Positions 1-64,000 of a stretch of DNA of 64,000 nt are shown here, piece by piece. The stretch comes from Rhodohalobacter mucosus (GTDB lineage Bacteria; Bacteroidota; Rhodothermia; Balneolales; Balneolaceae), in contig NZ_QGGB01000001.1 in assembly GCF_003150675.1 (NCBI RefSeq), positions 186,001-250,000 on the forward strand, written 5' to 3'. The translations under genes were made by a program, and so were the position numbers. Numbering within the stretch: the stretch's first letter is position 1; each line of letters begins with the position of its first letter. Below the pieces are notes generated by a model. The model did not search any database and was not told the origin of the DNA. It saw only the letters and a list, made by a program, of their open reading frames with translations.

Positions 1-264
1 GGGGGTTATGGCGGCATTATACACCGGGCTGCCCACGATGATAGCATCTGCATTTTTCAGATCCGTTTCCGTAACATCTGCAGACTGTTTCAGCAGGACC
101 TGAATACCATCAACCGACCTTGCTCCGTCGGCCACGCTGCGGGCCATCATCTCCGTATTTCCCGTTTCGGAGTGATATGCAATCAATACCGTTTTTTGAG
201 CAAATGCAGAGTAACTGCTAATAAAAAAAAGAAGAATAAAAACGGTTAACGTTGCCTGTTTCAT
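1..264 (-). CDS. Flavodoxin/WrbA-type FMN protein, exported, C-terminus cut by window edge
   Basis: Eighty-eight codons are visible from the ATG at 264 to the window edge, so the gene is partial. The N-terminus is a clear signal peptide ending in SAFAQ, so the protein is probably periplasmic. The mature part starts with KTVLIAYHSETGNTEMMA, the flavodoxin phosphate-binding loop (T/S-x-T-G-N-T type), and continues to IIVGSPVYNA, the second flavin loop of flavodoxin-like and NADPH-dependent FMN reductases. An exported flavodoxin-fold protein is somewhat unusual. The true function (quinone reductase, flavodoxin or FMN reductase) cannot be decided from this fragment. Confidence 0.75.
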   Translation of the reverse strand, partial: MKQATLTVFILLFFISSYSAFAQKTVLIAYHSETGNTEMMARSVADGARSVDGIQVLLKQSADVTETDLKNADAIIVGSPVYNAAITP

Positions 265-309
265 CAATCTTTGATTAGGGGTTATACTAAGAAACTGCGG
301 TGTCCCGGA

Positions 310-1188
310 TTATCTGTTCCCGAACGGAATGGTGACACTGAGCCATGGCACGCCTACGATGTCAACAGCCGACAGCGGGCGGGCCAGGCCAAAATCGAGC
401 GCAAAATTTTCTGGAGCCCATCTTCCCCCGAAGATACCAAACCCGCTGCCTTCGATACCCGGCAAAAAGTAAATCTCGCCAAGCAGCTGAAATGTTCTGT
501 TTGTCCTGATCAGTCCGCTCACGTTTACCAGCGGTGTATCGGAAATTTCTCCTCCGCCAAACCCATATCCAAAGCCTATGGTGAGGTTTTTATCCCTGTT
601 GCCAATCGTTGTATTTCCATAAAACAATCCGAAACCGCCATCGGTGTCTTCGCCGACCACACCACCGATCAAGGCTCCTCCACCCGCATAAAATTTACCG
701 TGAGTGATGGGAATGGAAACTTTGGGTAGTATCCAGAATGGGAACGATGACTGGCCAAATAGAAATAGCGGAACCAAACCGGCACCGATGGACACATTAT
801 CGGTTATTCCCACATTGGCATTGTTTAACAGAATCCAGGTGTTTTGGTAGTATCCGGCACCCTGTTTCAGTCCGATCGCATTCGGGGCAAAAAAGTACCG
901 GGTACCCTGAGGGTTCTCGAACCAGTAGCTCCCATCCCTGATTCTGTCCGGTTCAATGGTTCGCAAAGAGCGGATGTTTGTTTTCTCAATGGTGATCTCG
1001 CCCAGTCCATCCACCCTGAGAATGATCTGATCCTCATTTTCTTCTACAATCCGGCCGACCAGTACTGTGCCATCGTTCGTTTCAATCCGTACCGTTTCAC
1101 CCGTTCGGTCCTGTGCCTGCATTGAAGCAGGCAGAATCCACAAAGAGAGGACCAGTAGGAAAAAAGGGAAGGTCATTTTTGGGGTCAT
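310..1188 (-). CDS. Secreted or outer-membrane protein of unknown function
   Basis: This 292-residue protein has a signal peptide (FFLLVLSLWILPASMQAQ). Residues about 30-80 form a short beta-rich domain beginning VRIETNDGTVLVGRI, which resembles the small SH3/Sm-like fold seen in many Bacteroidota envelope proteins. The rest is rich in Gly and aromatic residues in alternating patterns (GAGLVPLFLFG, TIGFGYGFGGG), as expected for an outer-membrane beta-barrel. I do not recognise a named family. It lies between the exported flavodoxin and recN, all on the same strand. Two in-frame ATGs (1188 and 1176) are possible starts; the first is used here. Confidence 0.7.
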   Translation of the reverse strand: MTPKMTFPFFLLVLSLWILPASMQAQDRTGETVRIETNDGTVLVGRIVEENEDQIILRVDGLGEITIEKTNIRSLRTIEPDRIRDGSYWFENPQGTRYFFAPNAIGLKQGAGYYQNTWILLNNANVGITDNVSIGAGLVPLFLFGQSSFPFWILPKVSIPITHGKFYAGGGALIGGVVGEDTDGGFGLFYGNTTIGNRDKNLTIGFGYGFGGGEISDTPLVNVSGLIRTNRTFQLLGEIYFLPGIEGSGFGIFGGRWAPENFALDFGLARPLSAVDIVGVPWLSVTIPFGNR

Positions 1189-1325
1189 TGGTTTCCTTTT
1201 TTTGAATTTTGGTTTTACACGGGACGGTTATTCTGCAAAAGATGTCGGTTACCTGCGATACACAAATACGGCTGAATGATAGAAATGTTTTGTAATGGCA
1301 GCCTGTTACCGGGCTTTTTTCTTAT

Positions 1326-3032
1326 CTAATTTTGAATTCCCACTCTCTCAATAAGCTCACGGGCACTGCTTAGTGCAGAATCGGATATGCTCTCACCGCT
1401 CATCAGTGCAGCCACTTCACGGATATGCTCTTCAGGTGATAGCGGTGTAATCTGAGTAACTGTGCGGTCCCCGGTTTCCCTTTTTTCTACGCGGTAGTGC
1501 CTGTGTGCCTGACTGGCAATCTGCGGCTGGTGTGTAATCGCTACAATCTGACAGTGTCCGGAAAGCTTTCGCATTTCACGGCCTACTTTTTCAGAAATAT
1601 TGCCGCTGATTCCGGTGTCGATCTCATCAAAAATCATGACCGGCAGATGCTGTTCCCTGGCCAGAATCGATTTCAGGGAGAGCATCACACGGCTCACTTC
1701 ACCGCCTGATGCAATTTTTGCCAAAGGCTTTGGATCTTCACCCTTATTGGTGGAGATGAAAAACCGAACGTCGTCACACCCGTTAACGGTACACTCAACC
1801 TGCTTGCCGTCAATCTGAATCCAGCCGGTATCCGACTCTTTCCACTCCACGTCCACGCGGAACTGTCCGTGGCCGATACCCAGATTTGCAAGTGCGGCTA
1901 CAATCTCAGCGGAGAGCACTTCACCAATGCGTTCCCGCTCGTTATGAACTCTTATTGCACGCTGCCGAAGTATCTCTGCCTGTTTAGAGATATCCGTTTC
2001 CAGTTTTTCGATCTCGAGGTCAAAGTTCTCTGCTACGTTCAGCTCCTTTTTGATCTCATTGTAATAAGAGATCAACTCCGGAATGGTACGCTGGTATTTT
2101 TTTCGAAGACGGTTTAGCTCAGACTGACGACTGCGAAGTTTCTCCAGCCGCTGCGGATTAAACTCGATCCTGCTGCGATACCGCTCTGCAAAACTGACGG
2201 CCTCCTGGATGCTGATCCGAGCGGAGTTCACTTCCTGCAGATAGGTTTCGAATTCGGGCTCGATGCGCGCCATATCCTCGAGGGTCAGCTTGATGTTATT
2301 GAGCATCTCCATCAGGCTGATATCTTCTCCTGCTCCGATTTCAGCGATGGATGCCGCCTTTTGATCCAGATCTTCCGCATTGTCGAGCAGATTCATTTCC
2401 GCTTCAATCTCCTCTTCCTCATGAACGGAAAGTTCAGCCTCTTCCAGCTCCTTAACCTGAAACTGATAGAGTTCCGTTTTTTCCATGAGGTCTCGTTCAC
2501 GTTTCCTCAAAGCTGACAGTTCCAGCCGTAGAGACTTCATTTTTTCATAAGCTTCCCTGTACTCCTTCAGCAGGGGTTTGATGGCATCGTACTGATCAAT
2601 CACACCAAGATGATTCTCATCGCGAAGAAGCATCTGATGGTCGTGCTGCCCATGGAGGTCCACCAGCTGATCGCCCACCAGTTTCAACACCGAAATGGTT
2701 ACGGGTGTATCATTTATAAACGCACGGCTGGCTGATTGACGAATTTCGCGTCTCAGAATGAGTTCCTCTCTGAATTCGACTGCATTTTCTTCAAGAAGAC
2801 TTTTGAGGGATTCATTCTCGCCCACCTGAATGGCAGCTTCTGCAATGGCTTTATCAGCGCCCTGCCGGATGACCTCCGTATCCGCCCGCTCACCCAAAAT
2901 CATATTCAGTGCTCCGATGATAATGGATTTACCCGCCCCGGTCTGTCCGGTCAGAATGTTCAGCCCGCTGTCAAAGCCTACTTCCAGCTCGTCAATCAGG
3001 GCAAAATCTTTGATGTAGAGTGATTTGATCAT
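1326..3032 (-). CDS. recN: DNA repair protein RecN
   Basis: RecN is an SMC-like ATPase that acts in recombinational repair of double-strand breaks. The 568-residue length is normal. The Walker A motif GQTGAGKS is at residues 29-36 and the N-terminus (MIKSLYIKDFALIDELEVGF) is typical. A long charged coiled coil fills roughly residues 150-370. The C-terminal half has the ABC signature region (KIASGGEVSRVMLSLK) and the Walker B motif (PVMIFDEIDTGISG). It stands alone, with a 137-bp gap to the next gene and no obvious SOS box that I can identify. Confidence 0.97.
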   Translation of the reverse strand: MIKSLYIKDFALIDELEVGFDSGLNILTGQTGAGKSIIIGALNMILGERADTEVIRQGADKAIAEAAIQVGENESLKSLLEENAVEFREELILRREIRQSASRAFINDTPVTISVLKLVGDQLVDLHGQHDHQMLLRDENHLGVIDQYDAIKPLLKEYREAYEKMKSLRLELSALRKRERDLMEKTELYQFQVKELEEAELSVHEEEEIEAEMNLLDNAEDLDQKAASIAEIGAGEDISLMEMLNNIKLTLEDMARIEPEFETYLQEVNSARISIQEAVSFAERYRSRIEFNPQRLEKLRSRQSELNRLRKKYQRTIPELISYYNEIKKELNVAENFDLEIEKLETDISKQAEILRQRAIRVHNERERIGEVLSAEIVAALANLGIGHGQFRVDVEWKESDTGWIQIDGKQVECTVNGCDDVRFFISTNKGEDPKPLAKIASGGEVSRVMLSLKSILAREQHLPVMIFDEIDTGISGNISEKVGREMRKLSGHCQIVAITHQPQIASQAHRHYRVEKRETGDRTVTQITPLSPEEHIREVAALMSGESISDSALSSARELIERVGIQN

Positions 3033-3329
3033 TGTGGGTTGATCCGTTAAATGTACTGACCATATGGTAAAAGGAAGCGGTGGGTCACGCGGTGCGATAA
3101 AGGCACTTTACGGAATCGCTGCATGACAGCTCCCATTTTTCCGGTGATCTAAAATACAGATTCAAATTCGAATATACATCCGCTGATCACTCAATCCTTT
3201 GCCCCTACGGTTTAGAATTCAAACGCATTGCCTGAAGCCGCCAATTGTGCATCCGGGACAATAGCACCATCAGTGTTCTGCCTTTATCAAAACAGTCATT
3301 TTATGGCCAAATGAGCACATTACCAGCAA
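3033..3329. other. Gene-free upstream region of recN
   Basis: No credible gene is visible on either strand between the recN start and the first REP copy. The stretch should hold the recN promoter on the minus strand, but I could not identify a convincing -33/-7 pair. Confidence 0.4.
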
Positions 3330-3409
3330 GCGTTCCGGAGGAACGTCTGGTCGGTACACCCACCGGGTGGACGCAGCACTCTCAATGCGTCCCGGAGGGA
3401 CGCCTGGTG
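3330..3409. repeat. REP family A, left copy
   Basis: An 80-bp element with two palindromes: GCGTTCCGGAGGAACG, followed by CTGGT, and GCGTCCCGGAGGGACGC, also followed by CTGGT. The short hairpin CACCCACCGGGTG lies between them. A near-identical copy in the same orientation is at 4927-5005. The two copies bracket the RAYT gene and the 57-bp array, as expected for REP elements mobilised by a resident REP-associated transposase. Confidence 0.8.
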
Positions 3410-3535
3410 ACACCGTTCACTGACATCTGATATTTAATGTTTGAAACTGGTTAAATCACCCATGATTGACTTTTAAGATTACATGCAAAAATCGATTTCT
3501 CACTGTTTCATAGCCCTTTTTTCTTCCTCTTTTTT

Positions 3536-4027
3536 TCAAATGAGTTCATTAAACAGATACTCAGGGTTATAATCTACTTCAAACGATTCCAGCATTTTAA
3601 CATACTCACCAAGAAAAGACTCTTTTTTGTGACGCAATTCCTGATTCTGAATATATCTGATTACGTATGAGAGATCCCTTTTACAGTAGGAAAATGCACC
3701 GTATCCTTTCTGCCATGCAAAAGTCTCTTTACTGAGCCCCATTCGGTTGATCCATTTGGTGCTTTCCGATTTCAGATTTTGTACAAGAGCCGGTATGGCC
3801 TGATGCATTTTATATCCAATCAGGATGTGCAGATGATCTGGCATACTATTAATCTGGACCAGTTTATGTCCATTGTTCTGAATAATGCCCGTCATGTACA
3901 TATGAAGTCTGTTTTTCCATTGCGGAAGGATTAATGCCCTTCTGAATTTCACAGCAAAAACCAAATGTATATGAATTTGGGAGTAGGTGTTTGGGACGTT
4001 GCTTTTTTTGTTTTGAGTTTTTCTCAC
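3536..4027 (-). CDS. REP-associated tyrosine transposase (RAYT, IS200-like Y1)
   Basis: This 163-residue protein belongs to the Y1 HUH nuclease family of IS200/IS605 TnpA. The HUH motif is PDHLHIL, and the likely nucleophilic tyrosine is in YVIRYIQNQELRHK. The start is GTG at 4027; no ATG precedes the conserved domain. RAYTs are single-copy domesticated transposases that nick and move REP palindromes. This one is flanked by REP family A copies on both sides and by a tandem array built from a related palindrome. No IS ends, target duplication or tnpB are visible. Confidence 0.9.
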   Translation of the reverse strand: MRKTQNKKSNVPNTYSQIHIHLVFAVKFRRALILPQWKNRLHMYMTGIIQNNGHKLVQINSMPDHLHILIGYKMHQAIPALVQNLKSESTKWINRMGLSKETFAWQKGYGAFSYCKRDLSYVIRYIQNQELRHKKESFLGEYVKMLESFEVDYNPEYLFNELI

Positions 4028-4142
4028 TTTTTCAACTTCTCAATTGATTTTTTAACACTCTTGTGTATGTATGATCTCTTTTTGGGTAGTTCCTTACAGA
4101 TTTTTTTGCTTTGATCGGGATATGACGGGCAGCATTTGGGGT

Positions 4143-4655
4143 TGCGATATCTGTAAGACATCAGGCGTTCCTCCGGAACGCGGAGATGGAGAGATCAGAT
4201 TATTGCGGGGTTACCGATCAGGCGTTCCGCTGGAACGCAGAGATAGAACAGCCCGGATATGGAGAGATTGCCAACCAAAAGACCCTCCCGGATGCGAAGA
4301 TGGAACGCCCAGGGTATGCAGGAGTTGCCAGCCAGACGATTGTCCGGGATGTGTGGAGCGGCATTCCCGGGTATGCAGGGATTACTAACCGCATGGCCCT
4401 ACGGAATGCAAGGGTGTGGCACCCAGGATCTACAGGAGTTGTCAACCACTCGATTTTCCGGGATGTGTAGAGCGGCATTCCCGGGTATGCAGGGATTGCT
4501 AACCGCACGGCCCTACGGAATGCAAGGGTGTGGCACCCAGGATCTACAGGAGTTGTCAACCACTCGGTTTTCCGGAATGCGCGGAGTGACAGTCCCGGGT
4601 TTGCAGGAGTTGCCAACCGCACGAACCAACGGAGCGCGCAGATGGCTTCCAGAAC
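4143..4655. repeat. 57-bp tandem array (about 9 units) with 114-bp higher-order period
   Basis: Nine consecutive 57-bp units can be laid out at 4143, 4200, 4257, 4314, 4371, 4428, 4485, 4542 and 4599. The outer units carry a REP-like palindrome (GGCGTTCCTCCGGAACGC); the inner ones are degenerate, with a TCCGGGATG or ACGGAATGC core. Units 4371-4484 and 4485-4598 are a near-identical 114-bp pair, so the array also grew by dimer duplication. Because 57 is a multiple of three, several frames stay open without coding signals, so I treat the array as non-coding. It sits directly upstream of the RAYT. Confidence 0.85.
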
Positions 4656-4926
4656 GCAGGCAGCAGACAGACCCCGCATCCCGGACGGATGCTTTGCCGG
4701 CGGCTTTCCGGCCAATTTTCAACCCCGGTCCGGGTTTATCTATTAGGGCTTAATTTACAGATCAGCCGTAACTCACCCTTGCACTAAAGAGCTCATCACA
4801 TACCCATATTACCGGAAAGCACCCCACCTGGACGTTTGGTGGTTTTGGGAACCCCAAACAGCAGATAAAATCCGCATCAGGGATGATTTTATGTTAGTAA
4901 CCCAAACTCATTACCAGATACCTGCC
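4656..4926. other. Gene-free spacer between the array and the right REP A copy
   Basis: I see no gene, RNA or clear palindrome here. The first part (to about 4750) looks like decayed array sequence rich in CCGG motifs. Confidence 0.4.
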
Positions 4927-5005
4927 GCGTTCCGGAGGAACGTCTGGTCGGTACAGCCAACGGGTGGACACTGCACTCTCAATGCGTTCCGGAGGGACGC
5001 CTGGT
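4927..5005. repeat. REP family A, right copy
   Basis: Near-identical to 3330-3409 and in the same orientation, with GCGTTCCGGAGGAACG and GCGTTCCGGAGGGACGC each followed by CTGGT. It lies 15 bp past the stop codon of the flippase gene, a common REP position, where the hairpins may protect the 3' end of the mRNA. Confidence 0.8.
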
Positions 5006-5019
5006 GTCGTGAAGTTTCA

Positions 5020-6501
5020 TCAGGGTTCTGCCTCTGCACTCTTTTTGAGATACCATGCAAGATATGCCACGGAGATCAGTGCTCCTGATATAAGCAACAG
5101 GATCCGGAGAGCCATTTCACCAACGGGGATCTGCGTTGCAAACCATGGTTCAGCAAACACAAGCCCCCCTGTAAGCACCATCAAGGCAAAACTTTCTGTA
5201 AGGCGATATGGCACCTCCATAACTTTCCTGCTATACAGCCCGAGCGTCACAGCCATCGCACCATAGCTCAAAAGTGTAGCGGTTGCGGCACCGGACATGC
5301 CGAAGTGAGGTATCAGCAGCAGGTTCGACACAATCGTAACCCCCGCCCCCATCAGCGTTATTTTGTAGAAAACCCGGGTTTTCTCCTTGATAAACACACC
5401 CGATGAGAAATTGATGTACCATCCATGGAACCAGTAGGCCAGCAGCAAAAACGGTACAATTTCCAGCCCTGACCAATACGCACTATCGATAATGGTGGCC
5501 CCCGTTCCTGGTATCTCTATAGCCACAATCAGATCCCTGAATAGTGCAACCGCCAAAAAAAGGAGCGCGGAGAACGTATTATACCATGCAAAAGCCTGTC
5601 CGAAAATGATTCGGGACTCCCTCTCTTCCGCATGCCTCATAAAAAACGGCTGCCATGCCATTCGGAACATCTGTACCGCCAGCAGCATAAAAACGGCCAG
5701 CTTATAGCAGGCATTGTAGATTCCCACCACATCCTCAGGAGTGGTTCCATCCCCGTAAAGCCTGGCTGCATTTTCAGGGTTTATCCCGTACAGCAGAAAC
5801 CGGTCGAGCATCTCATTGATCACGAAACCGATGCCGGACGGAACGAACGGCCACCCGAAACGGAATGCAGTCACCATCCAATCGCGGCTGAATGATCCCT
5901 TCAGCAGATCGGCCGTTACACTCCATGCAACGATCGTCATCACAAACGAAGCAGCCAGGTTAGCCAGAAACACCGATTCAATACCCATTCCCAATCCAAG
6001 AATCAGGTAGAAGTTCATTCCGATATTGATACTGACATTCATCAGCTTGATGCCGGCAAACAGCCATGAACGCCGCGTGAGGCGCAGTTCAGCCAGCGGA
6101 ACAATAGATAGCGTATCCAGCCACAGAATGCCCAGCATCAACAGAAAGATATCTGAAATACCCGGAGGAAGGCTCATCAGCGGCAACAGCAAGGGCATCA
6201 GCAAGTAGAGGAGCAAGCAAAGCAGTGATGCGAATATCAGGAGTCCGGTTTGCAGCGTTTTGAAAACGTGGGGTGCATTTTCCCGGTTTTCAGCATATCG
6301 CAGGTACGCCGACTCCATCCCAAACGTAAAAACCACGTTCAGAAATGCAATAGCTGCATACACCAGACCAATTACTCCATATTGTGCCGTATTGAACACA
6401 CCGGTGTGCAGGGGTACAAGCAGATAATTGATAAACCTTGCAAGCACACTGCTGATGCCGTAAACCAGCGTATCGGAAAAGAGTTCTTTGAGTTTTTGCA
6501 A
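5020..6501 (-). CDS. Polysaccharide flippase (Wzx/MOP superfamily)
   Basis: This 493-residue integral membrane protein has about 12-14 hydrophobic segments through its whole length. The N-terminus (LFSDTLVYGISSVLARFINY) is typical of the oligosaccharide flippases of the MOP superfamily, which move lipid-linked saccharides across the inner membrane. It is the last gene of a HIT-aroQ-flippase run and starts 4 bp after the aroQ stop. No glycosyltransferases are nearby, so the substrate cannot be stated; surface polysaccharide export is likely. Confidence 0.85.
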   Translation of the reverse strand: MQKLKELFSDTLVYGISSVLARFINYLLVPLHTGVFNTAQYGVIGLVYAAIAFLNVVFTFGMESAYLRYAENRENAPHVFKTLQTGLLIFASLLCLLLYLLMPLLLPLMSLPPGISDIFLLMLGILWLDTLSIVPLAELRLTRRSWLFAGIKLMNVSINIGMNFYLILGLGMGIESVFLANLAASFVMTIVAWSVTADLLKGSFSRDWMVTAFRFGWPFVPSGIGFVINEMLDRFLLYGINPENAARLYGDGTTPEDVVGIYNACYKLAVFMLLAVQMFRMAWQPFFMRHAEERESRIIFGQAFAWYNTFSALLFLAVALFRDLIVAIEIPGTGATIIDSAYWSGLEIVPFLLLAYWFHGWYINFSSGVFIKEKTRVFYKITLMGAGVTIVSNLLLIPHFGMSGAATATLLSYGAMAVTLGLYSRKVMEVPYRLTESFALMVLTGGLVFAEPWFATQIPVGEMALRILLLISGALISVAYLAWYLKKSAEAEP

Positions 6502-6505
6502 GGTT

Positions 6506-6940
6506 TTATTTTCTGTTCAGCATTTTCAGTGCTGCATCTATTCCAAGAAGATAGCTGTCCGGGCCAAATCCGGTAATAATACCGTGCATAGCCTTACCGG
6601 TCAGTGAGCGCTCCCGGAATTCTTCACGAGCATGAATATTGGAAAGATGAACTTCAACTTTTGGAATTTGAAGAAGTTCCAGCGCATCATGTATGGCAAC
6701 GGATGAGTGGGTGAAGCCTCCCCAGTTTGCGATGAGTGCATCCACAGATCCGTTTTTGGCAGACTGTATGGCGTCAATCAGCTCCCCTTCGTGATTGCTC
6801 TGAACAAATCTGAATACATGATCCGGAAACGTTTGCCTGATCAGGTTTTCTATATCGCTCAGTCTGTTAGCCCCATAAACAGACGGATCCCTTTCACCCA
6901 GCAGATTCAGGTTCGGGCCGTTCAAAATTAAAAACTTCAC
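6506..6940 (-). CDS. aroQ: Type II 3-dehydroquinate dehydratase
   Basis: AroQ catalyses dehydration of 3-dehydroquinate to 3-dehydroshikimate in the shikimate pathway. The 144-residue length is normal. The N-terminal motif LNGPNLNLLGERDPSVYG contains the catalytic Tyr22. NWGGFTHSSVAI and EVHLSNIHAREEFR are the substrate-binding and catalytic His segments. Its first 4 bases overlap the end of the upstream HIT gene, so the two are probably translationally coupled. Another shikimate gene, aroC, is about 11.5 kb away on the other strand. Confidence 0.96.
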   Translation of the reverse strand: MKFLILNGPNLNLLGERDPSVYGANRLSDIENLIRQTFPDHVFRFVQSNHEGELIDAIQSAKNGSVDALIANWGGFTHSSVAIHDALELLQIPKVEVHLSNIHAREEFRERSLTGKAMHGIITGFGPDSYLLGIDAALKMLNRK

Positions 6941-7335
6941 AGCTTCACCTCCGAGGCAACCGCGTCTGCTATCTGCTTCATCTCCTCTTCTGAAATCTGC
7001 ACCTTGTTTCGGAGGGATACATTTTGCCCTTCATGATAGATCGGTACCAGGTGTACGTGCGCATGCGGCACTTCGAGCCCTTCCACAATGATGCCGGTGC
7101 GAAGAGGATCGAGGGCGAGATCGATTGCATAAGCCACCCGTTTTGCAAAAATGAGGGTATCGCCCAGAAGGTCGTCCGGCAGGTCAAAAAGATAATCCGT
7201 CTCTCTCTTTGGCACCACAAGTGCGTGTCCCTTTGCTATGGGATTGATATCGAGGAAAGCGATATGTGAATCATTTTCAGCTACTTTATGGCAGGGAATT
7301 TCACCCTGTATAATTTTTGTAAATATGGTTGCCAT
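6937..7335 (-). CDS. HIT-family nucleotide hydrolase
   Basis: This 132-residue protein has the N-terminal segment FTKIIQGEIPCHKV and the C-terminal histidine triad HAHVHLVPI, both diagnostic of the HinT/HIT branch. Such proteins hydrolyse nucleoside phosphoramidates or related dinucleotides; the physiological substrate is not known from sequence. It is the first gene of the minus-strand operon with aroQ and the flippase. Confidence 0.93.
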   Translation of the reverse strand: MATIFTKIIQGEIPCHKVAENDSHIAFLDINPIAKGHALVVPKRETDYLFDLPDDLLGDTLIFAKRVAYAIDLALDPLRTGIIVEGLEVPHAHVHLVPIYHEGQNVSLRNKVQISEEEMKQIADAVASEVKL

Positions 7336-7526
7336 CTCGTTTCTTTTCTATAGTAACAGTTGCGTTCTTTTTTTTCTGTTTAAATGTACAAACTTAGGCA
7401 AAGAAAGCAACCGCCGCATGCCGGCCGGGAAATTCAGTGCAGCATGGTTTATTTTAAAATTTTATAAACTGCAGTTTGATTTTCAGGGGCTTCACTCCTT
7501 ATCTTAGGAGTCTTGATTCTTTTATT

Positions 7527-7599
7527 GAATCGGTAGCTCAGCTGGTAGAGCAGCGGCCTTTTAAGCCGCGGGTCGTGGGTTCGAGCCCCACCCGATTCA
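7527..7599 (+). tRNA. tRNA-Lys (anticodon TTT)
   Basis: A full cloverleaf can be drawn. The acceptor stem is GAATCGG/CCGATTC with discriminator A, the D arm is GCTC/GAGC, the anticodon stem is GCGGC/GCCGC around loop CTTTTAA, and the T arm is GTGGG-TTCGAGC-CCCAC. The 3' CCA is not encoded. A strong hairpin plus T-run follows 50 bp downstream. Confidence 0.97.
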
Positions 7600-7648
7600 C
7601 GACTCATATTGCAATGAGTTTCCATTATTTTATTGACTCTCTCTTGAT

Positions 7649-7687
7649 TAACCCTTATCGGCTGATACCCGGTAGGGGTTATTTTTT
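7649..7687 (+). terminator. Rho-independent terminator after tRNA-Lys
   Basis: TAACCC pairs with GGGTTA around a loop that can itself pair partly, and six T residues follow. It lies between tRNA-Lys and the promoter of the next gene on the same strand. Confidence 0.7.
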
Positions 7688-7727
7688 ATACCTCCCTGCC
7701 TTTCTTATACATGTGAGCGTATCCGGT

Positions 7728-7758
7728 TTTGTGAAATTCATTTTTTAAAGTAATTTTG
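7728..7758 (+). promoter_or_regulatory. Bacteroidota-type promoter of the FtsB/DivIC-like gene
   Basis: TTTG at 7728-7731 and TAATTTTG at 7751-7758 are separated by exactly 19 bp. This fits the -33 TTTG / -7 TAnnTTTG consensus used by the primary sigma factor in Bacteroidota. The ATG of the next gene is 23 bp downstream. Confidence 0.65.
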
Positions 7759-7781
7759 CAGTTCATCTACAGTATCACTCC

Positions 7782-8087
7782 ATGAAAACTGAATACCTCA
7801 ATCCGCTTCGCTGGAAACGCCCTGTTTTGGTGTCCGTTTTCCTTGCATTTATCGTCATCTGGTTCTTGTTTATCGACACCTACAGCCTGCTTACCCGCTA
7901 TCAGCTGGAGTCAAGAAAAGACGTACTCATTGAAAAAACCGCCGAGTACAATATGATGACCCAAGAGCTGAAAGAGAAAATCAACGCGTTGGAGAATAAT
8001 CCCCACCTGCTTGAAAAAATTGCCCGTGAAGAGTATGGGATGCGCAAACCCGGCGAAACCGTATACCGTATTGAACCTGCAGAATAG
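7782..8087 (+). CDS. Septum formation initiator, FtsB/DivIC-like
   Basis: This 101-residue bitopic protein has a basic N-terminus, one transmembrane helix (PVLVSVFLAFIVIWFLFI), then a coiled coil (about residues 45-75). It ends with the family motif LLEKIAREEYGMRKPGETVYRI. FtsB/DivIC proteins join FtsL and FtsQ in the divisome. It has its own promoter and is followed by the ROK gene on the same strand after 75 bp. Confidence 0.88.
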   Translation: MKTEYLNPLRWKRPVLVSVFLAFIVIWFLFIDTYSLLTRYQLESRKDVLIEKTAEYNMMTQELKEKINALENNPHLLEKIAREEYGMRKPGETVYRIEPAE

Positions 8088-8162
8088 TATCCTTTTTCTT
8101 CTTTTCTGATGGTTTAGCTCATTTTTCACTATTTTCGTTTTTTTAATCTAAACGCTACACAC

Positions 8163-9113
8163 ATGATCTCGATTGGCATCGATTTGGGTGGCACCAACAT
8201 CAAGACGGCTCTTGTTCACAGAGAGAAGGGGTTTCTTAAAACATCCTCCATTCCCACCGAGGCCGAGGAGGGCAAGGAACACGTCTTTGACCGCATTGCG
8301 CTTGCAATAGAGGCCTTGCTTAAAGATGAGAAAGATAAACCGATTGGTGTCGGAATGGGGCTTCCCGGAATGGTGAGCATGGACAGAAAAACAGTAAAAA
8401 GTCCTCCCAACCTGCCCGGATGGAAAACAGAAAATGTATCATCAGAAATCGAAAAACGGACCGGGCTTCCCTGTGTAATAGAAAATGATGCAAATCTGGC
8501 TGCACTGGGTTCTGCCCGTTTCGGTGTGGGAACTGAACTGGATTATTTCATTATGGTTACCCTGGGAACCGGGGTTGGCGGCGGCATTATCATCAATAAT
8601 AAAATATATCGCGGCACCACCGGAATGGCGGGTGAACTGGGGCATGTAATTATTGACTACCACGGCCCGTTATCCAACAGTAACACAAGGGGAGGAGTGG
8701 AAGCATACCTGGGGCAGCGTTTTTTAAGCCGCTTTGCCGCAGACCTTATTCGTCAGAATACAGACAACCCCCTGTACATTAAATTTCATAAGGATTTTGA
8801 AAAACTGGAGCCTGTGGACCTTTACAAGGCAGCCAATGAGGACAATAATCTCGCCATTGATATTCTGAGGAAAGCCGGTGAGAAACTCGGCTATGCAATT
8901 GTAAACTATGTCCATATTCTCGATATCCGGAAAATTGTAGTAAGCGGAGGAGTTGCCAAAGCAGGCAAATTTCTCCTGAAACCGGCTTATGACACGGCGG
9001 CAAAATATCTGATGCCTCCTTTTCTGGAAGAATTCGAAATCATCTATGAATCACTTGGAAACGATGCAGCACTTTTAGGAGCGGCAAGCCTGGCGTTCGA
9101 AGAGCTGCAGTGA
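8163..9113 (+). CDS. ROK-family sugar kinase-like protein
   Basis: This 316-residue protein has the actin-like ATPase fold of ROK kinases: phosphate loop IGIDLGGTNIKTAL, VGMGLPGMV, the catalytic region IENDANLAALG, and adenosine motif GTGVGGGIIINN. It probably phosphorylates glucose or another hexose. The zinc-binding CxCGxxGCxE motif that normally follows GELGH is absent. Here the segment reads GPLSNSNTRGGVEAYLG, keeping only the final Glu. It is either a zinc-free ROK subgroup or a protein with altered substrate. Confidence 0.85.
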   Translation: MISIGIDLGGTNIKTALVHREKGFLKTSSIPTEAEEGKEHVFDRIALAIEALLKDEKDKPIGVGMGLPGMVSMDRKTVKSPPNLPGWKTENVSSEIEKRTGLPCVIENDANLAALGSARFGVGTELDYFIMVTLGTGVGGGIIINNKIYRGTTGMAGELGHVIIDYHGPLSNSNTRGGVEAYLGQRFLSRFAADLIRQNTDNPLYIKFHKDFEKLEPVDLYKAANEDNNLAIDILRKAGEKLGYAIVNYVHILDIRKIVVSGGVAKAGKFLLKPAYDTAAKYLMPPFLEEFEIIYESLGNDAALLGAASLAFEELQ

Positions 9114-9130
9114 TCCCGATAATCTGATCC

Positions 9131-11881
9131 ATGCGGATGTTCCTAAAAACATGCAGCCATGCCGGGCTTTTAAAAGCAGCCCCCGTTTTACTTGTGCTCT
9201 GTATGTTGAGTTCGGCTCCTGCCATGGCTCAGGGAGTACCCGACTCCCTGCGAACATCATCGGTGCCCGATACGCTTTCACGTACAGGCCAGACACCATC
9301 GGTGCCCGACACGCTTTCCCGATCCGGTCAGCCCTCACAGGTTCCCCAGTCGCGCGAGGCTGCGCGCGAGTCCGTACCCGATGCGGTAAGTTTTTCGGCA
9401 AGGGATTCTCTTACATTTAACTTCAGGGGTCAGCGAACCGCACTCCTTTATGGGTCCGGCAACGTTAAACATACCAGCGGGGAACTGAGCGCGGGCACCA
9501 TTGAACTCGACCTGGATCAAAACCTGGTACAGGCCACCGCCCAAAGCCCGGCCGATACCCTTTCCTACCCGGTTCTTCGCCAAGATGGACAGAACCTGCG
9601 AAGCAATCGTATCCTGTTCAACTACGAAACGGAACGGGGTAAATTTGAGGTGGCTGAAATATCCGTTCCTGACGGTCATCTGATAGGTACAAAGGTGAAA
9701 AATGTTTCGCAAAGCGAGGTTTTCATTGAAGACGGCATCTACTCCACCTGTCCGCCCGACCATATGTATTACTATATTCAGGCAAAACGGATGAAGGTGG
9801 TGGATGAGGAGGAGGTCTTTTTTACCAATGCGCGTCTGTATATCCTTGATATCCCTTATCCACTGGTCTTCCCATTTGGATACGTACCCGCGGGCATTGA
9901 GTCGCGCCAGTCCGGCCTGCTCGAACCCACCTACGTTTTTCAAAATACCTCTACGCGCGGTATCGGGCTCCAGAACCTGGGCTGGTTTCAGTATTTCAAT
10001 GATTATCTGACGGGACAAATCGCATTTGACGTATTCACTTCAGGTACCATTTTTACAACATCAAGGTGGCAGTACCGTGACACTGACCGCTTCAGCGGCT
10101 CTGTAACTTTGGGTTATTCCTATGAGCGCGGCCTAGAACCCACCGATCCAAACTTTCAGGAGGTTACAAGTAAACGTTTGTCGGTGAGTCATAATCAACA
10201 GATCTCGCCCTATGCCAACCTTACCGCAAATATTAACCTTCAGACTGCGAATTACTTCCAGCGAAACTCATTTGATCCGAATGAGCGGGCGCAGACCAAC
10301 AGTACATCCAGGATATCGTACCGTTACAGCCATCCTGAAAATATTTACAATTTCAGCCTTTCCTCGAGCCTGAATCAGCAATTTACCAGAAACAGCACCC
10401 GTTTCAGCGGTCCGGATATGCAGTTCTCACTTCGCCAGATCACTCCCTTCAAATCAGATCAGCCCGGCGTGAACAGGGAGAGATGGTATGAGAGAATCAG
10501 CATCAATTACAGAAACCAGTTTCGGTCGGACTATAACTTCAGGCCCATTGATGCCGATTCGGCCACCGTTAACTGGCTCGATGCCCTGTTTGACCGCACT
10601 CTTTACGAGGAGGCAACCGGAAACGACGATCACATACGATACGGCCTTGAACAGTCGGCCTCCATTTCCATTGGTCAGCTGATTCCAAGTCAATACCTGA
10701 ATGTCAGCTCCAGCATCAGCTATAACGAGTACTGGTATCCCTCCACAATCAGAAAAGAACTGGATCCGGAAGAAAACCGGCTTGTGTCCCGCCGGGTAGA
10801 CGGATTTGCTGCTGCACGGGATTTCAATACCTCCCTCAATTTCAGCACCACACTGTACGGTATTTCCCAGGCTAAAATCGGGAACCTGGAGGGGTTTCGC
10901 CACACACTGAGGCCAACGGTAAGCTTCAGTTACCGGCCTGATTTTTCGGACGAACGATGGGGCTTTTATCGCGAAGTTCAGTCTGATACCCTCGGCAATA
11001 CGCAGCGATATTCTATTTTTGAGGACGGTATACTCGGAGGGCCCGGGGCAGGTAAAGTTCAATCCATGTCGTTCGATCTGACCAATATCCTGGAAACCAA
11101 GCAGGTGAAGCGGGATACAACGGGCGAGGTGAAGTCAACCAACCTGAAACTGATTGATAACCTGTCGGCAAGTGCAGGTTATAACTTTGCGGCAGACAGC
11201 CTGAAACTGAGCCGTCTGAATGTACGGCTCTCTTCACGGGTGGTTGACGGCTTGCGGCTTCGGGTCAGCGCCAACTACTCGTTTTACACACGGGATGAAA
11301 ACGGGCGTGAAATCGACACCTTTATCTGGAACGCCAGCAATAAAATTCTGCAACCCCTCAATTACAGCCTGAGTTTATCAACCTCCTTCCAGGGCGGCAG
11401 CAACGGGCCTCGTTTAACCACACCGGAATATCGCTCCTACGATCCTCTTGACCAGGCATTTTTCAGTCCCATAGACCCGCGATTTAACGCACAGCCTGTA
11501 CAGCGTGCAGATTCTCCCTGGGGTTTTGGACTGGATTTCAGTTATCGGTGGACCTACAGGTTTGAACGGGAGGCGCAAAAAAGCGCCATTCTCAACGCAA
11601 ACAGTATCCGCTTCAGGCTTACTCCAAAGTGGCAGGTAAATACAAGTATGGGGTACGATTTTATTGAAAAGGATCTCACGCCGGCTCAATTCAGCCTGAC
11701 CCGCAACATGATCTGCTGGAACCTCTCATTCACCTTTAATCCATTCGGTGATTTCCAGTACTATTTCTTCAAGCTTTCACTGAGTAATTCACAAATTGCC
11801 AGCCTTTTCCAGAAACTGCCCGGGCTGAACAACCTGGAACGGAGCTCGTCTCCCACGGGCCGCTCGCCTCGCCGTTATTGA
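9131..11881 (+). CDS. lptD: LPS-assembly protein LptD-like outer-membrane beta-barrel
   Basis: This 916-residue protein has a signal peptide ending in PAMAQG. A low-complexity linker follows, with three repeats of the type VPDTLSRTGQ (about residues 35-75). An OstA/LptD N-terminal domain (about 95-250) has the typical segments AGTIELDLDQNLVQA and SNRILFNYETERGKFEV. The long C-terminal part (about 250-910) is a beta-barrel rich in aromatic girdle strands. LptD inserts lipopolysaccharide into the outer leaflet. The linker repeats are not part of the usual family. Confidence 0.88.
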   Translation: MRMFLKTCSHAGLLKAAPVLLVLCMLSSAPAMAQGVPDSLRTSSVPDTLSRTGQTPSVPDTLSRSGQPSQVPQSREAARESVPDAVSFSARDSLTFNFRGQRTALLYGSGNVKHTSGELSAGTIELDLDQNLVQATAQSPADTLSYPVLRQDGQNLRSNRILFNYETERGKFEVAEISVPDGHLIGTKVKNVSQSEVFIEDGIYSTCPPDHMYYYIQAKRMKVVDEEEVFFTNARLYILDIPYPLVFPFGYVPAGIESRQSGLLEPTYVFQNTSTRGIGLQNLGWFQYFNDYLTGQIAFDVFTSGTIFTTSRWQYRDTDRFSGSVTLGYSYERGLEPTDPNFQEVTSKRLSVSHNQQISPYANLTANINLQTANYFQRNSFDPNERAQTNSTSRISYRYSHPENIYNFSLSSSLNQQFTRNSTRFSGPDMQFSLRQITPFKSDQPGVNRERWYERISINYRNQFRSDYNFRPIDADSATVNWLDALFDRTLYEEATGNDDHIRYGLEQSASISIGQLIPSQYLNVSSSISYNEYWYPSTIRKELDPEENRLVSRRVDGFAAARDFNTSLNFSTTLYGISQAKIGNLEGFRHTLRPTVSFSYRPDFSDERWGFYREVQSDTLGNTQRYSIFEDGILGGPGAGKVQSMSFDLTNILETKQVKRDTTGEVKSTNLKLIDNLSASAGYNFAADSLKLSRLNVRLSSRVVDGLRLRVSANYSFYTRDENGREIDTFIWNASNKILQPLNYSLSLSTSFQGGSNGPRLTTPEYRSYDPLDQAFFSPIDPRFNAQPVQRADSPWGFGLDFSYRWTYRFEREAQKSAILNANSIRFRLTPKWQVNTSMGYDFIEKDLTPAQFSLTRNMICWNLSFTFNPFGDFQYYFFKLSLSNSQIASLFQKLPGLNNLERSSSPTGRSPRRY

Positions 11882-11924
11882 TTTTATAAAATGCACGGTG
11901 CACAAAAAGCCGGATTGAATTGAA

Positions 11925-12527
11925 TTATCCGTTGCCGCTTTCGCGATTTTTCAGGTATTGGATAATGTACTTACCGAACATATCGAACTCCAGGTTTACC
12001 CGGTCACCTTCCGATTTGTCTATCAGATTGGTGTGTTCCCAGGTATAGGGGATAATCGCGACCGTAAACCGGTTTTTCTCATGCCGCGCTATCGTAAGGC
12101 TGATTCCGTCGATGGCAATACTGCCGCGCCCAACCACAAGATCACTGAATTCCTGGGGGTACTCCACTGAAATCAGCAGATCGGCGTCTTTCTGGTCAAT
12201 GGACGTGATTACACCGGTAGTATCGACATGACCCTGCACCAGGTGGCCTTCAATTCCTTTATCAAGCGTGAGAGATCGCTCCAGGTTCACAGGGCTTCCC
12301 TCCTTTAAATCACCCAGACTTGTTTTTCTGAGTGTTTCCTCAACGCACTGCACATGAAACTGATCGCCATTAAAGGATACGACCGTGAGGCAAACCCCAT
12401 TCACGGCGATACTCTCATCCTCATGTGTATTTCCGGCAAAGGAACAGGCAATTGCGAGCTCCTTTCCGCCCTTCATTTTTTTAATGGCTGACACCCTGCC
12501 CACTTCAGAAATTATACCGGTAAACAT
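11925..12527 (-). CDS. ribE: Riboflavin synthase alpha chain
   Basis: Riboflavin synthase makes riboflavin from two molecules of 6,7-dimethyl-8-ribityllumazine. The 200-residue protein shows two lumazine-binding beta-barrel repeats: the first starts MFTGIISEVGRV and contains VNGVCLTVV; the second contains LVQGHVDTTGVI and IDGISLTI. It starts 3 bp after the ribD stop and is clearly co-transcribed with it. The remaining riboflavin genes (ribBA, ribH) are not in the window. Confidence 0.96.
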   Translation of the reverse strand: MFTGIISEVGRVSAIKKMKGGKELAIACSFAGNTHEDESIAVNGVCLTVVSFNGDQFHVQCVEETLRKTSLGDLKEGSPVNLERSLTLDKGIEGHLVQGHVDTTGVITSIDQKDADLLISVEYPQEFSDLVVGRGSIAIDGISLTIARHEKNRFTVAIIPYTWEHTNLIDKSEGDRVNLEFDMFGKYIIQYLKNRESGNG

Positions 12528-12530
12528 AAT

Positions 12531-13667
12531 CTATAGATTTGCAGTTAATAACATATCGGAGCCGCTTTGCTCCCATTTAAAATCACGGAACGGGACGATA
12601 TCCTCCATGCGCTGAACATTCAGGCCCGAAATTGATTTTGTTCCGCCACCCAGCAGCTTTGGTGAAATAAAAAGACGAAGACGATCAACCAGGCCGGCCC
12701 TGACCAATGCGGAAGACAGATCCCTTCCTCCCTCAACAAGAAGCGAGTGAATACCGTTGTCATGCAGCTTTCGAAGAGCGTCTTTCAGCCGCACGTGCCC
12801 TCCCGACTTTTCCGCGTGGATGACTTCTCCCCTGAAGTAATTGCTTTGCAGCATTTTCAGCATGGGGTCCGACTCTTTCTCCCATTTCTCCCGGTTATGG
12901 GTTATCACGATTGTTTTCTCCTCATACTGATCGGATAACAGATTCAGGTGCCGCGGCAGTTCAAAGGGCCCGTCAATTACCACCCTTTTCGGCTGCCTGC
13001 CCTCTACCAGCCGTACCGTAAGCGAAGGATTGTCGTGCAGAGCCGTATTGCGACCCACCATCACGGCATCATCCTCACTTCTCCACCGGTGTACCAACTT
13101 CCTCGACTCTTCGCAAGAGATCCATTTTGAATCACCGTTTGGCGCTGCGATATAGCCATCGGCCGTCTGGGCAATTTTAAGCGTCACAAAAGGCCTGCCC
13201 AATTCAAGAGCGTGAAGCCACGTTTCATTCAGCTTCTCTGCCTCTTTCTGCAAAACACCTGTAATGACCTCAATATCTGCCGCTTTCAGCTTTTTAATGC
13301 CTTTGCCGTTTACAGAAGGGTGAGGATCTTTCATTGCAATAACCACCCGGGCAATTGGCAGTTCAGCGAGCATATCGGCACAGGGCGGCGTTTTACCGGT
13401 ATGGGAACACGGCTCAAGAGTAACCACAACCGTAGCGTTTTTCAGCAGCTCACGGTTCTCAACCGATTGAACGGCATTTACCTCTGCATGTGCCTTGCCG
13501 TATCTTTCGTGATAACCCTCCCCAATGATGTTTCCGTCTTTAGAAACGATCACACATCCTACCATCGGATTCGGCGACACATAGCCTTTTCCCCGCAGGG
13601 CAAGGTTTAAAGCACGCTGCATCCAAAGCCGGTAATTTCCATTTTGCTGGGCTGCTGAATCACTCAT
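12531..13667 (-). CDS. ribD: Bifunctional riboflavin deaminase/reductase RibD
   Basis: The 378-residue protein joins two domains. Residues about 10-150 are the pyrimidine deaminase, with zinc motifs HAEVNAV and PCSHTGKTPPC. Residues about 155-375 are the 5-amino-6-ribosylamino-uracil reductase, with KIAQTADGYIA, VMVGRNTAL and LLVEGGRDLSSAL. Together they carry out two steps of riboflavin synthesis. It heads the ribD-ribE operon. Confidence 0.96.
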   Translation of the reverse strand: MSDSAAQQNGNYRLWMQRALNLALRGKGYVSPNPMVGCVIVSKDGNIIGEGYHERYGKAHAEVNAVQSVENRELLKNATVVVTLEPCSHTGKTPPCADMLAELPIARVVIAMKDPHPSVNGKGIKKLKAADIEVITGVLQKEAEKLNETWLHALELGRPFVTLKIAQTADGYIAAPNGDSKWISCEESRKLVHRWRSEDDAVMVGRNTALHDNPSLTVRLVEGRQPKRVVIDGPFELPRHLNLLSDQYEEKTIVITHNREKWEKESDPMLKMLQSNYFRGEVIHAEKSGGHVRLKDALRKLHDNGIHSLLVEGGRDLSSALVRAGLVDRLRLFISPKLLGGGTKSISGLNVQRMEDIVPFRDFKWEQSGSDMLLTANL

Positions 13668-13855
13668 AAAACTCTTCTGAACTGAGGATGCTATGAAGTT
13701 AACGTTATTCCGTAAGAAGGATTTATCAATTCTAAATACTCTCTAAAAATTTTTCAGGCGTTTGTTGTGAAGATGGCCGAATCCTCAGCCCGACCGACAG
13801 AGGGAGTTACAGCTCTCCGAATCTGAGCCTGCAGTGCAGAATGGCATCTTCAATG

Positions 13856-13893
13856 AAAATAAAAAGGGCAGAAGATATCCGATCTCCTGCCCT
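13856..13893 (-). terminator. Rho-independent terminator after the PpiD/SurA-like gene
   Basis: On the minus strand GGGCAG pairs with CTGCCC around a 15-nt loop that contains a further short stem, and TTTTTATTTT follows. It lies 42 bp past the stop codon of the chaperone gene, separating it from ribD. Confidence 0.75.
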
Positions 13894-13934
13894 CCAAATT
13901 CGTTCATTTTCTACAATGCAGAATCTCTGTGAGA

Positions 13935-15707
13935 TCAGCGCAGAATCCGGTCGCGGTTATCCTGAATTGATGCGTCTTCTTTCAGCCTGTCAATAAATAC
14001 CTGGTTAAATGCCATGAATTTCTGCTGCTCGAGCCGATTGCGAAGTGTATTCTGCTGCTCAGCAGTCATGTTCTGCGCATCAGCCATGTCCATATTTACC
14101 ACCCGAATAACAAAAACTGCATTGGAACCCTGTATCGCACCGGACATACCGCCTTCTTCCATACCAAAAATTGCACCGATTACTTCCACTTCACGGCCTG
14201 CACCGGGTATCGTGGTACTGCTGTATCTTACACCTTCCGCTTCGGATATTTCAGTGTCGAGTGCCGAAGCAAGGCTCTCGAGGTCGGAATTGGCTGTAAG
14301 CTGTTCGGTGACTGCAGCCAGCGCCTGAACCTGACGTTTGTCGTTACGCAGCGCATTTTCAACCTGTGTTCTTACTTCATCAAATGGCCGCGTGCCTGCG
14401 GGCGTACGCTCGAGCATCTGTGCTACGATAAATTGGTCATTCAATTCAATAGGTTCTGAAATGCTGTTCACACTTAAATCTTCAAGTGCATCTACTGCAA
14501 CCTGGCTTTGCCCCAGACCGGGAATAAATGGAGTGTCTTTTGTAGCGGTGGCTTCCCGGACAGGCTTGTCATTGCGCTCCGCTTCTTCCTCAAAACTTTC
14601 GGATTCCGCATAAAACTTGAACTCGCTTGCCTCTTCAGCAAGTCGGTCGATTGTAGCAATGGGATCAGCGATGACATCGTAGGAAAGTACTGCAAATTTA
14701 ATCTCATCTCCCTGCTGATCAATCTTTTTGAACAGGTGCGGGTTGCCATTAACCATCTCAACATCCGAAACTTCTCCGATCTCAAGGTCCACAACGGGAC
14801 TGAACTCCTCACGAATATTATCAACGTTTACGTAAGCTCCCCGGAACGGAGTGGATGACTGGTACCGCAGCACGAAAAGGGAATCATTTTCTGCAGATTC
14901 AAACGCTGATCGAAGGTCCTCAATTTCTCTGACGGTATTCAGCGTATCTTCGGCGGTGGGTGTTTTATCCCAGCTTACATACCGGAACCTGTAGGTCTCC
15001 TCTCTTTGGTACAGATCGGAGTTCTCCCTGTAATACTGCTGAAGTTCCGAATCGGTCATTGAAATTTCCTCGTCCTGAATCTCGCTGTAAGGAAAACGAA
15101 CAAATTCTATATCAGCAAAGGAGTTTTCTCTCACATACTCATTCCGGATCTCCATGGGAGTTACTCTCAGCCCGGACGAAATGTAGTTATTGAGTTTTTG
15201 CTGACGGCGATTCTCTCGCAGCTGCTGCTCAATGAGGATCCAAACTTCACTGTTTTCGGGTGAATCGATGGCCGTTTGAAGGGCAATTCGGTCAATCTGA
15301 CCGGTCTCGTCAGCAAACTGCTGCCTGATAAAAGGATCAGGATTATCTCCGGTTACCATTTCCATCAATTCGGTGTCTGTAACCGTGATGCCAAGTTCAT
15401 CCATTTTTTGGCGAATCAGGCGTGCGGCAACCAGGTCTTCCCAGGCCTGATTTTCGTACAGGGCCCTGATTTCGGGCGACATCGGGTTTCCGGATTGCTG
15501 ATTGAACTGTTCTGTATAGAAGCTAACCCGCTGATTGTATTCATTCAGGGTGATTTCGTCACCATTTACAATACCGAGACTTCTTGGTCCCTGGGTCACC
15601 CCACCAAAAAAGTCGACGTCTGCGAGCACCCATAAAATTCCAAACGAGAAAATCAGTATCCACAAAATGGAGGACGTACTGTTTCTCATTTTTTCCATTA
15701 CACCCAT
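13935..15707 (-). CDS. PpiD/SurA-like periplasmic folding factor (peptidylprolyl isomerase)
   Basis: This 590-residue protein has one N-terminal membrane anchor (SSILWILIFSFGILWVLADV). A SurA_N/PpiD-type chaperone domain follows (about residues 40-210), with the segment IVNGDEITLNEYNQRV. One or two parvulin-like regions lie in the middle and C-terminal parts (about 220-500). This layout matches PpiD, an inner-membrane chaperone that helps outer-membrane proteins leave the Sec translocon. The active parvulin residues are not obvious, so it may act as a pure chaperone. Confidence 0.8.
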   Translation of the reverse strand: MGVMEKMRNSTSSILWILIFSFGILWVLADVDFFGGVTQGPRSLGIVNGDEITLNEYNQRVSFYTEQFNQQSGNPMSPEIRALYENQAWEDLVAARLIRQKMDELGITVTDTELMEMVTGDNPDPFIRQQFADETGQIDRIALQTAIDSPENSEVWILIEQQLRENRRQQKLNNYISSGLRVTPMEIRNEYVRENSFADIEFVRFPYSEIQDEEISMTDSELQQYYRENSDLYQREETYRFRYVSWDKTPTAEDTLNTVREIEDLRSAFESAENDSLFVLRYQSSTPFRGAYVNVDNIREEFSPVVDLEIGEVSDVEMVNGNPHLFKKIDQQGDEIKFAVLSYDVIADPIATIDRLAEEASEFKFYAESESFEEEAERNDKPVREATATKDTPFIPGLGQSQVAVDALEDLSVNSISEPIELNDQFIVAQMLERTPAGTRPFDEVRTQVENALRNDKRQVQALAAVTEQLTANSDLESLASALDTEISEAEGVRYSSTTIPGAGREVEVIGAIFGMEEGGMSGAIQGSNAVFVIRVVNMDMADAQNMTAEQQNTLRNRLEQQKFMAFNQVFIDRLKEDASIQDNRDRILR

Positions 15708-15839
15708 GAAGAGATCCTCTGAAAAGTACTTTAAAAGTTATGTTTCTAATAAATTTTTTGAGCCTGAAAATATACGACAACATCTTGCGAGTCGCAATTC
15801 TGCCATCCTTTAACGGGGAAGGGCGAAGATCATTTTAAT

Positions 15840-16772
15840 CTAAAAAAGTTCAATGATATTCATATGCCGCAGATACCTGCCGGGCTCTTCATTCAGGTTC
15901 CTGATCAGTTCCTTAAGTTCCCTCGAAAGTTCTTCTACATTGTCATAAACGGCCGGGTCGTTCACCAGTTTACCGATAGTACCCTCTCCGCTGTTGATCT
16001 TGTCAAGTATCTGATTAAGGTTGGATGTTGCGCTTTCCAGTTCCGTTCTCAGAAGTTCCAGTTCCGAGATGTTTTTCTCCAGCGACACCATGATACTGTC
16101 TACCCGGGGGCTGTTGTCGGCGGCAAGGGTATCGAGCCGGCTTAGCATTTGTGAGCCGGAGGTGATTGCGCGGCTGATATCCTGCTGGCGTTGCGTAAGT
16201 ATGAGAGAGAGCTGTTCGGCGGCCTGAGATGCGCTTACAATGGTTTCATCGAGTGTGGCGCGTGTACTGTCATCAAACGTAGAGTTCAGCTGCCTCAAAA
16301 AAGTGTTCAGCTCAGACAGGGATTCCGATACGTCTCCTGCGATCTCCTCACTCCGGCTGCCCAGCACTTCCGTCACGCTTTCCACATATTCACCTTCAAT
16401 CTCATCTCCGTACTCAATATTGCTGTCTGAATCGCCTAATCTGAGCACGATCGATTTTCCCTCCACAATACCCAGCGAAGTAAGCTGTGCCACGGTATCG
16501 TCGGGTATCGGAAAATCACCGTCAAGGCTCATTGTTACCTTCACACGGCCATTGCGGTTCAGCTCCACTGAGCTAACCGAACCCACCTTTACGCCGCTTA
16601 CATTTACCAGGCTGCCGCGGCTGATTCCGTCACCCCTGTCGAATGTTGCGGTTATCTGGAAAGTCTGCCTGAAGATGGGGATGTCCCGCATAAAGCGAAA
16701 TCCGACAAAGGCAATCATAAACGCCACAAGCACCGTGATCCCTACTTTTACTTCATTACTCAGGTTTAGCAT
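15840..16772 (-). CDS. mlaD: MCE/MlaD-type lipid transport substrate-binding protein
   Basis: This 310-residue protein has an N-terminal membrane helix (VGITVLVAFMIAFVGFRFM). The MCE domain follows (about residues 35-120, with DRGDGISRGSLVNVSGVKVG and SLGIVEGKSIVLR), then a long helical C-terminus. MlaD proteins bind phospholipids between the inner and outer membranes. It is the last gene of the mlaE-mlaF-mlaD run, 12 bp after mlaF. MlaA, MlaB and MlaC are not seen in the window. Confidence 0.92.
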   Translation of the reverse strand: MLNLSNEVKVGITVLVAFMIAFVGFRFMRDIPIFRQTFQITATFDRGDGISRGSLVNVSGVKVGSVSSVELNRNGRVKVTMSLDGDFPIPDDTVAQLTSLGIVEGKSIVLRLGDSDSNIEYGDEIEGEYVESVTEVLGSRSEEIAGDVSESLSELNTFLRQLNSTFDDSTRATLDETIVSASQAAEQLSLILTQRQQDISRAITSGSQMLSRLDTLAADNSPRVDSIMVSLEKNISELELLRTELESATSNLNQILDKINSGEGTIGKLVNDPAVYDNVEELSRELKELIRNLNEEPGRYLRHMNIIELF

Positions 16773-16784
16773 AGTTCATTAAGC

Positions 16785-17519
16785 TTATAATTGATATTCA
16801 CTGGCAGTCACAAATTCGAGCAGCCCCTTATGGTCGGTACGTCTCATTTCATCAACGGTTCCGAACCAGCTCAGCTTGTGTTTGTCCAGAAAAGCCACTT
16901 TATCGGCTACTTTTAAAACGCTGTGCATGTCGTGTGTAATCACCACAGAGGTAATATTGAGCCCCTGGGCCATCGACATGATCAACCCATTTATTTCATC
17001 CGCTGTTTGCGGATCAAGCCCTGATGTGGGCTCATCGTACATGATATATTTGGGCTCGAGCACAATGGCCCTGGCCAGGCCCACTCTTTTCCTCATACCT
17101 CCTGAAAGTTCCGAGGTCTCTTTGTCCGAAGCATCCTGAAGGTTCACATATTCCAGGCAGTGCATCACCCGCTCCCGGATTTCCGCCTCGCTCCGGTCTG
17201 TAAAATACCTCAGCGGAAACGCTACGTTCTCGAAGGTATTGATTGAATCGAAGAGTGCTGACCCCTGAAAAAGAATTCCAAATTCCTGCCGCAGTTTTCT
17301 TTGGTCCACGTAATCAAGACTGAACAGATCTTTTCCATCGATAATTACCTTTCCGCTGTCGGGCGTGAGCAGAGCATTGATGTGTTTCAGCAGAACAGAT
17401 TTGCCGCAGCCGGAACGTCCGATTACCGCAACCGTTTCATTGTCATCAATGCTGAAGCTTACATCCTCCCATACGAGAAGGTCGTCAAAACTTTTTGTAA
17501 GGTTTTGAATTTCGATCAT
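16785..17519 (-). CDS. mlaF: ABC transporter ATPase, MlaF type
   Basis: This 244-residue ATPase has Walker A GRSGCGKSV, the signature LSGGMRKRVGLARA (the GGMRKR form is typical of MlaF) and Walker B YIMYDEPTSGLD. It powers the MCE lipid transporter. It overlaps the end of the permease gene by 4 bp and is followed by the MCE gene after 12 bp. Confidence 0.94.
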   Translation of the reverse strand: MIEIQNLTKSFDDLLVWEDVSFSIDDNETVAVIGRSGCGKSVLLKHINALLTPDSGKVIIDGKDLFSLDYVDQRKLRQEFGILFQGSALFDSINTFENVAFPLRYFTDRSEAEIRERVMHCLEYVNLQDASDKETSELSGGMRKRVGLARAIVLEPKYIMYDEPTSGLDPQTADEINGLIMSMAQGLNITSVVITHDMHSVLKVADKVAFLDKHKLSWFGTVDEMRRTDHKGLLEFVTASEYQL

Positions 17520-18253
17520 AGTAGTATAGCTGCCAGGATAAAATCAGCAAGTAGAATAAGAATACAGCTCAATACGGTTGCATCGGTTGTACTTTTACCC
17601 ACTCCTTCTGCCCCGCCCGTTGCAAAATACCCTTTGTAACATGAAACAGACGTAATAATAAATCCAAATACGAACATCTTCACGAATCCGAAAACAACAT
17701 TCCATGGATAAAAGTACATGCGGGCTCCCTGAAGAAAATCAGCCGGAGGGACAGTTCCGGAAAAATACCCGGCGGAGATTCCCCCTCCGATCCCAAAAAT
17801 GCTTGCAACGATATAGAGAACCGGAAACATCAGGATTCCCGCGAGCACTCTCGGAACCACCAGGAAAGAGACAGAGTTGAAGCCCATCGACTCCAGGGCG
17901 TCGATCTGTTCGCTTACGCGCATCGTGCCGAGCTCTGTTGCAACACGCGCCCCCACCTTTCCGGCAAGAACAAGGCTGGAGATAACGGCGGCCAGCTCAA
18001 TCAGAATCGACTCCGACACAATTGCACCGATTGTAGAAAGGGGAATAAAAGCAGATTCCAGCTGGTAGGCCGATTGCAGCGTCATCACCGAACCCGTAAA
18101 AATACCGGTAAGTACAATAATGGGCACGGAATCATAGCCTACCTTCACCAGTTCCTGGAACAGATTCTTGCGATACGTGCTGAATTCCGTTGATGAACGA
18201 AGGGCCTGATAAAGCAGTGTGCTGTATTTCCCTAACTCGTTGAGAGACTGCAT
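17516..18253 (-). CDS. mlaE: ABC transporter permease, MlaE type
   Basis: This 245-residue membrane protein has about five to six hydrophobic segments and MlaE motifs such as VATELGTMRVSEQIDALESMG and VVPRVLAGILMFPVL. It is the permease of the Mla-type phospholipid transporter and the first gene of the operon. The divergent aroC gene begins 242 bp away. Confidence 0.94.
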   Translation of the reverse strand: MQSLNELGKYSTLLYQALRSSTEFSTYRKNLFQELVKVGYDSVPIIVLTGIFTGSVMTLQSAYQLESAFIPLSTIGAIVSESILIELAAVISSLVLAGKVGARVATELGTMRVSEQIDALESMGFNSVSFLVVPRVLAGILMFPVLYIVASIFGIGGGISAGYFSGTVPPADFLQGARMYFYPWNVVFGFVKMFVFGFIITSVSCYKGYFATGGAEGVGKSTTDATVLSCILILLADFILAAILL

Positions 18254-18495
18254 GGATTACTTTTCAACCTGACATATAGGAAACCTGAAAGAAACGTTTC
18301 GGTCTATGCTTTTGATTTTATTATATAAATTAACATGGACATATGCTTCAGCTTACGCAGCAACCCCGGATACGGGTTTTTACTATCGAAAGATGGAACT
18401 TAAAGTTTTTATCAGCCGATTAACAATAAAAGCAGGTAGCTAATTTATCTCTTATCTTCCTGAAAATCTCAGACGATCTCTAATTCAATCATCTT

Positions 18496-19680
18496 ATGTT
18501 CAGATATTTTACAGCGGGTGAATCGCACGGACCGGAATTAACCGGAATTGCAGAAGGTATTCCCGCAGGCTTGCCGCTTACCGAAGAGTTTATTGAAGAG
18601 CACCTGGTTCGCCGACAACAGGGTTATGGCCGGGGCGGACGTATGGCTTTCGAAAAAGACCGGGCTGAAATCCGGTCAGGAGTTCGTTTCGGCCTGACAA
18701 CCGGTGCCCCCATCTCGCTCAGCATGATTAACAGGGCTTACGAAAAAGATGACAGCAACTGGCCAAAAGTGATGGCCAAAGATGGAGAACGCGGCGACGT
18801 CGAACGCATCACACTGCCTCGGCCAGGCCACGCAGATCTTGTGGGTGTCCAAAAATACGGGTTTGACGATATTCGACCGGTCATCGAACGCTCCAGTGCG
18901 CGTGAAACGGCTATGAGGGTGGCCTGCTGTTCAGTAGCAAGAAGGTTTCTCCAGGAGCTTGGAATCCGCATCGGCGGACATGTGATTCAGATCGGCTCCG
19001 TTGGGTACGGGTCGTGGGAAGAGGTACGATCCGCTGCCGACACCATCGCAGAGAGCAGTGAAGGAGCAGAAAACGTATGGCGCACAGCAGACAAATCGGA
19101 TGTGCGCTGCCTTGACGGCACCCTGAGTGAACAGATGCGCGAAGAGATCAAGAAGCGACGCAAAGAGGGCACCTCCCTGGGAGGGATTTATGAGATTCTG
19201 GTTACCGGAGTACCCGCCGGGCTTGGCAGCTACGTGCACTGGGACAGAAAACTGGACGGTTTGCTTGCACAGGCAATTATGGGAACACAAGCCATGAAGG
19301 GCATCGAGATCGGTCTCGGTTTTGAATCAGGAAGGCGACAAGGCCATGATGTACACGATGAAATAGCCTATGCCGACCACCATTTCACACGAAAAACAAA
19401 CAGGCTGGGCGGTCTTGAGGGCGGGGTAACCACCGGCATGCCGCTGATTATCCGAGGCGTGATGAAGCCGATACCCACCATGATCAAACCGCTTAAAACA
19501 GCCGATATTGACACCAAAGAGGAGTTGGATACCCGGTATGAGCGGTCTGACGTGTGTGCCCTGCCCAGGGCCGTTGTTGTAGCGGAAAGCGTAATTGCAC
19601 CGGTAATTGCAAATGCCATACTGGAAAAATTCGGCGGAGACTCAATGGATGAGATCAAAGACCGTTATCCATCCCGATAG
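18496..19680 (+). CDS. aroC: Chorismate synthase
   Basis: AroC converts 5-enolpyruvylshikimate-3-phosphate to chorismate with reduced FMN. The 394-residue length is normal. The N-terminal FTAGESHGPEL, the RRQQGYGRGGRM segment, the RSSARETAMRVA segment and the C-terminal RYERSDVCALPRAVVVAE are all family signatures. It heads a plus-strand run of four genes, although the three that follow are not functionally related to it in any obvious way. Confidence 0.97.
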   Translation: MFRYFTAGESHGPELTGIAEGIPAGLPLTEEFIEEHLVRRQQGYGRGGRMAFEKDRAEIRSGVRFGLTTGAPISLSMINRAYEKDDSNWPKVMAKDGERGDVERITLPRPGHADLVGVQKYGFDDIRPVIERSSARETAMRVACCSVARRFLQELGIRIGGHVIQIGSVGYGSWEEVRSAADTIAESSEGAENVWRTADKSDVRCLDGTLSEQMREEIKKRRKEGTSLGGIYEILVTGVPAGLGSYVHWDRKLDGLLAQAIMGTQAMKGIEIGLGFESGRRQGHDVHDEIAYADHHFTRKTNRLGGLEGGVTTGMPLIIRGVMKPIPTMIKPLKTADIDTKEELDTRYERSDVCALPRAVVVAESVIAPVIANAILEKFGGDSMDEIKDRYPSR

Positions 19681-19703
19681 AACGAACATAACGGCATACT
19701 GAA

Positions 19704-20027
19704 ATGGCTGAAAACAGCGACAAAATCAAGCAACTTGCAGGATACGTGAAACAGAACCCGGGCGATTCTTTTTCCAAATTTGCCCTGGCACTGGAACTGA
19801 TGAAGCAGAATTCAGTATCCAAAGCGAGAGTGTTGTTTGAATCGATACTGGCGCAAGATCCTGACTATCTGGGCGTTTATTATCATCTGGGCAAGCTTTA
19901 TGAGCGCATAGGACTCAACGGAGAGGCCGAAACCCTGTATAAGCAGGGAGTGGATCTTGCCCGCGAGCAGGGAAACCAGCGCACTGAAGCCGAGCTGATA
20001 GATGCTCTTGAACTTTTAACGTATTAA
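19704..20027 (+). CDS. Small TPR-repeat protein
   Basis: This 107-residue protein has no signal peptide and at least two tetratricopeptide units, seen in DSFSKFALALELMKQNSVSKA and YYHLGKLYERIGLNGEAE. TPR proteins act as protein-binding scaffolds; no partner can be named. It lies 23 bp after aroC and 14 bp before the LysM gene. Confidence 0.8.
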   Translation: MAENSDKIKQLAGYVKQNPGDSFSKFALALELMKQNSVSKARVLFESILAQDPDYLGVYYHLGKLYERIGLNGEAETLYKQGVDLAREQGNQRTEAELIDALELLTY

Positions 20028-20041
20028 CGTTTACTGTGATC

Positions 20042-21229
20042 ATGATGAATGTAAAAGCCTTTTTATTCAACATTCGGCCCACCATGGCTCTGTTGGTCAT
20101 ACTTATGGCAACGATTGCGATACCGGCACACTCACAACAGACAACGGAGGTTCATGTTGTACAACAGGGCGAAACCCTCTTCAGCATAGCCAGAGATTAT
20201 AATATTACCGTTGGTGAATTACGGCAATGGAATGGCCTGGAGTCTGACAACCTGAGGCCCGGCCAGTCGATCCGGATTTCACCTCCTCCCGCTGAAAACC
20301 AAATCACTCACACGGTTGATCAGGGTGAAACACTCTTTTCGATCTCGCGGAAATATGGAGTTACCATTGCCGAGATACAGCAGTGGAATGATCTGAGAAC
20401 CAATAACCTGGATCTTGGAAGTGAACTAGTGATTTATCTGCCTGAACCCGGCAACGCCGAGGAACCTCTTGTAACACCCGATCCCGCGAATGGCGGACAG
20501 ATACCGGAACAGAGAGAATCCATTGTAAGATCGGCAGATTCAGGAACAGCCAATACCTATTATACTGTACGCAGCGGTGATACGCTGTACAAAATTGCTG
20601 GCGACCACGGGATGACAATTGGGGAGTTGCGCAATCTGAACAATCTGGAAGGCGACATGCTGCGAATCGGTCAGCAGCTGATTGTGAGGGAAACGGAGTC
20701 ATCTGCTCCTTCGGTTGCCGAGAACCCGGATGAATCAACGCCACAGGGGCGGTTTGTACAGTACCGCATGGAGCGCGGCGAATCATCCGGAGATCTTTTA
20801 CAGAAATTCAATATGAGCGAGCAGGAGCTTTCCGCACTTAATCCGGGCGTTGAATTGGAAGAACTTGCATCCGGCCAGCTTGTTACCGTACTTCTTCCTC
20901 CCAATCGCACCTTTGCCAATCCGTATAAGAAAGGGGCTTCACTGCAGGACCTGGGACGTGTACCGGTATTCAGGTACAGCGACAATGAAACGGCTTCGCC
21001 AACAACAAGCGGAGAGCTGTACAACCCGGATCAGCTGACGGCCGCTCACGCAAATATGAGCCTTGGAAACGTGATTTACCTGGAAAATCCTGAAAACGGC
21101 CGCGGGGTGTTTGTTAAGATCAACGACCGGCACTCCGGAGAAGGGCTCAAACTTTCAGGAAAAGCATACACTATGCTGGGCCTTTCGGCCGGAAACGGAC
21201 AGAGTGTTACAATATATCTCGATAACTAA
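20042..21229 (+). CDS. LysM repeat protein with C-terminal RlpA-like domain
   Basis: The protein has a signal peptide (MALLVILMATIAIPAHSQ) and three clear LysM repeats (about residues 37-82, 88-132 and 176-220, each with a GETLFSIA- or GDTLYKIA-type start). A degenerate fourth repeat lies near 240-285. The C-terminal domain (about 295-395) contains FVKINDRHSGEGLKLSGKAYTMLGL, which matches the double-psi beta-barrel of RlpA. It should bind or cut peptidoglycan, possibly at the septum. A GTG at 20036 is an alternative start; the ATG at 20042 is preferred. Confidence 0.87.
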   Translation: MMNVKAFLFNIRPTMALLVILMATIAIPAHSQQTTEVHVVQQGETLFSIARDYNITVGELRQWNGLESDNLRPGQSIRISPPPAENQITHTVDQGETLFSISRKYGVTIAEIQQWNDLRTNNLDLGSELVIYLPEPGNAEEPLVTPDPANGGQIPEQRESIVRSADSGTANTYYTVRSGDTLYKIAGDHGMTIGELRNLNNLEGDMLRIGQQLIVRETESSAPSVAENPDESTPQGRFVQYRMERGESSGDLLQKFNMSEQELSALNPGVELEELASGQLVTVLLPPNRTFANPYKKGASLQDLGRVPVFRYSDNETASPTTSGELYNPDQLTAAHANMSLGNVIYLENPENGRGVFVKINDRHSGEGLKLSGKAYTMLGLSAGNGQSVTIYLDN

Positions 21230-21259
21230 CGAATTCATTAAGGAACCCGTGCATATATC

Positions 21260-21979
21260 GTGAATCCGATTTCGGCCTATCATCGTGAATCCGGCAGCCT
21301 GCTATACAGCTATCTGATATCCCTGCCTCTGCTTCTGCTCTATGAGGTTCTCATCATACTTTCTCAGCCCAACCCGGATTACCTGGTCAGAATATCCGTT
21401 GATGCATGGTTTAAGTCACTGTTTGCCTCATTCGGACTGCATACAATAACGGCTACCCTTCTTGTCGCAGCGGTAGCGGGGGGAGTGATACTCTACAGGC
21501 AGCGTTCTGAACTGGCATCGGTTAAAAGCCGGTATTTTTGGTTCATGATTGCCGAATCGTTCATTTATGCAGTCGTTATCAGTTTGGTTATCAGTCAATT
21601 TCTTGGATTTCTTCTGAACATATCTGCGGATTCGGCTCTGGCCGGCATGAGCAAGCTGCAGCTTATCGCACTTTCCCTGGGAGCAGGGCTTTACGAGGAA
21701 CTCTTTTTCAGGGTGATACTGGTAGGTCTGCTAGTTTTTATTTTCAAGCGATACCTGAAGTCGAAGAATACAACATATGCACTCTCCGCAATCCTTGCAG
21801 CGCTTATGTTTAGCACCGTCCACTACATTGGTCAAATGGGTGATTCGTTTGAGCTTGGCTCGTTTTTATTTCGCTTTTTATTTGGCTTGGCGCTAAATGT
21901 TGTTTATGTTATAAGAGGATTTGGGATGGCAGCGTGGACACACGCTTTGTATGATCTGATCGTAATAATGAGGATGTAA
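21260..21979 (+). CDS. CPBP-family intramembrane metalloprotease
   Basis: This 239-residue protein has about seven hydrophobic segments. The CPBP (CAAX protease and bacteriocin-processing) motifs are present: EELFFR in one helix and STVHYIGQ in another, and a third His is in AAWTHALYDL. These form the metal site of the Rce1-like glutamate/metallo-protease. The start is GTG at 21260, with no ATG nearby. CPBP proteins can confer immunity to peptide bacteriocins, but here there is no link beyond the shared window. Confidence 0.88.
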   Translation: MNPISAYHRESGSLLYSYLISLPLLLLYEVLIILSQPNPDYLVRISVDAWFKSLFASFGLHTITATLLVAAVAGGVILYRQRSELASVKSRYFWFMIAESFIYAVVISLVISQFLGFLLNISADSALAGMSKLQLIALSLGAGLYEELFFRVILVGLLVFIFKRYLKSKNTTYALSAILAALMFSTVHYIGQMGDSFELGSFLFRFLFGLALNVVYVIRGFGMAAWTHALYDLIVIMRM

Positions 21980-22164
21980 CAAGTTAAAAATCGGGACTTG
22001 TTAGGTTTAAACTAAAGCGTCGATCAATTCTATCAATTGGATTGTTAGCACTCGGAATGGTAGCTTCTCACTTGATGTGAACGATTGTTGCGAAAACGCG
22101 ATTCTTTAAGGTTGTACGTTTCGCACAATGTATATTTTTCACTTTTAACGTTCTGACTAACGGG

Positions 22165-22740
22165 ATGGCTGAACTCACCAAAAAGGAAGTTCAAAAGCAG
22201 CAGGATTTTAATGATGAGATCATTCCTCATCTTGATGCTTTATATAATTTCGGGCTTCGACTTACATCTGATCCAAATGATGCAGAGGATCTGGTGCAGG
22301 ATACCATTGTAAAAGCTTACCGGTTTTTCAGCAGCTATGAGAAAGGCACCAATGCAAAGGCATGGCTTTTCAGAATTCTGAAAAATTCCTACATCAACAA
22401 CTACCGGAAGAAGTCCAAAAAACCTCAGGAAGTTGACTATGATGAAGTAGCCACTTTTTACGAAACCATTCGCGCAGAGCGTACCGAAACGTCCGATCTT
22501 GAAGACAAGATGTTCAGAGAGCTCATCGATGATGATATCTCCAATGCGCTCGACGAAATTCCGGAAGATTTCAGGACTGTCGTGCTTCTTTGCGACGTGG
22601 AGGATTTCACTTACGAGGAGATCGCCAATATGCTCGACGTACCCATCGGAACAATACGCTCACGCCTGCACCGGGGCCGTAATCTGCTGAAAGCACAGCT
22701 GATGGATTACGCTACCAAACGCGGGTACACTCACGACTAA
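22165..22740 (+). CDS. ECF-type RNA polymerase sigma factor
   Basis: This 191-residue protein has region 2 (about residues 25-90, with DAEDLVQDTIVKAYRFF and the DNA-melting segment AWLFRILKNSYINNYRKK). Region 4 is at about 125-180, with LCDVEDFTYEEIANMLDVP and GTIRSRLHRGR. Its acidic linker and length resemble the SigR/SigH-like stress sigma factors. No anti-sigma gene is adjacent. Its last 4 bp overlap the convergent histidine kinase gene. Confidence 0.92.
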   Translation: MAELTKKEVQKQQDFNDEIIPHLDALYNFGLRLTSDPNDAEDLVQDTIVKAYRFFSSYEKGTNAKAWLFRILKNSYINNYRKKSKKPQEVDYDEVATFYETIRAERTETSDLEDKMFRELIDDDISNALDEIPEDFRTVVLLCDVEDFTYEEIANMLDVPIGTIRSRLHRGRNLLKAQLMDYATKRGYTHD

Positions 22741-24059
22741 ACGGGGCAGGGCAATAGCACCCTGATTGTTGTTCCACGGCCCATTTCAGAGTTCAGAACA
22801 AATACTTTTCCGTCGTGGTACTCTTCAATAATGCGCCGGGTAAGACTGAGACCAAGCCCCCATCCTCTCTTCTTTGTACTGTACCCCGGTTTAAAAATTT
22901 CGTGCAGCACTTTTTTGTCAATTCCTGCTCCACTGTCCTCGATATCTATCCGCACCTGGTCCATGTCTCGCGTTACCCGGATTGATACATAGGCTCCATC
23001 CTTAACCTCTTTCATCGCGTCCATGGAGTTTTTAATGAGATTTTCAATTGCCCATTGGAAAAGCTGCGGATTTAGGTTGAGTTTTGCGTTTGTCTGAATG
23101 GACTTCTTCACCTCGATGTGTTTTCCAAACTGCGGCAATCGTTTCTCCATATAGGCGATCACATCATCAATTATGGGCTCCACACTTACCTTTTTCAGTT
23201 CCGGCCTTGACCCTATCTTATTAAACCGCTCAGCAATACCCTTCAGCCTGGTAACATCATTTTCGACCTCATAAACGATGGACAGGGCCTCCTCGTCGTT
23301 CTGATTTTTCTCCTTCAGCAGCTGCAGCCAGCCGTACATGCTTGATAACGGAGTTCCCAGCTGATGGGCAGCTTCCTTAGTCATCCCCACCCAGAGATTT
23401 GACTGCTCCGAGCGGGTAATGCTCCGGTAGGTTGTGTAACCTACGCCCAGCAGCAAAGCCAGTATTCCAAACTGGATATATGGAAAGTAGCGAAGATATT
23501 GCAGTGTGGGACTTTCACCAAAGTAGGCAAACTGTCTCTGAATATTTGGCTCTTCCCCAAACACGAGAGGGATGGGGTCGCTGTAGGCACGGTATTTTTC
23601 AATAAACTGGTCAATGTTCATATCCAGGTCCTCTTCTTCGAGGTTCCTGTAGTGAACGATAAATCCTGATTCATCCACGAGCATCACCGGAATCTGGAAC
23701 AGATTGGGCTGAATGATTTCACTGAACACGAAATCACTCTGGCTTTCTGCCGCTTCCGCATCGAGTACCATTCGCGATAAGCTGTCGGGAACCTGCGGAT
23801 ACCCCTGAAGCTGGTTGGCCACAGAAAAAAGGGTGAGACTTTTCTGTTGATGGATGGGCAGATTGTTAAACTCAAATGCACGGGTCCACAACTCAATGCT
23901 GGCGCGTTCCTGCTCCATAATTCTGTTCAGCAGAAACTGGTTGTAGATGAACGATGCGCCTGCAAGCAGCATGAGCAGCGTCACTAAAATGATTTTAATC
24001 CGGTTGGATGGAAGCAGTCGGTGCATATCGTTTATTAAACGGGTGAGAACCGGAATCAA
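22737..24059 (-). CDS. Membrane sensor histidine kinase
   Basis: This 440-residue protein has two membrane helices (about residues 22-42 and 195-215) that enclose a periplasmic sensor domain. The phospho-acceptor segment is EAAHQLGTPLSSMYGWLQLL and the ATPase boxes are NLIKNSMDAM, DIEDSGAGI and GWGLGLSLTRRIIEEYHDG. No response regulator is adjacent. It follows clpX by 65 bp and ends tail-to-tail with the sigma factor. Confidence 0.9.
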   Translation of the reverse strand: MIPVLTRLINDMHRLLPSNRIKIILVTLLMLLAGASFIYNQFLLNRIMEQERASIELWTRAFEFNNLPIHQQKSLTLFSVANQLQGYPQVPDSLSRMVLDAEAAESQSDFVFSEIIQPNLFQIPVMLVDESGFIVHYRNLEEEDLDMNIDQFIEKYRAYSDPIPLVFGEEPNIQRQFAYFGESPTLQYLRYFPYIQFGILALLLGVGYTTYRSITRSEQSNLWVGMTKEAAHQLGTPLSSMYGWLQLLKEKNQNDEEALSIVYEVENDVTRLKGIAERFNKIGSRPELKKVSVEPIIDDVIAYMEKRLPQFGKHIEVKKSIQTNAKLNLNPQLFQWAIENLIKNSMDAMKEVKDGAYVSIRVTRDMDQVRIDIEDSGAGIDKKVLHEIFKPGYSTKKRGWGLGLSLTRRIIEEYHDGKVFVLNSEMGRGTTIRVLLPCPV

Positions 24060-24124
24060 TATCCAAAAAAGCAGGCTTCCAAGCCAATGGTGCTTATTGT
24101 GCAGCTTTCAGCAGCAAATAACAA

Positions 24125-25378
24125 TCAGGCAGAAGCCTTGTGTTTTTCGTATACGGGAGGTGCCTTCTTTTCGATGGTTTCACGCGTTACAATACATCGC
24201 TTCACATTTTTCATGGAAGGAATGGTAAACATAACATCCAGCATGGCATCTTCCAGAATAGAGCGCAATCCACGGGCTCCCGTTTTCCTTTCCCTTGCCC
24301 TCTCTACAATAGCATGAAGTGCATCCTCTTCAAACACAAGCTCTACATCCTCCATCTGAAACAGTTTTTTGTATTGCTTGGTGATCGCATTTTTTGGAGT
24401 GAGGAGAATTTCGATCATGGCTTCGTCAGAAAGTTCTTCGAGGCCACAAATAATCGGCAGACGACCGATGAGTTCGGGAATAAGTCCGAATTTTTGAAGG
24501 TCTTCGGGCTCTACATGCGTAAAAATTTCAGGATCGTTCTTGTCAAATTTTCTCTGGTCCACGGAATGGAAGCCCATGGCAGACGTAGATAGCCTTCGGG
24601 CAATAATTTCTTCAAGTCCGCTGAAAGCGCCCCCGCATACAAACAGGATGTCGGATGTATCGAGCTGTATAAAGCTTTGCTCAGGATGTTTCCGGCCGCC
24701 TTTGGGAGGGATATTTGCGGTAGTTCCCTCCAATATTTTGAGAAGTGCCTGCTGCACGCCTTCGCCCGATACGTCGCGGGTAATGGACGGGTTGTCACTT
24801 TTACGTGAAACTTTGTCGATCTCATCGATATATACGATGCCGCGCCGGGCACGTTCCACATCATAGTCGGCGGCCTGAAGAAGATTGCTGAGTATGCTCT
24901 CTACATCCTCGCCCACATAACCGGCTTCGGTGAGAACGGTTGCGTCGGCAATGGTAAAGGGAACATCAATAATCTTTGCGAGTGTCCGGGCCAGAAGTGT
25001 TTTGCCCGATCCGGTTGGCCCCAGAAGGCAGATATTGCTCTTTTCAATGCGGGTGTCTTCAAAATTGATTTCCCCGCCGTTGGAGATACGCTTGTAGTGA
25101 TTGTAAACAGCTACGGAGAGTGCTTTTTTTGCATCATTCTGACCAATCACATACTCATCAAGCCGCGCCTTGATCTCTAAAGGCTTGAGCATCGGGCTGT
25201 ACTGCTTTTCGCGCCGGCGCGACAGTGAAGCCAAATCGCTCTGAATAATACTGGATGCATCCTCCACGCAGTGATTACAGATATATACATCGGGACCAGC
25301 AACCATGGAACTTACTTCCTGGCTCGACCTGCCGCAGAAGGAGCAGTAGACAAGTTCGTTCTCTTTTTTCTTACTCAT
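24125..25378 (-). CDS. clpX: ATP-dependent Clp protease ATP-binding subunit ClpX
   Basis: ClpX is the unfoldase that feeds substrates to ClpP. The 417-residue protein has the N-terminal zinc finger ([11 protein letters not shown]...CNHCVEDA, residues about 12-40), Walker A GPTGSGKT, Walker [10 protein letters not shown], the pore loop GYVGEDVE and the ClpP-binding IGRLP. It lies 87 bp after clpP, in the order tig-clpP-clpX that is conserved in many bacteria. Confidence 0.98.
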
Positions 25379-25465
25379 TTATGCCGGATTTCATTTTACC
25401 GGATTGGCTCTTCTTTGTGTATTTGACCTGGTCTTATAACCGTCTGGCCAAAATAACCCGGTTTA

Positions 25466-26119
25466 TTACTTGTTATCTTTCTCGCGTCTCATCACACGGT
25501 CAACCAGTCCGTAATCCTGGGCTTCGTCGGCCGTTAACCACTTGTTACGGTCGGAATCTTCAACAATCTGATCCACCGACTTACCGGTATGATGCGCCAG
25601 AACCTCACTGAGCGTACGCTTGATACGGAGGATTTCCTGTGCTTCAATTTCAATATCACTCGCCTGACCCTGCACACCACCCAGCGGCTGGTGGATCATG
25701 ACCCGCGCATGCGGCAGCGCACTTCGCTTGCCCTTGGCGCCTGCAGTGAGCAGAACGGCGCCCATGGATGCTGCCATTCCCACACATGTGGTGGCCACAT
25801 CACATTTCACATACTGCATGGTGTCATATATAGCCATACCGGCCGATACGACTCCGCCCGGGCTGTTGATATAGAGGTTAATGTCTTTCTCGGCATCCTG
25901 CGATTCCAGGAAGAGAAGCTGTGCAACGATGGTACTGGCAACGGTATCGTTTACGGGAGTACCCAAAATAACAATCCGGTCTTTTAGCAGACGGGAGTAG
26001 ATATCGTAGGCGCGTTCTCCCCTGTTGGTTGTTTCCACAACCATGGGTATAAGATTATTCTGAATTCGGTCTATATCATTCATATCAGGAATTTCGTACA
26101 GGGGTTGTTTCACATTCAT
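25466..26119 (-). CDS. clpP: ATP-dependent Clp protease proteolytic subunit ClpP
   Basis: This 217-residue serine protease has the nucleophile region [20 protein letters not shown], the active His in [12 protein letters not shown], and the third catalytic residue region further on ([15 protein letters not shown]). It forms the two-ring peptidase core that works with ClpX. It starts 32 bp after trigger factor. Confidence 0.98.
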
Positions 26120-26151
26120 GTCGATTCTTTCTGTGTTACGTAATTACTTGA

Positions 26152-27456
26152 TTACTTGGCTTTTTCCTGTTTTTCCTCTTTTTTCTCCCGCTTTTCACGA
26201 AACTCTTCTTTCGGGAGTTCATTGATGGTAACAACCTCGTTCAATTTATCAAAAACTTTATTTTCGCGTATGCTGTTACGAAGGTTTTCAAGCTGAGAAG
26301 GATTCTGTGCGTAGTAGCTCTTCAGCTGATCGGCTGTGGCACCGTAACGGGCTGCTTCCACAGCAATAAATTCATCAATATCTTCAGGTTTGATTTCGAT
26401 ATCATCAAATTTTTCCTGGAGTTTCTCGCTGATAAATGCCCATTTTCCTTCACGTACAGCAGAGTCTCGCATGCGTTCCTTGTATTCATCAAAATTGAAA
26501 TCCTCCGGAAGCTGTCCGCCCGACTGCTGTTTGGCATATTCCACATACGATTCCAGGATCTGTTCTTCCATTACGTCCGGGATTTCAAAATCGTGTGCTT
26601 CGGTCAGTTCATTTACAACATCATTGCGAAACATGTCGTTGGCCGACTGATCATAGTATTCCTGCATGCTGCTTTTGATATAGCTGCGGAATTCATCAAC
26701 ATTGGCTGCCTGTCCCTGCGACTGTTCTTTGGCGAATTCGTCTGTTAGTTCTGCTTTCTGCATCTCTTCCACTTTTTTCACATGCAGCTCAAATCTGTCG
26801 GCATCGTCGCCTTCGCCCAGCTCCATGTTCACAACATCGCCTGCTTTTTTTCCGATAAGGTTTTCGCGGAATTCTTTGGCTCCTTCCTGGCGCAAGTCCA
26901 GCTTTTGATCTTCATCGGTTTCACCTTCTACAGGATTGCCTTCGGCGTCGAGTGTTACAGCATCAACGGTAACACGGCTCTCTTCGGTAATTTCACCGTC
27001 TGTTTCAGCCCAATTGCCTTGCTTGTCGAGGGTCCGTTCGATCTCCTCTTCCACCTCCTCATCGGATACATCGTGAACCATCTTGTCAACTTTTACTTTC
27101 GATAGGTCGGTGAGTTCGAAAGAGGGCTTGGCACCTACCTTGAAGGTAACTTCGAGCTGGTCGTCTTCCCATTTCATATCCACCATCTGGGTTTCCCCGA
27201 CGGGCTCATATTCGGGCACGATCTCCTTTTCGTACACCTCCTGGACATAGCTGTTGATCTCTTCCATCTCAATTTCCCGGCCAAAGCGTTTTTTTACCAG
27301 TCCGATAGGAACATTTCCGGGCCGAAAACCTGGCATCTGGATCTGTTTCTGATATTTTTTAAACGCCTGATTGAATTTGGGGGAAAGGTCTTCCCGGTTT
27401 GCTTTGATGGTAATCTCTTTATCTACAGAAGTCAGTTCTTCAACAGAAATGTTCAC
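26152..27456 (-). CDS. tig: Trigger factor
   Basis: This ribosome-bound chaperone of 434 residues has the N-terminal ribosome-binding signature region FRPGNVPIGLVKKRFG. A middle domain replaces the FKBP-type isomerase and is divergent here, with no clear active-site residues. A long helical C-terminal arm completes it. The protein is very acidic, as is common in mildly halophilic lineages. It heads the tig-clpP-clpX operon. Confidence 0.95.
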   Translation of the reverse strand: MNISVEELTSVDKEITIKANREDLSPKFNQAFKKYQKQIQMPGFRPGNVPIGLVKKRFGREIEMEEINSYVQEVYEKEIVPEYEPVGETQMVDMKWEDDQLEVTFKVGAKPSFELTDLSKVKVDKMVHDVSDEEVEEEIERTLDKQGNWAETDGEITEESRVTVDAVTLDAEGNPVEGETDEDQKLDLRQEGAKEFRENLIGKKAGDVVNMELGEGDDADRFELHVKKVEEMQKAELTDEFAKEQSQGQAANVDEFRSYIKSSMQEYYDQSANDMFRNDVVNELTEAHDFEIPDVMEEQILESYVEYAKQQSGGQLPEDFNFDEYKERMRDSAVREGKWAFISEKLQEKFDDIEIKPEDIDEFIAVEAARYGATADQLKSYYAQNPSQLENLRNSIRENKVFDKLNEVVTINELPKEEFREKREKKEEKQEKAK

Positions 27457-27520
27457 GTGTGTTCAGTTTGGTTTTAAATAATTTAATGTACCTGCAGTTT
27501 CTCTGGCTGTAAGAATGGAG

Positions 27521-27604
<84 letters not shown>

Positions 27605-27795
27605 AGGGCCTTTTCCGGGTTCAAATAATGATTTGAATCAGAGCCTAATAAAATACGGTTTTATCTATCCTGATTCAACCTGTGAGACTTCCTTTAGCTT
27701 ACTCTTTTTACACACCACATTCCCTTCTTTTTTGTAGTTTTACTTATCGATCCTGATAATCAATTAATCATATCATATCTGACTGATTTAATTCC

Positions 27796-28152
27796 ATGTT
27801 CAGAAATCTGCGCCTTGTTTACATAACCACAAAAGACCGGGAAGAAGCACGAAAAATTGGCGAAGAGCTGGTAAAAAGAAAGTTTGTTGCCTGTGTGAAT
27901 ATTATTGACGGTATGGAGTCTATCTACCGCTGGGATGGAGAGATTGTTGCTGAGTCGGAGTGTATTCTCATTGCAAAAACCACACACAGCAATGTATCCC
28001 GGCTCACCAAAAAGGTGAAAGAACTTCATTCTTATGATGTACCCTGCATCATTAGCATCAATCTCGCTGAACAGGAGGGAAATGAGGACTACCTGAACTG
28101 GCTGATTACATCCGTCCAGCCCCCTCTTCCTCCCGGTGCTGATCTCAAATAG
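27796..28152 (+). CDS. cutA: Divalent-cation tolerance protein CutA
   Basis: This 118-residue protein is of the small trimeric CutA1 family. Typical segments are RLVYITTKDREEARKIGEELV, KFVACVNIIDGMESIYRWDGEI and LHSYDVPCIISINL. CutA was linked to copper tolerance in E. coli, but its actual role is not settled. The end overlaps only a weak upstream GTG of the next gene. Confidence 0.95.
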   Translation: MFRNLRLVYITTKDREEARKIGEELVKRKFVACVNIIDGMESIYRWDGEIVAESECILIAKTTHSNVSRLTKKVKELHSYDVPCIISINLAEQEGNEDYLNWLITSVQPPLPPGADLK

Positions 28153-28177
28153 AATACCAGAGCTCAATTTGCTGCAT

Positions 28178-28912
28178 ATGCCTGTATCAATACGGACATC
28201 CGGCCATGTTTTGACTGCTGCCATTCAGCGGCCGGATGCAATGAACGCCATCAATTTTGACGTGATGAACGGCCTGGAAGAAGCCCTCGAAATGGCCGAA
28301 CAGGATGAAAGCCTGCGCCTTTTTATGCTGACAGGATCCGGCAACAGTTTTATTGCGGGCGGCGACCTAAAGGAGTTTCATGGCATCCGGGATGCGGAGG
28401 GAGCCCGCAAAATGTCGGAGAGGATGCTTGCGATACTGGAAAGGATTGAGCAGCTGGAGTGCTGGACGCTGGCCGCCGTGAACGGACCTGCTTACGGAGG
28501 CGGGTGGGAAACGCTGATCAGTTTTGATTTTGCCGTTGCAAGGGAGTCGGCATCATTTGGCTTTACGCAGGGCAAATTCTACCTGCCGCCCGGCTGGGGC
28601 GGGCTGACGCGTTTGAACCGTATTGTCGGCAAAAAAACGGCCGATTACTGGCTGGCGTCGCAAAAAATCATCAGCGCAGAAGAAGCATTGCGCGCAGGGC
28701 TAATTCAGGATGTTTTCCCGGATGATGAATATGACGGGAAGCTGGAAAAGCTGATGCAGAAGCTGGTGCTCAATGACCGGACTTTTATTGATTATATGAA
28801 GAAGAACCACCGAAAAAAGATCACCGAAGAGCTGGAGCCGTTCAGCCGATTCTGGGAGAGTGAGGAGCACATCCGTCGGGTGGAAGAGTTTTTGCGCAGG
28901 GGAAAAAAGTAA
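28178..28912 (+). CDS. Enoyl-CoA hydratase/isomerase (crotonase) family protein
   Basis: About 244 residues from the ATG at 28178, which is preferred over the GTG at 28136 because homology to the crotonase fold starts at VSIRTSGHVLTAAIQRPDAMNAI. The oxyanion-hole segments SFIAGGDLKEF and NGPAYGGGWE are present. The catalytic pair of classic hydratases is not obvious, so the reaction (hydratase, isomerase or other CoA chemistry) is open. Its 3' end faces the REP family B block. Confidence 0.85.
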   Translation: MPVSIRTSGHVLTAAIQRPDAMNAINFDVMNGLEEALEMAEQDESLRLFMLTGSGNSFIAGGDLKEFHGIRDAEGARKMSERMLAILERIEQLECWTLAAVNGPAYGGGWETLISFDFAVARESASFGFTQGKFYLPPGWGGLTRLNRIVGKKTADYWLASQKIISAEEALRAGLIQDVFPDDEYDGKLEKLMQKLVLNDRTFIDYMKKNHRKKITEELEPFSRFWESEEHIRRVEEFLRRGKK

Positions 28913-28940
28913 AGACAGAGCCCTGCATCCAGTCGCATTG

Positions 28941-30115
28941 CCGGATGATTATTCAATCGGACGCCGGAGGCGTCCAATCTCATTAGCCCCGGGTGTAAAC
29001 CCGGGATTAGCTATCGGCCGGGTTCGGGCAACACCGGAGGTGTTGAATGGCCTATGGTGGCACATTCCTTGCCAGGACCGGTTGCCAATCTCAACGATTA
29101 TCTTCTTGACCTCACATTCAACGCCTTTGGCGTTGGGGACAGGCGCCCTTCCCTACCCCGGGCTTCCGCCCGGGGCTATTGACATTGATCCGCTGTTCAG
29201 CGGATCGGGGACTGCCAGACAATTTCAATCGTATTAAACGATGATCCTCTGGTAAATTGATCCCTATTGTTTTGAAAAGGATAGCATGGATTTTACAATG
29301 TCAGGCGCCGAGCTAGATTTCAGGCATCAAGTCTGCCACAGGAAAGCAGCCAACAACTGTCTATCGGACCGTTAACCATCTCCTGTCCGGATTATTATCC
29401 AATCGGACGCCGGCAGGCGTCCAATCTCAATAGCCCCGGGTGGCAACCCGGGGTTGGCTATCGGCCGGGATCGGGCAACACCAAAGGTGTTGAATGGCCT
29501 GTGGTGGCACATTTTCGACCTGTAACGGTTGCCAACACAAAGAATATCCCCTTCACCTCATATTCAACGCCTCCGGCGTTGGGGGCAGGCGCCCTTCCCT
29601 ACCCCGGGCTTCCGCCCGGGGCTATTGACGTTGATCCGCTGTTCAGCGGATCGGGGACTGCCAGACAATTTCAATCGTATTAAACGATGATCCTCTGGTA
29701 AATTGATCCCTATTGTTTTGAAAAGGATAGCATGGATTTTACAATGTCAGGCCCCGAGCTAGATTTCAGGCATCAAGTCTGCCACAGGAAAGCAGCCAAC
29801 AACGGTTTATCGGACTGTTAACCATCTCCAGTTCGGATTATTATCCAATCGGACGCCGGGAGGCGTCCAATCTCAATAGCCCCGGGTGTAAACCCGGGGT
29901 AAAGCGATAGCCCGAATTTTGCAACACCGGAGGTGTTGAATGGCTTGTGGTGGCACATTTCCGGACCGGATCGGTTGCCATTATCAACGATGATCCCTTA
30001 ATCAAACATTCAACGCATGCGGCGTTGTGGGATCTTGCCCCATACCTACCCCGGACTCACGCCCGGGGCTATTCTGATTGATCCGCCGTCCGGCGGATTG
30101 GCAGCATCTTTTTAA
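28941..30115. repeat. REP family B block: 447-bp tandem unit, about 2.6 copies
   Basis: Units start at 28941, 29387 and 29834 (the last is partial). Each carries six palindromes in order: GGACGCC/GGCGTCC; CCCCGGG/CCCGGGG; CAACACC/GGTGTTG; CAACGCC/GGCGTTG; CCCCGGG/CCCGGGG; TCCGC/GCGGA. The second half is largely the inverted version of the first (both include CAATAGCCCCGGG). Units 1 and 2 share almost all of their spacer. The block lies between the 3' ends of two convergent genes. No coding signal is visible. Confidence 0.9.
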
Positions 30116-30178
30116 TATCTGAAAGGTCAATATAAATGATTCTCAAGATCAGCCTCACAGGCTGATTCAATCAATTAC

Positions 30179-31321
30179 TTATTCAATATCTGACCACCTG
30201 ATTTTGTATACCCTCACATCAGCATCACGATCATCAAAATACCTTCTGATAAAAAGGCGGCCCGTTTTATCAATGTGGGAATAATACACACGAACCTCCT
30301 GCCCGTAATCAAAATGGTCTGAGATTGTTGTCTGGCCCAAAAAAGTCCCGTTCCGGTCATACATTTCCATGACATCCCTTTTGGTCCCACCACGCTCTTC
30401 ATTTTCCCGAAAAAAATGAAATATTCTACGATCCGATGAATCAATAAGGTGAGAATAATTAATTACCTGATACCGAAAGCTCCCGGCCCTGCCCGAGGAA
30501 CTAATTCTGCCAGCTACGTCGGGAATCTCAGAGATTGAATCTATATTATACTCAATGTAATAAGGCGGCTTAAGCCCCGGGTTTACTGCTTCAGTCACCT
30601 GGTCTGATTTTACATCTATAAAAAACAGTTTTCCGGCATAGACCATGTGACCGGCCACTAATACATCTCCTCCAACGGGTGCAAGTTTATGCCCAATACC
30701 CCTGGCCATATTCTTCTCGATGGGTATCTGATTGTCAAATTGATGTTTGAAAATTTCAAAGTGAGTGGTTTTTGCCTCGTTTTCCCCAAATTGATAAACT
30801 CTGACCGCATTAAGATTACTTTCAGTACTGTCTGGTACTTCCATACCCACATAAACAGAGGCAAAACGATCACCGCTTAGCGGGGCAAGTGTCATCGTGG
30901 TCATTTCCGGCATATCTTCGTAAAAGTGCTCTTCTACAATGTCCTTACTGATATTGAAGCGAGTCACCTTAAATTGAAACCGATCGAGCACCAAAAGATT
31001 GTCATTCTCATCTATGGCAATTTCCGTAATTCTGTTAAACTCGCCGGGGCCCCTTCCCGGTCCGCCAAAACTTTTCAGGTAATCACCCTCCGGGGTATAC
31101 ATGTGTATGGTTCTGCCTCTGTGGTCCGATACGAAAATTCGTCCTTCACTGTCCGTTGCCACGGATTGAGGCATATACAGATATCCGGGTTCTCCAAATT
31201 CTGTTTGCTCACCTACTGTAAACAGATACTCGGATTCTACATTTATATTTTGTGCAAACAGGTTGTTCTGAACAACCAATATGAGGAATGTGATCCTGAA
31301 TAATAATTTCAAATCGAACAA
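30179..31321 (-). CDS. 6-bladed beta-propeller protein, exported (stand-alone copy)
   Basis: This 380-residue protein has a signal peptide (ITFLILVVQNNLFAQ) and no lipobox Cys. The propeller is built of NHL/YWTD-like blades, for example GRIFVSDHRGRTIHMYTPEGDYLKSF followed by the family motif GGPGRGPGEF. The same family occurs seven more times at 48-62 kb. Here there is no small peptide gene upstream. The start is TTG at 31321. Function unknown; related Bacteroidota proteins are simply called '6-bladed beta-propeller'. Confidence 0.82.
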   Translation of the reverse strand: MFDLKLLFRITFLILVVQNNLFAQNINVESEYLFTVGEQTEFGEPGYLYMPQSVATDSEGRIFVSDHRGRTIHMYTPEGDYLKSFGGPGRGPGEFNRITEIAIDENDNLLVLDRFQFKVTRFNISKDIVEEHFYEDMPEMTTMTLAPLSGDRFASVYVGMEVPDSTESNLNAVRVYQFGENEAKTTHFEIFKHQFDNQIPIEKNMARGIGHKLAPVGGDVLVAGHMVYAGKLFFIDVKSDQVTEAVNPGLKPPYYIEYNIDSISEIPDVAGRISSSGRAGSFRYQVINYSHLIDSSDRRIFHFFRENEERGGTKRDVMEMYDRNGTFLGQTTISDHFDYGQEVRVYYSHIDKTGRLFIRRYFDDRDADVRVYKIRWSDIE

Positions 31322-31422
31322 TACTATGATTATCGTTTACCAGAAATAACGAAATGACAAGTCATTTTCAAAATCCTTGGTATTTTCCTTTCAGCTCAAT
31401 CAATAATCGAATCCATATTATA

Positions 31423-31517
31423 ACATTTAACGCCTCCGGCGTTGTAGGATGTTGCCCCATTCCTTCCCCTGGCTTTCGCCCGGGGCTATTCTGATTGGTC
31501 CACCGTCGGACGGATTG
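31423..31517. repeat. REP family B, partial copy left of RAYT 2
   Basis: It contains AACGCCTCCGGCGTT, a CCTGGCTTTCGCCCGGGG hairpin and TCCACCGTCGGACGGA, i.e. the second half of the family B unit. It lies downstream of the RAYT stop codon. No gene is visible in the rest of 31322-31628. Confidence 0.8.
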
Positions 31518-31628
31518 TCTGGTGTCGGAAGTTCACGTATCAGCCGGCGTGAGTTTGCGTTTTTGGGCTCACTCCCAAATACCAGAGGATGTTCCGGATT
31601 ATAAATTTCAACCTCTCATTTCAATTTC

Positions 31629-32075
31629 TTACACAAGGTACTTCTCATCAAAATCAACTTTGTGTTCCTTCAAGAGTGCTCTTAATTCCACGGTAAATGA
31701 ATCGACCTTGTGCCTCTGTTCCTGATTTTTTATGTATTGAATCAATCTTGACTTTTCTTTCTCGCTGTGCGTAAATGCAGCATATCCATTTTGCCACCCT
31801 GAAAATGTTTCGAACAGCTGCATCTCTTTTATAAAACATGTACTCGCAAGCTTTATATCTTTCACCAATCCTGATAAAGATTGATCCGGATGAATATGGC
31901 TTAGAATGTGGATATGGTCATCCACACCATTGATTTGATACAGCTTGCATCTCTTGTTCCTTAATATCCCTGTAATAAATCTGTAAAGATCTTCTCTCCC
32001 GGGTTTTGTCAGACATGCAGACCGGTGTTTTGTACTGAAAACGATGTGATGATAATTTTTCAGATAGGTATTCAT
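31629..32075 (-). CDS. REP-associated tyrosine transposase (RAYT), second copy
   Basis: About 148 residues from the ATG at 32075, which has GGAGAG just upstream; an extension to 32102 would add nine residues with no family match. The HUH motif is DDHIHILSHI and the catalytic tyrosine is in LIQYIKNQEQRH. It differs from the RAYT at 3536-4027 and is surrounded by a different REP family. This fits the known one-to-one match of RAYT and REP types. Confidence 0.9.
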   Translation of the reverse strand: MNTYLKNYHHIVFSTKHRSACLTKPGREDLYRFITGILRNKRCKLYQINGVDDHIHILSHIHPDQSLSGLVKDIKLASTCFIKEMQLFETFSGWQNGYAAFTHSEKEKSRLIQYIKNQEQRHKVDSFTVELRALLKEHKVDFDEKYLV

Positions 32076-32174
32076 GGTCTCTCCGTTTTTTATGCAAACC
32101 AAAATTGTATCTCTCTAACCTTATGAACCGGGATTCAGGATTTCCTTACAAAAAAAATTTATGCCTCACGAATT

Positions 32175-32275
32175 ATTCAACACCTCCGGCGTTGTGGGGA
32201 AAGGCGCCCTTCCCTACCCCGGGCTTCCGCCCGGGGCTATTGACATTGATCCGCCATCCGGCGGATCGGGATCTT
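32175..32275. repeat. REP family B, partial copy right of RAYT 2
   Basis: It holds CAACACCTCCGGCGTTG, the CCCCGGGCTTCCGCCCGGGG hairpin and TCCGCCATCCGGCGGA in the same order as the second half of the 447-bp unit. It begins about 100 bp upstream of the RAYT start. Confidence 0.8.
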
Positions 32276-32423
32276 GGCAGGAGATCTTACCCATTTGGCT
32301 GGGCCAAATCCTGAAGGTCACTAACAGATTGGTTTCAGTACATGAAACTATGGTATAGCCATTCATTCCATGCTAAAATATACCACCAAAATTATTTTGG
32401 GCCGATACGTTGATTTTCAACAT

Positions 32424-32685
32424 ACATTCACAGACGCCGGGAGGCGTCCAAATTCATTAGCCCCGGGTGGCAACCCGGGGTTCGCTATCGGCCGGGATCG
32501 GGCAACACCGGAGGTGTTGAATGGTATGTGGTGGCACATTCCTTGCCAGGACCGGTTGCCAATCTTAACGATTATCCTCTTAATCACATATTCAACGCCT
32601 TTGGCGTTGCAGGATCATGCCCCATTCCTTCCCCGGGCTTCCGCCTGGGGCTATTGACGTTGATCCGCCAACCGGCGGACTGGAT
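32424..32685. repeat. REP family B, near-complete copy
   Basis: It holds all six palindromes of the 447-bp unit in order, from GACGCCGGGAGGCGTC to TCCGCCAACCGGCGGA, but without the long spacer that joins units in the tandem block. It lies 82 bp past the 3' end of hemF. The rest of 32103-32766 contains no gene. Confidence 0.85.
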
Positions 32686-32766
32686 GAGTGTCATAAACCA
32701 GAGATCCAGTTTATTTAAGGCAAATAAAATCACACATCGCAAGTCACAAATCGTCCATCACTCATC

Positions 32767-33687
32767 CTATTCGGCCCACTCCCTGGGATTCTGAAGCACC
32801 TCAATAAGTTCCGCCTCTCTGCTGCCTTCTGCCGGCTGAAAATCATAATCCCATCGCACCTGCGGTGGCAGGCTCATGAGGATAGATTCGATGCGGCCGT
32901 TGGTCTTCAGCCCAAAGAGCGTTCCCCGGTCGTGAATCAGGTTGAACTCCACATACCGCCCGCGCCGTATCTCCTGCCAGTACTTTTGGGCCGGGTTATA
33001 GGGCTCATGAACCCGGTTGCGAACGATAGGCAGGTAGGCATCCAGAAAAACTTTTCCAATATCGGTAGTAAAAGAGTGCCAGTCACCGATGGACCGTTTC
33101 TCATCGGCGCGCAGGTAATCAAAAAACAGTCCGCCGATTCCTCTTGCCTCACCCCGGTGGGAGTTGTGAAAATAGTCATCGCACTGCTGCTTGAATTTCG
33201 GATAGAGGTCTTTCCCATGCGGATCGCACGCCTCTTTGAACACCCTGTGAAAGTGTTCCGCATCCTCATCCCACAGGTAATAGGGCGTCAGATCGGCCCC
33301 GCCGCCAAACCAGGCGTCTGAGACGTTTTCCATCTGCTCATCCTCATACAGCTCAAAATAGCGGAAATTGGCATGAACAGTGGGTACCATCGGGCTTTCT
33401 GGATGAATCACCAATGAAATGCCCCCGGCCCAGAACCACCCCTGCTCCACGTTAAAATGCTTCTTAATCGGATCAGGAAGCTCTCCGTGCACGGTTGAAA
33501 TATTCACCCCGCCTTTTTCAAATACCTCTCCTTTTTCAATCACGCGGGTTCGTCCGCCGCCGCCTCCGTCACGCTCCCAGTTATCCTCGCGAAACGCAGC
33601 TTTTCCGTCAACCTCTTCCAGCGCAGAGCAGATTTCATCCTGCAGGTTGTGGATGTATTGGGTAAAAGATTCTTTGGTTGTTGGCAT
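32767..33687 (-). CDS. hemF: Oxygen-dependent coproporphyrinogen III oxidase
   Basis: HemF converts coproporphyrinogen III to protoporphyrinogen IX with O2. The 306-residue protein has the signature RTRVIEKGEVFEKGGVNIS, the substrate region WFGGGADLTPYYLW and the C-terminal ESILMSLPPQVRWDY. An oxygen-using enzyme implies aerobic heme synthesis. It is the last of six heme genes on the strand, 252 bp after hemE. Confidence 0.97.
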   Translation of the reverse strand: MPTTKESFTQYIHNLQDEICSALEEVDGKAAFREDNWERDGGGGGRTRVIEKGEVFEKGGVNISTVHGELPDPIKKHFNVEQGWFWAGGISLVIHPESPMVPTVHANFRYFELYEDEQMENVSDAWFGGGADLTPYYLWDEDAEHFHRVFKEACDPHGKDLYPKFKQQCDDYFHNSHRGEARGIGGLFFDYLRADEKRSIGDWHSFTTDIGKVFLDAYLPIVRNRVHEPYNPAQKYWQEIRRGRYVEFNLIHDRGTLFGLKTNGRIESILMSLPPQVRWDYDFQPAEGSREAELIEVLQNPREWAE

Positions 33688-33795
33688 TGGTCGTTTTATT
33701 CTTTTTTTAGGGTTAATTAGAAACCCAAATCACAGAGTGCTGTTTAGTAAAGCAAGGAGTGAGTTAATTTATTGGCTACCGAGCCTTTCTAAACA

Positions 33796-33893
33796 CACCC
33801 CTGATTCTCGACAGTATCGCTTTGCGATCTGTCTCAAATCGGTCCCCTCTTCCCATTGGGATCCCTTCGGGGCAAGAGGGGACTTTACATATC
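33796..33893. repeat. Palindrome family C copy in the hemE-hemF gap
   Basis: It contains ACACACCCCTGA, then GTCCCCTCTT paired with AAGAGGGGAC around an inner palindrome (GGGATCCC). A related element is at 35029-35152 and another at 57281-57444. It lies between hemE and hemF, which are otherwise in line, so a hairpin would form in the mRNA between them. Confidence 0.7.
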
Positions 33894-33939
33894 ATGCTTT
33901 AAATGGCTTAAAAACCCATAAAATTACTCTTCTGCCTTT

Positions 33940-34989
33940 TCACTCTCCACTCCCATATTCCTTTACACTATCCACAAACGCCCTGGCGTGATCTACCGGT
34001 ACGTGGGGCAGTATACCGTGGCCCAGGTTCGCGATGTAGCGCCGGGCTCCAAAACGGTCGATCATCCTTCGGGTCTGCTTCCGGATCTCGGGAATGGGTG
34101 CCAGCAGGTGCGTCGGATCGAAATTACCCTGCAGCGTAATCTCACTGCGCGATTTCAGGCGGGCAAACTCCGGGGAGATTGTCCAGTCCAGGCCAAGCGC
34201 CGCAGCTCCGCTTTTAAAACTGAGCCGTTCAAGCGCGTACCACGCGCCTTTGGCAAACAGGATCACGGGTACATCCCTGATTGCGTGCGTAATTTCCATC
34301 AGGTACGGCATGGCCCACTCGTTGAAATCGTCGGGACTCAGGAGCCCGGCCCAGGAATCGAAAACCTGAACCGCCTGCGCACCGGCGTCCACCTGTGCCC
34401 GGAGATAGTCGATCGTGGCTTTGGTCAGTTCTTTCATCACATGACGCGATGCATCCGGATGCTGAAACAGGAAGGCTTTCGCCTTATCAAAGTTTTTGGA
34501 TCCCTCGCCCTGCACCATGTAGCAAAAGAGGGTCCATGGAGCGCCGGCAAAGCCGATCAGCGGTACTCGTCCGTTCAGCTCCTTCCGGGTGAGGGTGATG
34601 GCGTCCATTACATGCTGCAGCTTTTGCGCCACGTCCTCTGCAAGTATGGCAAACGCATCGTCTTCCGTCCGGATCGGGTTTCCCATCACAGGCCCCTTGC
34701 CCGGCACCATCTGCACATCGATGTTGAGCGCCTGGGGCACCGTGAGGATATCGGAAAAGATGATGGCTGCGTCCGGCTCCAGCTCATCAATCGGCTGAAT
34801 GGTGATTTCACAGGCCAGTTCCGGCGTCTCCACACGCTCAAAAAAGGTGTACTTTTTCCGCAGCACCATGTACTGCGGCAGGTAGCGTCCGGCCTGGCGC
34901 ATCATCCATACCGGCGGACGCTCCACCTCTTCTCCTTTAAGAGCGCGGAGGAAAAGGTCGTTTTTGAGTTCGGGGAAGTTGTGTGACAT
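33940..34989 (-). CDS. hemE: Uroporphyrinogen decarboxylase
   Basis: HemE removes four carboxyl groups from uroporphyrinogen III to give coproporphyrinogen III. The 349-residue protein has the N-terminal signature PPVWMMRQAGRYLPQY, the region IIFSDILTVPQAL, and GFAGAPWTLFCYMVQG. It lies 184 bp after hemD and is preceded by a family C palindrome. Confidence 0.97.
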   Translation of the reverse strand: MSHNFPELKNDLFLRALKGEEVERPPVWMMRQAGRYLPQYMVLRKKYTFFERVETPELACEITIQPIDELEPDAAIIFSDILTVPQALNIDVQMVPGKGPVMGNPIRTEDDAFAILAEDVAQKLQHVMDAITLTRKELNGRVPLIGFAGAPWTLFCYMVQGEGSKNFDKAKAFLFQHPDASRHVMKELTKATIDYLRAQVDAGAQAVQVFDSWAGLLSPDDFNEWAMPYLMEITHAIRDVPVILFAKGAWYALERLSFKSGAAALGLDWTISPEFARLKSRSEITLQGNFDPTHLLAPIPEIRKQTRRMIDRFGARRYIANLGHGILPHVPVDHARAFVDSVKEYGSGE

Positions 34990-35028
34990 GATTTATTTAA
35001 TTCAGGTATTTATAAAATGTTTGGGAAT

Positions 35029-35152
35029 TTGTCCCCCTTATCCCGTGGGGATCCCTATGGGAAAAGGGGGATATTCACATTTCGGAGATGAGCTCTGCTC
35101 CAATTCTCAATCTGGTTGAACACACCCCTATATCCCCTCTCGAGAGGGGACT
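35029..35152. repeat. Palindrome family C copy in the hemD-hemE gap
   Basis: It contains CCCCCTTATCCC...GGGAAAAGGGGG around GGGGATCCCTAT, followed by AACACACCCCT and then CCCCTCTCGAGAGGGG. It shares its parts with 33796-33893 and 57281-57444. Confidence 0.75.
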
Positions 35153-35173
35153 TTTTGGTTTCTTCCTTTAGTT

Positions 35174-35923
35174 TCAAATATCCTCCATTAATTTGGCCAC
35201 AAACTTTAAAAACATTTCCGTATCGGGCTGAGGGGAGATATGAACATGCTTCCCGGATTCGATGCTGAGTTCTTCAGCTGTGGTTGAACCGATCGCAAAG
35301 AGCTCCGGCAATCCGTTTCGGGTAAATCCACCGCTGTTCCGGAAGGCCTGTACCGCGCTTGGGCTGTAAAACAGGATTGCTTCAAACGTGTTCAGGTTGT
35401 CGGGCAGTTCCATCTCATTGAGATCGGTGGCATACACCACTATATCCCTGACCTGTACGTTTGATTCTTTAAGATACTGCCTGAATTCGTCCCTGCGCCG
35501 GTTTCCGCAGAAGTGAAGTACCACGGTATCCGCAGGAACCTCACCGTTGAGAAAGTCATCCGCGAGCAGCTGTGCCAGCCCCACGCCATCCTGCCTCTCC
35601 GGAGTCCGGATATCCTTTTTATCCCAGCCTGCTTCAAACAGTGCTTCAGCTGTTTTTCCTCCCACGGCATAGACACGCAGGTTTTCGGGAAGATCCAGCC
35701 CGGCCCGGCGGAACCGCTCAAACCCTCTGACGCCGTTGGCACTGGTAAAAGCAATTACCATTTTACCTGCCCGGCGTACTGTATCCTGAACCGACAACCA
35801 GTTGTCCCGATAGGTGATCGAGATAGCCGGCATTTCAACAAGGACAAGGCCGATTTTCTTCGCCAGCTCTCGCTGATCATCCGACATCTCACGGGTAACA
35901 AGTATGGATTGGGTTGCAGACAT
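35174..35923 (-). CDS. hemD: Uroporphyrinogen-III synthase
   Basis: This 249-residue protein of the fast-diverging HemD family cyclises hydroxymethylbilane with inversion of ring D. It is recognised by the start SILVTRE, the AFTSANGVRGFERF region, RVYAVGGKTAEAL and the C-terminal FYSPSAVQAF and FAIGSTTAEEL. The call is strongly supported by its place 61 bp after hemC. Confidence 0.93.
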   Translation of the reverse strand: MSATQSILVTREMSDDQRELAKKIGLVLVEMPAISITYRDNWLSVQDTVRRAGKMVIAFTSANGVRGFERFRRAGLDLPENLRVYAVGGKTAEALFEAGWDKKDIRTPERQDGVGLAQLLADDFLNGEVPADTVVLHFCGNRRRDEFRQYLKESNVQVRDIVVYATDLNEMELPDNLNTFEAILFYSPSAVQAFRNSGGFTRNGLPELFAIGSTTAEELSIESGKHVHISPQPDTEMFLKFVAKLMEDI

Positions 35924-35984
35924 TGTTGTTGGTTTGGGTTGAATGACCCCTTTTCTTTTAGAGAGTGACCGGAAGCATCACTTC

Positions 35985-36911
35985 CTACTGTTGTTTCCTC
36001 ATATCCTCAACCAGCTTATCCGCTCCCTGTGCAAGCAAATTGCGTGCAGCATGTCGCCCCATCTCTTCCGACTCTTCCACCGGCGCTTTTACTTCAATAT
36101 CATATTGCAGTGACCCGTCAATTTTCAGCACTACGGCGTGCAGAATAACCTCGTCGCCCTCTATCCACGCAAAAGCACCTACCGGGGCGCTGCAGCCGCC
36201 CTCCAATTCGTTCAGAAGTTCACGTTCCAGTCGGGTGCAAAGTTCTGTTTCCTTATGATTCAGAATAGAGGTTATTTCAATCATGCGCTCATCCTCTTCC
36301 CTAACCATCACCGCCATGGCTCCCTGTGCGGGCGCGGGGACCATCCAGTCGAGGTACTCGCTGATATGATGGTCGAGGCTGATCCGTTTCAGTCCTGCCG
36401 CCGCAAAGATCGCGCCGTGCCATTCATTTTCACGCACTTTCCGGAGGCGCGTATTAACGTTTCCGCGGATATTGGTAATTTCATGGCCCGGATAACGGTG
36501 AAGCCATTGAGCCTTCCTGCGGTTGCTGCTCGTGGCGATGATCGCGGAGATGCTGTCATCATTCAAAAAACCCGTTCCCTTCGGAGCCACGAGGCTGTCG
36601 CGCGGGTCCTCCCGCTCCATCACGGCGGATACGGCGAGTGGAAGCGGGTTATCGGTTGGAAGATCCTTGTAGGAGTGAACCGCTACATCTATCTGTGATT
36701 TCAGAAGCGCATCATCGAGTGCTTTGGTGAATACGCCTTTCCCGCCCATTTCAGTCAGCGGTGTGGTGAGATCCAGGTCGCCTTCCGACTTTACAAATAC
36801 AATCTTTGTGGGGTGACCCTGTTTTTGAAGCTCTTTTTCCACCTGATGCGCCTGCCAGGTTGCAAGCTCGCTGTCGCGCGTTCCAATCCGGATCGGGGAA
36901 GCGTCACTCAT
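35985..36911 (-). CDS. hemC: Hydroxymethylbilane synthase (porphobilinogen deaminase)
   Basis: HemC joins four porphobilinogens. The start is set at the ATG at 36911 (SPIRIGTRDSELATWQAHQ), not at the longer in-frame GTG at 36965, whose extra residues do not match the family. The protein is about 308 residues with VHSYKDLPTD and LEGGCSAPVGAFA, the Cys that binds the dipyrromethane cofactor. Its start overlaps the end of hemA by 8 bp. Confidence 0.96.
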   Translation of the reverse strand: MSDASPIRIGTRDSELATWQAHQVEKELQKQGHPTKIVFVKSEGDLDLTTPLTEMGGKGVFTKALDDALLKSQIDVAVHSYKDLPTDNPLPLAVSAVMEREDPRDSLVAPKGTGFLNDDSISAIIATSSNRRKAQWLHRYPGHEITNIRGNVNTRLRKVRENEWHGAIFAAAGLKRISLDHHISEYLDWMVPAPAQGAMAVMVREEDERMIEITSILNHKETELCTRLERELLNELEGGCSAPVGAFAWIEGDEVILHAVVLKIDGSLQYDIEVKAPVEESEEMGRHAARNLLAQGADKLVEDMRKQQ

Positions 36912-38163
36912 GTCTGTTTTCCGATTCCAGCTTGAACATACGCGCCACCATTTCCGCCACCTCATCCGAATTGTGGTGATCTCTCAGATGTTCAATGCTG
37001 TATGCCGCAATTTTGTTGACAATGCGGCGGGTGAGGTTCTCAATTTTGTCGTAATCGTCGGTCTCGATCTTGTTACGGAAAAAGTTGAGCTCATCTTCGC
37101 GAATGGTTTCAAATTTCCTGGTAAGCGCCTTGATGGTCGGAACTACCCGCTGCTCATTGAGCCACAGCTTGTAGTCGGAAAACTCTTCAGCGAGGATATT
37201 TTTGACAGCCGGCACCTCCTGCTCGCGCTGCCTGTATGCCTCATCAGTCACATCGCTGAGCATATCCATGTTGGCAACATCGATAAAATGGAGTGAAGCA
37301 ACCTCTGGATCGATGTTTCGGGGAACGGAAAGGTCCAGCATTACCCTGAACTTCGGGTCTTTCAGCGACGGTTCCATGTGTTCCATGCAGATCACCGGTT
37401 CGGAAGCTCCGGTAGCCACAATTACCAGGTCGGCTTCAGCGATCTGTTCCGGAAGATGGTCCATGTCGGCCACCTCCAGGTTGAATTTATCTGCAACAAA
37501 TTCTGCACGGTCGCGTGTGCGGTTTACCAGCGTAAGCTTGCTGGCGCCCAGGTTCACCAGGTTTTTGCAGGTCACCTTTCCGATTTTGCCGGTTCCGACA
37601 AGCAGAATATTCTTACTGGTGAGGTTATCGAATGTACGCATGGCAAACTGTATCGCCGCATACGCCACCGTGGCCGCCCCCCTGCCGAGCGAGGTCTCGT
37701 TCCTGGAGCGCTTGTGTGCACGAAAAACGTGCTGCATCAGCCTGTGAAACTCTCCTGAGACCATGTCGCGTGATGCGGAATAGTCGTATCCTTCCTTCAC
37801 CTGTTTTACAATCTGCAGGTCGCCCAGAATCTGGGAATCGAGGCCGGTTGCAACACGGAACAGGTGTTCTACCGCACGTTCGCCCTCCATTTCAAAACCG
37901 TAGCGGTGAAATTCGTCGAGGGTCCCCTTGGAGTAGGTAGTAAGAAGGCGGATGAGCTCGCGTGTGGTGGCGCCTTCTGCAAAAATCTCGGTGCGGTTGC
38001 AGGTTGAAATCACAAAGAGGCTGTTGATGCCCTCCCTGCAGGCGCCGTCAAGAAGCATGGTGCGCCCGTGCCGTCCAAGGCTGAATTTTTCACGCACCTC
38101 CACCGGAGCATCCCAGTGATTGATGCCAATAACCGTAAAATCCTTAATTGTCGGATGAACCAT
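36904..38163 (-). CDS. hemA: Glutamyl-tRNA reductase
   Basis: HemA makes glutamate-1-semialdehyde from glutamyl-tRNA, the first committed step of the C5 heme pathway. The 419-residue protein has the catalytic Cys in LFVISTCNRTEIFAE, the NADPH fold NILLVGTGKIGKVTCKNL and a C-terminal dimerisation helix. It starts 3 bp after the hemH stop and overlaps hemC. hemL and hemB, which act next, are not in the window. Confidence 0.97.
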   Translation of the reverse strand: MVHPTIKDFTVIGINHWDAPVEVREKFSLGRHGRTMLLDGACREGINSLFVISTCNRTEIFAEGATTRELIRLLTTYSKGTLDEFHRYGFEMEGERAVEHLFRVATGLDSQILGDLQIVKQVKEGYDYSASRDMVSGEFHRLMQHVFRAHKRSRNETSLGRGAATVAYAAIQFAMRTFDNLTSKNILLVGTGKIGKVTCKNLVNLGASKLTLVNRTRDRAEFVADKFNLEVADMDHLPEQIAEADLVIVATGASEPVICMEHMEPSLKDPKFRVMLDLSVPRNIDPEVASLHFIDVANMDMLSDVTDEAYRQREQEVPAVKNILAEEFSDYKLWLNEQRVVPTIKALTRKFETIREDELNFFRNKIETDDYDKIENLTRRIVNKIAAYSIEHLRDHHNSDEVAEMVARMFKLESENRHE

Positions 38164-38166
38164 CCC

Positions 38167-39324
38167 TTACGTTTTAACTGCTGACTTTTCGCGACGTGCA
38201 CTGCCATTTTCGGGCACGGCGTCTGATTGCTGATCCCATTGAACGGCCCCTTCGGAAATTTCATGCTTCAGGACATTGACGGTCTCTTCGGCCAGCGCCC
38301 TGATATATCCCGGATGGTCGTTCAATCCATTCATCACCTTGTAGTTCTCAAACTCAAAACCTTCCTCTTCCATATCCTCAACGAGCTCCACCCCGAGCTC
38401 GTATAGCGTCTCGATATGATCGGTCACGAACGCGATCGGAATCATAAGAAAATTTTTGATTCCATACTCGAGATGCCTCTCCACCAGATCCTCAGTATTG
38501 GGTTGCGTCCATTTCTGGGGACCCACTCTTGACTGAAAACTGAGCCAATAGGAATTTTTCTCCTCTCTGCGGGCCATCACGGCTTCCATGGTCTCTTTAA
38601 TTTCGACCGTGTAGGGATCACCGCTTCGTACTTCCAGCAGGGGTGTTCCGTGAGCACTGAAAATGAAATGCGTTTTTTTGCGGGTTTCCTCATCCATCTC
38701 AGCAAGCGCTTCATCGATCCGCGCGTTAATCGCTCCCAGGTAGCTTTCATTATGGTAGTAGTTCTTCACATGAAACTCCTTCCAGGGCTTGTTGCCGTCG
38801 GGAAACTTCTCCTTCACCACATTTTCCCAGTCGCGGAAGCTGCTTCCGGTGGTGGTCCATGAAAACTGTGGATAGAGCGGCATCAAAACTGTATGAGTAA
38901 TACCGTCTTCCACCATGTCGTCCATCACTTGGTCTGCAAATGGAAGCCAGTAGCGCATACAGGTGTAGACTTTAACCTCATGCCCGGGCATAATTTTTTT
39001 GAAATATTTTTCAAGGCCTCTTCTCTGCGCTTCTGTCAATCCGTTAATCGGTGAGCAGCAGTCAGAAACAACTTTATTCTTTCGGTTAAAGCAGTGCTTG
39101 TTCCCTGTACAGCCGTTCGGACATCCGTTAATTTCCTTGTAATCTTCAGCCACGCTTGGCGCACGGAATTTGGAGATCACATTCGAAAAAGCTTTTTGAG
39201 TGACCCCGCCTCCGAGCTTGATGATATCCTCGTCCCGAAAGAGGTTTTTGAGGAAAATTCTCACATTGTCCTCATGGGTGGGACCGCCGAGGTTCATCAG
39301 TACTACTCCAATACGCATAGACAT
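38167..39324 (-). CDS. hemH: Ferrochelatase with Cys-rich insertion
   Basis: The 385-residue protein inserts iron into protoporphyrin (or coproporphyrin). It has the start IGVVLMNLGGPTHEDNVRIFL, YTCMRYWLPFADQ and the active-site His in FIFSAHGTPLLEV. Between residues 66 and 92 there is an insertion with Cys 68, 72, 78, 89 and 90 that many ferrochelatases lack. It could hold an iron-sulfur cluster or a metal. It is the first gene of hemH-hemA-hemC-hemD-hemE-hemF. Confidence 0.94.
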   Translation of the reverse strand: MSMRIGVVLMNLGGPTHEDNVRIFLKNLFRDEDIIKLGGGVTQKAFSNVISKFRAPSVAEDYKEINGCPNGCTGNKHCFNRKNKVVSDCCSPINGLTEAQRRGLEKYFKKIMPGHEVKVYTCMRYWLPFADQVMDDMVEDGITHTVLMPLYPQFSWTTTGSSFRDWENVVKEKFPDGNKPWKEFHVKNYYHNESYLGAINARIDEALAEMDEETRKKTHFIFSAHGTPLLEVRSGDPYTVEIKETMEAVMARREEKNSYWLSFQSRVGPQKWTQPNTEDLVERHLEYGIKNFLMIPIAFVTDHIETLYELGVELVEDMEEEGFEFENYKVMNGLNDHPGYIRALAEETVNVLKHEISEGAVQWDQQSDAVPENGSARREKSAVKT

Positions 39325-39553
39325 TTATCAGAAATGGCTGTTTTAGTCTTATAAGGCTTCAATTGTCAAAGAAACCGTTTTTTTGTGAAGCAATCGTGAA
39401 GAGCAAATTCATGATCCCGCCCTGCCGAAACCGCTTCACGCCTGATGAGATGAGCTGTTAACAAAGTTAAACAAACGATTAATATAAATATTTGCATTAT
39501 AGGTGCAGCTCAAAGTAGATTCGGGTCGCTACCTGCTCATTGAACTGTTCTTC

Positions 39554-40183
39554 ATGCAAAAATATCAGGCCGAGCTAATCGGGGTACTTTTTTTAACGCT
39601 TGCAATCGGACTCACATCCAGTCCTCTTGCCATCGGTTTGATTCTCGGCACCTTGGTCTATCTTTTTTCGGATGCTTCAGGTGCGCACCTGAATCCGGCC
39701 GTTTCTGTTGCCTGCTGGGCGAGGGATGAAATCAGCACGAGGCAGCTCTGGAGCTACCTGATGGCGCAGTTAAGCGGTGCAGTACCCGCTGTGGTCTTTT
39801 TATGGTGGTTTACAGGCGGTACCTATGCGCCGATGCCTGAAAGTTCTGTGGGTACACTTCGATTTATCGCGCTTGAGCTGATCCTCTCACTGTTATTTGT
39901 GCTGACGTACCTGGGCATGATGTATCCTCCGCGAAGGAGGAAAAATCCCGCATTCGGATTTGTCATCGGCCTTGTGTTTGGGGCCTGCTACATGATTACG
40001 ATACCGATTACCGGCATGGGGCTGAATCCCGTTACCACCACCATGTTTATTGTTGCCGACACGCTGAACAACGGCTACTCCTACTACTATCTCCCCGTCT
40101 ATCTGATTGCTCCTTTGCTGGGAGGGCTCGCAGCCGTTTTCATTTATGGACGTGTTATCAGCCCCGGGAAAGATCGAAGCTGA
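39554..40183 (+). CDS. Aquaporin/MIP-family channel
   Basis: About 209 residues from the ATG at 39554; an upstream GTG at 39503 would add a non-family extension. The protein has six membrane segments and the two half-helix motifs: HLNPAV (canonical NPA) and GLNPVT (NPV, a variant). It should conduct water or small neutral solutes. It is divergent from hemH, and its last 26 bp overlap the convergent histidine kinase gene. Confidence 0.85.
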   Translation: MQKYQAELIGVLFLTLAIGLTSSPLAIGLILGTLVYLFSDASGAHLNPAVSVACWARDEISTRQLWSYLMAQLSGAVPAVVFLWWFTGGTYAPMPESSVGTLRFIALELILSLLFVLTYLGMMYPPRRRKNPAFGFVIGLVFGACYMITIPITGMGLNPVTTTMFIVADTLNNGYSYYYLPVYLIAPLLGGLAAVFIYGRVISPGKDRS

Positions 40184-41549
40184 ATTCGCTGCCCTCGCCC
40201 GGTTTGCTTTTTACTCTGATATCCGTGCCATGAGCATTCAGGATGCTCTTCACGACAGCCAGACCAAGTCCCGTGCCGCCCTTATCCCTTGACCGTGCCT
40301 TGTCCGTACGATAAAAACGGTCGAACAGCCGTTCGAGGTGTTCAGGTGATATTCCGATCCCGGTATCGCGTATCGCAACGCTCACGCTGTCTTCATATTC
40401 ATCGACCACAATGCCGATCTCTCCTTCAGCGGTATATTTCACGGCGTTTGAAACCAGGTTTTCGATCACCTGCTCAATTTTGTCCGGGTCGGCATGCACG
40501 GTATGCGGAGCTTCGTCGTATCGTAGTGAGAGGCCCTTCAGCCGCGCCTCGTCGCGATAGAGTTCAACGACATGCCTTATTATCTCACTTAGGTCGAATG
40601 TTTTCTTTTCAATAAAATAGCTGTCGGAATCGTACCGCTGAAGTGTGAGCAGATCCTTGAACAGCCGATTAATTCGTTCGGTTTGGCGCATCGCCGTTTG
40701 CAGGTAGTGATCACGCTTGCCCGGATCCAGGCTCTGCATCTGAAGCATTTCAAGCGAGCCGGCAATGGTGTGCAGCGGGTTACGTATTTCGTGCGTAATG
40801 TCCGCAAAAAACTGCCTCTGCTTTTCGTACAGTTTTTTAATCTCTTCATTGTCGGAGCGAAAACGTTCAGCCATCCTGTTCAGGGAAGCGGCAAGATCAC
40901 CGAATTCGTCCTTGCGGTCGAGATTGAGCGTACGGTTCACGTTTCCCCCCGCAATATCCCTGGCGGCCGACTCGAGCTGCAGTATGGGACGTGAGATGTA
41001 TCTGGAAAAAAGAATGCTTACCAGGATTACAAGCCCCATCGAGATAAACATCCCGCTGTATATAATCCACCGGATCGTTTTAATCGGCTCGTAAAGGCGG
41101 TCTTTCAGGATGCTCACTTTCAGGTAGGCGGCCGGATTCTGATCCGCATCCAGGCTTCGGTACGTTTCGAGCCGCTCACTGCCCTCTGAGTCCGGCAGAT
41201 AGGTGCTTTCCCGGTCGGCGATCATCTGAAGGATGTTTTCGCTCAGAACTTCTGCCGCCTGGAGCTCTGCGCTGTAGGGAACCTCGGCAAAGAGTACGCC
41301 CTCTTCATCGTACACAGCGATGCGATAGCCGGAGGTTCGTGCGGCTTCATTCAGGTTGGTGTCGAAGCCAGGGCCGGGCTGCAGGTTCTGGATGGTAATG
41401 GCAAGCCACTCGGAATCGTTGATAATCTGCTCTCTTCCCGCTTCCAGCAGATAATTTCTGATAAAGAGAATAGAGTAGCTGCTAATGGCCGTGATACCGA
41501 AAATCAGCAAGAGAATGAAGGTCCATGCCAGTTTTGCGCGGATGCTCAT
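40158..41549 (-). CDS. Two-component sensor histidine kinase
   Basis: This 463-residue protein has two membrane helices (about residues 10-30 and 170-190) around a periplasmic domain, a HAMP domain (YISRPILQLESAARDIAGGNVN), and the phospho-acceptor segment FFADITHEIRNPLHTIAGSLEML. The ATPase boxes are NLVSNAVKY, IRDTGIGI and DKGGTGLGLAVVKSI. It starts 17 bp after the response regulator and forms a pair with it. Stimulus unknown. Confidence 0.94.
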   Translation of the reverse strand: MSIRAKLAWTFILLLIFGITAISSYSILFIRNYLLEAGREQIINDSEWLAITIQNLQPGPGFDTNLNEAARTSGYRIAVYDEEGVLFAEVPYSAELQAAEVLSENILQMIADRESTYLPDSEGSERLETYRSLDADQNPAAYLKVSILKDRLYEPIKTIRWIIYSGMFISMGLVILVSILFSRYISRPILQLESAARDIAGGNVNRTLNLDRKDEFGDLAASLNRMAERFRSDNEEIKKLYEKQRQFFADITHEIRNPLHTIAGSLEMLQMQSLDPGKRDHYLQTAMRQTERINRLFKDLLTLQRYDSDSYFIEKKTFDLSEIIRHVVELYRDEARLKGLSLRYDEAPHTVHADPDKIEQVIENLVSNAVKYTAEGEIGIVVDEYEDSVSVAIRDTGIGISPEHLERLFDRFYRTDKARSRDKGGTGLGLAVVKSILNAHGTDIRVKSKPGEGSEFSFDLSRG

Positions 41550-41566
41550 GGGCGGGTTCGGTTCAG

Positions 41567-42265
41567 TTAATTGATCAGGTCCCGGTTCATTCCGTACCCC
41601 ATTCCCCGGTACGTTTTAATCATATCGGCATCTTCCCCCAGTTTCAGCCTCAGATTCTTAATGTGCACATCCACCGTGCGGTCAAATACAAAGCGATCGT
41701 CCCCGCTGATATGCTCCAGGATTTCCTGACGGGTGTACACTCTTTTCGGGTTCTGGAAAAACAGCTCCGTCAACGCATACTCCGTGGAGGTGAGGTCGAT
41801 GCGCTGATTGCCTGAATAGAGATCTTTGCCCGCCGTATCCAGGTAGAGAGATCCGTGCTGGATCCATTTGCTGTTTTTGGGATGCTGCCTCCGCAACAGG
41901 GATTCGATATGCGCTTTCACCAGTTTCAGGCTGGCAGGTTTGGATATGTAATCATCGGCTCCAAGTTCCAGCCCCTCTATTTCATCCTTCTCCTTGTCTT
42001 TGGCCGTAAGAAAAATGACAGGAATATCGCTGAGTACGGGGTGTTTGCGAATCACTCTGCAGATCTCCTTACCGTTTACGTGCGGAACCATGATATCGAG
42101 CACCGCAACCTGGATGTCGCCGGCCTCTTTATCGATGATATCCAGCGCCTCGCGGCCGTCGCGCGCAAGTAACACGCGGTAGTCGCTCATTTCCAGAAAA
42201 TTGGCCAGCATTTCGGCCGGCTCCTGCTCATCTTCAACTAATAGAATGGTTTGTTTCGGCTGCAT
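41567..42265 (-). CDS. OmpR/PhoB-family response regulator
   Basis: This 232-residue protein has a receiver domain (about residues 1-120, phospho-Asp in VAVLDIMVPHVNG, Lys in KPASLKL). The winged-helix DNA-binding domain is at about 135-228, with LTSTEYALTELFFQNP and VDVHIKNLRLKLGEDADMI. It is the upstream partner of the histidine kinase at 40158-41549. Confidence 0.95.
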   Translation of the reverse strand: MQPKQTILLVEDEQEPAEMLANFLEMSDYRVLLARDGREALDIIDKEAGDIQVAVLDIMVPHVNGKEICRVIRKHPVLSDIPVIFLTAKDKEKDEIEGLELGADDYISKPASLKLVKAHIESLLRRQHPKNSKWIQHGSLYLDTAGKDLYSGNQRIDLTSTEYALTELFFQNPKRVYTRQEILEHISGDDRFVFDRTVDVHIKNLRLKLGEDADMIKTYRGMGYGMNRDLIN

Positions 42266-42388
42266 GCAGATGATAGCTTTTAAAGGGTACGGTTTTTACC
42301 TTGGATTATCGGCCGACGGGCAACTCCCGTTTCGACATCGCGGTTGAAACGTGTTGCATTTACAATACTACTTGAATCAAACAATACC

Positions 42389-43183
42389 ATGGGCCCAGAA
42401 AAAAAAGTCATTTGGATCACCGGCGCCTCATCGGGTATCGGTGAAGCACTGGCGTACGAATTTAACAAAAAAGGGGCACACTTAATTCTTTCTTCACGCA
42501 GGCCTGAAGAACTGGAACGGGTTAAGATTGCGTGCGAGAATCCTGATGAGAGCGTTCGCATCCTGCCGCTGGACCTGGCTGATACACAGAGTCTGAACGC
42601 CAAAACTAAAGAGGCCCTTTCCATGTTCGGCTCCATCGATATGCTGATCAACAACGGGGGTATCAGTCAGCGAGCCTATGCGGTGAACACCTCCATGGAG
42701 ACCGTGCGGCGAATCATGGAGGTGAACTTTTTTGGAACCATAGCTCTCACCAACGCGGTGCTGCCGCATATGATTGAGCAAAACTCCGGACATATTGTGG
42801 TTATCAGCAGCGTGATGGGCAAGATTGGCACCCGGTACCGCTCGGCCTATGCGGCATCCAAGCACGCGCTGCACGGCTGGTTCGACTGCCTCAGGCAGGA
42901 GGTGTATGAACACGATATTGACGTGAGCCTGGTATGCCCCGGCTTTGTGAAAACCAATGTCACGGTAAATGCCCTTACAGGCGACGGCGACAAATACAAC
43001 AAGATGGAAAAGGCCCAGAAAAGCGCCATGCCGGCCGACGAATTTGCCAAAAAGCTGCTGCCCAAACTGGCCAAAAAGAAAGAAGAGATCTATATCGGCG
43101 GCTCTGAAATCCTGTCTGTTTACGTAAAACGCCTCTCGCCACGGCTGCTGAATATGATCTTGAAAAAAGTGCAGGTGACCTGA
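42389..43183 (+). CDS. Short-chain dehydrogenase/reductase
   Basis: About 264 residues from the ATG at 42389 (the TTG at 42344 is less likely). The NAD(P)-binding motif TGASSGIGEAL, the NNGGIS motif (an NNAG variant) and the catalytic Ser-Tyr-Lys in ISSVMGKIG and YRSAYAASKHAL are all present. The substrate is unknown; the layout resembles DHRS7-like SDRs with a C-terminal hydrophobic tail. Confidence 0.9.
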   Translation: MGPEKKVIWITGASSGIGEALAYEFNKKGAHLILSSRRPEELERVKIACENPDESVRILPLDLADTQSLNAKTKEALSMFGSIDMLINNGGISQRAYAVNTSMETVRRIMEVNFFGTIALTNAVLPHMIEQNSGHIVVISSVMGKIGTRYRSAYAASKHALHGWFDCLRQEVYEHDIDVSLVCPGFVKTNVTVNALTGDGDKYNKMEKAQKSAMPADEFAKKLLPKLAKKKEEIYIGGSEILSVYVKRLSPRLLNMILKKVQVT

Positions 43184-43295
43184 GGGAACAAAAGAACGGA
43201 CGAACAGACGAACCGAGAAGGGTAAAGTTCCAAATAACAAGCACCAAATTCCAAGTACTCCCCAACTCCAAGTACTCCTAACTCCAGGCACTGCT

Positions 43296-43337
43296 TTAAC
43301 CCAGTTTTTTCCTCTTATTGAGATAGGCCATTAACTC
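43296..43337 (-). pseudogene. Remnant of a second DUF58 gene 3' end
   Basis: On the minus strand this reads ELMAYLNKRKKLG followed by TAA, which matches the end of the DUF58 protein at 43918 (LLAYLNKRKRLG). Both ends are followed by similar TGGAGTTAGGAGT sequence. Only about 13 codons are left; the upstream side runs into a TTGCTCGG satellite. Confidence 0.6.
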
Positions 43338-43917
43338 GGTTGATCGGTTGTACGGTTTGTCTGTTGCTCGGTTGCTCGGTTGCTCGGTTGCTCGGTTGAA
43401 TATTTCGTACTGTTTCCATCGCTCCTCCCGAATGTTCGGGATCGGGGCAAAGGCCGAGGAGATTATGAATGTTTGGCGGCGAGGAACAGTCCCGATTCCA
43501 CACCAAATCTAGCGCGCCGTCCATTACTAAACCCACAGCTTTCATCCCGACCGGAACCGTAAGCCAACGGTGGAGCGGAGGGATCCCCGAATCGTGCAAC
43601 GGGGCAAACTTTGGCAAATTCCCACTTCTTACGGGTTCGGCGATCCCTCGATTCCACCGCTCCGGAAAAAGCATCCGGACCGGTTTCACTTGGGATGACA
43701 ATGGCACGATATTACAATGGCGGCGCATCCTGATACCAAATAGAACTATGGCTTTCCAGCGCCGCTTTAAAGTATGTCAGTGTGTCGGGCAATGGTGAAA
43801 CGTCAAACGGGAGACAGGAGACGGGTGTTGATTGATGACTGACGACTTGTGACTGGCGATTTTTTAGCCTATCTCAATACTCAGTACTCACTACTCATGA
43901 CTCCTAACTCCAAGTAC
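43338..43917. repeat. Gene-free region with 8-bp satellite and simple repeats
   Basis: It contains four to five copies of GTTGCTCG (43363-43398), and ACTCACTACTC-like and AACTCCAAGTACTC-like runs near 43875-43917. The middle holds open frames with no family features. I see no credible gene. Confidence 0.6.
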
Positions 43918-44868
43918 TCACCCTAATCGTTTCCTCTTATTCAGATAAGCCAGAAGCGCCAAATCGAAGGGGCTCATGGTGTCTATTTCCTCGAAATCGA
44001 TGCGGGAGTCGTTGCATGCGATCTTAAATTGGGTGGTGTACTCTTTTACCTTTCGCTTGTACTCCTCGCGAACCTGTGCGGGAATCACCTCGAGTTCGGA
44101 ACCGGTTTCCATATCCTCAAAAAGAAACTTGCCGTCCGGAAAATCGAGTTCGCGCTCGCTTTTGTGCTCAAGTATGTTGAACAGCAGCACTTCATGTTTT
44201 TTGTGGCGAAGATGGCGCAGTGCCGACAGCAGCGGCTCATGGTTTTCCACGTTTTCAAAGAGGTCCGACATCACAATCACCAGGCTGCGGTGCTTCAGCC
44301 TTTCGGCCAGGTGATGAAGCGCTTCTGCTGATGCGGACGAACGGCGCCGGGTTCCGTACTCATCCTCCTTCTCATTGCGTTCCCTCTCCAGCTGCTCCTC
44401 CAGTTTGGTGTAGAGCAGCCTAAGGTGACTGTAAGACGACCTTGCAGGGAGCATTTCGCGGATCTCCTCATCGAACAGGGTGAGTCCGCATGCATCCCGC
44501 TGGCGATGCAGCATGTACATGAGCGAACCGGCCAGGTGAATGGCATATTGCAGCTTGCTCCACTCCGCAAAGTATTTGAAACGCATGGAACTGCTCACGT
44601 CAAGCACCACGTAGGCGCGCAGGTTGGTTTCGGCCTCGTAGCGCTTTATATAAAAACGCTCCGTTTTGCCGTACACCTTCCAGTCAATATGACGGAACTC
44701 ATCACCCTGGTTGTACGGCTTGTGCTCCGCAAACTCGACGCTGAACCCGTGATACGGGCTCCGGTGCAGGCCGGAGATAAATCCCTCCACAATGGTCCGC
44801 GCCTTCATTTCAAGCGGCGCCAGGCGGGTGAGGATGTCGGGGTTGAGGATCATGGATGTAAAGTACAA
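43918..44868 (-). CDS. DUF58-domain protein
   Basis: This 316-residue protein has the DUF58 signature region (FAEHKPYNQGDEFRHIDWKVYGKTERFYIKRYEAE). A von Willebrand A-like segment follows, with the metal site DVSSSMRFK. DUF58 proteins usually sit beside MoxR ATPases; none is seen here. A second ATG at 44853 is an equally good start. The 3' end was partly duplicated (43296-43337). Confidence 0.9.
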   Translation of the reverse strand: MYFTSMILNPDILTRLAPLEMKARTIVEGFISGLHRSPYHGFSVEFAEHKPYNQGDEFRHIDWKVYGKTERFYIKRYEAETNLRAYVVLDVSSSMRFKYFAEWSKLQYAIHLAGSLMYMLHRQRDACGLTLFDEEIREMLPARSSYSHLRLLYTKLEEQLERERNEKEDEYGTRRRSSASAEALHHLAERLKHRSLVIVMSDLFENVENHEPLLSALRHLRHKKHEVLLFNILEHKSERELDFPDGKFLFEDMETGSELEVIPAQVREEYKRKVKEYTTQFKIACNDSRIDFEEIDTMSPFDLALLAYLNKRKRLG

Positions 44869-45258
44869 TGAATCTCTTAGAGAAGACAGGGTACGGAACA
44901 GAAGAACGGATGAACGGATGAACAGAGAAACCGATAAAGGAAATAATATGTGATTTGCGACCGGCGACTAGTGACTTGCGATTTATTATAGTGTGTGAGT
45001 CATAAGGCAGAAGTGAAAAGTGAAAAGTATGCCCTGAGCGGAGTCGGTGGGTGAAACTTAAGACCGGGGACCGACGACCGGCGACCGTGAACCGTGAACC
45101 GTGAACCGTGAACCGTGAACAACCTACAACAAACAACTGACCACCCAAACATATAAACACGTTGTCACATTAACACTTTAACACCATACCGTTTTCCCTT
45201 ATCTTCATGGTCCCTGTTTTGGAAAAGAACAGCGGCCTGTCTATCATTAAAATCTGCC
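44869..45258. repeat. Gene-free region with CGTGAAC heptamer satellite
   Basis: About five copies of CGTGAAC lie at 45085-45120, preceded by degenerate GACCGGGGACCGACG-type repeats. A GGCAGAAGTGAAAAG segment at about 45006 matches the ends of the inverted-repeat element at 57251-57486. The promoter of the next gene should be in 45150-45258, but I cannot point to it. Confidence 0.6.
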
Positions 45259-46167
45259 ATGACAAAAAAGCAATCCATATATACCTCTGCTGATCAGCTT
45301 GATTTCACAATTTCGGATCTGCAGGCTATGCCCGTACCGTCGGAAGTGCTGATGGTAAAGCCGACCTATTTCGACGTGGAGTACGTCATAAATCCCCATA
45401 TGAAGGGACATGTTGGCCGGGTGGACAAAATGCAGGCCCAGAATGAGTGGGAGCACCTGGCCGATGCCTATGAAGAACATGGGTTCCGGGTGCACATGCT
45501 CGACGGGATGCGGGGCATGCCCGATATGGTATTTTGCGCCAACCAGAGCCTCCCTTTTATCGATACGGATGGCACACGGAAGGTAATCATGAGCATCATG
45601 CACGCCGAGCAGCGCAAAAAGGAGGTGGATGCCATTGAGGCGTGGTATCGCACACAGGATTATGAAATTTTGCACCTCGATCCGGAGAAAGTATCCGATT
45701 TTGAAGGCATGGGCGATGCCATCTGGCATTTCCGCCGCCGGCTGCTGTGGGGCGGATACGGGTTCCGTTCGTCCATTGAAGCGTATGAAGAGGTCTCCCG
45801 GCTGCTGGATACGCCCGTGATCGCCCTCGAACTGGTGGATGACAAGTTTTACCATCTCGATACCTGTTTCTGTTCCCTCGATGAGAAGACGGTTCTGGTA
45901 TATCCGGACGCATTTACCAATGAGGGAATGAAGCTGATTCACGCTCTGTACAAAAACGTGATTGAGGCCACATCCTATGAGGCGGAAAAACTCTTTGCCG
46001 TCAACGCCGCGTGTCCCGACGGCAAGAACGTATTCATCCAGCAGGGCTGCACCGACGTGAACAAAAAACTGCGCGACGCCGGCTTTGCCGTACACGAGTT
46101 CAGCACCTATGAATTCATCAAGAGCGGCGGCAGCGTGTTTTGTATGAAGATGATGCTGTGGCGCTGA
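45259..46167 (+). CDS. Arginine deiminase-related amidinotransferase-fold enzyme
   Basis: This 302-residue protein has the pentein fold of arginine deiminases and dimethylarginine dimethylaminohydrolases. The early segment is MPDMVFCANQSLPFI, the catalytic His is in FYHLDTCFCSLDEKTVLVYP, and the nucleophilic Cys is in KSGGSVFCMKMML near the C-terminus. It probably hydrolyses or transfers a guanidino group. The exact substrate (arginine, methylarginine or ornithine-linked) cannot be fixed. Confidence 0.85.
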   Translation: MTKKQSIYTSADQLDFTISDLQAMPVPSEVLMVKPTYFDVEYVINPHMKGHVGRVDKMQAQNEWEHLADAYEEHGFRVHMLDGMRGMPDMVFCANQSLPFIDTDGTRKVIMSIMHAEQRKKEVDAIEAWYRTQDYEILHLDPEKVSDFEGMGDAIWHFRRRLLWGGYGFRSSIEAYEEVSRLLDTPVIALELVDDKFYHLDTCFCSLDEKTVLVYPDAFTNEGMKLIHALYKNVIEATSYEAEKLFAVNAACPDGKNVFIQQGCTDVNKKLRDAGFAVHEFSTYEFIKSGGSVFCMKMMLWR

Positions 46168-46533
46168 GCAATGTTCAATCGCGCAACCTGCAATGATCAA
46201 TATATAAGTTGGTGCATGGTGCAGGGTGCAGGGTGCAGGGTGCAGGGTGCAGGGTGCAGGGTGCAGGGTGCAGGGTGCAGGGTGCAGGTAAAAGTTGTTG
46301 GAAATCAGAGATCAGAGTTCGCATATCTCCAATCAGAGATCCTCTCCCCGTCTCACTACTCACTACTCACTACTCACTACTCACTACTCACTACTGAAAA
46401 ATCGAATGATTTCCCCGCAAATCACATTCAAAATTATCAGTATTTTATCGAAATCTATTGACCATAGACCATAGACCACCAACCACCCCCCCAATAATCA
46501 ATCATCAATAATAAATAATCAATCCCCTCTCCA
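46168..46533. repeat. Gene-free region with two heptamer satellites
   Basis: About ten copies of GGTGCAG run at 46218-46288 and about six copies of CTCACTA at 46352-46395. The first gives open frames of repeated GCRVQGA on one strand and APCTLHP on the other, which I take as artefacts of the 7-bp period. ACCATAGACC and AATCAATCAT-type short repeats follow up to the DUF481 start. Confidence 0.8.
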
Positions 46534-47298
46534 ATGCATCGCATCTCTGTTCTTATTCCCATTCTTTTCCTGGCAATAACCTTTCCCGCTACCGCCCAAG
46601 TTCTCAACGTGGAGCAGGTCCGGGCCGACTCGGATACCACGGGTTGGGTCGGGGAACTGGGCTTCGACCTTTCCCTGAACAAGTTCAACGACCGCGTTCT
46701 CAAAACCGGCGGCGAGGCAAATGCTTCCTATTTTTCTCACCTCCACCAATACATTCTCCTAACACAGCTGGATATCGTTACGGTGGACGGAAATCCCCTG
46801 GTGAGTGACGGGTATTCGCATTTGCGCGCAACACTCCTTCGAAAAAAACCACTGTCCCCGGAGCTGTTCACCCAGTACCAGTACAACAACAACCTGGATC
46901 TGAAAAACCGCGCGCTTGCAGGCGCCGGTGTGCGCTATAATTTTCTAAATGGAGAGAGTATAAGCGGATCATTTTCAACCGGACTCATGGCCGAGTATGA
47001 GGAATGGGAACTTTCAGACACCGAAACGGTGGAGAACACCTTCCTGAAAAGCACCAGCAACCTGGTGATCCGCGGTCAGCTGAACCCGCAGGCGTCACTC
47101 ACACTGATCGGCTACTACCAGGCCCGGCCCGACCGCTTCTTTGAGCCCCGCGTCACATCCGAAAACCGCCTTACCCTGCGCATCAGCGAACGGCTCAGCT
47201 TTCGGGTGAACTTTACCTTGATGTACGACACGGATCCGGTGATCGATGTGCCGAACCTGACGTACGAGCTCAAGAACGGACTGGTGTTTACGCTTTAA
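46534..47298 (+). CDS. DUF481-type outer-membrane protein
   Basis: This 254-residue protein has a signal peptide (VLIPILFLAITFPATAQ) and a beta-barrel made of alternating strands (NASYFSHLHQYILLTQ, GYSHLRATLLRKK, FTQYQYNNNLDLKNRALAGAGVRYNF). The last pattern is typical of DUF481, small outer-membrane proteins of unknown role. The ATG overlaps CTCTCC simple sequence, and no clear ribosome-binding site is seen. Confidence 0.78.
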   Translation: MHRISVLIPILFLAITFPATAQVLNVEQVRADSDTTGWVGELGFDLSLNKFNDRVLKTGGEANASYFSHLHQYILLTQLDIVTVDGNPLVSDGYSHLRATLLRKKPLSPELFTQYQYNNNLDLKNRALAGAGVRYNFLNGESISGSFSTGLMAEYEEWELSDTETVENTFLKSTSNLVIRGQLNPQASLTLIGYYQARPDRFFEPRVTSENRLTLRISERLSFRVNFTLMYDTDPVIDVPNLTYELKNGLVFTL

Positions 47299-47305
47299 AG
47301 CAAGG

Positions 47306-47472
47306 TTGGTTCACCGCCACCGAAGTCTCGGGGCAGGCAACGGCGCTAAGGGCGCGGAGTTTATTGGGGCTTCATGGTGAGATTTGTGGGGATTGCCACT
47401 GAGGCACGGAGAATGGATATATAATTTTTCCCTTCCGTGTTTCGCTTCGCGGGGAAAAGATGAGCCGTGGCT
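47306..47472. repeat. Dispersed repeat family D, copy 1
   Basis: About 165 bp with segments GGCGCGGAG, GGGGCTTCATGGTGAGATTT, GCCACTGAGGCACGGAGAA, CCCTTCCGTGTTTCGCTTCG and GATGAGCCGTGGCTAT. Copies 2-4 are at 47822, 50641 and 52180, all in the same orientation and all in gaps between genes. No coding capacity. Confidence 0.8.
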
Positions 47473-47483
47473 ATATTGAAGTA

Positions 47484-47726
47484 TCACAAACTATGACGCC
47501 GGGCATTTTTTATATCTTCATCCATTTCGTCTGCAGAATAATTGATTACTGAAACATTATAATCGGCAAGCAGCTCCATAAAGGTTTCTTTTGAATATCC
47601 GGCCAGTTCAGCAGCCTGACCCAGCGTCAGTTTCCCTCTTTCATACAATTTGGACGCCAATGACATTCTCGCCTCGTTGTCATCGATATCGGCAGTATTT
47701 GGTATGTTTATCGTCAGCGTTTTCAT
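47484..47726 (-). CDS. UPF0175-family small protein (antitoxin-like)
   Basis: This 80-residue protein has the UPF0175 pattern: a short beta N-terminus, ARMSLASKLYERGKLTLGQAAELAGYSKETFMELL (a helix-turn-helix-like segment) and a tail with VSVINYSADEMDEDI. UPF0175 genes are usually next to a PIN-domain toxin; none is present here. It is flanked on both sides by family D repeats. Confidence 0.8.
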   Translation of the reverse strand: MKTLTINIPNTADIDDNEARMSLASKLYERGKLTLGQAAELAGYSKETFMELLADYNVSVINYSADEMDEDIKNARRHSL

Positions 47727-47821
47727 AACAAAATGTACTTAAATTTTCTCATTAACGATAATGAGAGCCTGATGTTCTACAAGACAGGCTTTTAATTAAG
47801 ATTAAAGACTCTGTCGCCTGT

Positions 47822-47994
47822 CTGGAAGTCTCACCGCGGGGGCACGGAGGGCGCGGAGGTTTTTGTGTGGGGCTTCATAGCGAGATTTGAGGGGTTGCCA
47901 CAGAGGCACGGAGAAAAGATGGATACTTATTCCCTTCCGTGTTTCACTTCGCGGGGAAATGATGAGCTGTGGCTATTATACAGTATCCCGGTTT
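47822..47994. repeat. Dispersed repeat family D, copy 2
   Basis: The same order of segments as 47306-47472, with TCACCGCGGGGGCACGGAG at the left end and GAGCTGTGGCTATTATACAG at the right end. It directly adjoins the C39 transporter remnant. Confidence 0.8.
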
Positions 47995-48110
47995 TGCTGC
48001 AGCCATGAAAGAATATCAGAACGGAGTATGCAGCCGCAGTCCATTTGATCGTATTGGCAGTAGAGGGAGAATGATTTCGCCCAATAAAAGTCATCAAGTT
48101 GATGGATTCT
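47995..48110 (-). pseudogene. Remnant of a C39-peptidase ABC exporter N-terminus
   Basis: On the minus strand the frame reads KSFSLYCQYDQMDCGC, which matches the first 16 residues of the exporter at 57492-59681 (MKIFSHYRQYDQMDCG). About 25 bases are identical in a row and the neighbours are similar. The reading continues ILRSDILSWLQQ and then stops, so only the start of the gene is left. It marks the end of the peptide locus. Confidence 0.7.
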
Positions 48111-48248
48111 ATCCAGCAATAATGCTGAATTTATCAATTAAGAGTTAAGTTGCAGTTTCTATTTATCTCTCCAATTGGCGTCTCCGGATTAAACACGTTC
48201 ATTATCTTTTCAGATAAACACAGAATGATGCTCTATGCCAAGTGTAAT
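48111..48248. other. Gene-free spacer
   Basis: No credible gene, RNA or repeat is visible. It lies between the exporter remnant and the 3' end of the next propeller gene. Confidence 0.3.
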
Positions 48249-49307
48249 CTATATATTCGAATAGTTGATCTTATAAACATGGAGCCTTACCTCTCCAATC
48301 GGGGTAGTTACATGAAACAATACTTTATCACCGTAAATGCCCAACATTTGCAGCTCATTCTCTGAGGGCGGGATCGTTACCATGGTTTCATACTCGCCGT
48401 CGAGGCTGTAAATATCGATTTCATCCCGTGCGCCAAACTCCTTATTTCGATGTACCCACAACCAGTTACGGTCGCAGATTTCTATATTGCTGTAGATATG
48501 CTTGAACTTTCGTCCCTGCGCAATCCTGGCCGCATACTCCGGATGAATGCTGTTGGCAGCATCAATTCGTACCTGCATCTCCTCCTCTGAGTAGTAGACC
48601 ACCTTTGAGCTCTTTCCAAACTCCCTGATTACTTCTCCTTCAGTATTGACAAGTCTTATCGGATATTGATCTATCATTCCGGAGGCAACGATGACCCCGT
48701 CATCCGTTATGGCAAGGTTACTGCCCGAGTCAAATGGGCGATTTACATCAAACCAATCCCTGATTACATAAGTAAAAAAGGGTGACACCTGTCCGGTATT
48801 CCTATCAATCTCCGAAATTGTCACTCTATCGAACCCGCTGGGCAACCGAGCAAATGGCCTTGTAAAAATAAACAGTGACCTGTTGGCTTGAATGAATTGG
48901 GTTCCTGCTCCGGCTCTGTAGGGTATGTCCGTAGAGTAGCTGAAGTCGGGGTTCCAAATCGAAATGCGGAGGTTTCTGCTATCAACCACATAAATATAAC
49001 CATCCTGATCTGTGGTAATATTTCTCGGGGTTTGAAATTCTCCGGGCCCCCTGCCTGAGCGCCCAAATCGTGTCATGTATTTTCCTTCCTTGTCAAAAAC
49101 CAGGATGGTCTTTTGATCCATATCGGTATAAAGGATCTCTCCGCCGCCCATGATGGCAGCCCCTCCAAACCTCCCCAATATGGCATCATCACTATCAGCA
49201 ATTACCGTCTCCAAATGCAGGGAAACCGGTTGAACTGACTTGTCATGTTCATTATCCTGGGTACTAAATCCTAGTAATACGTATAGAATAAATAATTTAA
49301 GGGCCAT
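48249..49307 (-). CDS. 6-bladed beta-propeller protein, no peptide gene upstream
   Basis: This 352-residue protein has a signal peptide (LFILYVLLGFS) but no lipobox Cys. The family motif is GRSGRGPGEFQTPR, and blades such as YIYVVDSRNLRISIW follow. It is the last intact gene of the locus and starts 43 bp after the stop of the propeller upstream. It lacks both a peptide partner and the membrane anchor of the module propellers. Confidence 0.82.
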   Translation of the reverse strand: MALKLFILYVLLGFSTQDNEHDKSVQPVSLHLETVIADSDDAILGRFGGAAIMGGGEILYTDMDQKTILVFDKEGKYMTRFGRSGRGPGEFQTPRNITTDQDGYIYVVDSRNLRISIWNPDFSYSTDIPYRAGAGTQFIQANRSLFIFTRPFARLPSGFDRVTISEIDRNTGQVSPFFTYVIRDWFDVNRPFDSGSNLAITDDGVIVASGMIDQYPIRLVNTEGEVIREFGKSSKVVYYSEEEMQVRIDAANSIHPEYAARIAQGRKFKHIYSNIEICDRNWLWVHRNKEFGARDEIDIYSLDGEYETMVTIPPSENELQMLGIYGDKVLFHVTTPIGEVRLHVYKINYSNI

Positions 49308-49350
49308 TGTGCACTAACTAATTATACAAAAGTAAGATTTTGTTATTTAC

Positions 49351-50568
49351 TTATTCCGTTACTCGTTCAACTCTATAACGAACAACCGTCTGTAACCCGG
49401 TCTCTGCATCCTCTTCCCGGGTGTAGAAATAATCTCCCTGGATGTGTGTAAATGTACTTCCATTGATATACGGAGGGGCTTCCCGATCTCCGGGCCAACG
49501 AAATTTCCCAATCAACTCTCCATTAGTTTCAATAACCCACCATTCAAGTTCATCTTCTGTTTCTGTAAATGTTGAAATCCATAATCGTTCATTGTCATCA
49601 GACCACATGGATTGCATTATCGGCCAAACTTTTGGTAATTCTACACTTTCAGCTATGTCCATTGTCATTTTGTTTGCAGAATTTCGGGCATCCTCTCTTG
49701 TTACGGGAATTCTTGGGACAGGATAATAAAACCCTTCAATCACATCCCCCTCTTTATTCAGTTCACGTATGAAAAGTTCATCCGAATCAGCAATGAAAAT
49801 CCGACCGGTGGGGGTAACGGTAATCAATGGTTTTTTCTGAAAAGAAAACTGTTTCATAATGCTGCCCATATTCGAATCTCCCCAGTTTTCCAGTACCTCA
49901 TTTTGTTTTAGAACTTCCTCTCCCAACTCTTGATAAGCACTATCAGCGGTGAAGTAGTGAATTGTTGCGGGCGTATCTTCAAAGGCTCTTTGAGGGGCTT
50001 TATATGCAAGGAGCCTTGTTTCATCATCGATGAAATAGTGCCTCCAAAATCGTTTGCCACTCAATTGACCGGCACTGTTTAAGTTGTTCAGATCGATACT
50101 GACCGTTTCCAGTAATTCAAAAGAGTCTGTTGAGTATGTGGTAATCCGTGATAATGCTATATCAACTACATATAGCCTATTTGAACGCACGTTTAAGCAA
50201 CATATACTGTTAAACTCTCCCGGCCCCCGGCCACTTCTGCCAAGACTCGTTATATAATCCCCATCAGAAGAAAACAGATGGATTGTTAATGTCCCCGGCG
50301 CAATATCCCAAATATAAACCCTGCCTGAGTCGTCTGTAATAAACCCCCTGACATTGGCAAAAAACAGATCATCACTGTCTCCGAACTCCTGGTCCTTAAT
50401 GAGCCTGATGGTATCTGCATTTTCAAAATCTTCTTCAGAAAAGACTGTCACGTTCTCTATTTCCATGATATAATCCGGCACTTTCTGCTCGGAACCTCTG
50501 CCCGAACAGGCCGCAGCAATAACAACTGAGAGAATTACCACGGAAACTCGGAGAAAGAGAGAGTGCAT
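49351..50568 (-). CDS. 6-bladed beta-propeller lipoprotein, no peptide gene upstream
   Basis: This 405-residue protein has a lipobox (VIAAAC) and the motif GRSGRGPGEFNSI. Its C-terminal region (RLWISTFTETEDELEWWVIETNGELI and then TREEDAETGLQTVVRYR) is close to the propellers at 52338, 59682 and 61278. It probably sits in the outer or inner membrane by a lipid anchor. The place where a peptide gene would be expected is filled by family D repeat copy 3. Confidence 0.85.
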   Translation of the reverse strand: MHSLFLRVSVVILSVVIAAACSGRGSEQKVPDYIMEIENVTVFSEEDFENADTIRLIKDQEFGDSDDLFFANVRGFITDDSGRVYIWDIAPGTLTIHLFSSDGDYITSLGRSGRGPGEFNSICCLNVRSNRLYVVDIALSRITTYSTDSFELLETVSIDLNNLNSAGQLSGKRFWRHYFIDDETRLLAYKAPQRAFEDTPATIHYFTADSAYQELGEEVLKQNEVLENWGDSNMGSIMKQFSFQKKPLITVTPTGRIFIADSDELFIRELNKEGDVIEGFYYPVPRIPVTREDARNSANKMTMDIAESVELPKVWPIMQSMWSDDNERLWISTFTETEDELEWWVIETNGELIGKFRWPGDREAPPYINGSTFTHIQGDYFYTREEDAETGLQTVVRYRVERVTE

Positions 50569-50640
50569 GGAATGGAATAAAGATTGTAACGTAAGATTTT
50601 ACTGAACTTAAATACGAAATCGGGTTCATGTGCGCAACCT

Positions 50641-50868
50641 GTTTTTTCACCGCCCCGAAGTCTCGGGGCTAAGGCCGCGGAGTTATGTGGGGCTTCATAG
50701 TGAAATTTCAGGGTTGCCGGGGGGTTGCTACGCCCCATGGGGATCCCTGCGGGAGAGGCACGGAGAAAAGACGTATAAATTTTTCCTCCGTGTTTCGCTT
50801 CGCGGGGGAAATGATGAGCCGTGGCTATTATACAGTGCCCCGGTCTTGCTGCAGCCATGAAACGTGTT
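50641..50868. repeat. Dispersed repeat family D, copy 3
   Basis: Same segments as the other copies, with an extra insert GGGGGGTTGCTACGCCCCATGG and a GGGATCCC palindrome in the middle. It lies between the start of the propeller at 49351-50568 and the end of the one at 50897-52027. Confidence 0.75.
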
Positions 50869-50896
50869 ACCACGAATCATTTTAAACATCTGGATT

Positions 50897-52027
50897 TCAT
50901 TTATCCAAGGTCAATTCAATAATCATTCTTTCACCGGTTTCCATATTCTTGTATCCATACAACTTATCTCCGGAATATGATATCCCAAGCAAATAGGTGG
51001 GTACTGTAATGTGCCGCACTTTATCGCTTTTCGTATGATAGTGAATCAATAGACCCGTATCACTTCCGGCATCAAAGACCCGCAAAATGAGGCTACCGTT
51101 ATGTGCTACTAAATGATCATAATAGGGTAAGGTCTCGGTTTCATTAATGGCCGTTTCTACCGTGGGAGAACTTTCTATCAGACGATCATATCTCTTTTTT
51201 AAATACTCCCTCTGTGCATCAGAATTTTTTCGCTCACTGAGCGTGATCGCGGACAGGGTATCCTTTTCACCGGATATTAGATTGTAGGCATACACATTGG
51301 TCTTTTTAGACGTCATGTAGTAAAACCACTCTCCATCGAGATCCCAATGGGTCATGCTTCCCAGGAAGTTATCCATCTTTCCGATGGCCTCCTCACTTAT
51401 GGGTATTTTATCATTACCGGGCAGTTCAAGGAGCCGGTTTACGGGCTGAAATTCCTCATTCAGTTCATAGAGATAAAAGATATTATCCCACGTCTCATAA
51501 TCAGTCAGGCTCATAAACACCCCAAAAAACCCGAATTCCGTTACATATAAGCTGCTCATATGACTGTTTGCCTCATGTTTGTACGTGACGGTATTTTTTA
51601 GTGTGAGCTTACTCGTTTCATTATCCAGGCTATACATATGAACCCGATTCAGACGCTTGTCAAGAATGTAGATTGAGCCATCAGGGCCACGCTCAATTTG
51701 ATTGATGAGCGCATACTCACCGGGCCCCCGTCCCTGTCCCCCCGTTTTTGAAAGCATTGTACCGTCTCGTTTAATAACTTTCAAAAACTTATCTGCATAA
51801 TCGGACGCTAAAATATAGACCGAGCCTTCTAATGCATAAACGTGCAAAACGTTATACAGATCGGGGCTATCAATGAATGATTGCCGCTCTACCTCCAGTT
51901 CATCAGTTGATGACATGACACTCTCAATGAATGGATCAACCAAGAGATCATCATTACCCGGGGTTTCTGAACAAGAAAGCCCAAATAAAAACAGGAAAAT
52001 AAATTGAACGATCGTTCTGATTTTCAT
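50897..52027 (-). CDS. 6-bladed beta-propeller lipoprotein (module A)
   Basis: This 376-residue protein has a lipobox (FLFGLSC) and the family motif GGQGRGPGEYALI. Blade segments such as GSIYILDKRLNRVHMYSLD follow. It starts 21 bp after a decayed Cys-rich peptide gene, the position in which intact modules carry their peptide. It was therefore probably a peptide-propeller pair. Function unknown. Confidence 0.85.
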   Translation of the reverse strand: MKIRTIVQFIFLFLFGLSCSETPGNDDLLVDPFIESVMSSTDELEVERQSFIDSPDLYNVLHVYALEGSVYILASDYADKFLKVIKRDGTMLSKTGGQGRGPGEYALINQIERGPDGSIYILDKRLNRVHMYSLDNETSKLTLKNTVTYKHEANSHMSSLYVTEFGFFGVFMSLTDYETWDNIFYLYELNEEFQPVNRLLELPGNDKIPISEEAIGKMDNFLGSMTHWDLDGEWFYYMTSKKTNVYAYNLISGEKDTLSAITLSERKNSDAQREYLKKRYDRLIESSPTVETAINETETLPYYDHLVAHNGSLILRVFDAGSDTGLLIHYHTKSDKVRHITVPTYLLGISYSGDKLYGYKNMETGERMIIELTLDK

Positions 52028-52048
52028 TGAGATGTGTCATTCATTTTT

Positions 52049-52156
52049 TCAGCAGGACCCGGGTCCGCCACCATCACATTGAGCCATGCAGCAATTTGTC
52101 TGGCACAGATTGGAGTAACCCTTAATCGATTATAATTAAACATTTTGAATCTTCAT
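52049..52156 (-). pseudogene. Decayed Cys-rich peptide gene (module A)
   Basis: On the minus strand an ATG at 52156 opens MKIQNV and then stops. In another frame the next stretch reads GYSNLCQTNCCMAQCDGGGPGSC and stops at 52049. This has the look of the Cys-rich core of the neighbouring peptides with its leader lost by a deletion. The two-hairpin leader that precedes all intact peptide genes is missing; family D repeat copy 4 lies there instead. Confidence 0.55.
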
Positions 52157-52179
52157 CCGCTAATATATTTGGAATATAT

Positions 52180-52330
52180 TCACCGCAGAGACGCAGGGCA
52201 CGCAGAGGTTTTTTTGGGGGCTTCATGGCGAGATTTGGGGGATTGCCACTGAGGCACGGAGAATGAATATATAATTTTTCCCTTCCGTGCCTCTCGTTGA
52301 CCCCTATGGGGTGTGGCTACAATGGTTAGC
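52180..52330. repeat. Dispersed repeat family D, copy 4
   Basis: It starts TTCACCGCAGAGACGCAGGG, then GGGGGCTTCATGGCGAGATTT, GCCACTGAGGCACGGAGAA and CCCTTCCGTGCCTCT. It lies between the decayed peptide gene and the 3' end of the module B propeller, where a module leader would be expected. Confidence 0.8.
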
Positions 52331-52337
52331 CCCAATC

Positions 52338-53564
52338 TCATCGCCTCTCCTCAAGTTCAATCCTATATTTCACAATTACCTGAAGCCCGGTTTCCTTATC
52401 GGTTTGGCGGGTGTAAGCATACCCGTTCTTCACCACCTCAATCGGTTCATCGCGGGGCCATTCGAATTGGGTGATCAGCTCTCCTGACTCGTCAACTACC
52501 CACCACTCATGACTGTCCAGGTCTTCAATGATGGTAGCGACCCAGAGCCGGCCCCTGTCGTCCACCAGGATATCTTCGAGGGCGGGCCAGGTATCCGGTA
52601 TTTGTTCTTCCGGCGCGTTCTCAATTACGCTCACCCGCCATTCAAATACACCCTCTTCATAGTCACTGATCTGCTGGCTGATCGCATCCTCACGGGTAAA
52701 CACCGCGTTTTGATACGGTGCATAGTACGTCCGCTGATAGTTTCCGGCGGCATCATATACCTTAATTAAAAATTCGCCGGAACGCGCCATATAGATGGCG
52801 TTCTCCGATGTTGTGATCAGGGTTGACCCCAGGAATTCAAACTGGGTAAACCGGTACTGCCCTTCCACCGTGGCCGACAAGGCCTTATAGGCCGGCAGCG
52901 TAAACAGGCTGTCCAATTCAAGTTTTCGGTTACGATCCATGAGATGATAGATGCGAAACCTGTTGTTCAGATTATATCCTTCATATGACGGATTGGGAAC
53001 CAGCCGTGACGTAAAATTGACCAGGAATCTGTCGGGGTTGATAAAGACAAAGCCGCTTTGCATGAGGCCGTCCAGCCAGGCAACCTCCCTTTTGTTGATG
53101 GCCTGAATATGGATGGTACCGGACTCTTCATACGTATCCAATGAAAATGTGCTTAGCCTCATCATCATCGGGTCGTAAACGTGTATATATCCGTTTGAGA
53201 ACTTAGGCCCTCCCATGGCACGAAACTCACCCGGGCCCGACCCTTCCCTACCAAAATGGGTGAGGTACCGCCCTGACTGATCAAAAACATGTACCCGGTG
53301 CTGCATGGCATCAGCTATATACAATTGCCCGTCATCATCAATGTCAAATTGCCCCAGCCTGCCAATAAGATTATGTTCCGAGCTTGCAAAAACGGCCTCT
53401 TTTTCCAAAAAAATGGTTAATAAACTGTTCTCCTCATCAGATACAACGAGCAGGTTTTCAAGCTCCGGTATGTTACTTGCATCTTCATGAGAACACCCCA
53501 TCATGAATAAGATCAGGATTACAAAAAGCACTGACCTGAATATTGTAGTTTTAATATTCGACAT
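52338..53564 (-). CDS. 6-bladed beta-propeller lipoprotein (module B)
   Basis: About 408 residues from the ATG at 53564; an in-frame extension to 53690 would overlap the peptide gene and lacks family similarity. The lipobox is LFMMGC and the family motif is GREGSGPGEFRAM. The segment LDSLFTLPAYKALSATVEGQ is also found at the start of the chimeric fragment at 53981-54385. The C-terminus (RQTDKETGLQVIVKYRIE) matches the module E propeller. It lies 59 bp after the module B peptide. Confidence 0.87.
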   Translation of the reverse strand: MSNIKTTIFRSVLFVILILFMMGCSHEDASNIPELENLLVVSDEENSLLTIFLEKEAVFASSEHNLIGRLGQFDIDDDGQLYIADAMQHRVHVFDQSGRYLTHFGREGSGPGEFRAMGGPKFSNGYIHVYDPMMMRLSTFSLDTYEESGTIHIQAINKREVAWLDGLMQSGFVFINPDRFLVNFTSRLVPNPSYEGYNLNNRFRIYHLMDRNRKLELDSLFTLPAYKALSATVEGQYRFTQFEFLGSTLITTSENAIYMARSGEFLIKVYDAAGNYQRTYYAPYQNAVFTREDAISQQISDYEEGVFEWRVSVIENAPEEQIPDTWPALEDILVDDRGRLWVATIIEDLDSHEWWVVDESGELITQFEWPRDEPIEVVKNGYAYTRQTDKETGLQVIVKYRIELEERR

Positions 53565-53623
53565 AGTATTATTGTAAAAAAATGTAGCAAGGGCATAGAG
53601 AAATTCTGCCCCCGCTGTCATTC

Positions 53624-53875
53624 TTAATGTATTGCTAAATCGGAGCATTGTCCCCACGATCCGCTTGAATAAGGCCCATTCCGTCTGCAAGCCATGTCTG
53701 GATCTTCAGTGGTTAGCTCATACGTGATTTCCACTGCATCAGATCCATCATCATTCCAGCAAATCAGGCAATTCGTGCATTCATTTTCAGTGCAATCATG
53801 GTTTCCTGCCATAATCATCTTCATTTCACTACGGTTCAAAACGCCTTCTACTTGTGATAAGATTGATGAATTCAT
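53624..53875 (-). CDS. Cys-rich secreted peptide precursor (module B)
   Basis: This 83-residue protein has a leader (residues 1-24) that ends VLNRSEMKMIMAG, followed by a core with six Cys (28, 33, 36, 39, 63, 77). The leader type is that of Bacteroidota natural-product precursors cut after a double-glycine-like site; here the site is AG. It has a GGAGG ribosome-binding site 8 bp before the ATG and the conserved two-hairpin 5' leader. The partner propeller follows. Core function unknown (bacteriocin or signal are both possible). Confidence 0.78.
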   Translation of the reverse strand: MNSSILSQVEGVLNRSEMKMIMAGNHDCTENECTNCLICWNDDGSDAVEITYELTTEDPDMACRRNGPYSSGSWGQCSDLAIH

Positions 53876-53966
53876 CGTTTTACCTCCATTTATTTAAAAC
53901 CCGTTTTGCCATTTGACGGGGTACGGGTTATAAACTACACCCCTGTTTGATCACTCAAACACTCTT
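53876..53966 (-). promoter_or_regulatory. Conserved two-hairpin 5' leader of the module B peptide
   Basis: The first hairpin is at 53944-53961: on the minus strand TGTTTGA-GTGA-TCAAACA, followed by GGGG. The second is AACCCGT paired with ACGGGTT, around an 18-nt loop. An AAATGGAGG ribosome-binding site and the ATG follow. The distance from the first hairpin to the ATG is 68 nt. The first hairpin has no T-run, so it is not a standard terminator. Confidence 0.75.
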
Positions 53967-53980
53967 TGTTTCCCTGACAC

Positions 53981-54385
53981 TCACCGCAACTCCTTGGTAA
54001 TATTGTTATACACGCGTTCCAGAAGCCGCATGTCCTGCGTAATAATCTCGGCCCGGCCGGTCATGCCGTTTCTCGGCGGGATGTCGTGCCCGTAGCTGGT
54101 CAATAACCCGTCGGGGAAGTGAACTTTGGCGAGGAAGAGGCTGTCGCGTACGGGGAACTCCGAAAAGTACTCCACCTCGCCGTACACCGAACCGAACTCG
54201 TGATAGGGGTAGCCGCTGAACCGGACTATCACCCGCTGGCCTTCCCGGACCCTGCCGAACGACTGCTGGGCAACGGCAAGCTCGCCGAACCAGGTGGTGT
54301 TGCCGGGCTGCAGGTATAGCAGCTCCTGCCCGACCGCTGTGGCCGATAAAGCCTGATAATCCCTAAGTGTAAACAGGCTGCCCAA
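53981..54385 (-). pseudogene. Chimeric fragment: propeller piece fused to the HlyD C-terminus
   Basis: The first about 17 residues (GSLFTLRDYQALSATAVGQ) match an internal piece of the module B propeller. The remaining about 115 are nearly identical to the C-terminus of the HlyD protein at 55910-57241 (NTTWFGELAVAQQSFGRVREG onward). The join is at a shared GQ/GQE. It lacks the membrane anchor and coiled coil and is unlikely to work as an adaptor. It lies between the module C propeller and leader B. Confidence 0.85.
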
Positions 54386-54386
54386 C

Positions 54387-55508
54387 TCAAAATTGAAACG
54401 TTCTTATTTCGCTTTCTTTTGTAATCACAATGAATAGGTTATTATCAAAATCTATGTCAAACGTAGGTAATAGTTCTACTTCTGAAACCAGTTTATACCT
54501 TTGATTCAAATCTCCATTTTTATCGAATTCATGAATCCAAAGTGGGAGTTCAGGACTATTATAAGTAGCTAAATAAAGATTACCTTCTTTATCGCTTACT
54601 CCCCATGTATATGCTCTAAAAGTAGCTACGGCATCCGTTATACTTAGAATTTCTTGCATTGTATTGAAGAAAGCATTCTTTATAGCATCAATTTCAGGGT
54701 TATCACCTATCTCCTTACTCCATATTTTCGTACCATTTGCATCGTATTTTTCAATTCTCGGAATAGCATTATAAACCATAAATATTTCACCTGAACCTGA
54801 TCCGTCTTTAACCGGAAATACATTATGAATTAAAAGATTCGGGACTTCTCTATTTGAAATAGAAGTTCTGAACAGGTTATAGTCCAGCTCAAATGAGCTG
54901 CCTTCCGGGATTTCGCCAAAATCCATTATAGTATTACCTTCAAAATCTGCAATTTGGTAAACTGTATTTTCCATTTGTGCAGCGGGTAATAACACATAAT
55001 CAAAATCTGTTATAATAGGCTGGTTATTAATATTTACAGCATATAAATTATCAAGGAATGATAGGTCAGGGGCCGGAACGGGTGGCAGTGGCGGCAAAGT
55101 TAAACCGGCTTTTTGTTTGTACTCCAGTGATGTTTCATATACTCCATCCACTGTAAATTTGTGAATTTTTAAACCAATATCATCAATGATATAGATGTAA
55201 TCCTCTATATGGAAAACGTTATTAACTCTTAGAAACTCGCCCGGACCTCTACCCCTGTTACCGTATTTTCCAACTACTTCACTCAGTTTATTCAATTTAA
55301 GAAGTTCACCTCTGCGGCTATCATAAACTAAAAGATTATCATCGTTGTCGAATTTAACGATGGTTGGATTTACGACTAAATTATCATCACTTGAAACAAG
55401 TGTTTCAAATTGTTCGAGCTCAGTAACACCCACTTCATTGAATGGAGATTTATCTGTTGAACAACTTGATAAAATCAATAAGGAAACTGTTATGTATATT
55501 ATTTTCAT
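54387..55508 (-). CDS. 6-bladed beta-propeller lipoprotein (module C)
   Basis: This 373-residue protein has a lipobox (LLILSSC) and the motif GNRGRGPGEFLRV, followed by blades (YIYIIDDIGLKIHKFTVDG). It lies 89 bp after the module C peptide. Its sequence is less like the other module propellers, and its base composition is more AT-rich than that of the adjacent HlyD gene. This fits separate recent histories of the modules. Confidence 0.85.
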   Translation of the reverse strand: MKIIYITVSLLILSSCSTDKSPFNEVGVTELEQFETLVSSDDNLVVNPTIVKFDNDDNLLVYDSRRGELLKLNKLSEVVGKYGNRGRGPGEFLRVNNVFHIEDYIYIIDDIGLKIHKFTVDGVYETSLEYKQKAGLTLPPLPPVPAPDLSFLDNLYAVNINNQPIITDFDYVLLPAAQMENTVYQIADFEGNTIMDFGEIPEGSSFELDYNLFRTSISNREVPNLLIHNVFPVKDGSGSGEIFMVYNAIPRIEKYDANGTKIWSKEIGDNPEIDAIKNAFFNTMQEILSITDAVATFRAYTWGVSDKEGNLYLATYNSPELPLWIHEFDKNGDLNQRYKLVSEVELLPTFDIDFDNNLFIVITKESEIRTFQF

Positions 55509-55597
55509 TTTAAAGTCATTTATTTAAAATTTTACTACAACAAGAAATTAATGATGCTATAAAGTAGCACTTATGGCTACTTTATAGCTGGAAGTAT

Positions 55598-55804
55598 CTA
55601 TCCTTCTCCAACACCACTGCAAGTGCAGGATACTCCATGAGTTGGTCCGTGTTGACCGTCTCTACAATCACAATCCGACCCTGAACAATAACTGACACAG
55701 GCGCTGCAATTTGTTGGGTCGTGGTCATAGCAACACATACCGCATTCTTCACCCAGGGAACCTGCCAGTATATGTTTCATCTCATTTCTATTAAGAATTT
55801 GCAT
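55598..55804 (-). CDS. Cys-rich secreted peptide precursor (module C)
   Basis: The protein has 68 residues from the ATG at 55804, chosen because it matches the start of the module D peptide and has GGAGG 8 bp upstream. The in-frame ATG at 55819 lies inside that ribosome-binding site. The leader MQILNRNEMKHILAG (1-15) is followed by a core with ten Cys (21, 24, 25, 33, 36, 40, 45, 47, 60, 62), rich in Gly, Ser and Asp. Even Cys numbers suit disulfides. Confidence 0.8.
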   Translation of the reverse strand: MQILNRNEMKHILAGSLGEECGMCCYDHDPTNCSACVSYCSGSDCDCRDGQHGPTHGVSCTCSGVGEG

Positions 55805-55895
55805 TTTTCTATCCTCCATTTAATTTAAACCCGTTTTTTCCGTTTGGAGAGGTACGGGCTATGAGATACCCCTGTTTGATCGCTCAAACACTCTT
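55805..55895 (-). promoter_or_regulatory. Conserved two-hairpin 5' leader of the module C peptide
   Basis: Hairpin 1 is at 55873-55890 (minus strand TGTTTGA-GCGA-TCAAACA, then GGGG). Hairpin 2 is AGCCCGT with ACGGGTT. ATGGAGG and the peptide ATG follow, 68 nt after hairpin 1. The block follows the HlyD stop by 14 bp. Confidence 0.75.
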
Positions 55896-55909
55896 TGTTT
55901 ACCGGACAC

Positions 55910-57241
55910 TTATCTCAACTCCTTTGTAATATTGTTATACACGCGCTCCAGCAGCCGCATATCCTGTGTGATAATCTCGGCCCGGCCGGTCATGCCGTTT
56001 CTCGGCGGGATGTCGTGCCCGTAGCTGGTCAATAGCCCGTCGGGGAAGTGCACTTTGGCGAGGAAGAGGCTGTCGCGTACGGGGAACTCCGAAAAGTACT
56101 CCACCTCGCCGTACACCGAACCGAACTCGTGATAGGGATACCCGCTGAACCGGACCATCACCCGCTGGCCTTCCCGGACCCTGCCGAACGATTGCTGGGC
56201 AACGGCAAGCTCGCCGAACCATGTGGTGTTGTCGGGCTGCAGGTAGAACAGCTCCTGCCCGGCCGCCACAGTCTGGTTCTCCTGCACAATGCCGGCATAC
56301 ACCACGCGACCGGCAAAGGGCGCCGTTACCAGGTAGCTGCGCTTCCACTCTTCGATGGCGCTTTTCATCAGGTTCAGGGATTGCAGGAACACGGAGCGCT
56401 GTTCCCCGATTCTCCGCTCAAGCTCCATGATCTCTTTCTCCTTTGCGGCCCGGGATACCTGATTGCCGATAATGGCCGATTCGGTCTGGTGAAGCGGCAG
56501 CTGCCGCGACGCCAGTTCCCGTTCGGCGCGGGCAAGCTCCAGCGATGTGATATAGTCGCCGTCGGCCAGCCGTTTTTGCATCTCAAACTCCCGCCGGGCC
56601 AGCTCATAGTCGCCCTGCTGTATCTCTTTTTGCTCAATCAGCATCTCCAGCTGTTCCCGGTTGAATGCCAGTTCCTGCTCCAGGATCTCTCTCTGGCGGC
56701 TGTAATAGGCGCCCGGACGAAACGAAAGGTACTCCCTCCACGCCTGCTCGAACCCCTGAAAGGTGTTCTGAAGCTCCCCCAGGTTGCCGAATGCGGCCAG
56801 GTCGATCTCCAGCTTGTCCACGCCGCCACCGCTGTCGTTTAAAAGTTCTCCCCTGATCTGTTCAATAAAATCGTCCAGACGAAGCACTTCACCATGATGG
56901 GCCGTACTTTCCAGCCAGGCCAGAACGGCTCCCTCCTCCGCGTCCGCGTTGTTCTCGGCGGCAAGACGGACGATTTTCCCGTTCACCCGGCTCTCGAGCG
57001 ACTGCGGGGCATGGATGGCCGTCAGCTTCAACGGAGCCTGAATTACTTCGGGATAGCGGATCACAGACGCCGACAGCAGCACCAGCCCCAGCACCCCGAA
57101 AAAGGCCGTTATTCCCCACCTCACCAGCCAGTGCGGCGGCCGCCCGATGATCTCCTGCACCTCCTCGCTGCGTACTTCCAGCTCGGGAAACGGGCTTTCC
57201 GATTCAGTTCGGGTTGGTATGTGGTTGTTGGTTTGTGGCAT
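55910..57241 (-). CDS. HlyD-family membrane-fusion adaptor
   Basis: This 443-residue protein has a short cytoplasmic N-terminus, one membrane helix (about residues 45-62), a biotinyl-lipoyl-like half, a long coiled coil (about 150-310) and a C-terminal beta-barrel domain. HlyD proteins link an inner-membrane ABC exporter to an outer-membrane channel. The partner exporter lies upstream, 250 bp away across an inverted-repeat element. No TolC-type gene is seen in the window. Confidence 0.92.
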   Translation of the reverse strand: MPQTNNHIPTRTESESPFPELEVRSEEVQEIIGRPPHWLVRWGITAFFGVLGLVLLSASVIRYPEVIQAPLKLTAIHAPQSLESRVNGKIVRLAAENNADAEEGAVLAWLESTAHHGEVLRLDDFIEQIRGELLNDSGGGVDKLEIDLAAFGNLGELQNTFQGFEQAWREYLSFRPGAYYSRQREILEQELAFNREQLEMLIEQKEIQQGDYELARREFEMQKRLADGDYITSLELARAERELASRQLPLHQTESAIIGNQVSRAAKEKEIMELERRIGEQRSVFLQSLNLMKSAIEEWKRSYLVTAPFAGRVVYAGIVQENQTVAAGQELFYLQPDNTTWFGELAVAQQSFGRVREGQRVMVRFSGYPYHEFGSVYGEVEYFSEFPVRDSLFLAKVHFPDGLLTSYGHDIPPRNGMTGRAEIITQDMRLLERVYNNITKELR

Positions 57242-57250
57242 AATTTCTGT

Positions 57251-57486
57251 GAAAAGTGAAAAGGCAGAAGTGAAAAGGACATCCCCTCTTGAGAGGGGAC
57301 CGAGTTGAAGAAGTGCGCAGAGCGCGTCTTCAAAACTCAGGGGTGTGTTTGGCAGGGCTCGAAGCTAACAACAGGAACACACCCCTCGCTTGGCAAATCA
57401 GGCTTCGCCTTTTTGCCGTCGCCTTTCCCCTCTCGAGAGGGGACATTTCTTCTCACCCTTCACTTCTGCCTTCTCACTTTTGCCAT
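57251..57486. mobile_element. Inverted-repeat (MITE-like) element between exporter and HlyD genes
   Basis: The ends are inverted copies of about 25 bp built around AGGCAGAAGTGAA (left 57251-57278, right 57457-57486). Inside are two family C palindromes (CCCCTCTTGAGAGGGG and CCCCTCTCGAGAGGGG), with AGGGGTGTGTT and AACACACCCCT facing each other. No transposase gene is inside. It splits the exporter-adaptor operon, but direction and order are kept. Confidence 0.65.
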
Positions 57487-57491
57487 TTCAC

Positions 57492-59681
57492 TCAAACCCC
57501 CAGTTCCAGTTGATTTTTTACGAGTTCAAAATACGCTCCTTCCCGGCCGGCCAGTTCGCTGTGCGTGCCCTGTTCAATGATTCGGCCCTCTTCGAGCACC
57601 ACGATGTTATCGGCGTGTTTGACCGTGCTGAGGCGGTGGGCGACGACCACCACCGTCCGGTTTTGGAAAAATTGGTTCATGTTGTCCATGATGGCGCGCT
57701 CGTTGTTGGCATCGAGAGCGTTGGTGGCTTCATCGAAAAAGAGAAACTCCGGGTCTTTGTACACAGCGCGGGCAATCAGCATCCGCTGGCGCTGCCCCTG
57801 GCTGATGCCGTTCCCCTCGGCCCCGATTTTGGTATTGAACCCGAGCGGCAGCGACTCGATAAACTCCCGGATGTTGGCCACATTTACCGCGTGCTCCAGC
57901 TTTTGAATGTCGGGCATTTCGTCACCCACCGCAATATTGCGGGCAATGGTGTCGGAAAAGATAAACCCGTCCTGCATCACAGCGCCGCACTTACTGCGCC
58001 ATACACGCGGACTCAGGTTCACAAAATTGCTCTCCCCGATCCGGATCTCGCCGCTGTCGGGCGGATAGAACTTGAGCAGCAGTTTCAGCAGCGTGGTTTT
58101 CCCGCTGCCGCTCATGCCCACGACCGCCGTCACTTTTCCTTCTGGTATGTGCAGATCGATATCCCGAAGCACCGGTTCATTGCCCGCCCCGGGGTAGGTG
58201 AAACTCAGTTTCTTCAGCGTAAGATCTTTGCTTTTTGGCAGCTCGCGGGTAAACATCTTTTCCGAAGGTTCTTCGTCCTCCTTCTCGTGTACTTCGTTGA
58301 GGCGCTCCATGCTGATGATGGCATCCTGGGTGGACTGCACAAACCCGATGAGCTGCTGCACCGGACTGTTGAGCTGTCCTATAATGTACTGAATGGCGAG
58401 CATGGCACCGAGGGTGAGCTGCCCGTTCACCACGGCAATAGCCGAGATAAATGTAATCCCGATATTCTTCCCCTCATTAATGAAAAAAGCCCCGCCCTGT
58501 TGGTACTGCTCGAGGGCCAGGTTTTTCACCTGGTAGCGGAAGAGCCGCGCCTGCAAGTGCTCCCACTCCCACCGCTTCTGCTTTTCACAGTTGTTGAGCT
58601 TGATCTCCTGCATCCCCTGGATGAGCTGGATCACCGTGCTCTGATTGCTTGAGGAGATGCCGAAACGGCGGTGATCGAGCTCACGCCGCTTTTTCAGAAA
58701 AAGGACGATCCAGATCACATAGAGAGTGCTGGCTACCAGGAAGACAGTAAAGATCATCATGTGGTAGTACGCCAGCACCAGCGAGAAGACGATCAGGGTG
58801 ACGAAAGAGAAGAGCGTGCTGAGGGTCTGCCCGGTTAAAAAGTTCTGGATACGGGCGTGGTCGCCCATACGCTGCATGATATCGCCCACCATCTTGGTAT
58901 CGAAAAAGGGCATCGGCAGCTTCATCAGCTTAATCAGGAAATCGGACAGAATGGAGATGTTGATCCGCGTACTCATATGAAGCAGAATCCACGAACGGAT
59001 AAACTCCACGACCGTCCGGCCGAAAAAAAGCATCAGCTGCGCCATCAGGATCAGGTAGATGAAGTTGATGTCGCGGTTTTGGATCCCGATATCAACCACC
59101 GCCTGGGTGAGAAACGGAAAAATCAGCTGCAGGATACTGCCGGCCAGCAGGCCCAGCGCCAACTGAAACAGCAGGTTCTTGTAGGGCAGGATATAGCGAA
59201 ACAGGATTCCAAAACTCAACCGGTTGCCCGTCTCTCCTTCTAAATCGTAAAATGCGGGTGATGTATAGAGCAACAATGCAATCCCGGTACTCTGCCCGTT
59301 ATTCCGGCTGTTAAGCCACTGCTCGAGAAACTCCTCCTTTCGGTACGTCACCTTCCCCTTTGCCGGATCGGCAATATAGATCTTATCTCCCTTTATTTTA
59401 TAGACAACCACAAAATGCACCTGGTTCCAGTAGATCACGCACGGCAGGGCCGCTTCCTTTTTAAGCTGCTCCCAGGTCAGTTTCGCCCCCACCGTGCGAA
59501 ACCCAATCTCCTCGGCCGCCTCGCTGATGCCCAGCAGTGACACGCCCTCACGGTTGATACCGCTCTTTTGCCTCAGAGTATCCATCGTATAGCTGCGACC
59601 GTGGTGTTTGGCAATCATTCGCAGGCAGGTGGGGCCGCAGTCCATTTGATCGTATTGGCGGTAGTGGGAGAAGATTTTCAT
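57492..59681 (-). CDS. C39-peptidase ABC exporter (PCAT)
   Basis: This 729-residue protein has an N-terminal C39 peptidase with catalytic Cys15 in QMDCGPTC, His89 in NQVHFVVVY and Asp105 in IADPAKG. A six-helix membrane domain lies at about 160-450. The ATPase has Walker A GMSGSGKTTLL, signature ISQGQRQRMLIARA and Walker B FLFFDEATNALD. C39 cuts leader peptides after a double-glycine-like site while the exporter moves the core. The start directly abuts the module D propeller stop (TAG-ATG). Confidence 0.96.
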   Translation of the reverse strand: MKIFSHYRQYDQMDCGPTCLRMIAKHHGRSYTMDTLRQKSGINREGVSLLGISEAAEEIGFRTVGAKLTWEQLKKEAALPCVIYWNQVHFVVVYKIKGDKIYIADPAKGKVTYRKEEFLEQWLNSRNNGQSTGIALLLYTSPAFYDLEGETGNRLSFGILFRYILPYKNLLFQLALGLLAGSILQLIFPFLTQAVVDIGIQNRDINFIYLILMAQLMLFFGRTVVEFIRSWILLHMSTRINISILSDFLIKLMKLPMPFFDTKMVGDIMQRMGDHARIQNFLTGQTLSTLFSFVTLIVFSLVLAYYHMMIFTVFLVASTLYVIWIVLFLKKRRELDHRRFGISSSNQSTVIQLIQGMQEIKLNNCEKQKRWEWEHLQARLFRYQVKNLALEQYQQGGAFFINEGKNIGITFISAIAVVNGQLTLGAMLAIQYIIGQLNSPVQQLIGFVQSTQDAIISMERLNEVHEKEDEEPSEKMFTRELPKSKDLTLKKLSFTYPGAGNEPVLRDIDLHIPEGKVTAVVGMSGSGKTTLLKLLLKFYPPDSGEIRIGESNFVNLSPRVWRSKCGAVMQDGFIFSDTIARNIAVGDEMPDIQKLEHAVNVANIREFIESLPLGFNTKIGAEGNGISQGQRQRMLIARAVYKDPEFLFFDEATNALDANNERAIMDNMNQFFQNRTVVVVAHRLSTVKHADNIVVLEEGRIIEQGTHSELAGREGAYFELVKNQLELGV

Positions 59682-60911
59682 CTACCTTTCAATAAATTCA
59701 ATTTTATGTTTAACAATTCGATCAATGCCATCTTGCTGATTAACCTCTCTTGTGTAAAAATAGTTATTATGTACGCGGATCAATGGTTCCGACATGACAT
59801 TACGAGATGATCTATTTCCTGGCAATTGAAATCTTGCTAACATCTCTCCCTGTTGGTTTACCAGGTGCCATAGGTATGTAGAGTCGTTTTCTGATATTGA
59901 CGCTATCCACATTCTGCCCTTATTATCCATCTCCAATGTGTGGACCACGGGCCAACTTTCTGGCATTTCATACTGATCAATCGCTCTTTGCCGCTCTTTT
60001 CTCAAGTCAAAGTCTCGCATGTTAAGTGGTGCATTTAACATAGGGTAGTAGAAGGCCCGTTGGTAGTTTCCCTCACCATCATATTCTTTTACCAGAAACT
60101 CTTCCGTTTGATTGGTAAAAAAGTGACCGCCTTTCGTCATAGTAACCAGTGAACTCCTTGTGAACGGCATGGTGAACGGAACATCTGTTCCTTCATTCAC
60201 AGGGAAGTATAATTTAAACCTCTCCTTCTTCAGTAAATTTTCACTCTCTAAATAACCATCATTTTTCAATTTTCTATAAAGCATTGTTCGTTCATCTGCA
60301 CCACTGTAGATTGCAAGTGTCTTTAATCGAACAATTACAGTTTCATCGTCTGTTACAAATAGCCGATCGACCCTTAATCTGTTTATAAGACTGTCCGATT
60401 GATTTTCAATTACATTCCTAATTACCACATCTCTGATATGGGAAAAATCTTCAATTGAATAAATACTGACTTTTTGTAAAGATGAACAAAACAGAAATAA
60501 CTTATTATTTACAATATCCATAGACCGAATGTTTTCAAACTCACCCGGCCCTCTTCCATACCTTCCAATTTTTGTAATAAACTTACCATTCTCTCTAAAA
60601 ACGTATACTGAAGCCTGTCCCATTCGAGATACACCTACATACACCCTCTCATTATCATCTATTGCAATTCTGTTTATATAACCATCCAAAAAAACATCTT
60701 CGCTGCTCTCAAAGTTAACTTCTCGGAAAAGTTCTACAGTATCTGGTACCTGGTGCTCAGTAGAAATGATTTTCAAATTTTGAAGCTCCTGAATGTGACC
60801 CGGCAGAATTAAATCATTTTGAGCATTATGATTATCATTCGTACAACTGAAAATGAAAAACATAATCCCGATCAATATCACAGAATGATTATTGTATATG
60901 TATTGTAACAT
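59682..60911 (-). CDS. 6-bladed beta-propeller lipoprotein (module D)
   Basis: About 409 residues from the ATG at 60911, which gives a normal lipoprotein signal (GIMFFIFSC); a longer in-frame start would run into the peptide gene. The family motif is GRYGRGPGEFENI. The C-terminus (RMWIASISENDSTYLWHLVNQQG) matches the other module propellers. It abuts the exporter gene, so the two are probably translated together. Confidence 0.86.
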   Translation of the reverse strand: MLQYIYNNHSVILIGIMFFIFSCTNDNHNAQNDLILPGHIQELQNLKIISTEHQVPDTVELFREVNFESSEDVFLDGYINRIAIDDNERVYVGVSRMGQASVYVFRENGKFITKIGRYGRGPGEFENIRSMDIVNNKLFLFCSSLQKVSIYSIEDFSHIRDVVIRNVIENQSDSLINRLRVDRLFVTDDETVIVRLKTLAIYSGADERTMLYRKLKNDGYLESENLLKKERFKLYFPVNEGTDVPFTMPFTRSSLVTMTKGGHFFTNQTEEFLVKEYDGEGNYQRAFYYPMLNAPLNMRDFDLRKERQRAIDQYEMPESWPVVHTLEMDNKGRMWIASISENDSTYLWHLVNQQGEMLARFQLPGNRSSRNVMSEPLIRVHNNYFYTREVNQQDGIDRIVKHKIEFIER

Positions 60912-60957
60912 AAATTGAACCACGAGGTGATAAAACCTCGTGGTATTTTTTGAATTA

Positions 60958-61185
60958 CTAATTAATATCCAATTCAGTGCTTGGACAGGGGTCTGCATTT
61001 GAAAAGTTTCCTTCTCCACAACTTGCACAACAGTATCCGGTAACTTCTTCGAAACCTGTATACCAGTCTTGGGCATTAGTTTCATCCCAATCGCATCCTC
61101 CCCAGCTTCCGTTCATAAAAATTCGGCAAGAACCACTACTACCAGCCATAATATGTTTCATCTCACTTCTACTTAGAATTTGCAT
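60958..61185 (-). CDS. Cys-rich secreted peptide precursor (module D)
   Basis: This 75-residue protein has leader MQILSRSEMKHIMAG (1-15) and a core with six Cys (20, 31, 52, 53, 56, 67), rich in Trp, Gly and acidic residues. The leader differs from that of module C by four residues, while the cores share only the Cys pattern type. It is preceded by the two-hairpin leader and followed after 46 bp by its propeller. Confidence 0.8.
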   Translation of the reverse strand: MQILSRSEMKHIMAGSSGSCRIFMNGSWGGCDWDETNAQDWYTGFEEVTGYCCASCGEGNFSNADPCPSTELDIN

Positions 61186-61277
61186 AGTTTTACCCTCGTT
61201 TAATTGAGAACCCGTTTCGCTGTTCAGCTGGGGACGAGTTATTACTTACCCCCCTGTTTGATCACTCAAACATTCAT
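61186..61277 (-). promoter_or_regulatory. Conserved two-hairpin 5' leader of the module D peptide
   Basis: Hairpin 1 is at 61255-61272 (TGTTTGA-GTGA-TCAAACA then GGGG on the minus strand). Hairpin 2 is AACTCGT with ACGGGTT (one wobble pair). A GAGGG ribosome-binding site follows, and the ATG is 69 nt after hairpin 1. It follows the module E propeller stop by 5 bp. Confidence 0.72.
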
Positions 61278-62459
61278 TCACATCTCCGACATCATAACGC
61301 TTTCCTCGAATTCGATCCCGTACTTCACGATCTCTTGAACCCCTGTTTCTTCATCAGTTTGTCGAGTGTACATATGGCCTCCTCGTACTAATTCTATCGG
61401 CTCCTGACGTAACCACTTAAATTTTGTGATAAGTTGACCTAACCCATCCAGCACCAACCATTCGTAGATATCAGAATTTTCCACAATAGTTGAAACCCAA
61501 ATCCGATTCTCATCATCAACAAACATATTGTTAAGCATAGGCCAATCCTGAGGAAATGAAGCTTCCTGAATCGCTAAATGAAACAATTCGTTACCTTCAT
61601 ACCATTTGATAACTTCATCTCTGTTTAATGGCACTGACTCTACGTCAAATGTGATTGAGTGAACAAATTCACCGTCCTTATTCATTACTTTAATTTCAGA
61701 TTCACCAGTCTCAGCCAAATACACCATTCCCTCTTCAGATACAGCTATCAATGGACGACTTGAAAATGGTAATTCCATGGTTATAGAAGAATTCCCAACC
61801 TGAGCATTAAATATGCTTATAGCATTTTGGCTGAATTGTATCTTGTCTTCTAATAACTCTCCCTCATTATCAACTATGTAATAGTGAATCTTCCGGTCAT
61901 TTTTATTTGGAATTTTTGGATCTTCAAATCCAACAAGAAAAGCTCTGTTGTCAAGGACAAATAGTCTTTCTAGTGTCTCCCCCTCAATCGATTTTTGACT
62001 TGACAAAGTTGATTTCGAAATACTTATCTCATCCACCAATTGGTAACGATTGTTAGTCTCACTGTTTGAAAATGAAATTAACTTATTATTCAATTTATCA
62101 AACAAATATATTGTACCTGAGCTTGTTATTAAATGTCCCAATGTTCTGAACTCGCCAGGACCATTTCCCTCACTGCTGATCTTGGTGATATATTTTCCAT
62201 CAGGATTGAAAACATGCACGGTTCTGCTACCTAATGAATTTTCCGCAATGTAAACGCGATTGTATTTATCAACCTCTACCATTCCCATATTTCCAATAAC
62301 TACCTCAGCATCACCCCCAAATCTTTGTATTTCTGTTACATTTATATTGAAAAGAATATTGTTAAGTTTCTTAGTTACTTCATTTTCACTTTCGGAACAT
62401 GAAAAAACAAAGCCAGCTAAAACTATGATTCCTAAACAGTAAAATGTCTTGGTATTCAT
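61278..62459 (-). CDS. 6-bladed beta-propeller lipoprotein (module E)
   Basis: This 393-residue protein has a lipobox (GFVFSC) and the family motif SSEGNGPGEFRTL. Late blades (RIWVSTIVENSDIYEWLVLDGLGQLI) are close to those of module B. Its last residues (MMSEM) and the bases around the stop are the same kind as those of the VKOR-thioredoxin gene upstream, so the repeated unit includes the 3' end of the preceding gene. It lies 84 bp after its peptide gene. Confidence 0.87.
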   Translation of the reverse strand: MNTKTFYCLGIIVLAGFVFSCSESENEVTKKLNNILFNINVTEIQRFGGDAEVVIGNMGMVEVDKYNRVYIAENSLGSRTVHVFNPDGKYITKISSEGNGPGEFRTLGHLITSSGTIYLFDKLNNKLISFSNSETNNRYQLVDEISISKSTLSSQKSIEGETLERLFVLDNRAFLVGFEDPKIPNKNDRKIHYYIVDNEGELLEDKIQFSQNAISIFNAQVGNSSITMELPFSSRPLIAVSEEGMVYLAETGESEIKVMNKDGEFVHSITFDVESVPLNRDEVIKWYEGNELFHLAIQEASFPQDWPMLNNMFVDDENRIWVSTIVENSDIYEWLVLDGLGQLITKFKWLRQEPIELVRGGHMYTRQTDEETGVQEIVKYGIEFEESVMMSEM

Positions 62460-62543
62460 ATATTAATAATAATTAAGCATGTCCCGACAAATAAGCTATT
62501 GATTATATATAATTACTGCCGGGACAGTATTTTAATTAACTGT

Positions 62544-62768
62544 TTACGCTTCCCCAATATCTGAATTACTGCATGTAGTCGCAGTTGTATCTTCATATTG
62601 TACTTGGCAGCACGTTAGCTGCTCCATATCGCTTGAACAAGTTACTGAACCAAGTTTTTTTGTTCCCTGGGGACTTCCAAAACTTCCCGAATAGCATGTA
62701 CAACTATACCAGCCATCGAATCCAGCTATTACACTTTTCATCTCATTTCTATTTAAAATGTGCATCAT
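62544..62768 (-). CDS. Cys-rich secreted peptide precursor (module E)
   Basis: This 74-residue protein has leader MMHILNRNEMKSVIAG (1-16) and a core with six Cys (23, 25, 44, 53, 54, 66), rich in Ser, Thr and Gly. Either of two adjacent ATGs (62768, 62765) may be used; AAAGGAT is the likely ribosome-binding site. It is the first peptide after the VKOR-thioredoxin gene. Confidence 0.78.
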   Translation of the reverse strand: MMHILNRNEMKSVIAGFDGWYSCTCYSGSFGSPQGTKKLGSVTCSSDMEQLTCCQVQYEDTTATTCSNSDIGEA

Positions 62769-62862
62769 TTTATCCTTTTAGTTGAAAATAAGCCTCTTTT
62801 ATCCGATAGTTTGGACTGGGCGCAGGCAATTTGTACCCCTGTTTGATCGCTCAAACACTCAT
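62769..62862 (-). promoter_or_regulatory. Conserved two-hairpin 5' leader of the module E peptide
   Basis: Hairpin 1 is at 62840-62857 (TGTTTGA-GCGA-TCAAACA then GGGG on the minus strand). Hairpin 2 is a weaker stem, GCCT with AGGC, of different sequence from the other modules. The ATG is 71 nt after hairpin 1. The element follows the stop of the VKOR gene by 5 bp. Confidence 0.68.
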
Positions 62863-64000
62863 TCACATCTCTGATATTTTTACATTTCCAGAATGTACTT
62901 TCTCCAACTTCATGCTATTGTGATTCGCAAATGCATCCGTCAGCCCCGGAATCAATACAGCCAGATCCTTCACCCGGTAAGTCGCCGGCAGCTCATACCC
63001 GTTCATAAAGGTGGTTGGCGTTTTCGTTATTCCGGCGCTTTTTACCCATTCATAATGAGCCTGTACATACTCTTTTGCTACGGAATCTGAAACCGACCCA
63101 TTTACCGGGCACGCGGCTTCAAACGTTTCGGGAATCATCAACTCGTACCAAGTATCGATCAACACCCGGCCTTTTTCATGACGGGGAATTCCGTTTTGCT
63201 CTTCCATTAAAGCATGCAGCCATGTTTTTAACAGCAATCCGCTTGATTTACCTTTATCCCCGCTTCTTAGAAACCGCAGGGAGAGGCTGACCTGCCCGGG
63301 ATAGATATTCAGCAGCTCCTTTGCCTGCTCCAGCTCGCTTTTACACGGGCCGCAGAACAGGTTCACCGCCATGGTGAGTTTGACCGGGGCATCCGGGCTG
63401 CCGATAAGGAAATCGTGTTCAAGGGGCGAGGTGTCCACCTGCCGCTGTTTGAACAGCAGGCTTGTGAATACGTCCGGTGAGTTTTTAATTCGTGCAGCGG
63501 CAATCTCGTTTTGCACCGCCCGGTTTTTCTGCTGAATGGTCTGTTTCAGAAGAAGAAGTGAAGAGCCTGCCAATCCGAACAGTAAAAGCACCATGACTGC
63601 ATCCGGTAGAGCGAATGCCATCGGATGGATCAACCCCGAGTAGAATAGGTAGCCGAATAGGAATGCCTGAAGGGCCAGGATTCCGCTCACCACCAGGCAA
63701 AGGCGGCACCACTCCTTGATTTTCACCGCCTGCAGCCAGAGCGAGTACCCAATAACGGGCAGGGCAAGCATACTTATCAAACCCAGTACCGAAAGCAGGC
63801 CGCTGCCCGCCCAAAGCGGTACGAATAATCCGATGGCTACAAGATGACCAACAAAATAACCCAGCGTTAAGTCTGAAAATGTGATAAACCCTAACAGTTT
63901 TCCTTCCTCCGAGCGCAGCACTTTCCCGCAGCCTGCACCGGTACCGGCGTTGCAGAATCTCTCCACCGCCCGGTAGGTGATGCCCAGGTCTTTGGCGAAC
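62863..64000 (-). CDS. VKOR-thioredoxin fusion (disulfide-forming membrane protein), 5' end beyond window
   Basis: The frame stays open to the window edge, so the N-terminus is missing; the GTG at 63966 is internal. A VKOR domain is seen: RFCNAGTGAGCGKVL with the first Cys pair, several membrane helices, and the CxxC site in KEWCRLCLVV. A thioredoxin/DsbA-like domain follows, with NLFCGPCKSELEQ. Such fusions form disulfides in exported proteins. Its place at the head of the peptide modules suggests the Cys-rich cores as substrates. A further C39-like domain may precede the visible part. Confidence 0.86.
   Translation of the reverse strand, partial: FAKDLGITYRAVERFCNAGTGAGCGKVLRSEEGKLLGFITFSDLTLGYFVGHLVAIGLFVPLWAGSGLLSVLGLISMLALPVIGYSLWLQAVKIKEWCRLCLVVSGILALQAFLFGYLFYSGLIHPMAFALPDAVMVLLLFGLAGSSLLLLKQTIQQKNRAVQNEIAAARIKNSPDVFTSLLFKQRQVDTSPLEHDFLIGSPDAPVKLTMAVNLFCGPCKSELEQAKELLNIYPGQVSLSLRFLRSGDKGKSSGLLLKTWLHALMEEQNGIPRHEKGRVLIDTWYELMIPETFEAACPVNGSVSDSVAKEYVQAHYEWVKSAGITKTPTTFMNGYELPATYRVKDLAVLIPGLTDAFANHNSMKLEKVHSGNVKISEM

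Follow-up and report, generated by a model that had tools for sequence, protein, structure and literature searches.

How did the 3' end of an exporter-adaptor gene come to lie, fused to a piece of a propeller gene, between two peptide genes of a secretion locus? The question is raised by a short minus-strand frame at 53981-54385 of the window, by which we mean the whole 64,000-nt stretch of the Rhodohalobacter mucosus genome analysed here (contig NZ_QGGB01000001.1, positions 186,001 to 250,000). The account that we consider the likeliest, with some reserve, is that this chimera is a scar at the border of exchangeable peptide-plus-propeller modules, left behind when a module (A) displaced another (B) by recombination at the end of an exporter gene.

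The chimera in its secretion locus

All the genes of the module region lie on the minus strand, and in the order of transcription they encode a VKOR-thioredoxin protein, a peptide and a propeller, a second peptide and propeller, a C39-ABC exporter, the HlyD adaptor, peptide A and its propeller propA, the chimera, peptide B and its propeller propB, a peptide remnant, and three more propellers. The window holds the C-terminal part of the VKOR-thioredoxin protein (62863..63966; PF07884, 35.5 bits; PF13462, 29.3 bits), a likely disulfide donor whose gene runs past the window and whose full ORF comprises 560 aa (in L006). The first upstream module consists of a peptide precursor (62544..62768) and a propeller (61278..62459) that is 31% identical to propB over its full length. 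The last codons of this propeller (61278..61293, MSEM*) may be a mini-scar of the VKOR 3' end, as the alignment with that end continues through the UTR; the coding part scores weakly above other propeller ends (29 vs 24), so that such a derivation is suggestive only. The slot upstream of the exporter is occupied by a peptide precursor with a 6-Cys core (60958..61185) and a propeller (59682..61085, given as the longest ORF, the true start being internal), and is followed by the exporter itself (57492..59681; PF03412, 127.6 bits, PF00664 and PF00005), in which the C39 peptidase domain (PF03412) is N-terminal, at residues 6-122.

The intact hlyD-type gene (55910..57241; PF13437, 47.6 bits) is followed by the 5'UTR of peptide A (55820..55909), by the peptide A precursor with its 10-Cys core (55598..55819) in the slot adjoining hlyD, and by its partner propA, a lipoprotein propeller (54387..55508). 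Peptides of the A type lie beside propA-type propellers also in the genomes G078, G070 and G058. Downstream of the chimera come a 5'UTR common to the peptide genes (53876..53980), the precursor of peptide B, displaced but conserved (53624..53875; leader NR.EMK..MAG, 6-Cys core), and its partner propB, a lipoprotein with a 6-bladed propeller (DUF5128; 52338..53564) that has orthologs in G047 (72%) and G058 (63%). The propB, propA and exporter-slot propellers match PF17170 with 52.4, 35.3 and 55.2 bits, respectively, above the gathering threshold of 22.9. Further on, a leaderless Cys-rich peptide core remnant (52049..52129, translation SNLCQTNCCMAQCDGGGPGSC) and an X-type propeller left with no intact peptide (50897..52027), which is the best match of the propellers behind pepX in G047 and G058, represent a decayed module whose propeller was retained.

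Some other features of the window were recorded. A long imperfect inverted repeat lies between hlyD and the ABC gene (57260-57460), with a weak, below-threshold match to the whalefall-1 RNA (E 0.048); no convincing match was obtained in an Rfam search of the 17-kb region. Related intergenic repeats of the GAGGCACGGAGAA type are found between propeller genes at 50640-50860 and 52160-52340. Two IS200/REP-type transposase-like ORFs are located far from the module region (3536-4027 and 31629-32102), and inspection of the module-region ORFs revealed neither an integrase nor a transposase.

A first-pass annotation had described the chimera as about 17 residues of a propeller, starting at 54385, that continue as a nearly unchanged HlyD C-terminus joined at a shared GQ. 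The nucleotide alignment of the chimera with the hlyD region, suggested there as a check, bore out the fusion, which lies at a GGGCAG (GQ) present in both parents. Homology to hlyD begins at 54337 (GCGGTCGGGCAG), with the intact copy beginning at 56266, and extends at ~92% nt identity through the stop codon (53981) and the intergenic UTR to just past the peptide ATG (53868 / 55813). The scar proper (53981..54337) thus corresponds to HlyD residues ~325-443 plus the stop codon, its frame still being open; it matches TIGR01843 (E 5.8e-12), and its coding part is 94.6% identical to hlyD 55910-56266 over 351 nt. Homology ends just after the peptide start codon, and the coding parts of peptides A and B cannot be aligned, in agreement with the wholly different peptide cores noted before. 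A leader and a peptide do follow, as they do behind the real hlyD; what the two leaders have in common is the motif NR.EMK.I.AG, with no nucleotide likeness past the first codons.

The head is indeed a propB-type propeller piece, though slightly longer than first described: it comprises ~18-21 residues, corresponding to propB-type residues ~217-236, with homology from 54390 onwards (54326..54390). It is 77% identical in nucleotides to propB 52857-52921, and 13 of 18 residues (72%) are identical to those of the propB protein (SLFTLRDYQALSATAVGQ vs SLFTLPAYKALSATVEGQ). No parent nearer than propB, nor any propeller nearly as close, was found for the 18-aa head among the ~110 propellers surveyed or elsewhere in 28 genomes of the genus. 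The 450-nt match to hlyD and that to the propeller (E values of about 1e-6 to 1e-8) are both far above chance. Since the head also extends over the stop codon (54387-54389) of propA, the gene upstream, the object is a three-part mosaic of the propA 3' end, a propB-type piece and the hlyD 3' end. The frame opens with a TTG just behind the propA TGA, and neither an evident Shine-Dalgarno sequence nor a membrane anchor was detected in it, which makes a working product unlikely; the chimera would then be a dead, non-functional scar.

Gene-end scars across the family

Five assemblies, belonging to two genera, have hlyD-3' scars between their modules (the window, G047, G058, L009 and Fodinibius halophilus G010). 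The earlier idea of a recombination fossil, with a unit tied to the peptide slot, is upheld, although not as a single accident. In a DNA search covering 92 genomes of the family, both G047 and G058 showed a second, partial hlyD end lying 1.9 kb behind the intact one, in the order hlyD, peptide X, propX, hlyD 3' scar, peptide B and propB, so that the module behind the scar is B in the window, G047 and G058 alike, while the one in front differs. Two hlyD-3' scars are found in L009; this sequence (PWFQ01000055.1) is labelled Clostridiaceae, carries a Rhodohalobacter-type locus and is probably mis-binned or mislabelled. On contig 27 of F. halophilus, which is devoid of an exporter, two modules each lie behind hlyD-3' scars, the first one with a peptide B homologue, and orthologous peptide B cores stand behind hlyD scars in G047, G058 and G010. 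Counted in HlyD residues, the scars begin at ~325 for the window, ~391 for G047 and G058, and ~373 for L009, and they range from 17 codons, for the shortest one of F. halophilus, to ~119.

Pieces of two further genes were found at module borders. Orphan 5' ends of ABC-exporter genes amount to 16 in 8 genomes in the table of scars, and 13 of them lie at most 170 nt behind the stop codon of a same-strand propeller (no more than 90 nt for 12 of these). The orphan 3' ends of VKOR sit in front of peptides, and the source genome itself has one of them (G000 contig 1, 252833-252949), located 2.3 kb upstream from the intact VKOR gene and 111 nt before another peptide gene. Past the window, at L006 4459-4949, there is another peptide-plus-propeller module behind a VKOR 3' scar. 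In contig 208 of G058 an ABC-5' piece is fused directly to a VKOR-3' piece, after which come a peptide, a propeller and a full ABC gene.

The regions examined were picked by gene-end matches, and queries with the hlyD N-terminus and the middle of the ABC gene were used as controls for this choice. The former matched 12 intact genes and no fragment, and the latter matched intact or contig-end-cut genes plus no more than two fragments, both doubtful (G006 and G091), from which it follows that the orphans come almost only from those gene ends that face module slots. Leftovers in at least 10 related genomes suggest that secreted peptides have been repeatedly renewed by recombination at the ends of exporter genes.

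Origin of the scars

The differences between the scars and their own hlyD genes are found mainly at third codon positions, with dN/dS of 0.07 in the window, 0.02-0.06 in L009 and G058, and 0.29 in G047 (few changes), while pairs of intact hlyD genes show 0.05-0.11. When the changes on the scar branches were polarised with outgroups, the four scars pooled gave 41 synonymous and 19 non-synonymous changes (p 3e-11; neutral expectation ~23-27%). This bias indicates that the scars are former ends of working hlyD alleles rather than copies made in place. In the window scar branch alone the bias is modest, 6:5, with p about 0.02 under a model without transition bias. Codon-position bias was also considered as a proof of allelic origin for the window by itself; the outgroup-polarised count weakens that argument, and the proof lies in the pooled scars. 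For a large part of the time that it evolved separately, the window scar probably still formed the end of a functional hlyD; module B would be the old neighbour that A displaced.

The L009 scar has 80% identity to the hlyD of its own locus, while the hlyD of another species is nearer to that gene, with 91%, and the scars of L009 and G058 clearly derive from the hlyD of another lineage. In a tree, the scar and the hlyD of the window group as sisters with support 100, and the scars of different species form no single clade. A single ancestral scar for all species was also considered; it is ruled out by this topology together with the different scar start in the window and in G047/G058. The latter two have the propX/scar junction in common, with propX ends ~95% identical, but the G047 scar is 93.7% identical to its own hlyD and 84.9% to the G058 scar, its closest sequences being its own hlyD and that of L009. 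A common junction with lineage-specific scars requires later recombination between scar and hlyD ends, an exchange that, to judge from these sequences, continues.

The order of events that we infer would be as follows. Peptide B and propB would once have been located directly behind a full-length hlyD. DNA from a related locus would have recombined in, so that an hlyD with peptide A and propA took the place of module B; the old hlyD would have been reduced to its 3' end, with the propB-type piece attached at the GGGCAG microhomology, and module B pushed downstream. One side of the exchange would involve recombination with hlyD, ABC or VKOR sequence, and the other a poorly matched or illegitimate join. 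The hlyD 3', ABC 5' and VKOR 3' ends, facing module slots, would supply the homology, and such exchanges would have taken place many times in the family. DNA uptake followed by RecA-type recombination could be responsible, with which the ComEC found in the genome fits. Homology-facilitated illegitimate recombination, with one homologous and one illegitimate end, has been described in other naturally competent species (PMC3240628); it is a mechanism and not a family, and would yield a gene end truncated at a short microhomology such as the GGGCAG found here. Observations that speak against the displacement of B by A include the ratio of only 6:5 in the window scar branch, which is compatible with duplication in place followed by decay, and the propB-type head, whose second junction is not supplied by a single insertion.

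A serious rival, although a rather doubtful one in our view, is the tandem duplication of the whole locus followed by deletion of the second exporter between propA and peptide B, starting within the propeller that precedes the ABC gene and reaching to the hlyD 3' end, at GGGCAG. Given the gene order propeller-ABC-hlyD, such a deletion would yield exactly the fusion of the chimera in one step, and the window scar is nearest to its own hlyD. Exporters cut down to an ABC 5' end joined directly to an hlyD 3' end do exist in G018 (L130 10192-10734) and G013 (L131 10820-11847), where propeller arrays are retained beside the reduced exporter; these remnants look like the product of plain deletion. 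However, the adjoining modules are not duplicates, since the A and B propellers are unrelated, with ~22-26% identity over short stretches, and the L009 and G058 scars are clearly other alleles. If the duplication came about through unequal exchange with another strain, this rival would become one with the displacement of B by A; the two are exchanges between homologous loci that differ in the intermediate.

It is unlikely, and somewhat less probable than duplication and deletion, that the hlyD 3' piece is functional, kept because it supplies the displaced peptide gene with a promoter or leader RNA. The UTR side is always retained in the scars, and a palindrome, TGTTTGA-GYGA-TCAAACA (with GTGA in the centre of the copy behind the scar), lies within the 5'UTR of each of the five peptide genes recognised in the genome (53944-53961, 55873-55890, 61255-61272 and 62840-62857, and 252804-252821 of G000 contig 1) and was not found elsewhere in the genome at up to 2 mismatches. 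Its arms are nearly invariant, and as RNA it has a GNRA-like loop, so that it could be either a hairpin or a regulator site. Nevertheless, the range of scar lengths, together with one peptide B gene, in G058, without the palindrome, indicates that no fixed segment of hlyD is needed.

Copying in place, by which the hlyD 3' end with UTR and leader was inserted into a propeller gene or beside one, was the origin put forward in the first-pass annotation, and we consider it improbable. The identity of the scar to the local hlyD and the extension of homology over the UTR and the start codon are in its favour, but it leaves unexplained the presence of the same module B behind the scar in three species with different front modules, the different scar starts of the window and G047/G058, and the synonymous bias of the scar branches, which makes the proposed direction probably wrong. 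Finally, an assembly artefact joining two repeats 2 kb apart is very improbable, since 5-8% of the positions differ between the two copies, the contig extends over 271 kb and independent assemblies have analogous junctions.

Peptide and propeller pairs, and known systems

Leaders of the type LxRxEMKxIxAG/GG, with a predicted cleavage site, are present in 50 precursors, a set collected with this very motif, and the peptides matched no family of Pfam or NCBIfam. An even number of Cys residues is present in 47 of 48 peptide cores, in keeping with disulfide peptides and with a VKOR-thioredoxin gene at the locus. Peptides and propellers co-vary in the 48 pairs analysed (Mantel r 0.47, permutation SD 0.034), and the nearest neighbour agrees in 19 of them, when 1 was expected and the maximum in 2000 permutations was 7; both statistics are inflated by orthologous modules of sister species. 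A lipobox signal, searched for with a simple pattern, is present in 55 of 112 propeller ORFs and in 7 of 121 control ORFs, and is visible in propA and propB. The core of peptide B, though displaced, is under purifying selection (dN/dS 0.03-0.16), which indicates that the displaced module is still used. No peptide was recognised for 64 of the 112 propellers, a number to be read knowing that the motif search misses some peptides, and this would fit effectors that were lost while their partners were retained. Comparison of propX between G047 and G058 (L036 5750-6958 and L037 2678-3979) shows ends 89-98% identical and a middle of about 300-400 nt with 65-84% identity, and peptide X differs as well between the two; the middle could possibly be a specificity region. 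From anatomy only, the peptide would be a bacteriocin-like effector and the propeller its immunity or receptor protein.

In orphan cdiA-CT/cdiI and Rhs modules, displaced variable pairs lie behind the working locus, each with a conserved-gene piece of variable length; displaced partners can remain functional, and recombination in the conserved part, also after tandem duplication, has been proposed (PMC3150448). Conserved-gene fragments (hlyD-3', ABC-5' and VKOR-3') likewise precede the displaced modules here. They come, however, from separate exporter and maturation genes, while those of CDI/Rhs come from the toxin gene (CdiA/Rhs core, VENN motif), and the effectors are small secreted Cys-rich peptides, encoded by separate small ORFs, with lipoprotein propellers as partners. 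By this comparison the locus would work like the orphan CDI/Rhs arrays without being a member of them. The blp locus is Gram-positive, with immunity proteins unlike propellers. In the portions of the blp literature consulted, variable exported bacteriocin-like peptides and immunity genes at one exporter locus are described for Streptococcus pneumoniae, as here, whereas no exporter-gene scars between modules are reported (PMC4860687, PMC6422914).

The export machinery resembles C39 ABC/HlyD double-glycine-type systems in its C39 domain, its HlyD partner and leaders ending in AG/GG. Neither the ABC nor the HlyD protein reaches the curated cut-off of its models (TIGR03796, TIGR01193 and TIGR01843): the exporter scores 438.5 bits for the NHLP bacteriocin exporter model TIGR03796 (cut-off 853.3), and HlyD 84.2 bits for TIGR01843 (cut-off 208.65), while it passes Pfam HlyD_3. 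A literature search rendered no report of this locus and no paper with NVEALA, and a search on Balneolaceae bacteriocins nothing relevant.

The scars thus constitute, beyond a one-off oddity, a readable record of the renewal of a secreted-peptide repertoire, which shows new modules, displaced modules and the genes that act as recombination arms. We tentatively consider, as a possibility, a family-wide exchange independent of integrases, in which the ends of exporter and maturation genes would serve as standing homology arms, new peptide-plus-propeller pairs of toxin and immunity protein would be loaded beside the exporter and older pairs archived behind scars, and exchange between scars and genes would keep the scars similar, so that pairs could be reloaded or passed between species. 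The pairing nominates the DUF5128 propellers, a large class of unknown function, as specific partners, for immunity or as receptors, of secreted disulfide peptides. If these peptides are bacteriocins, the orphan-module principle of CDI/Rhs would be extended to small-peptide export in the Balneolaceae.
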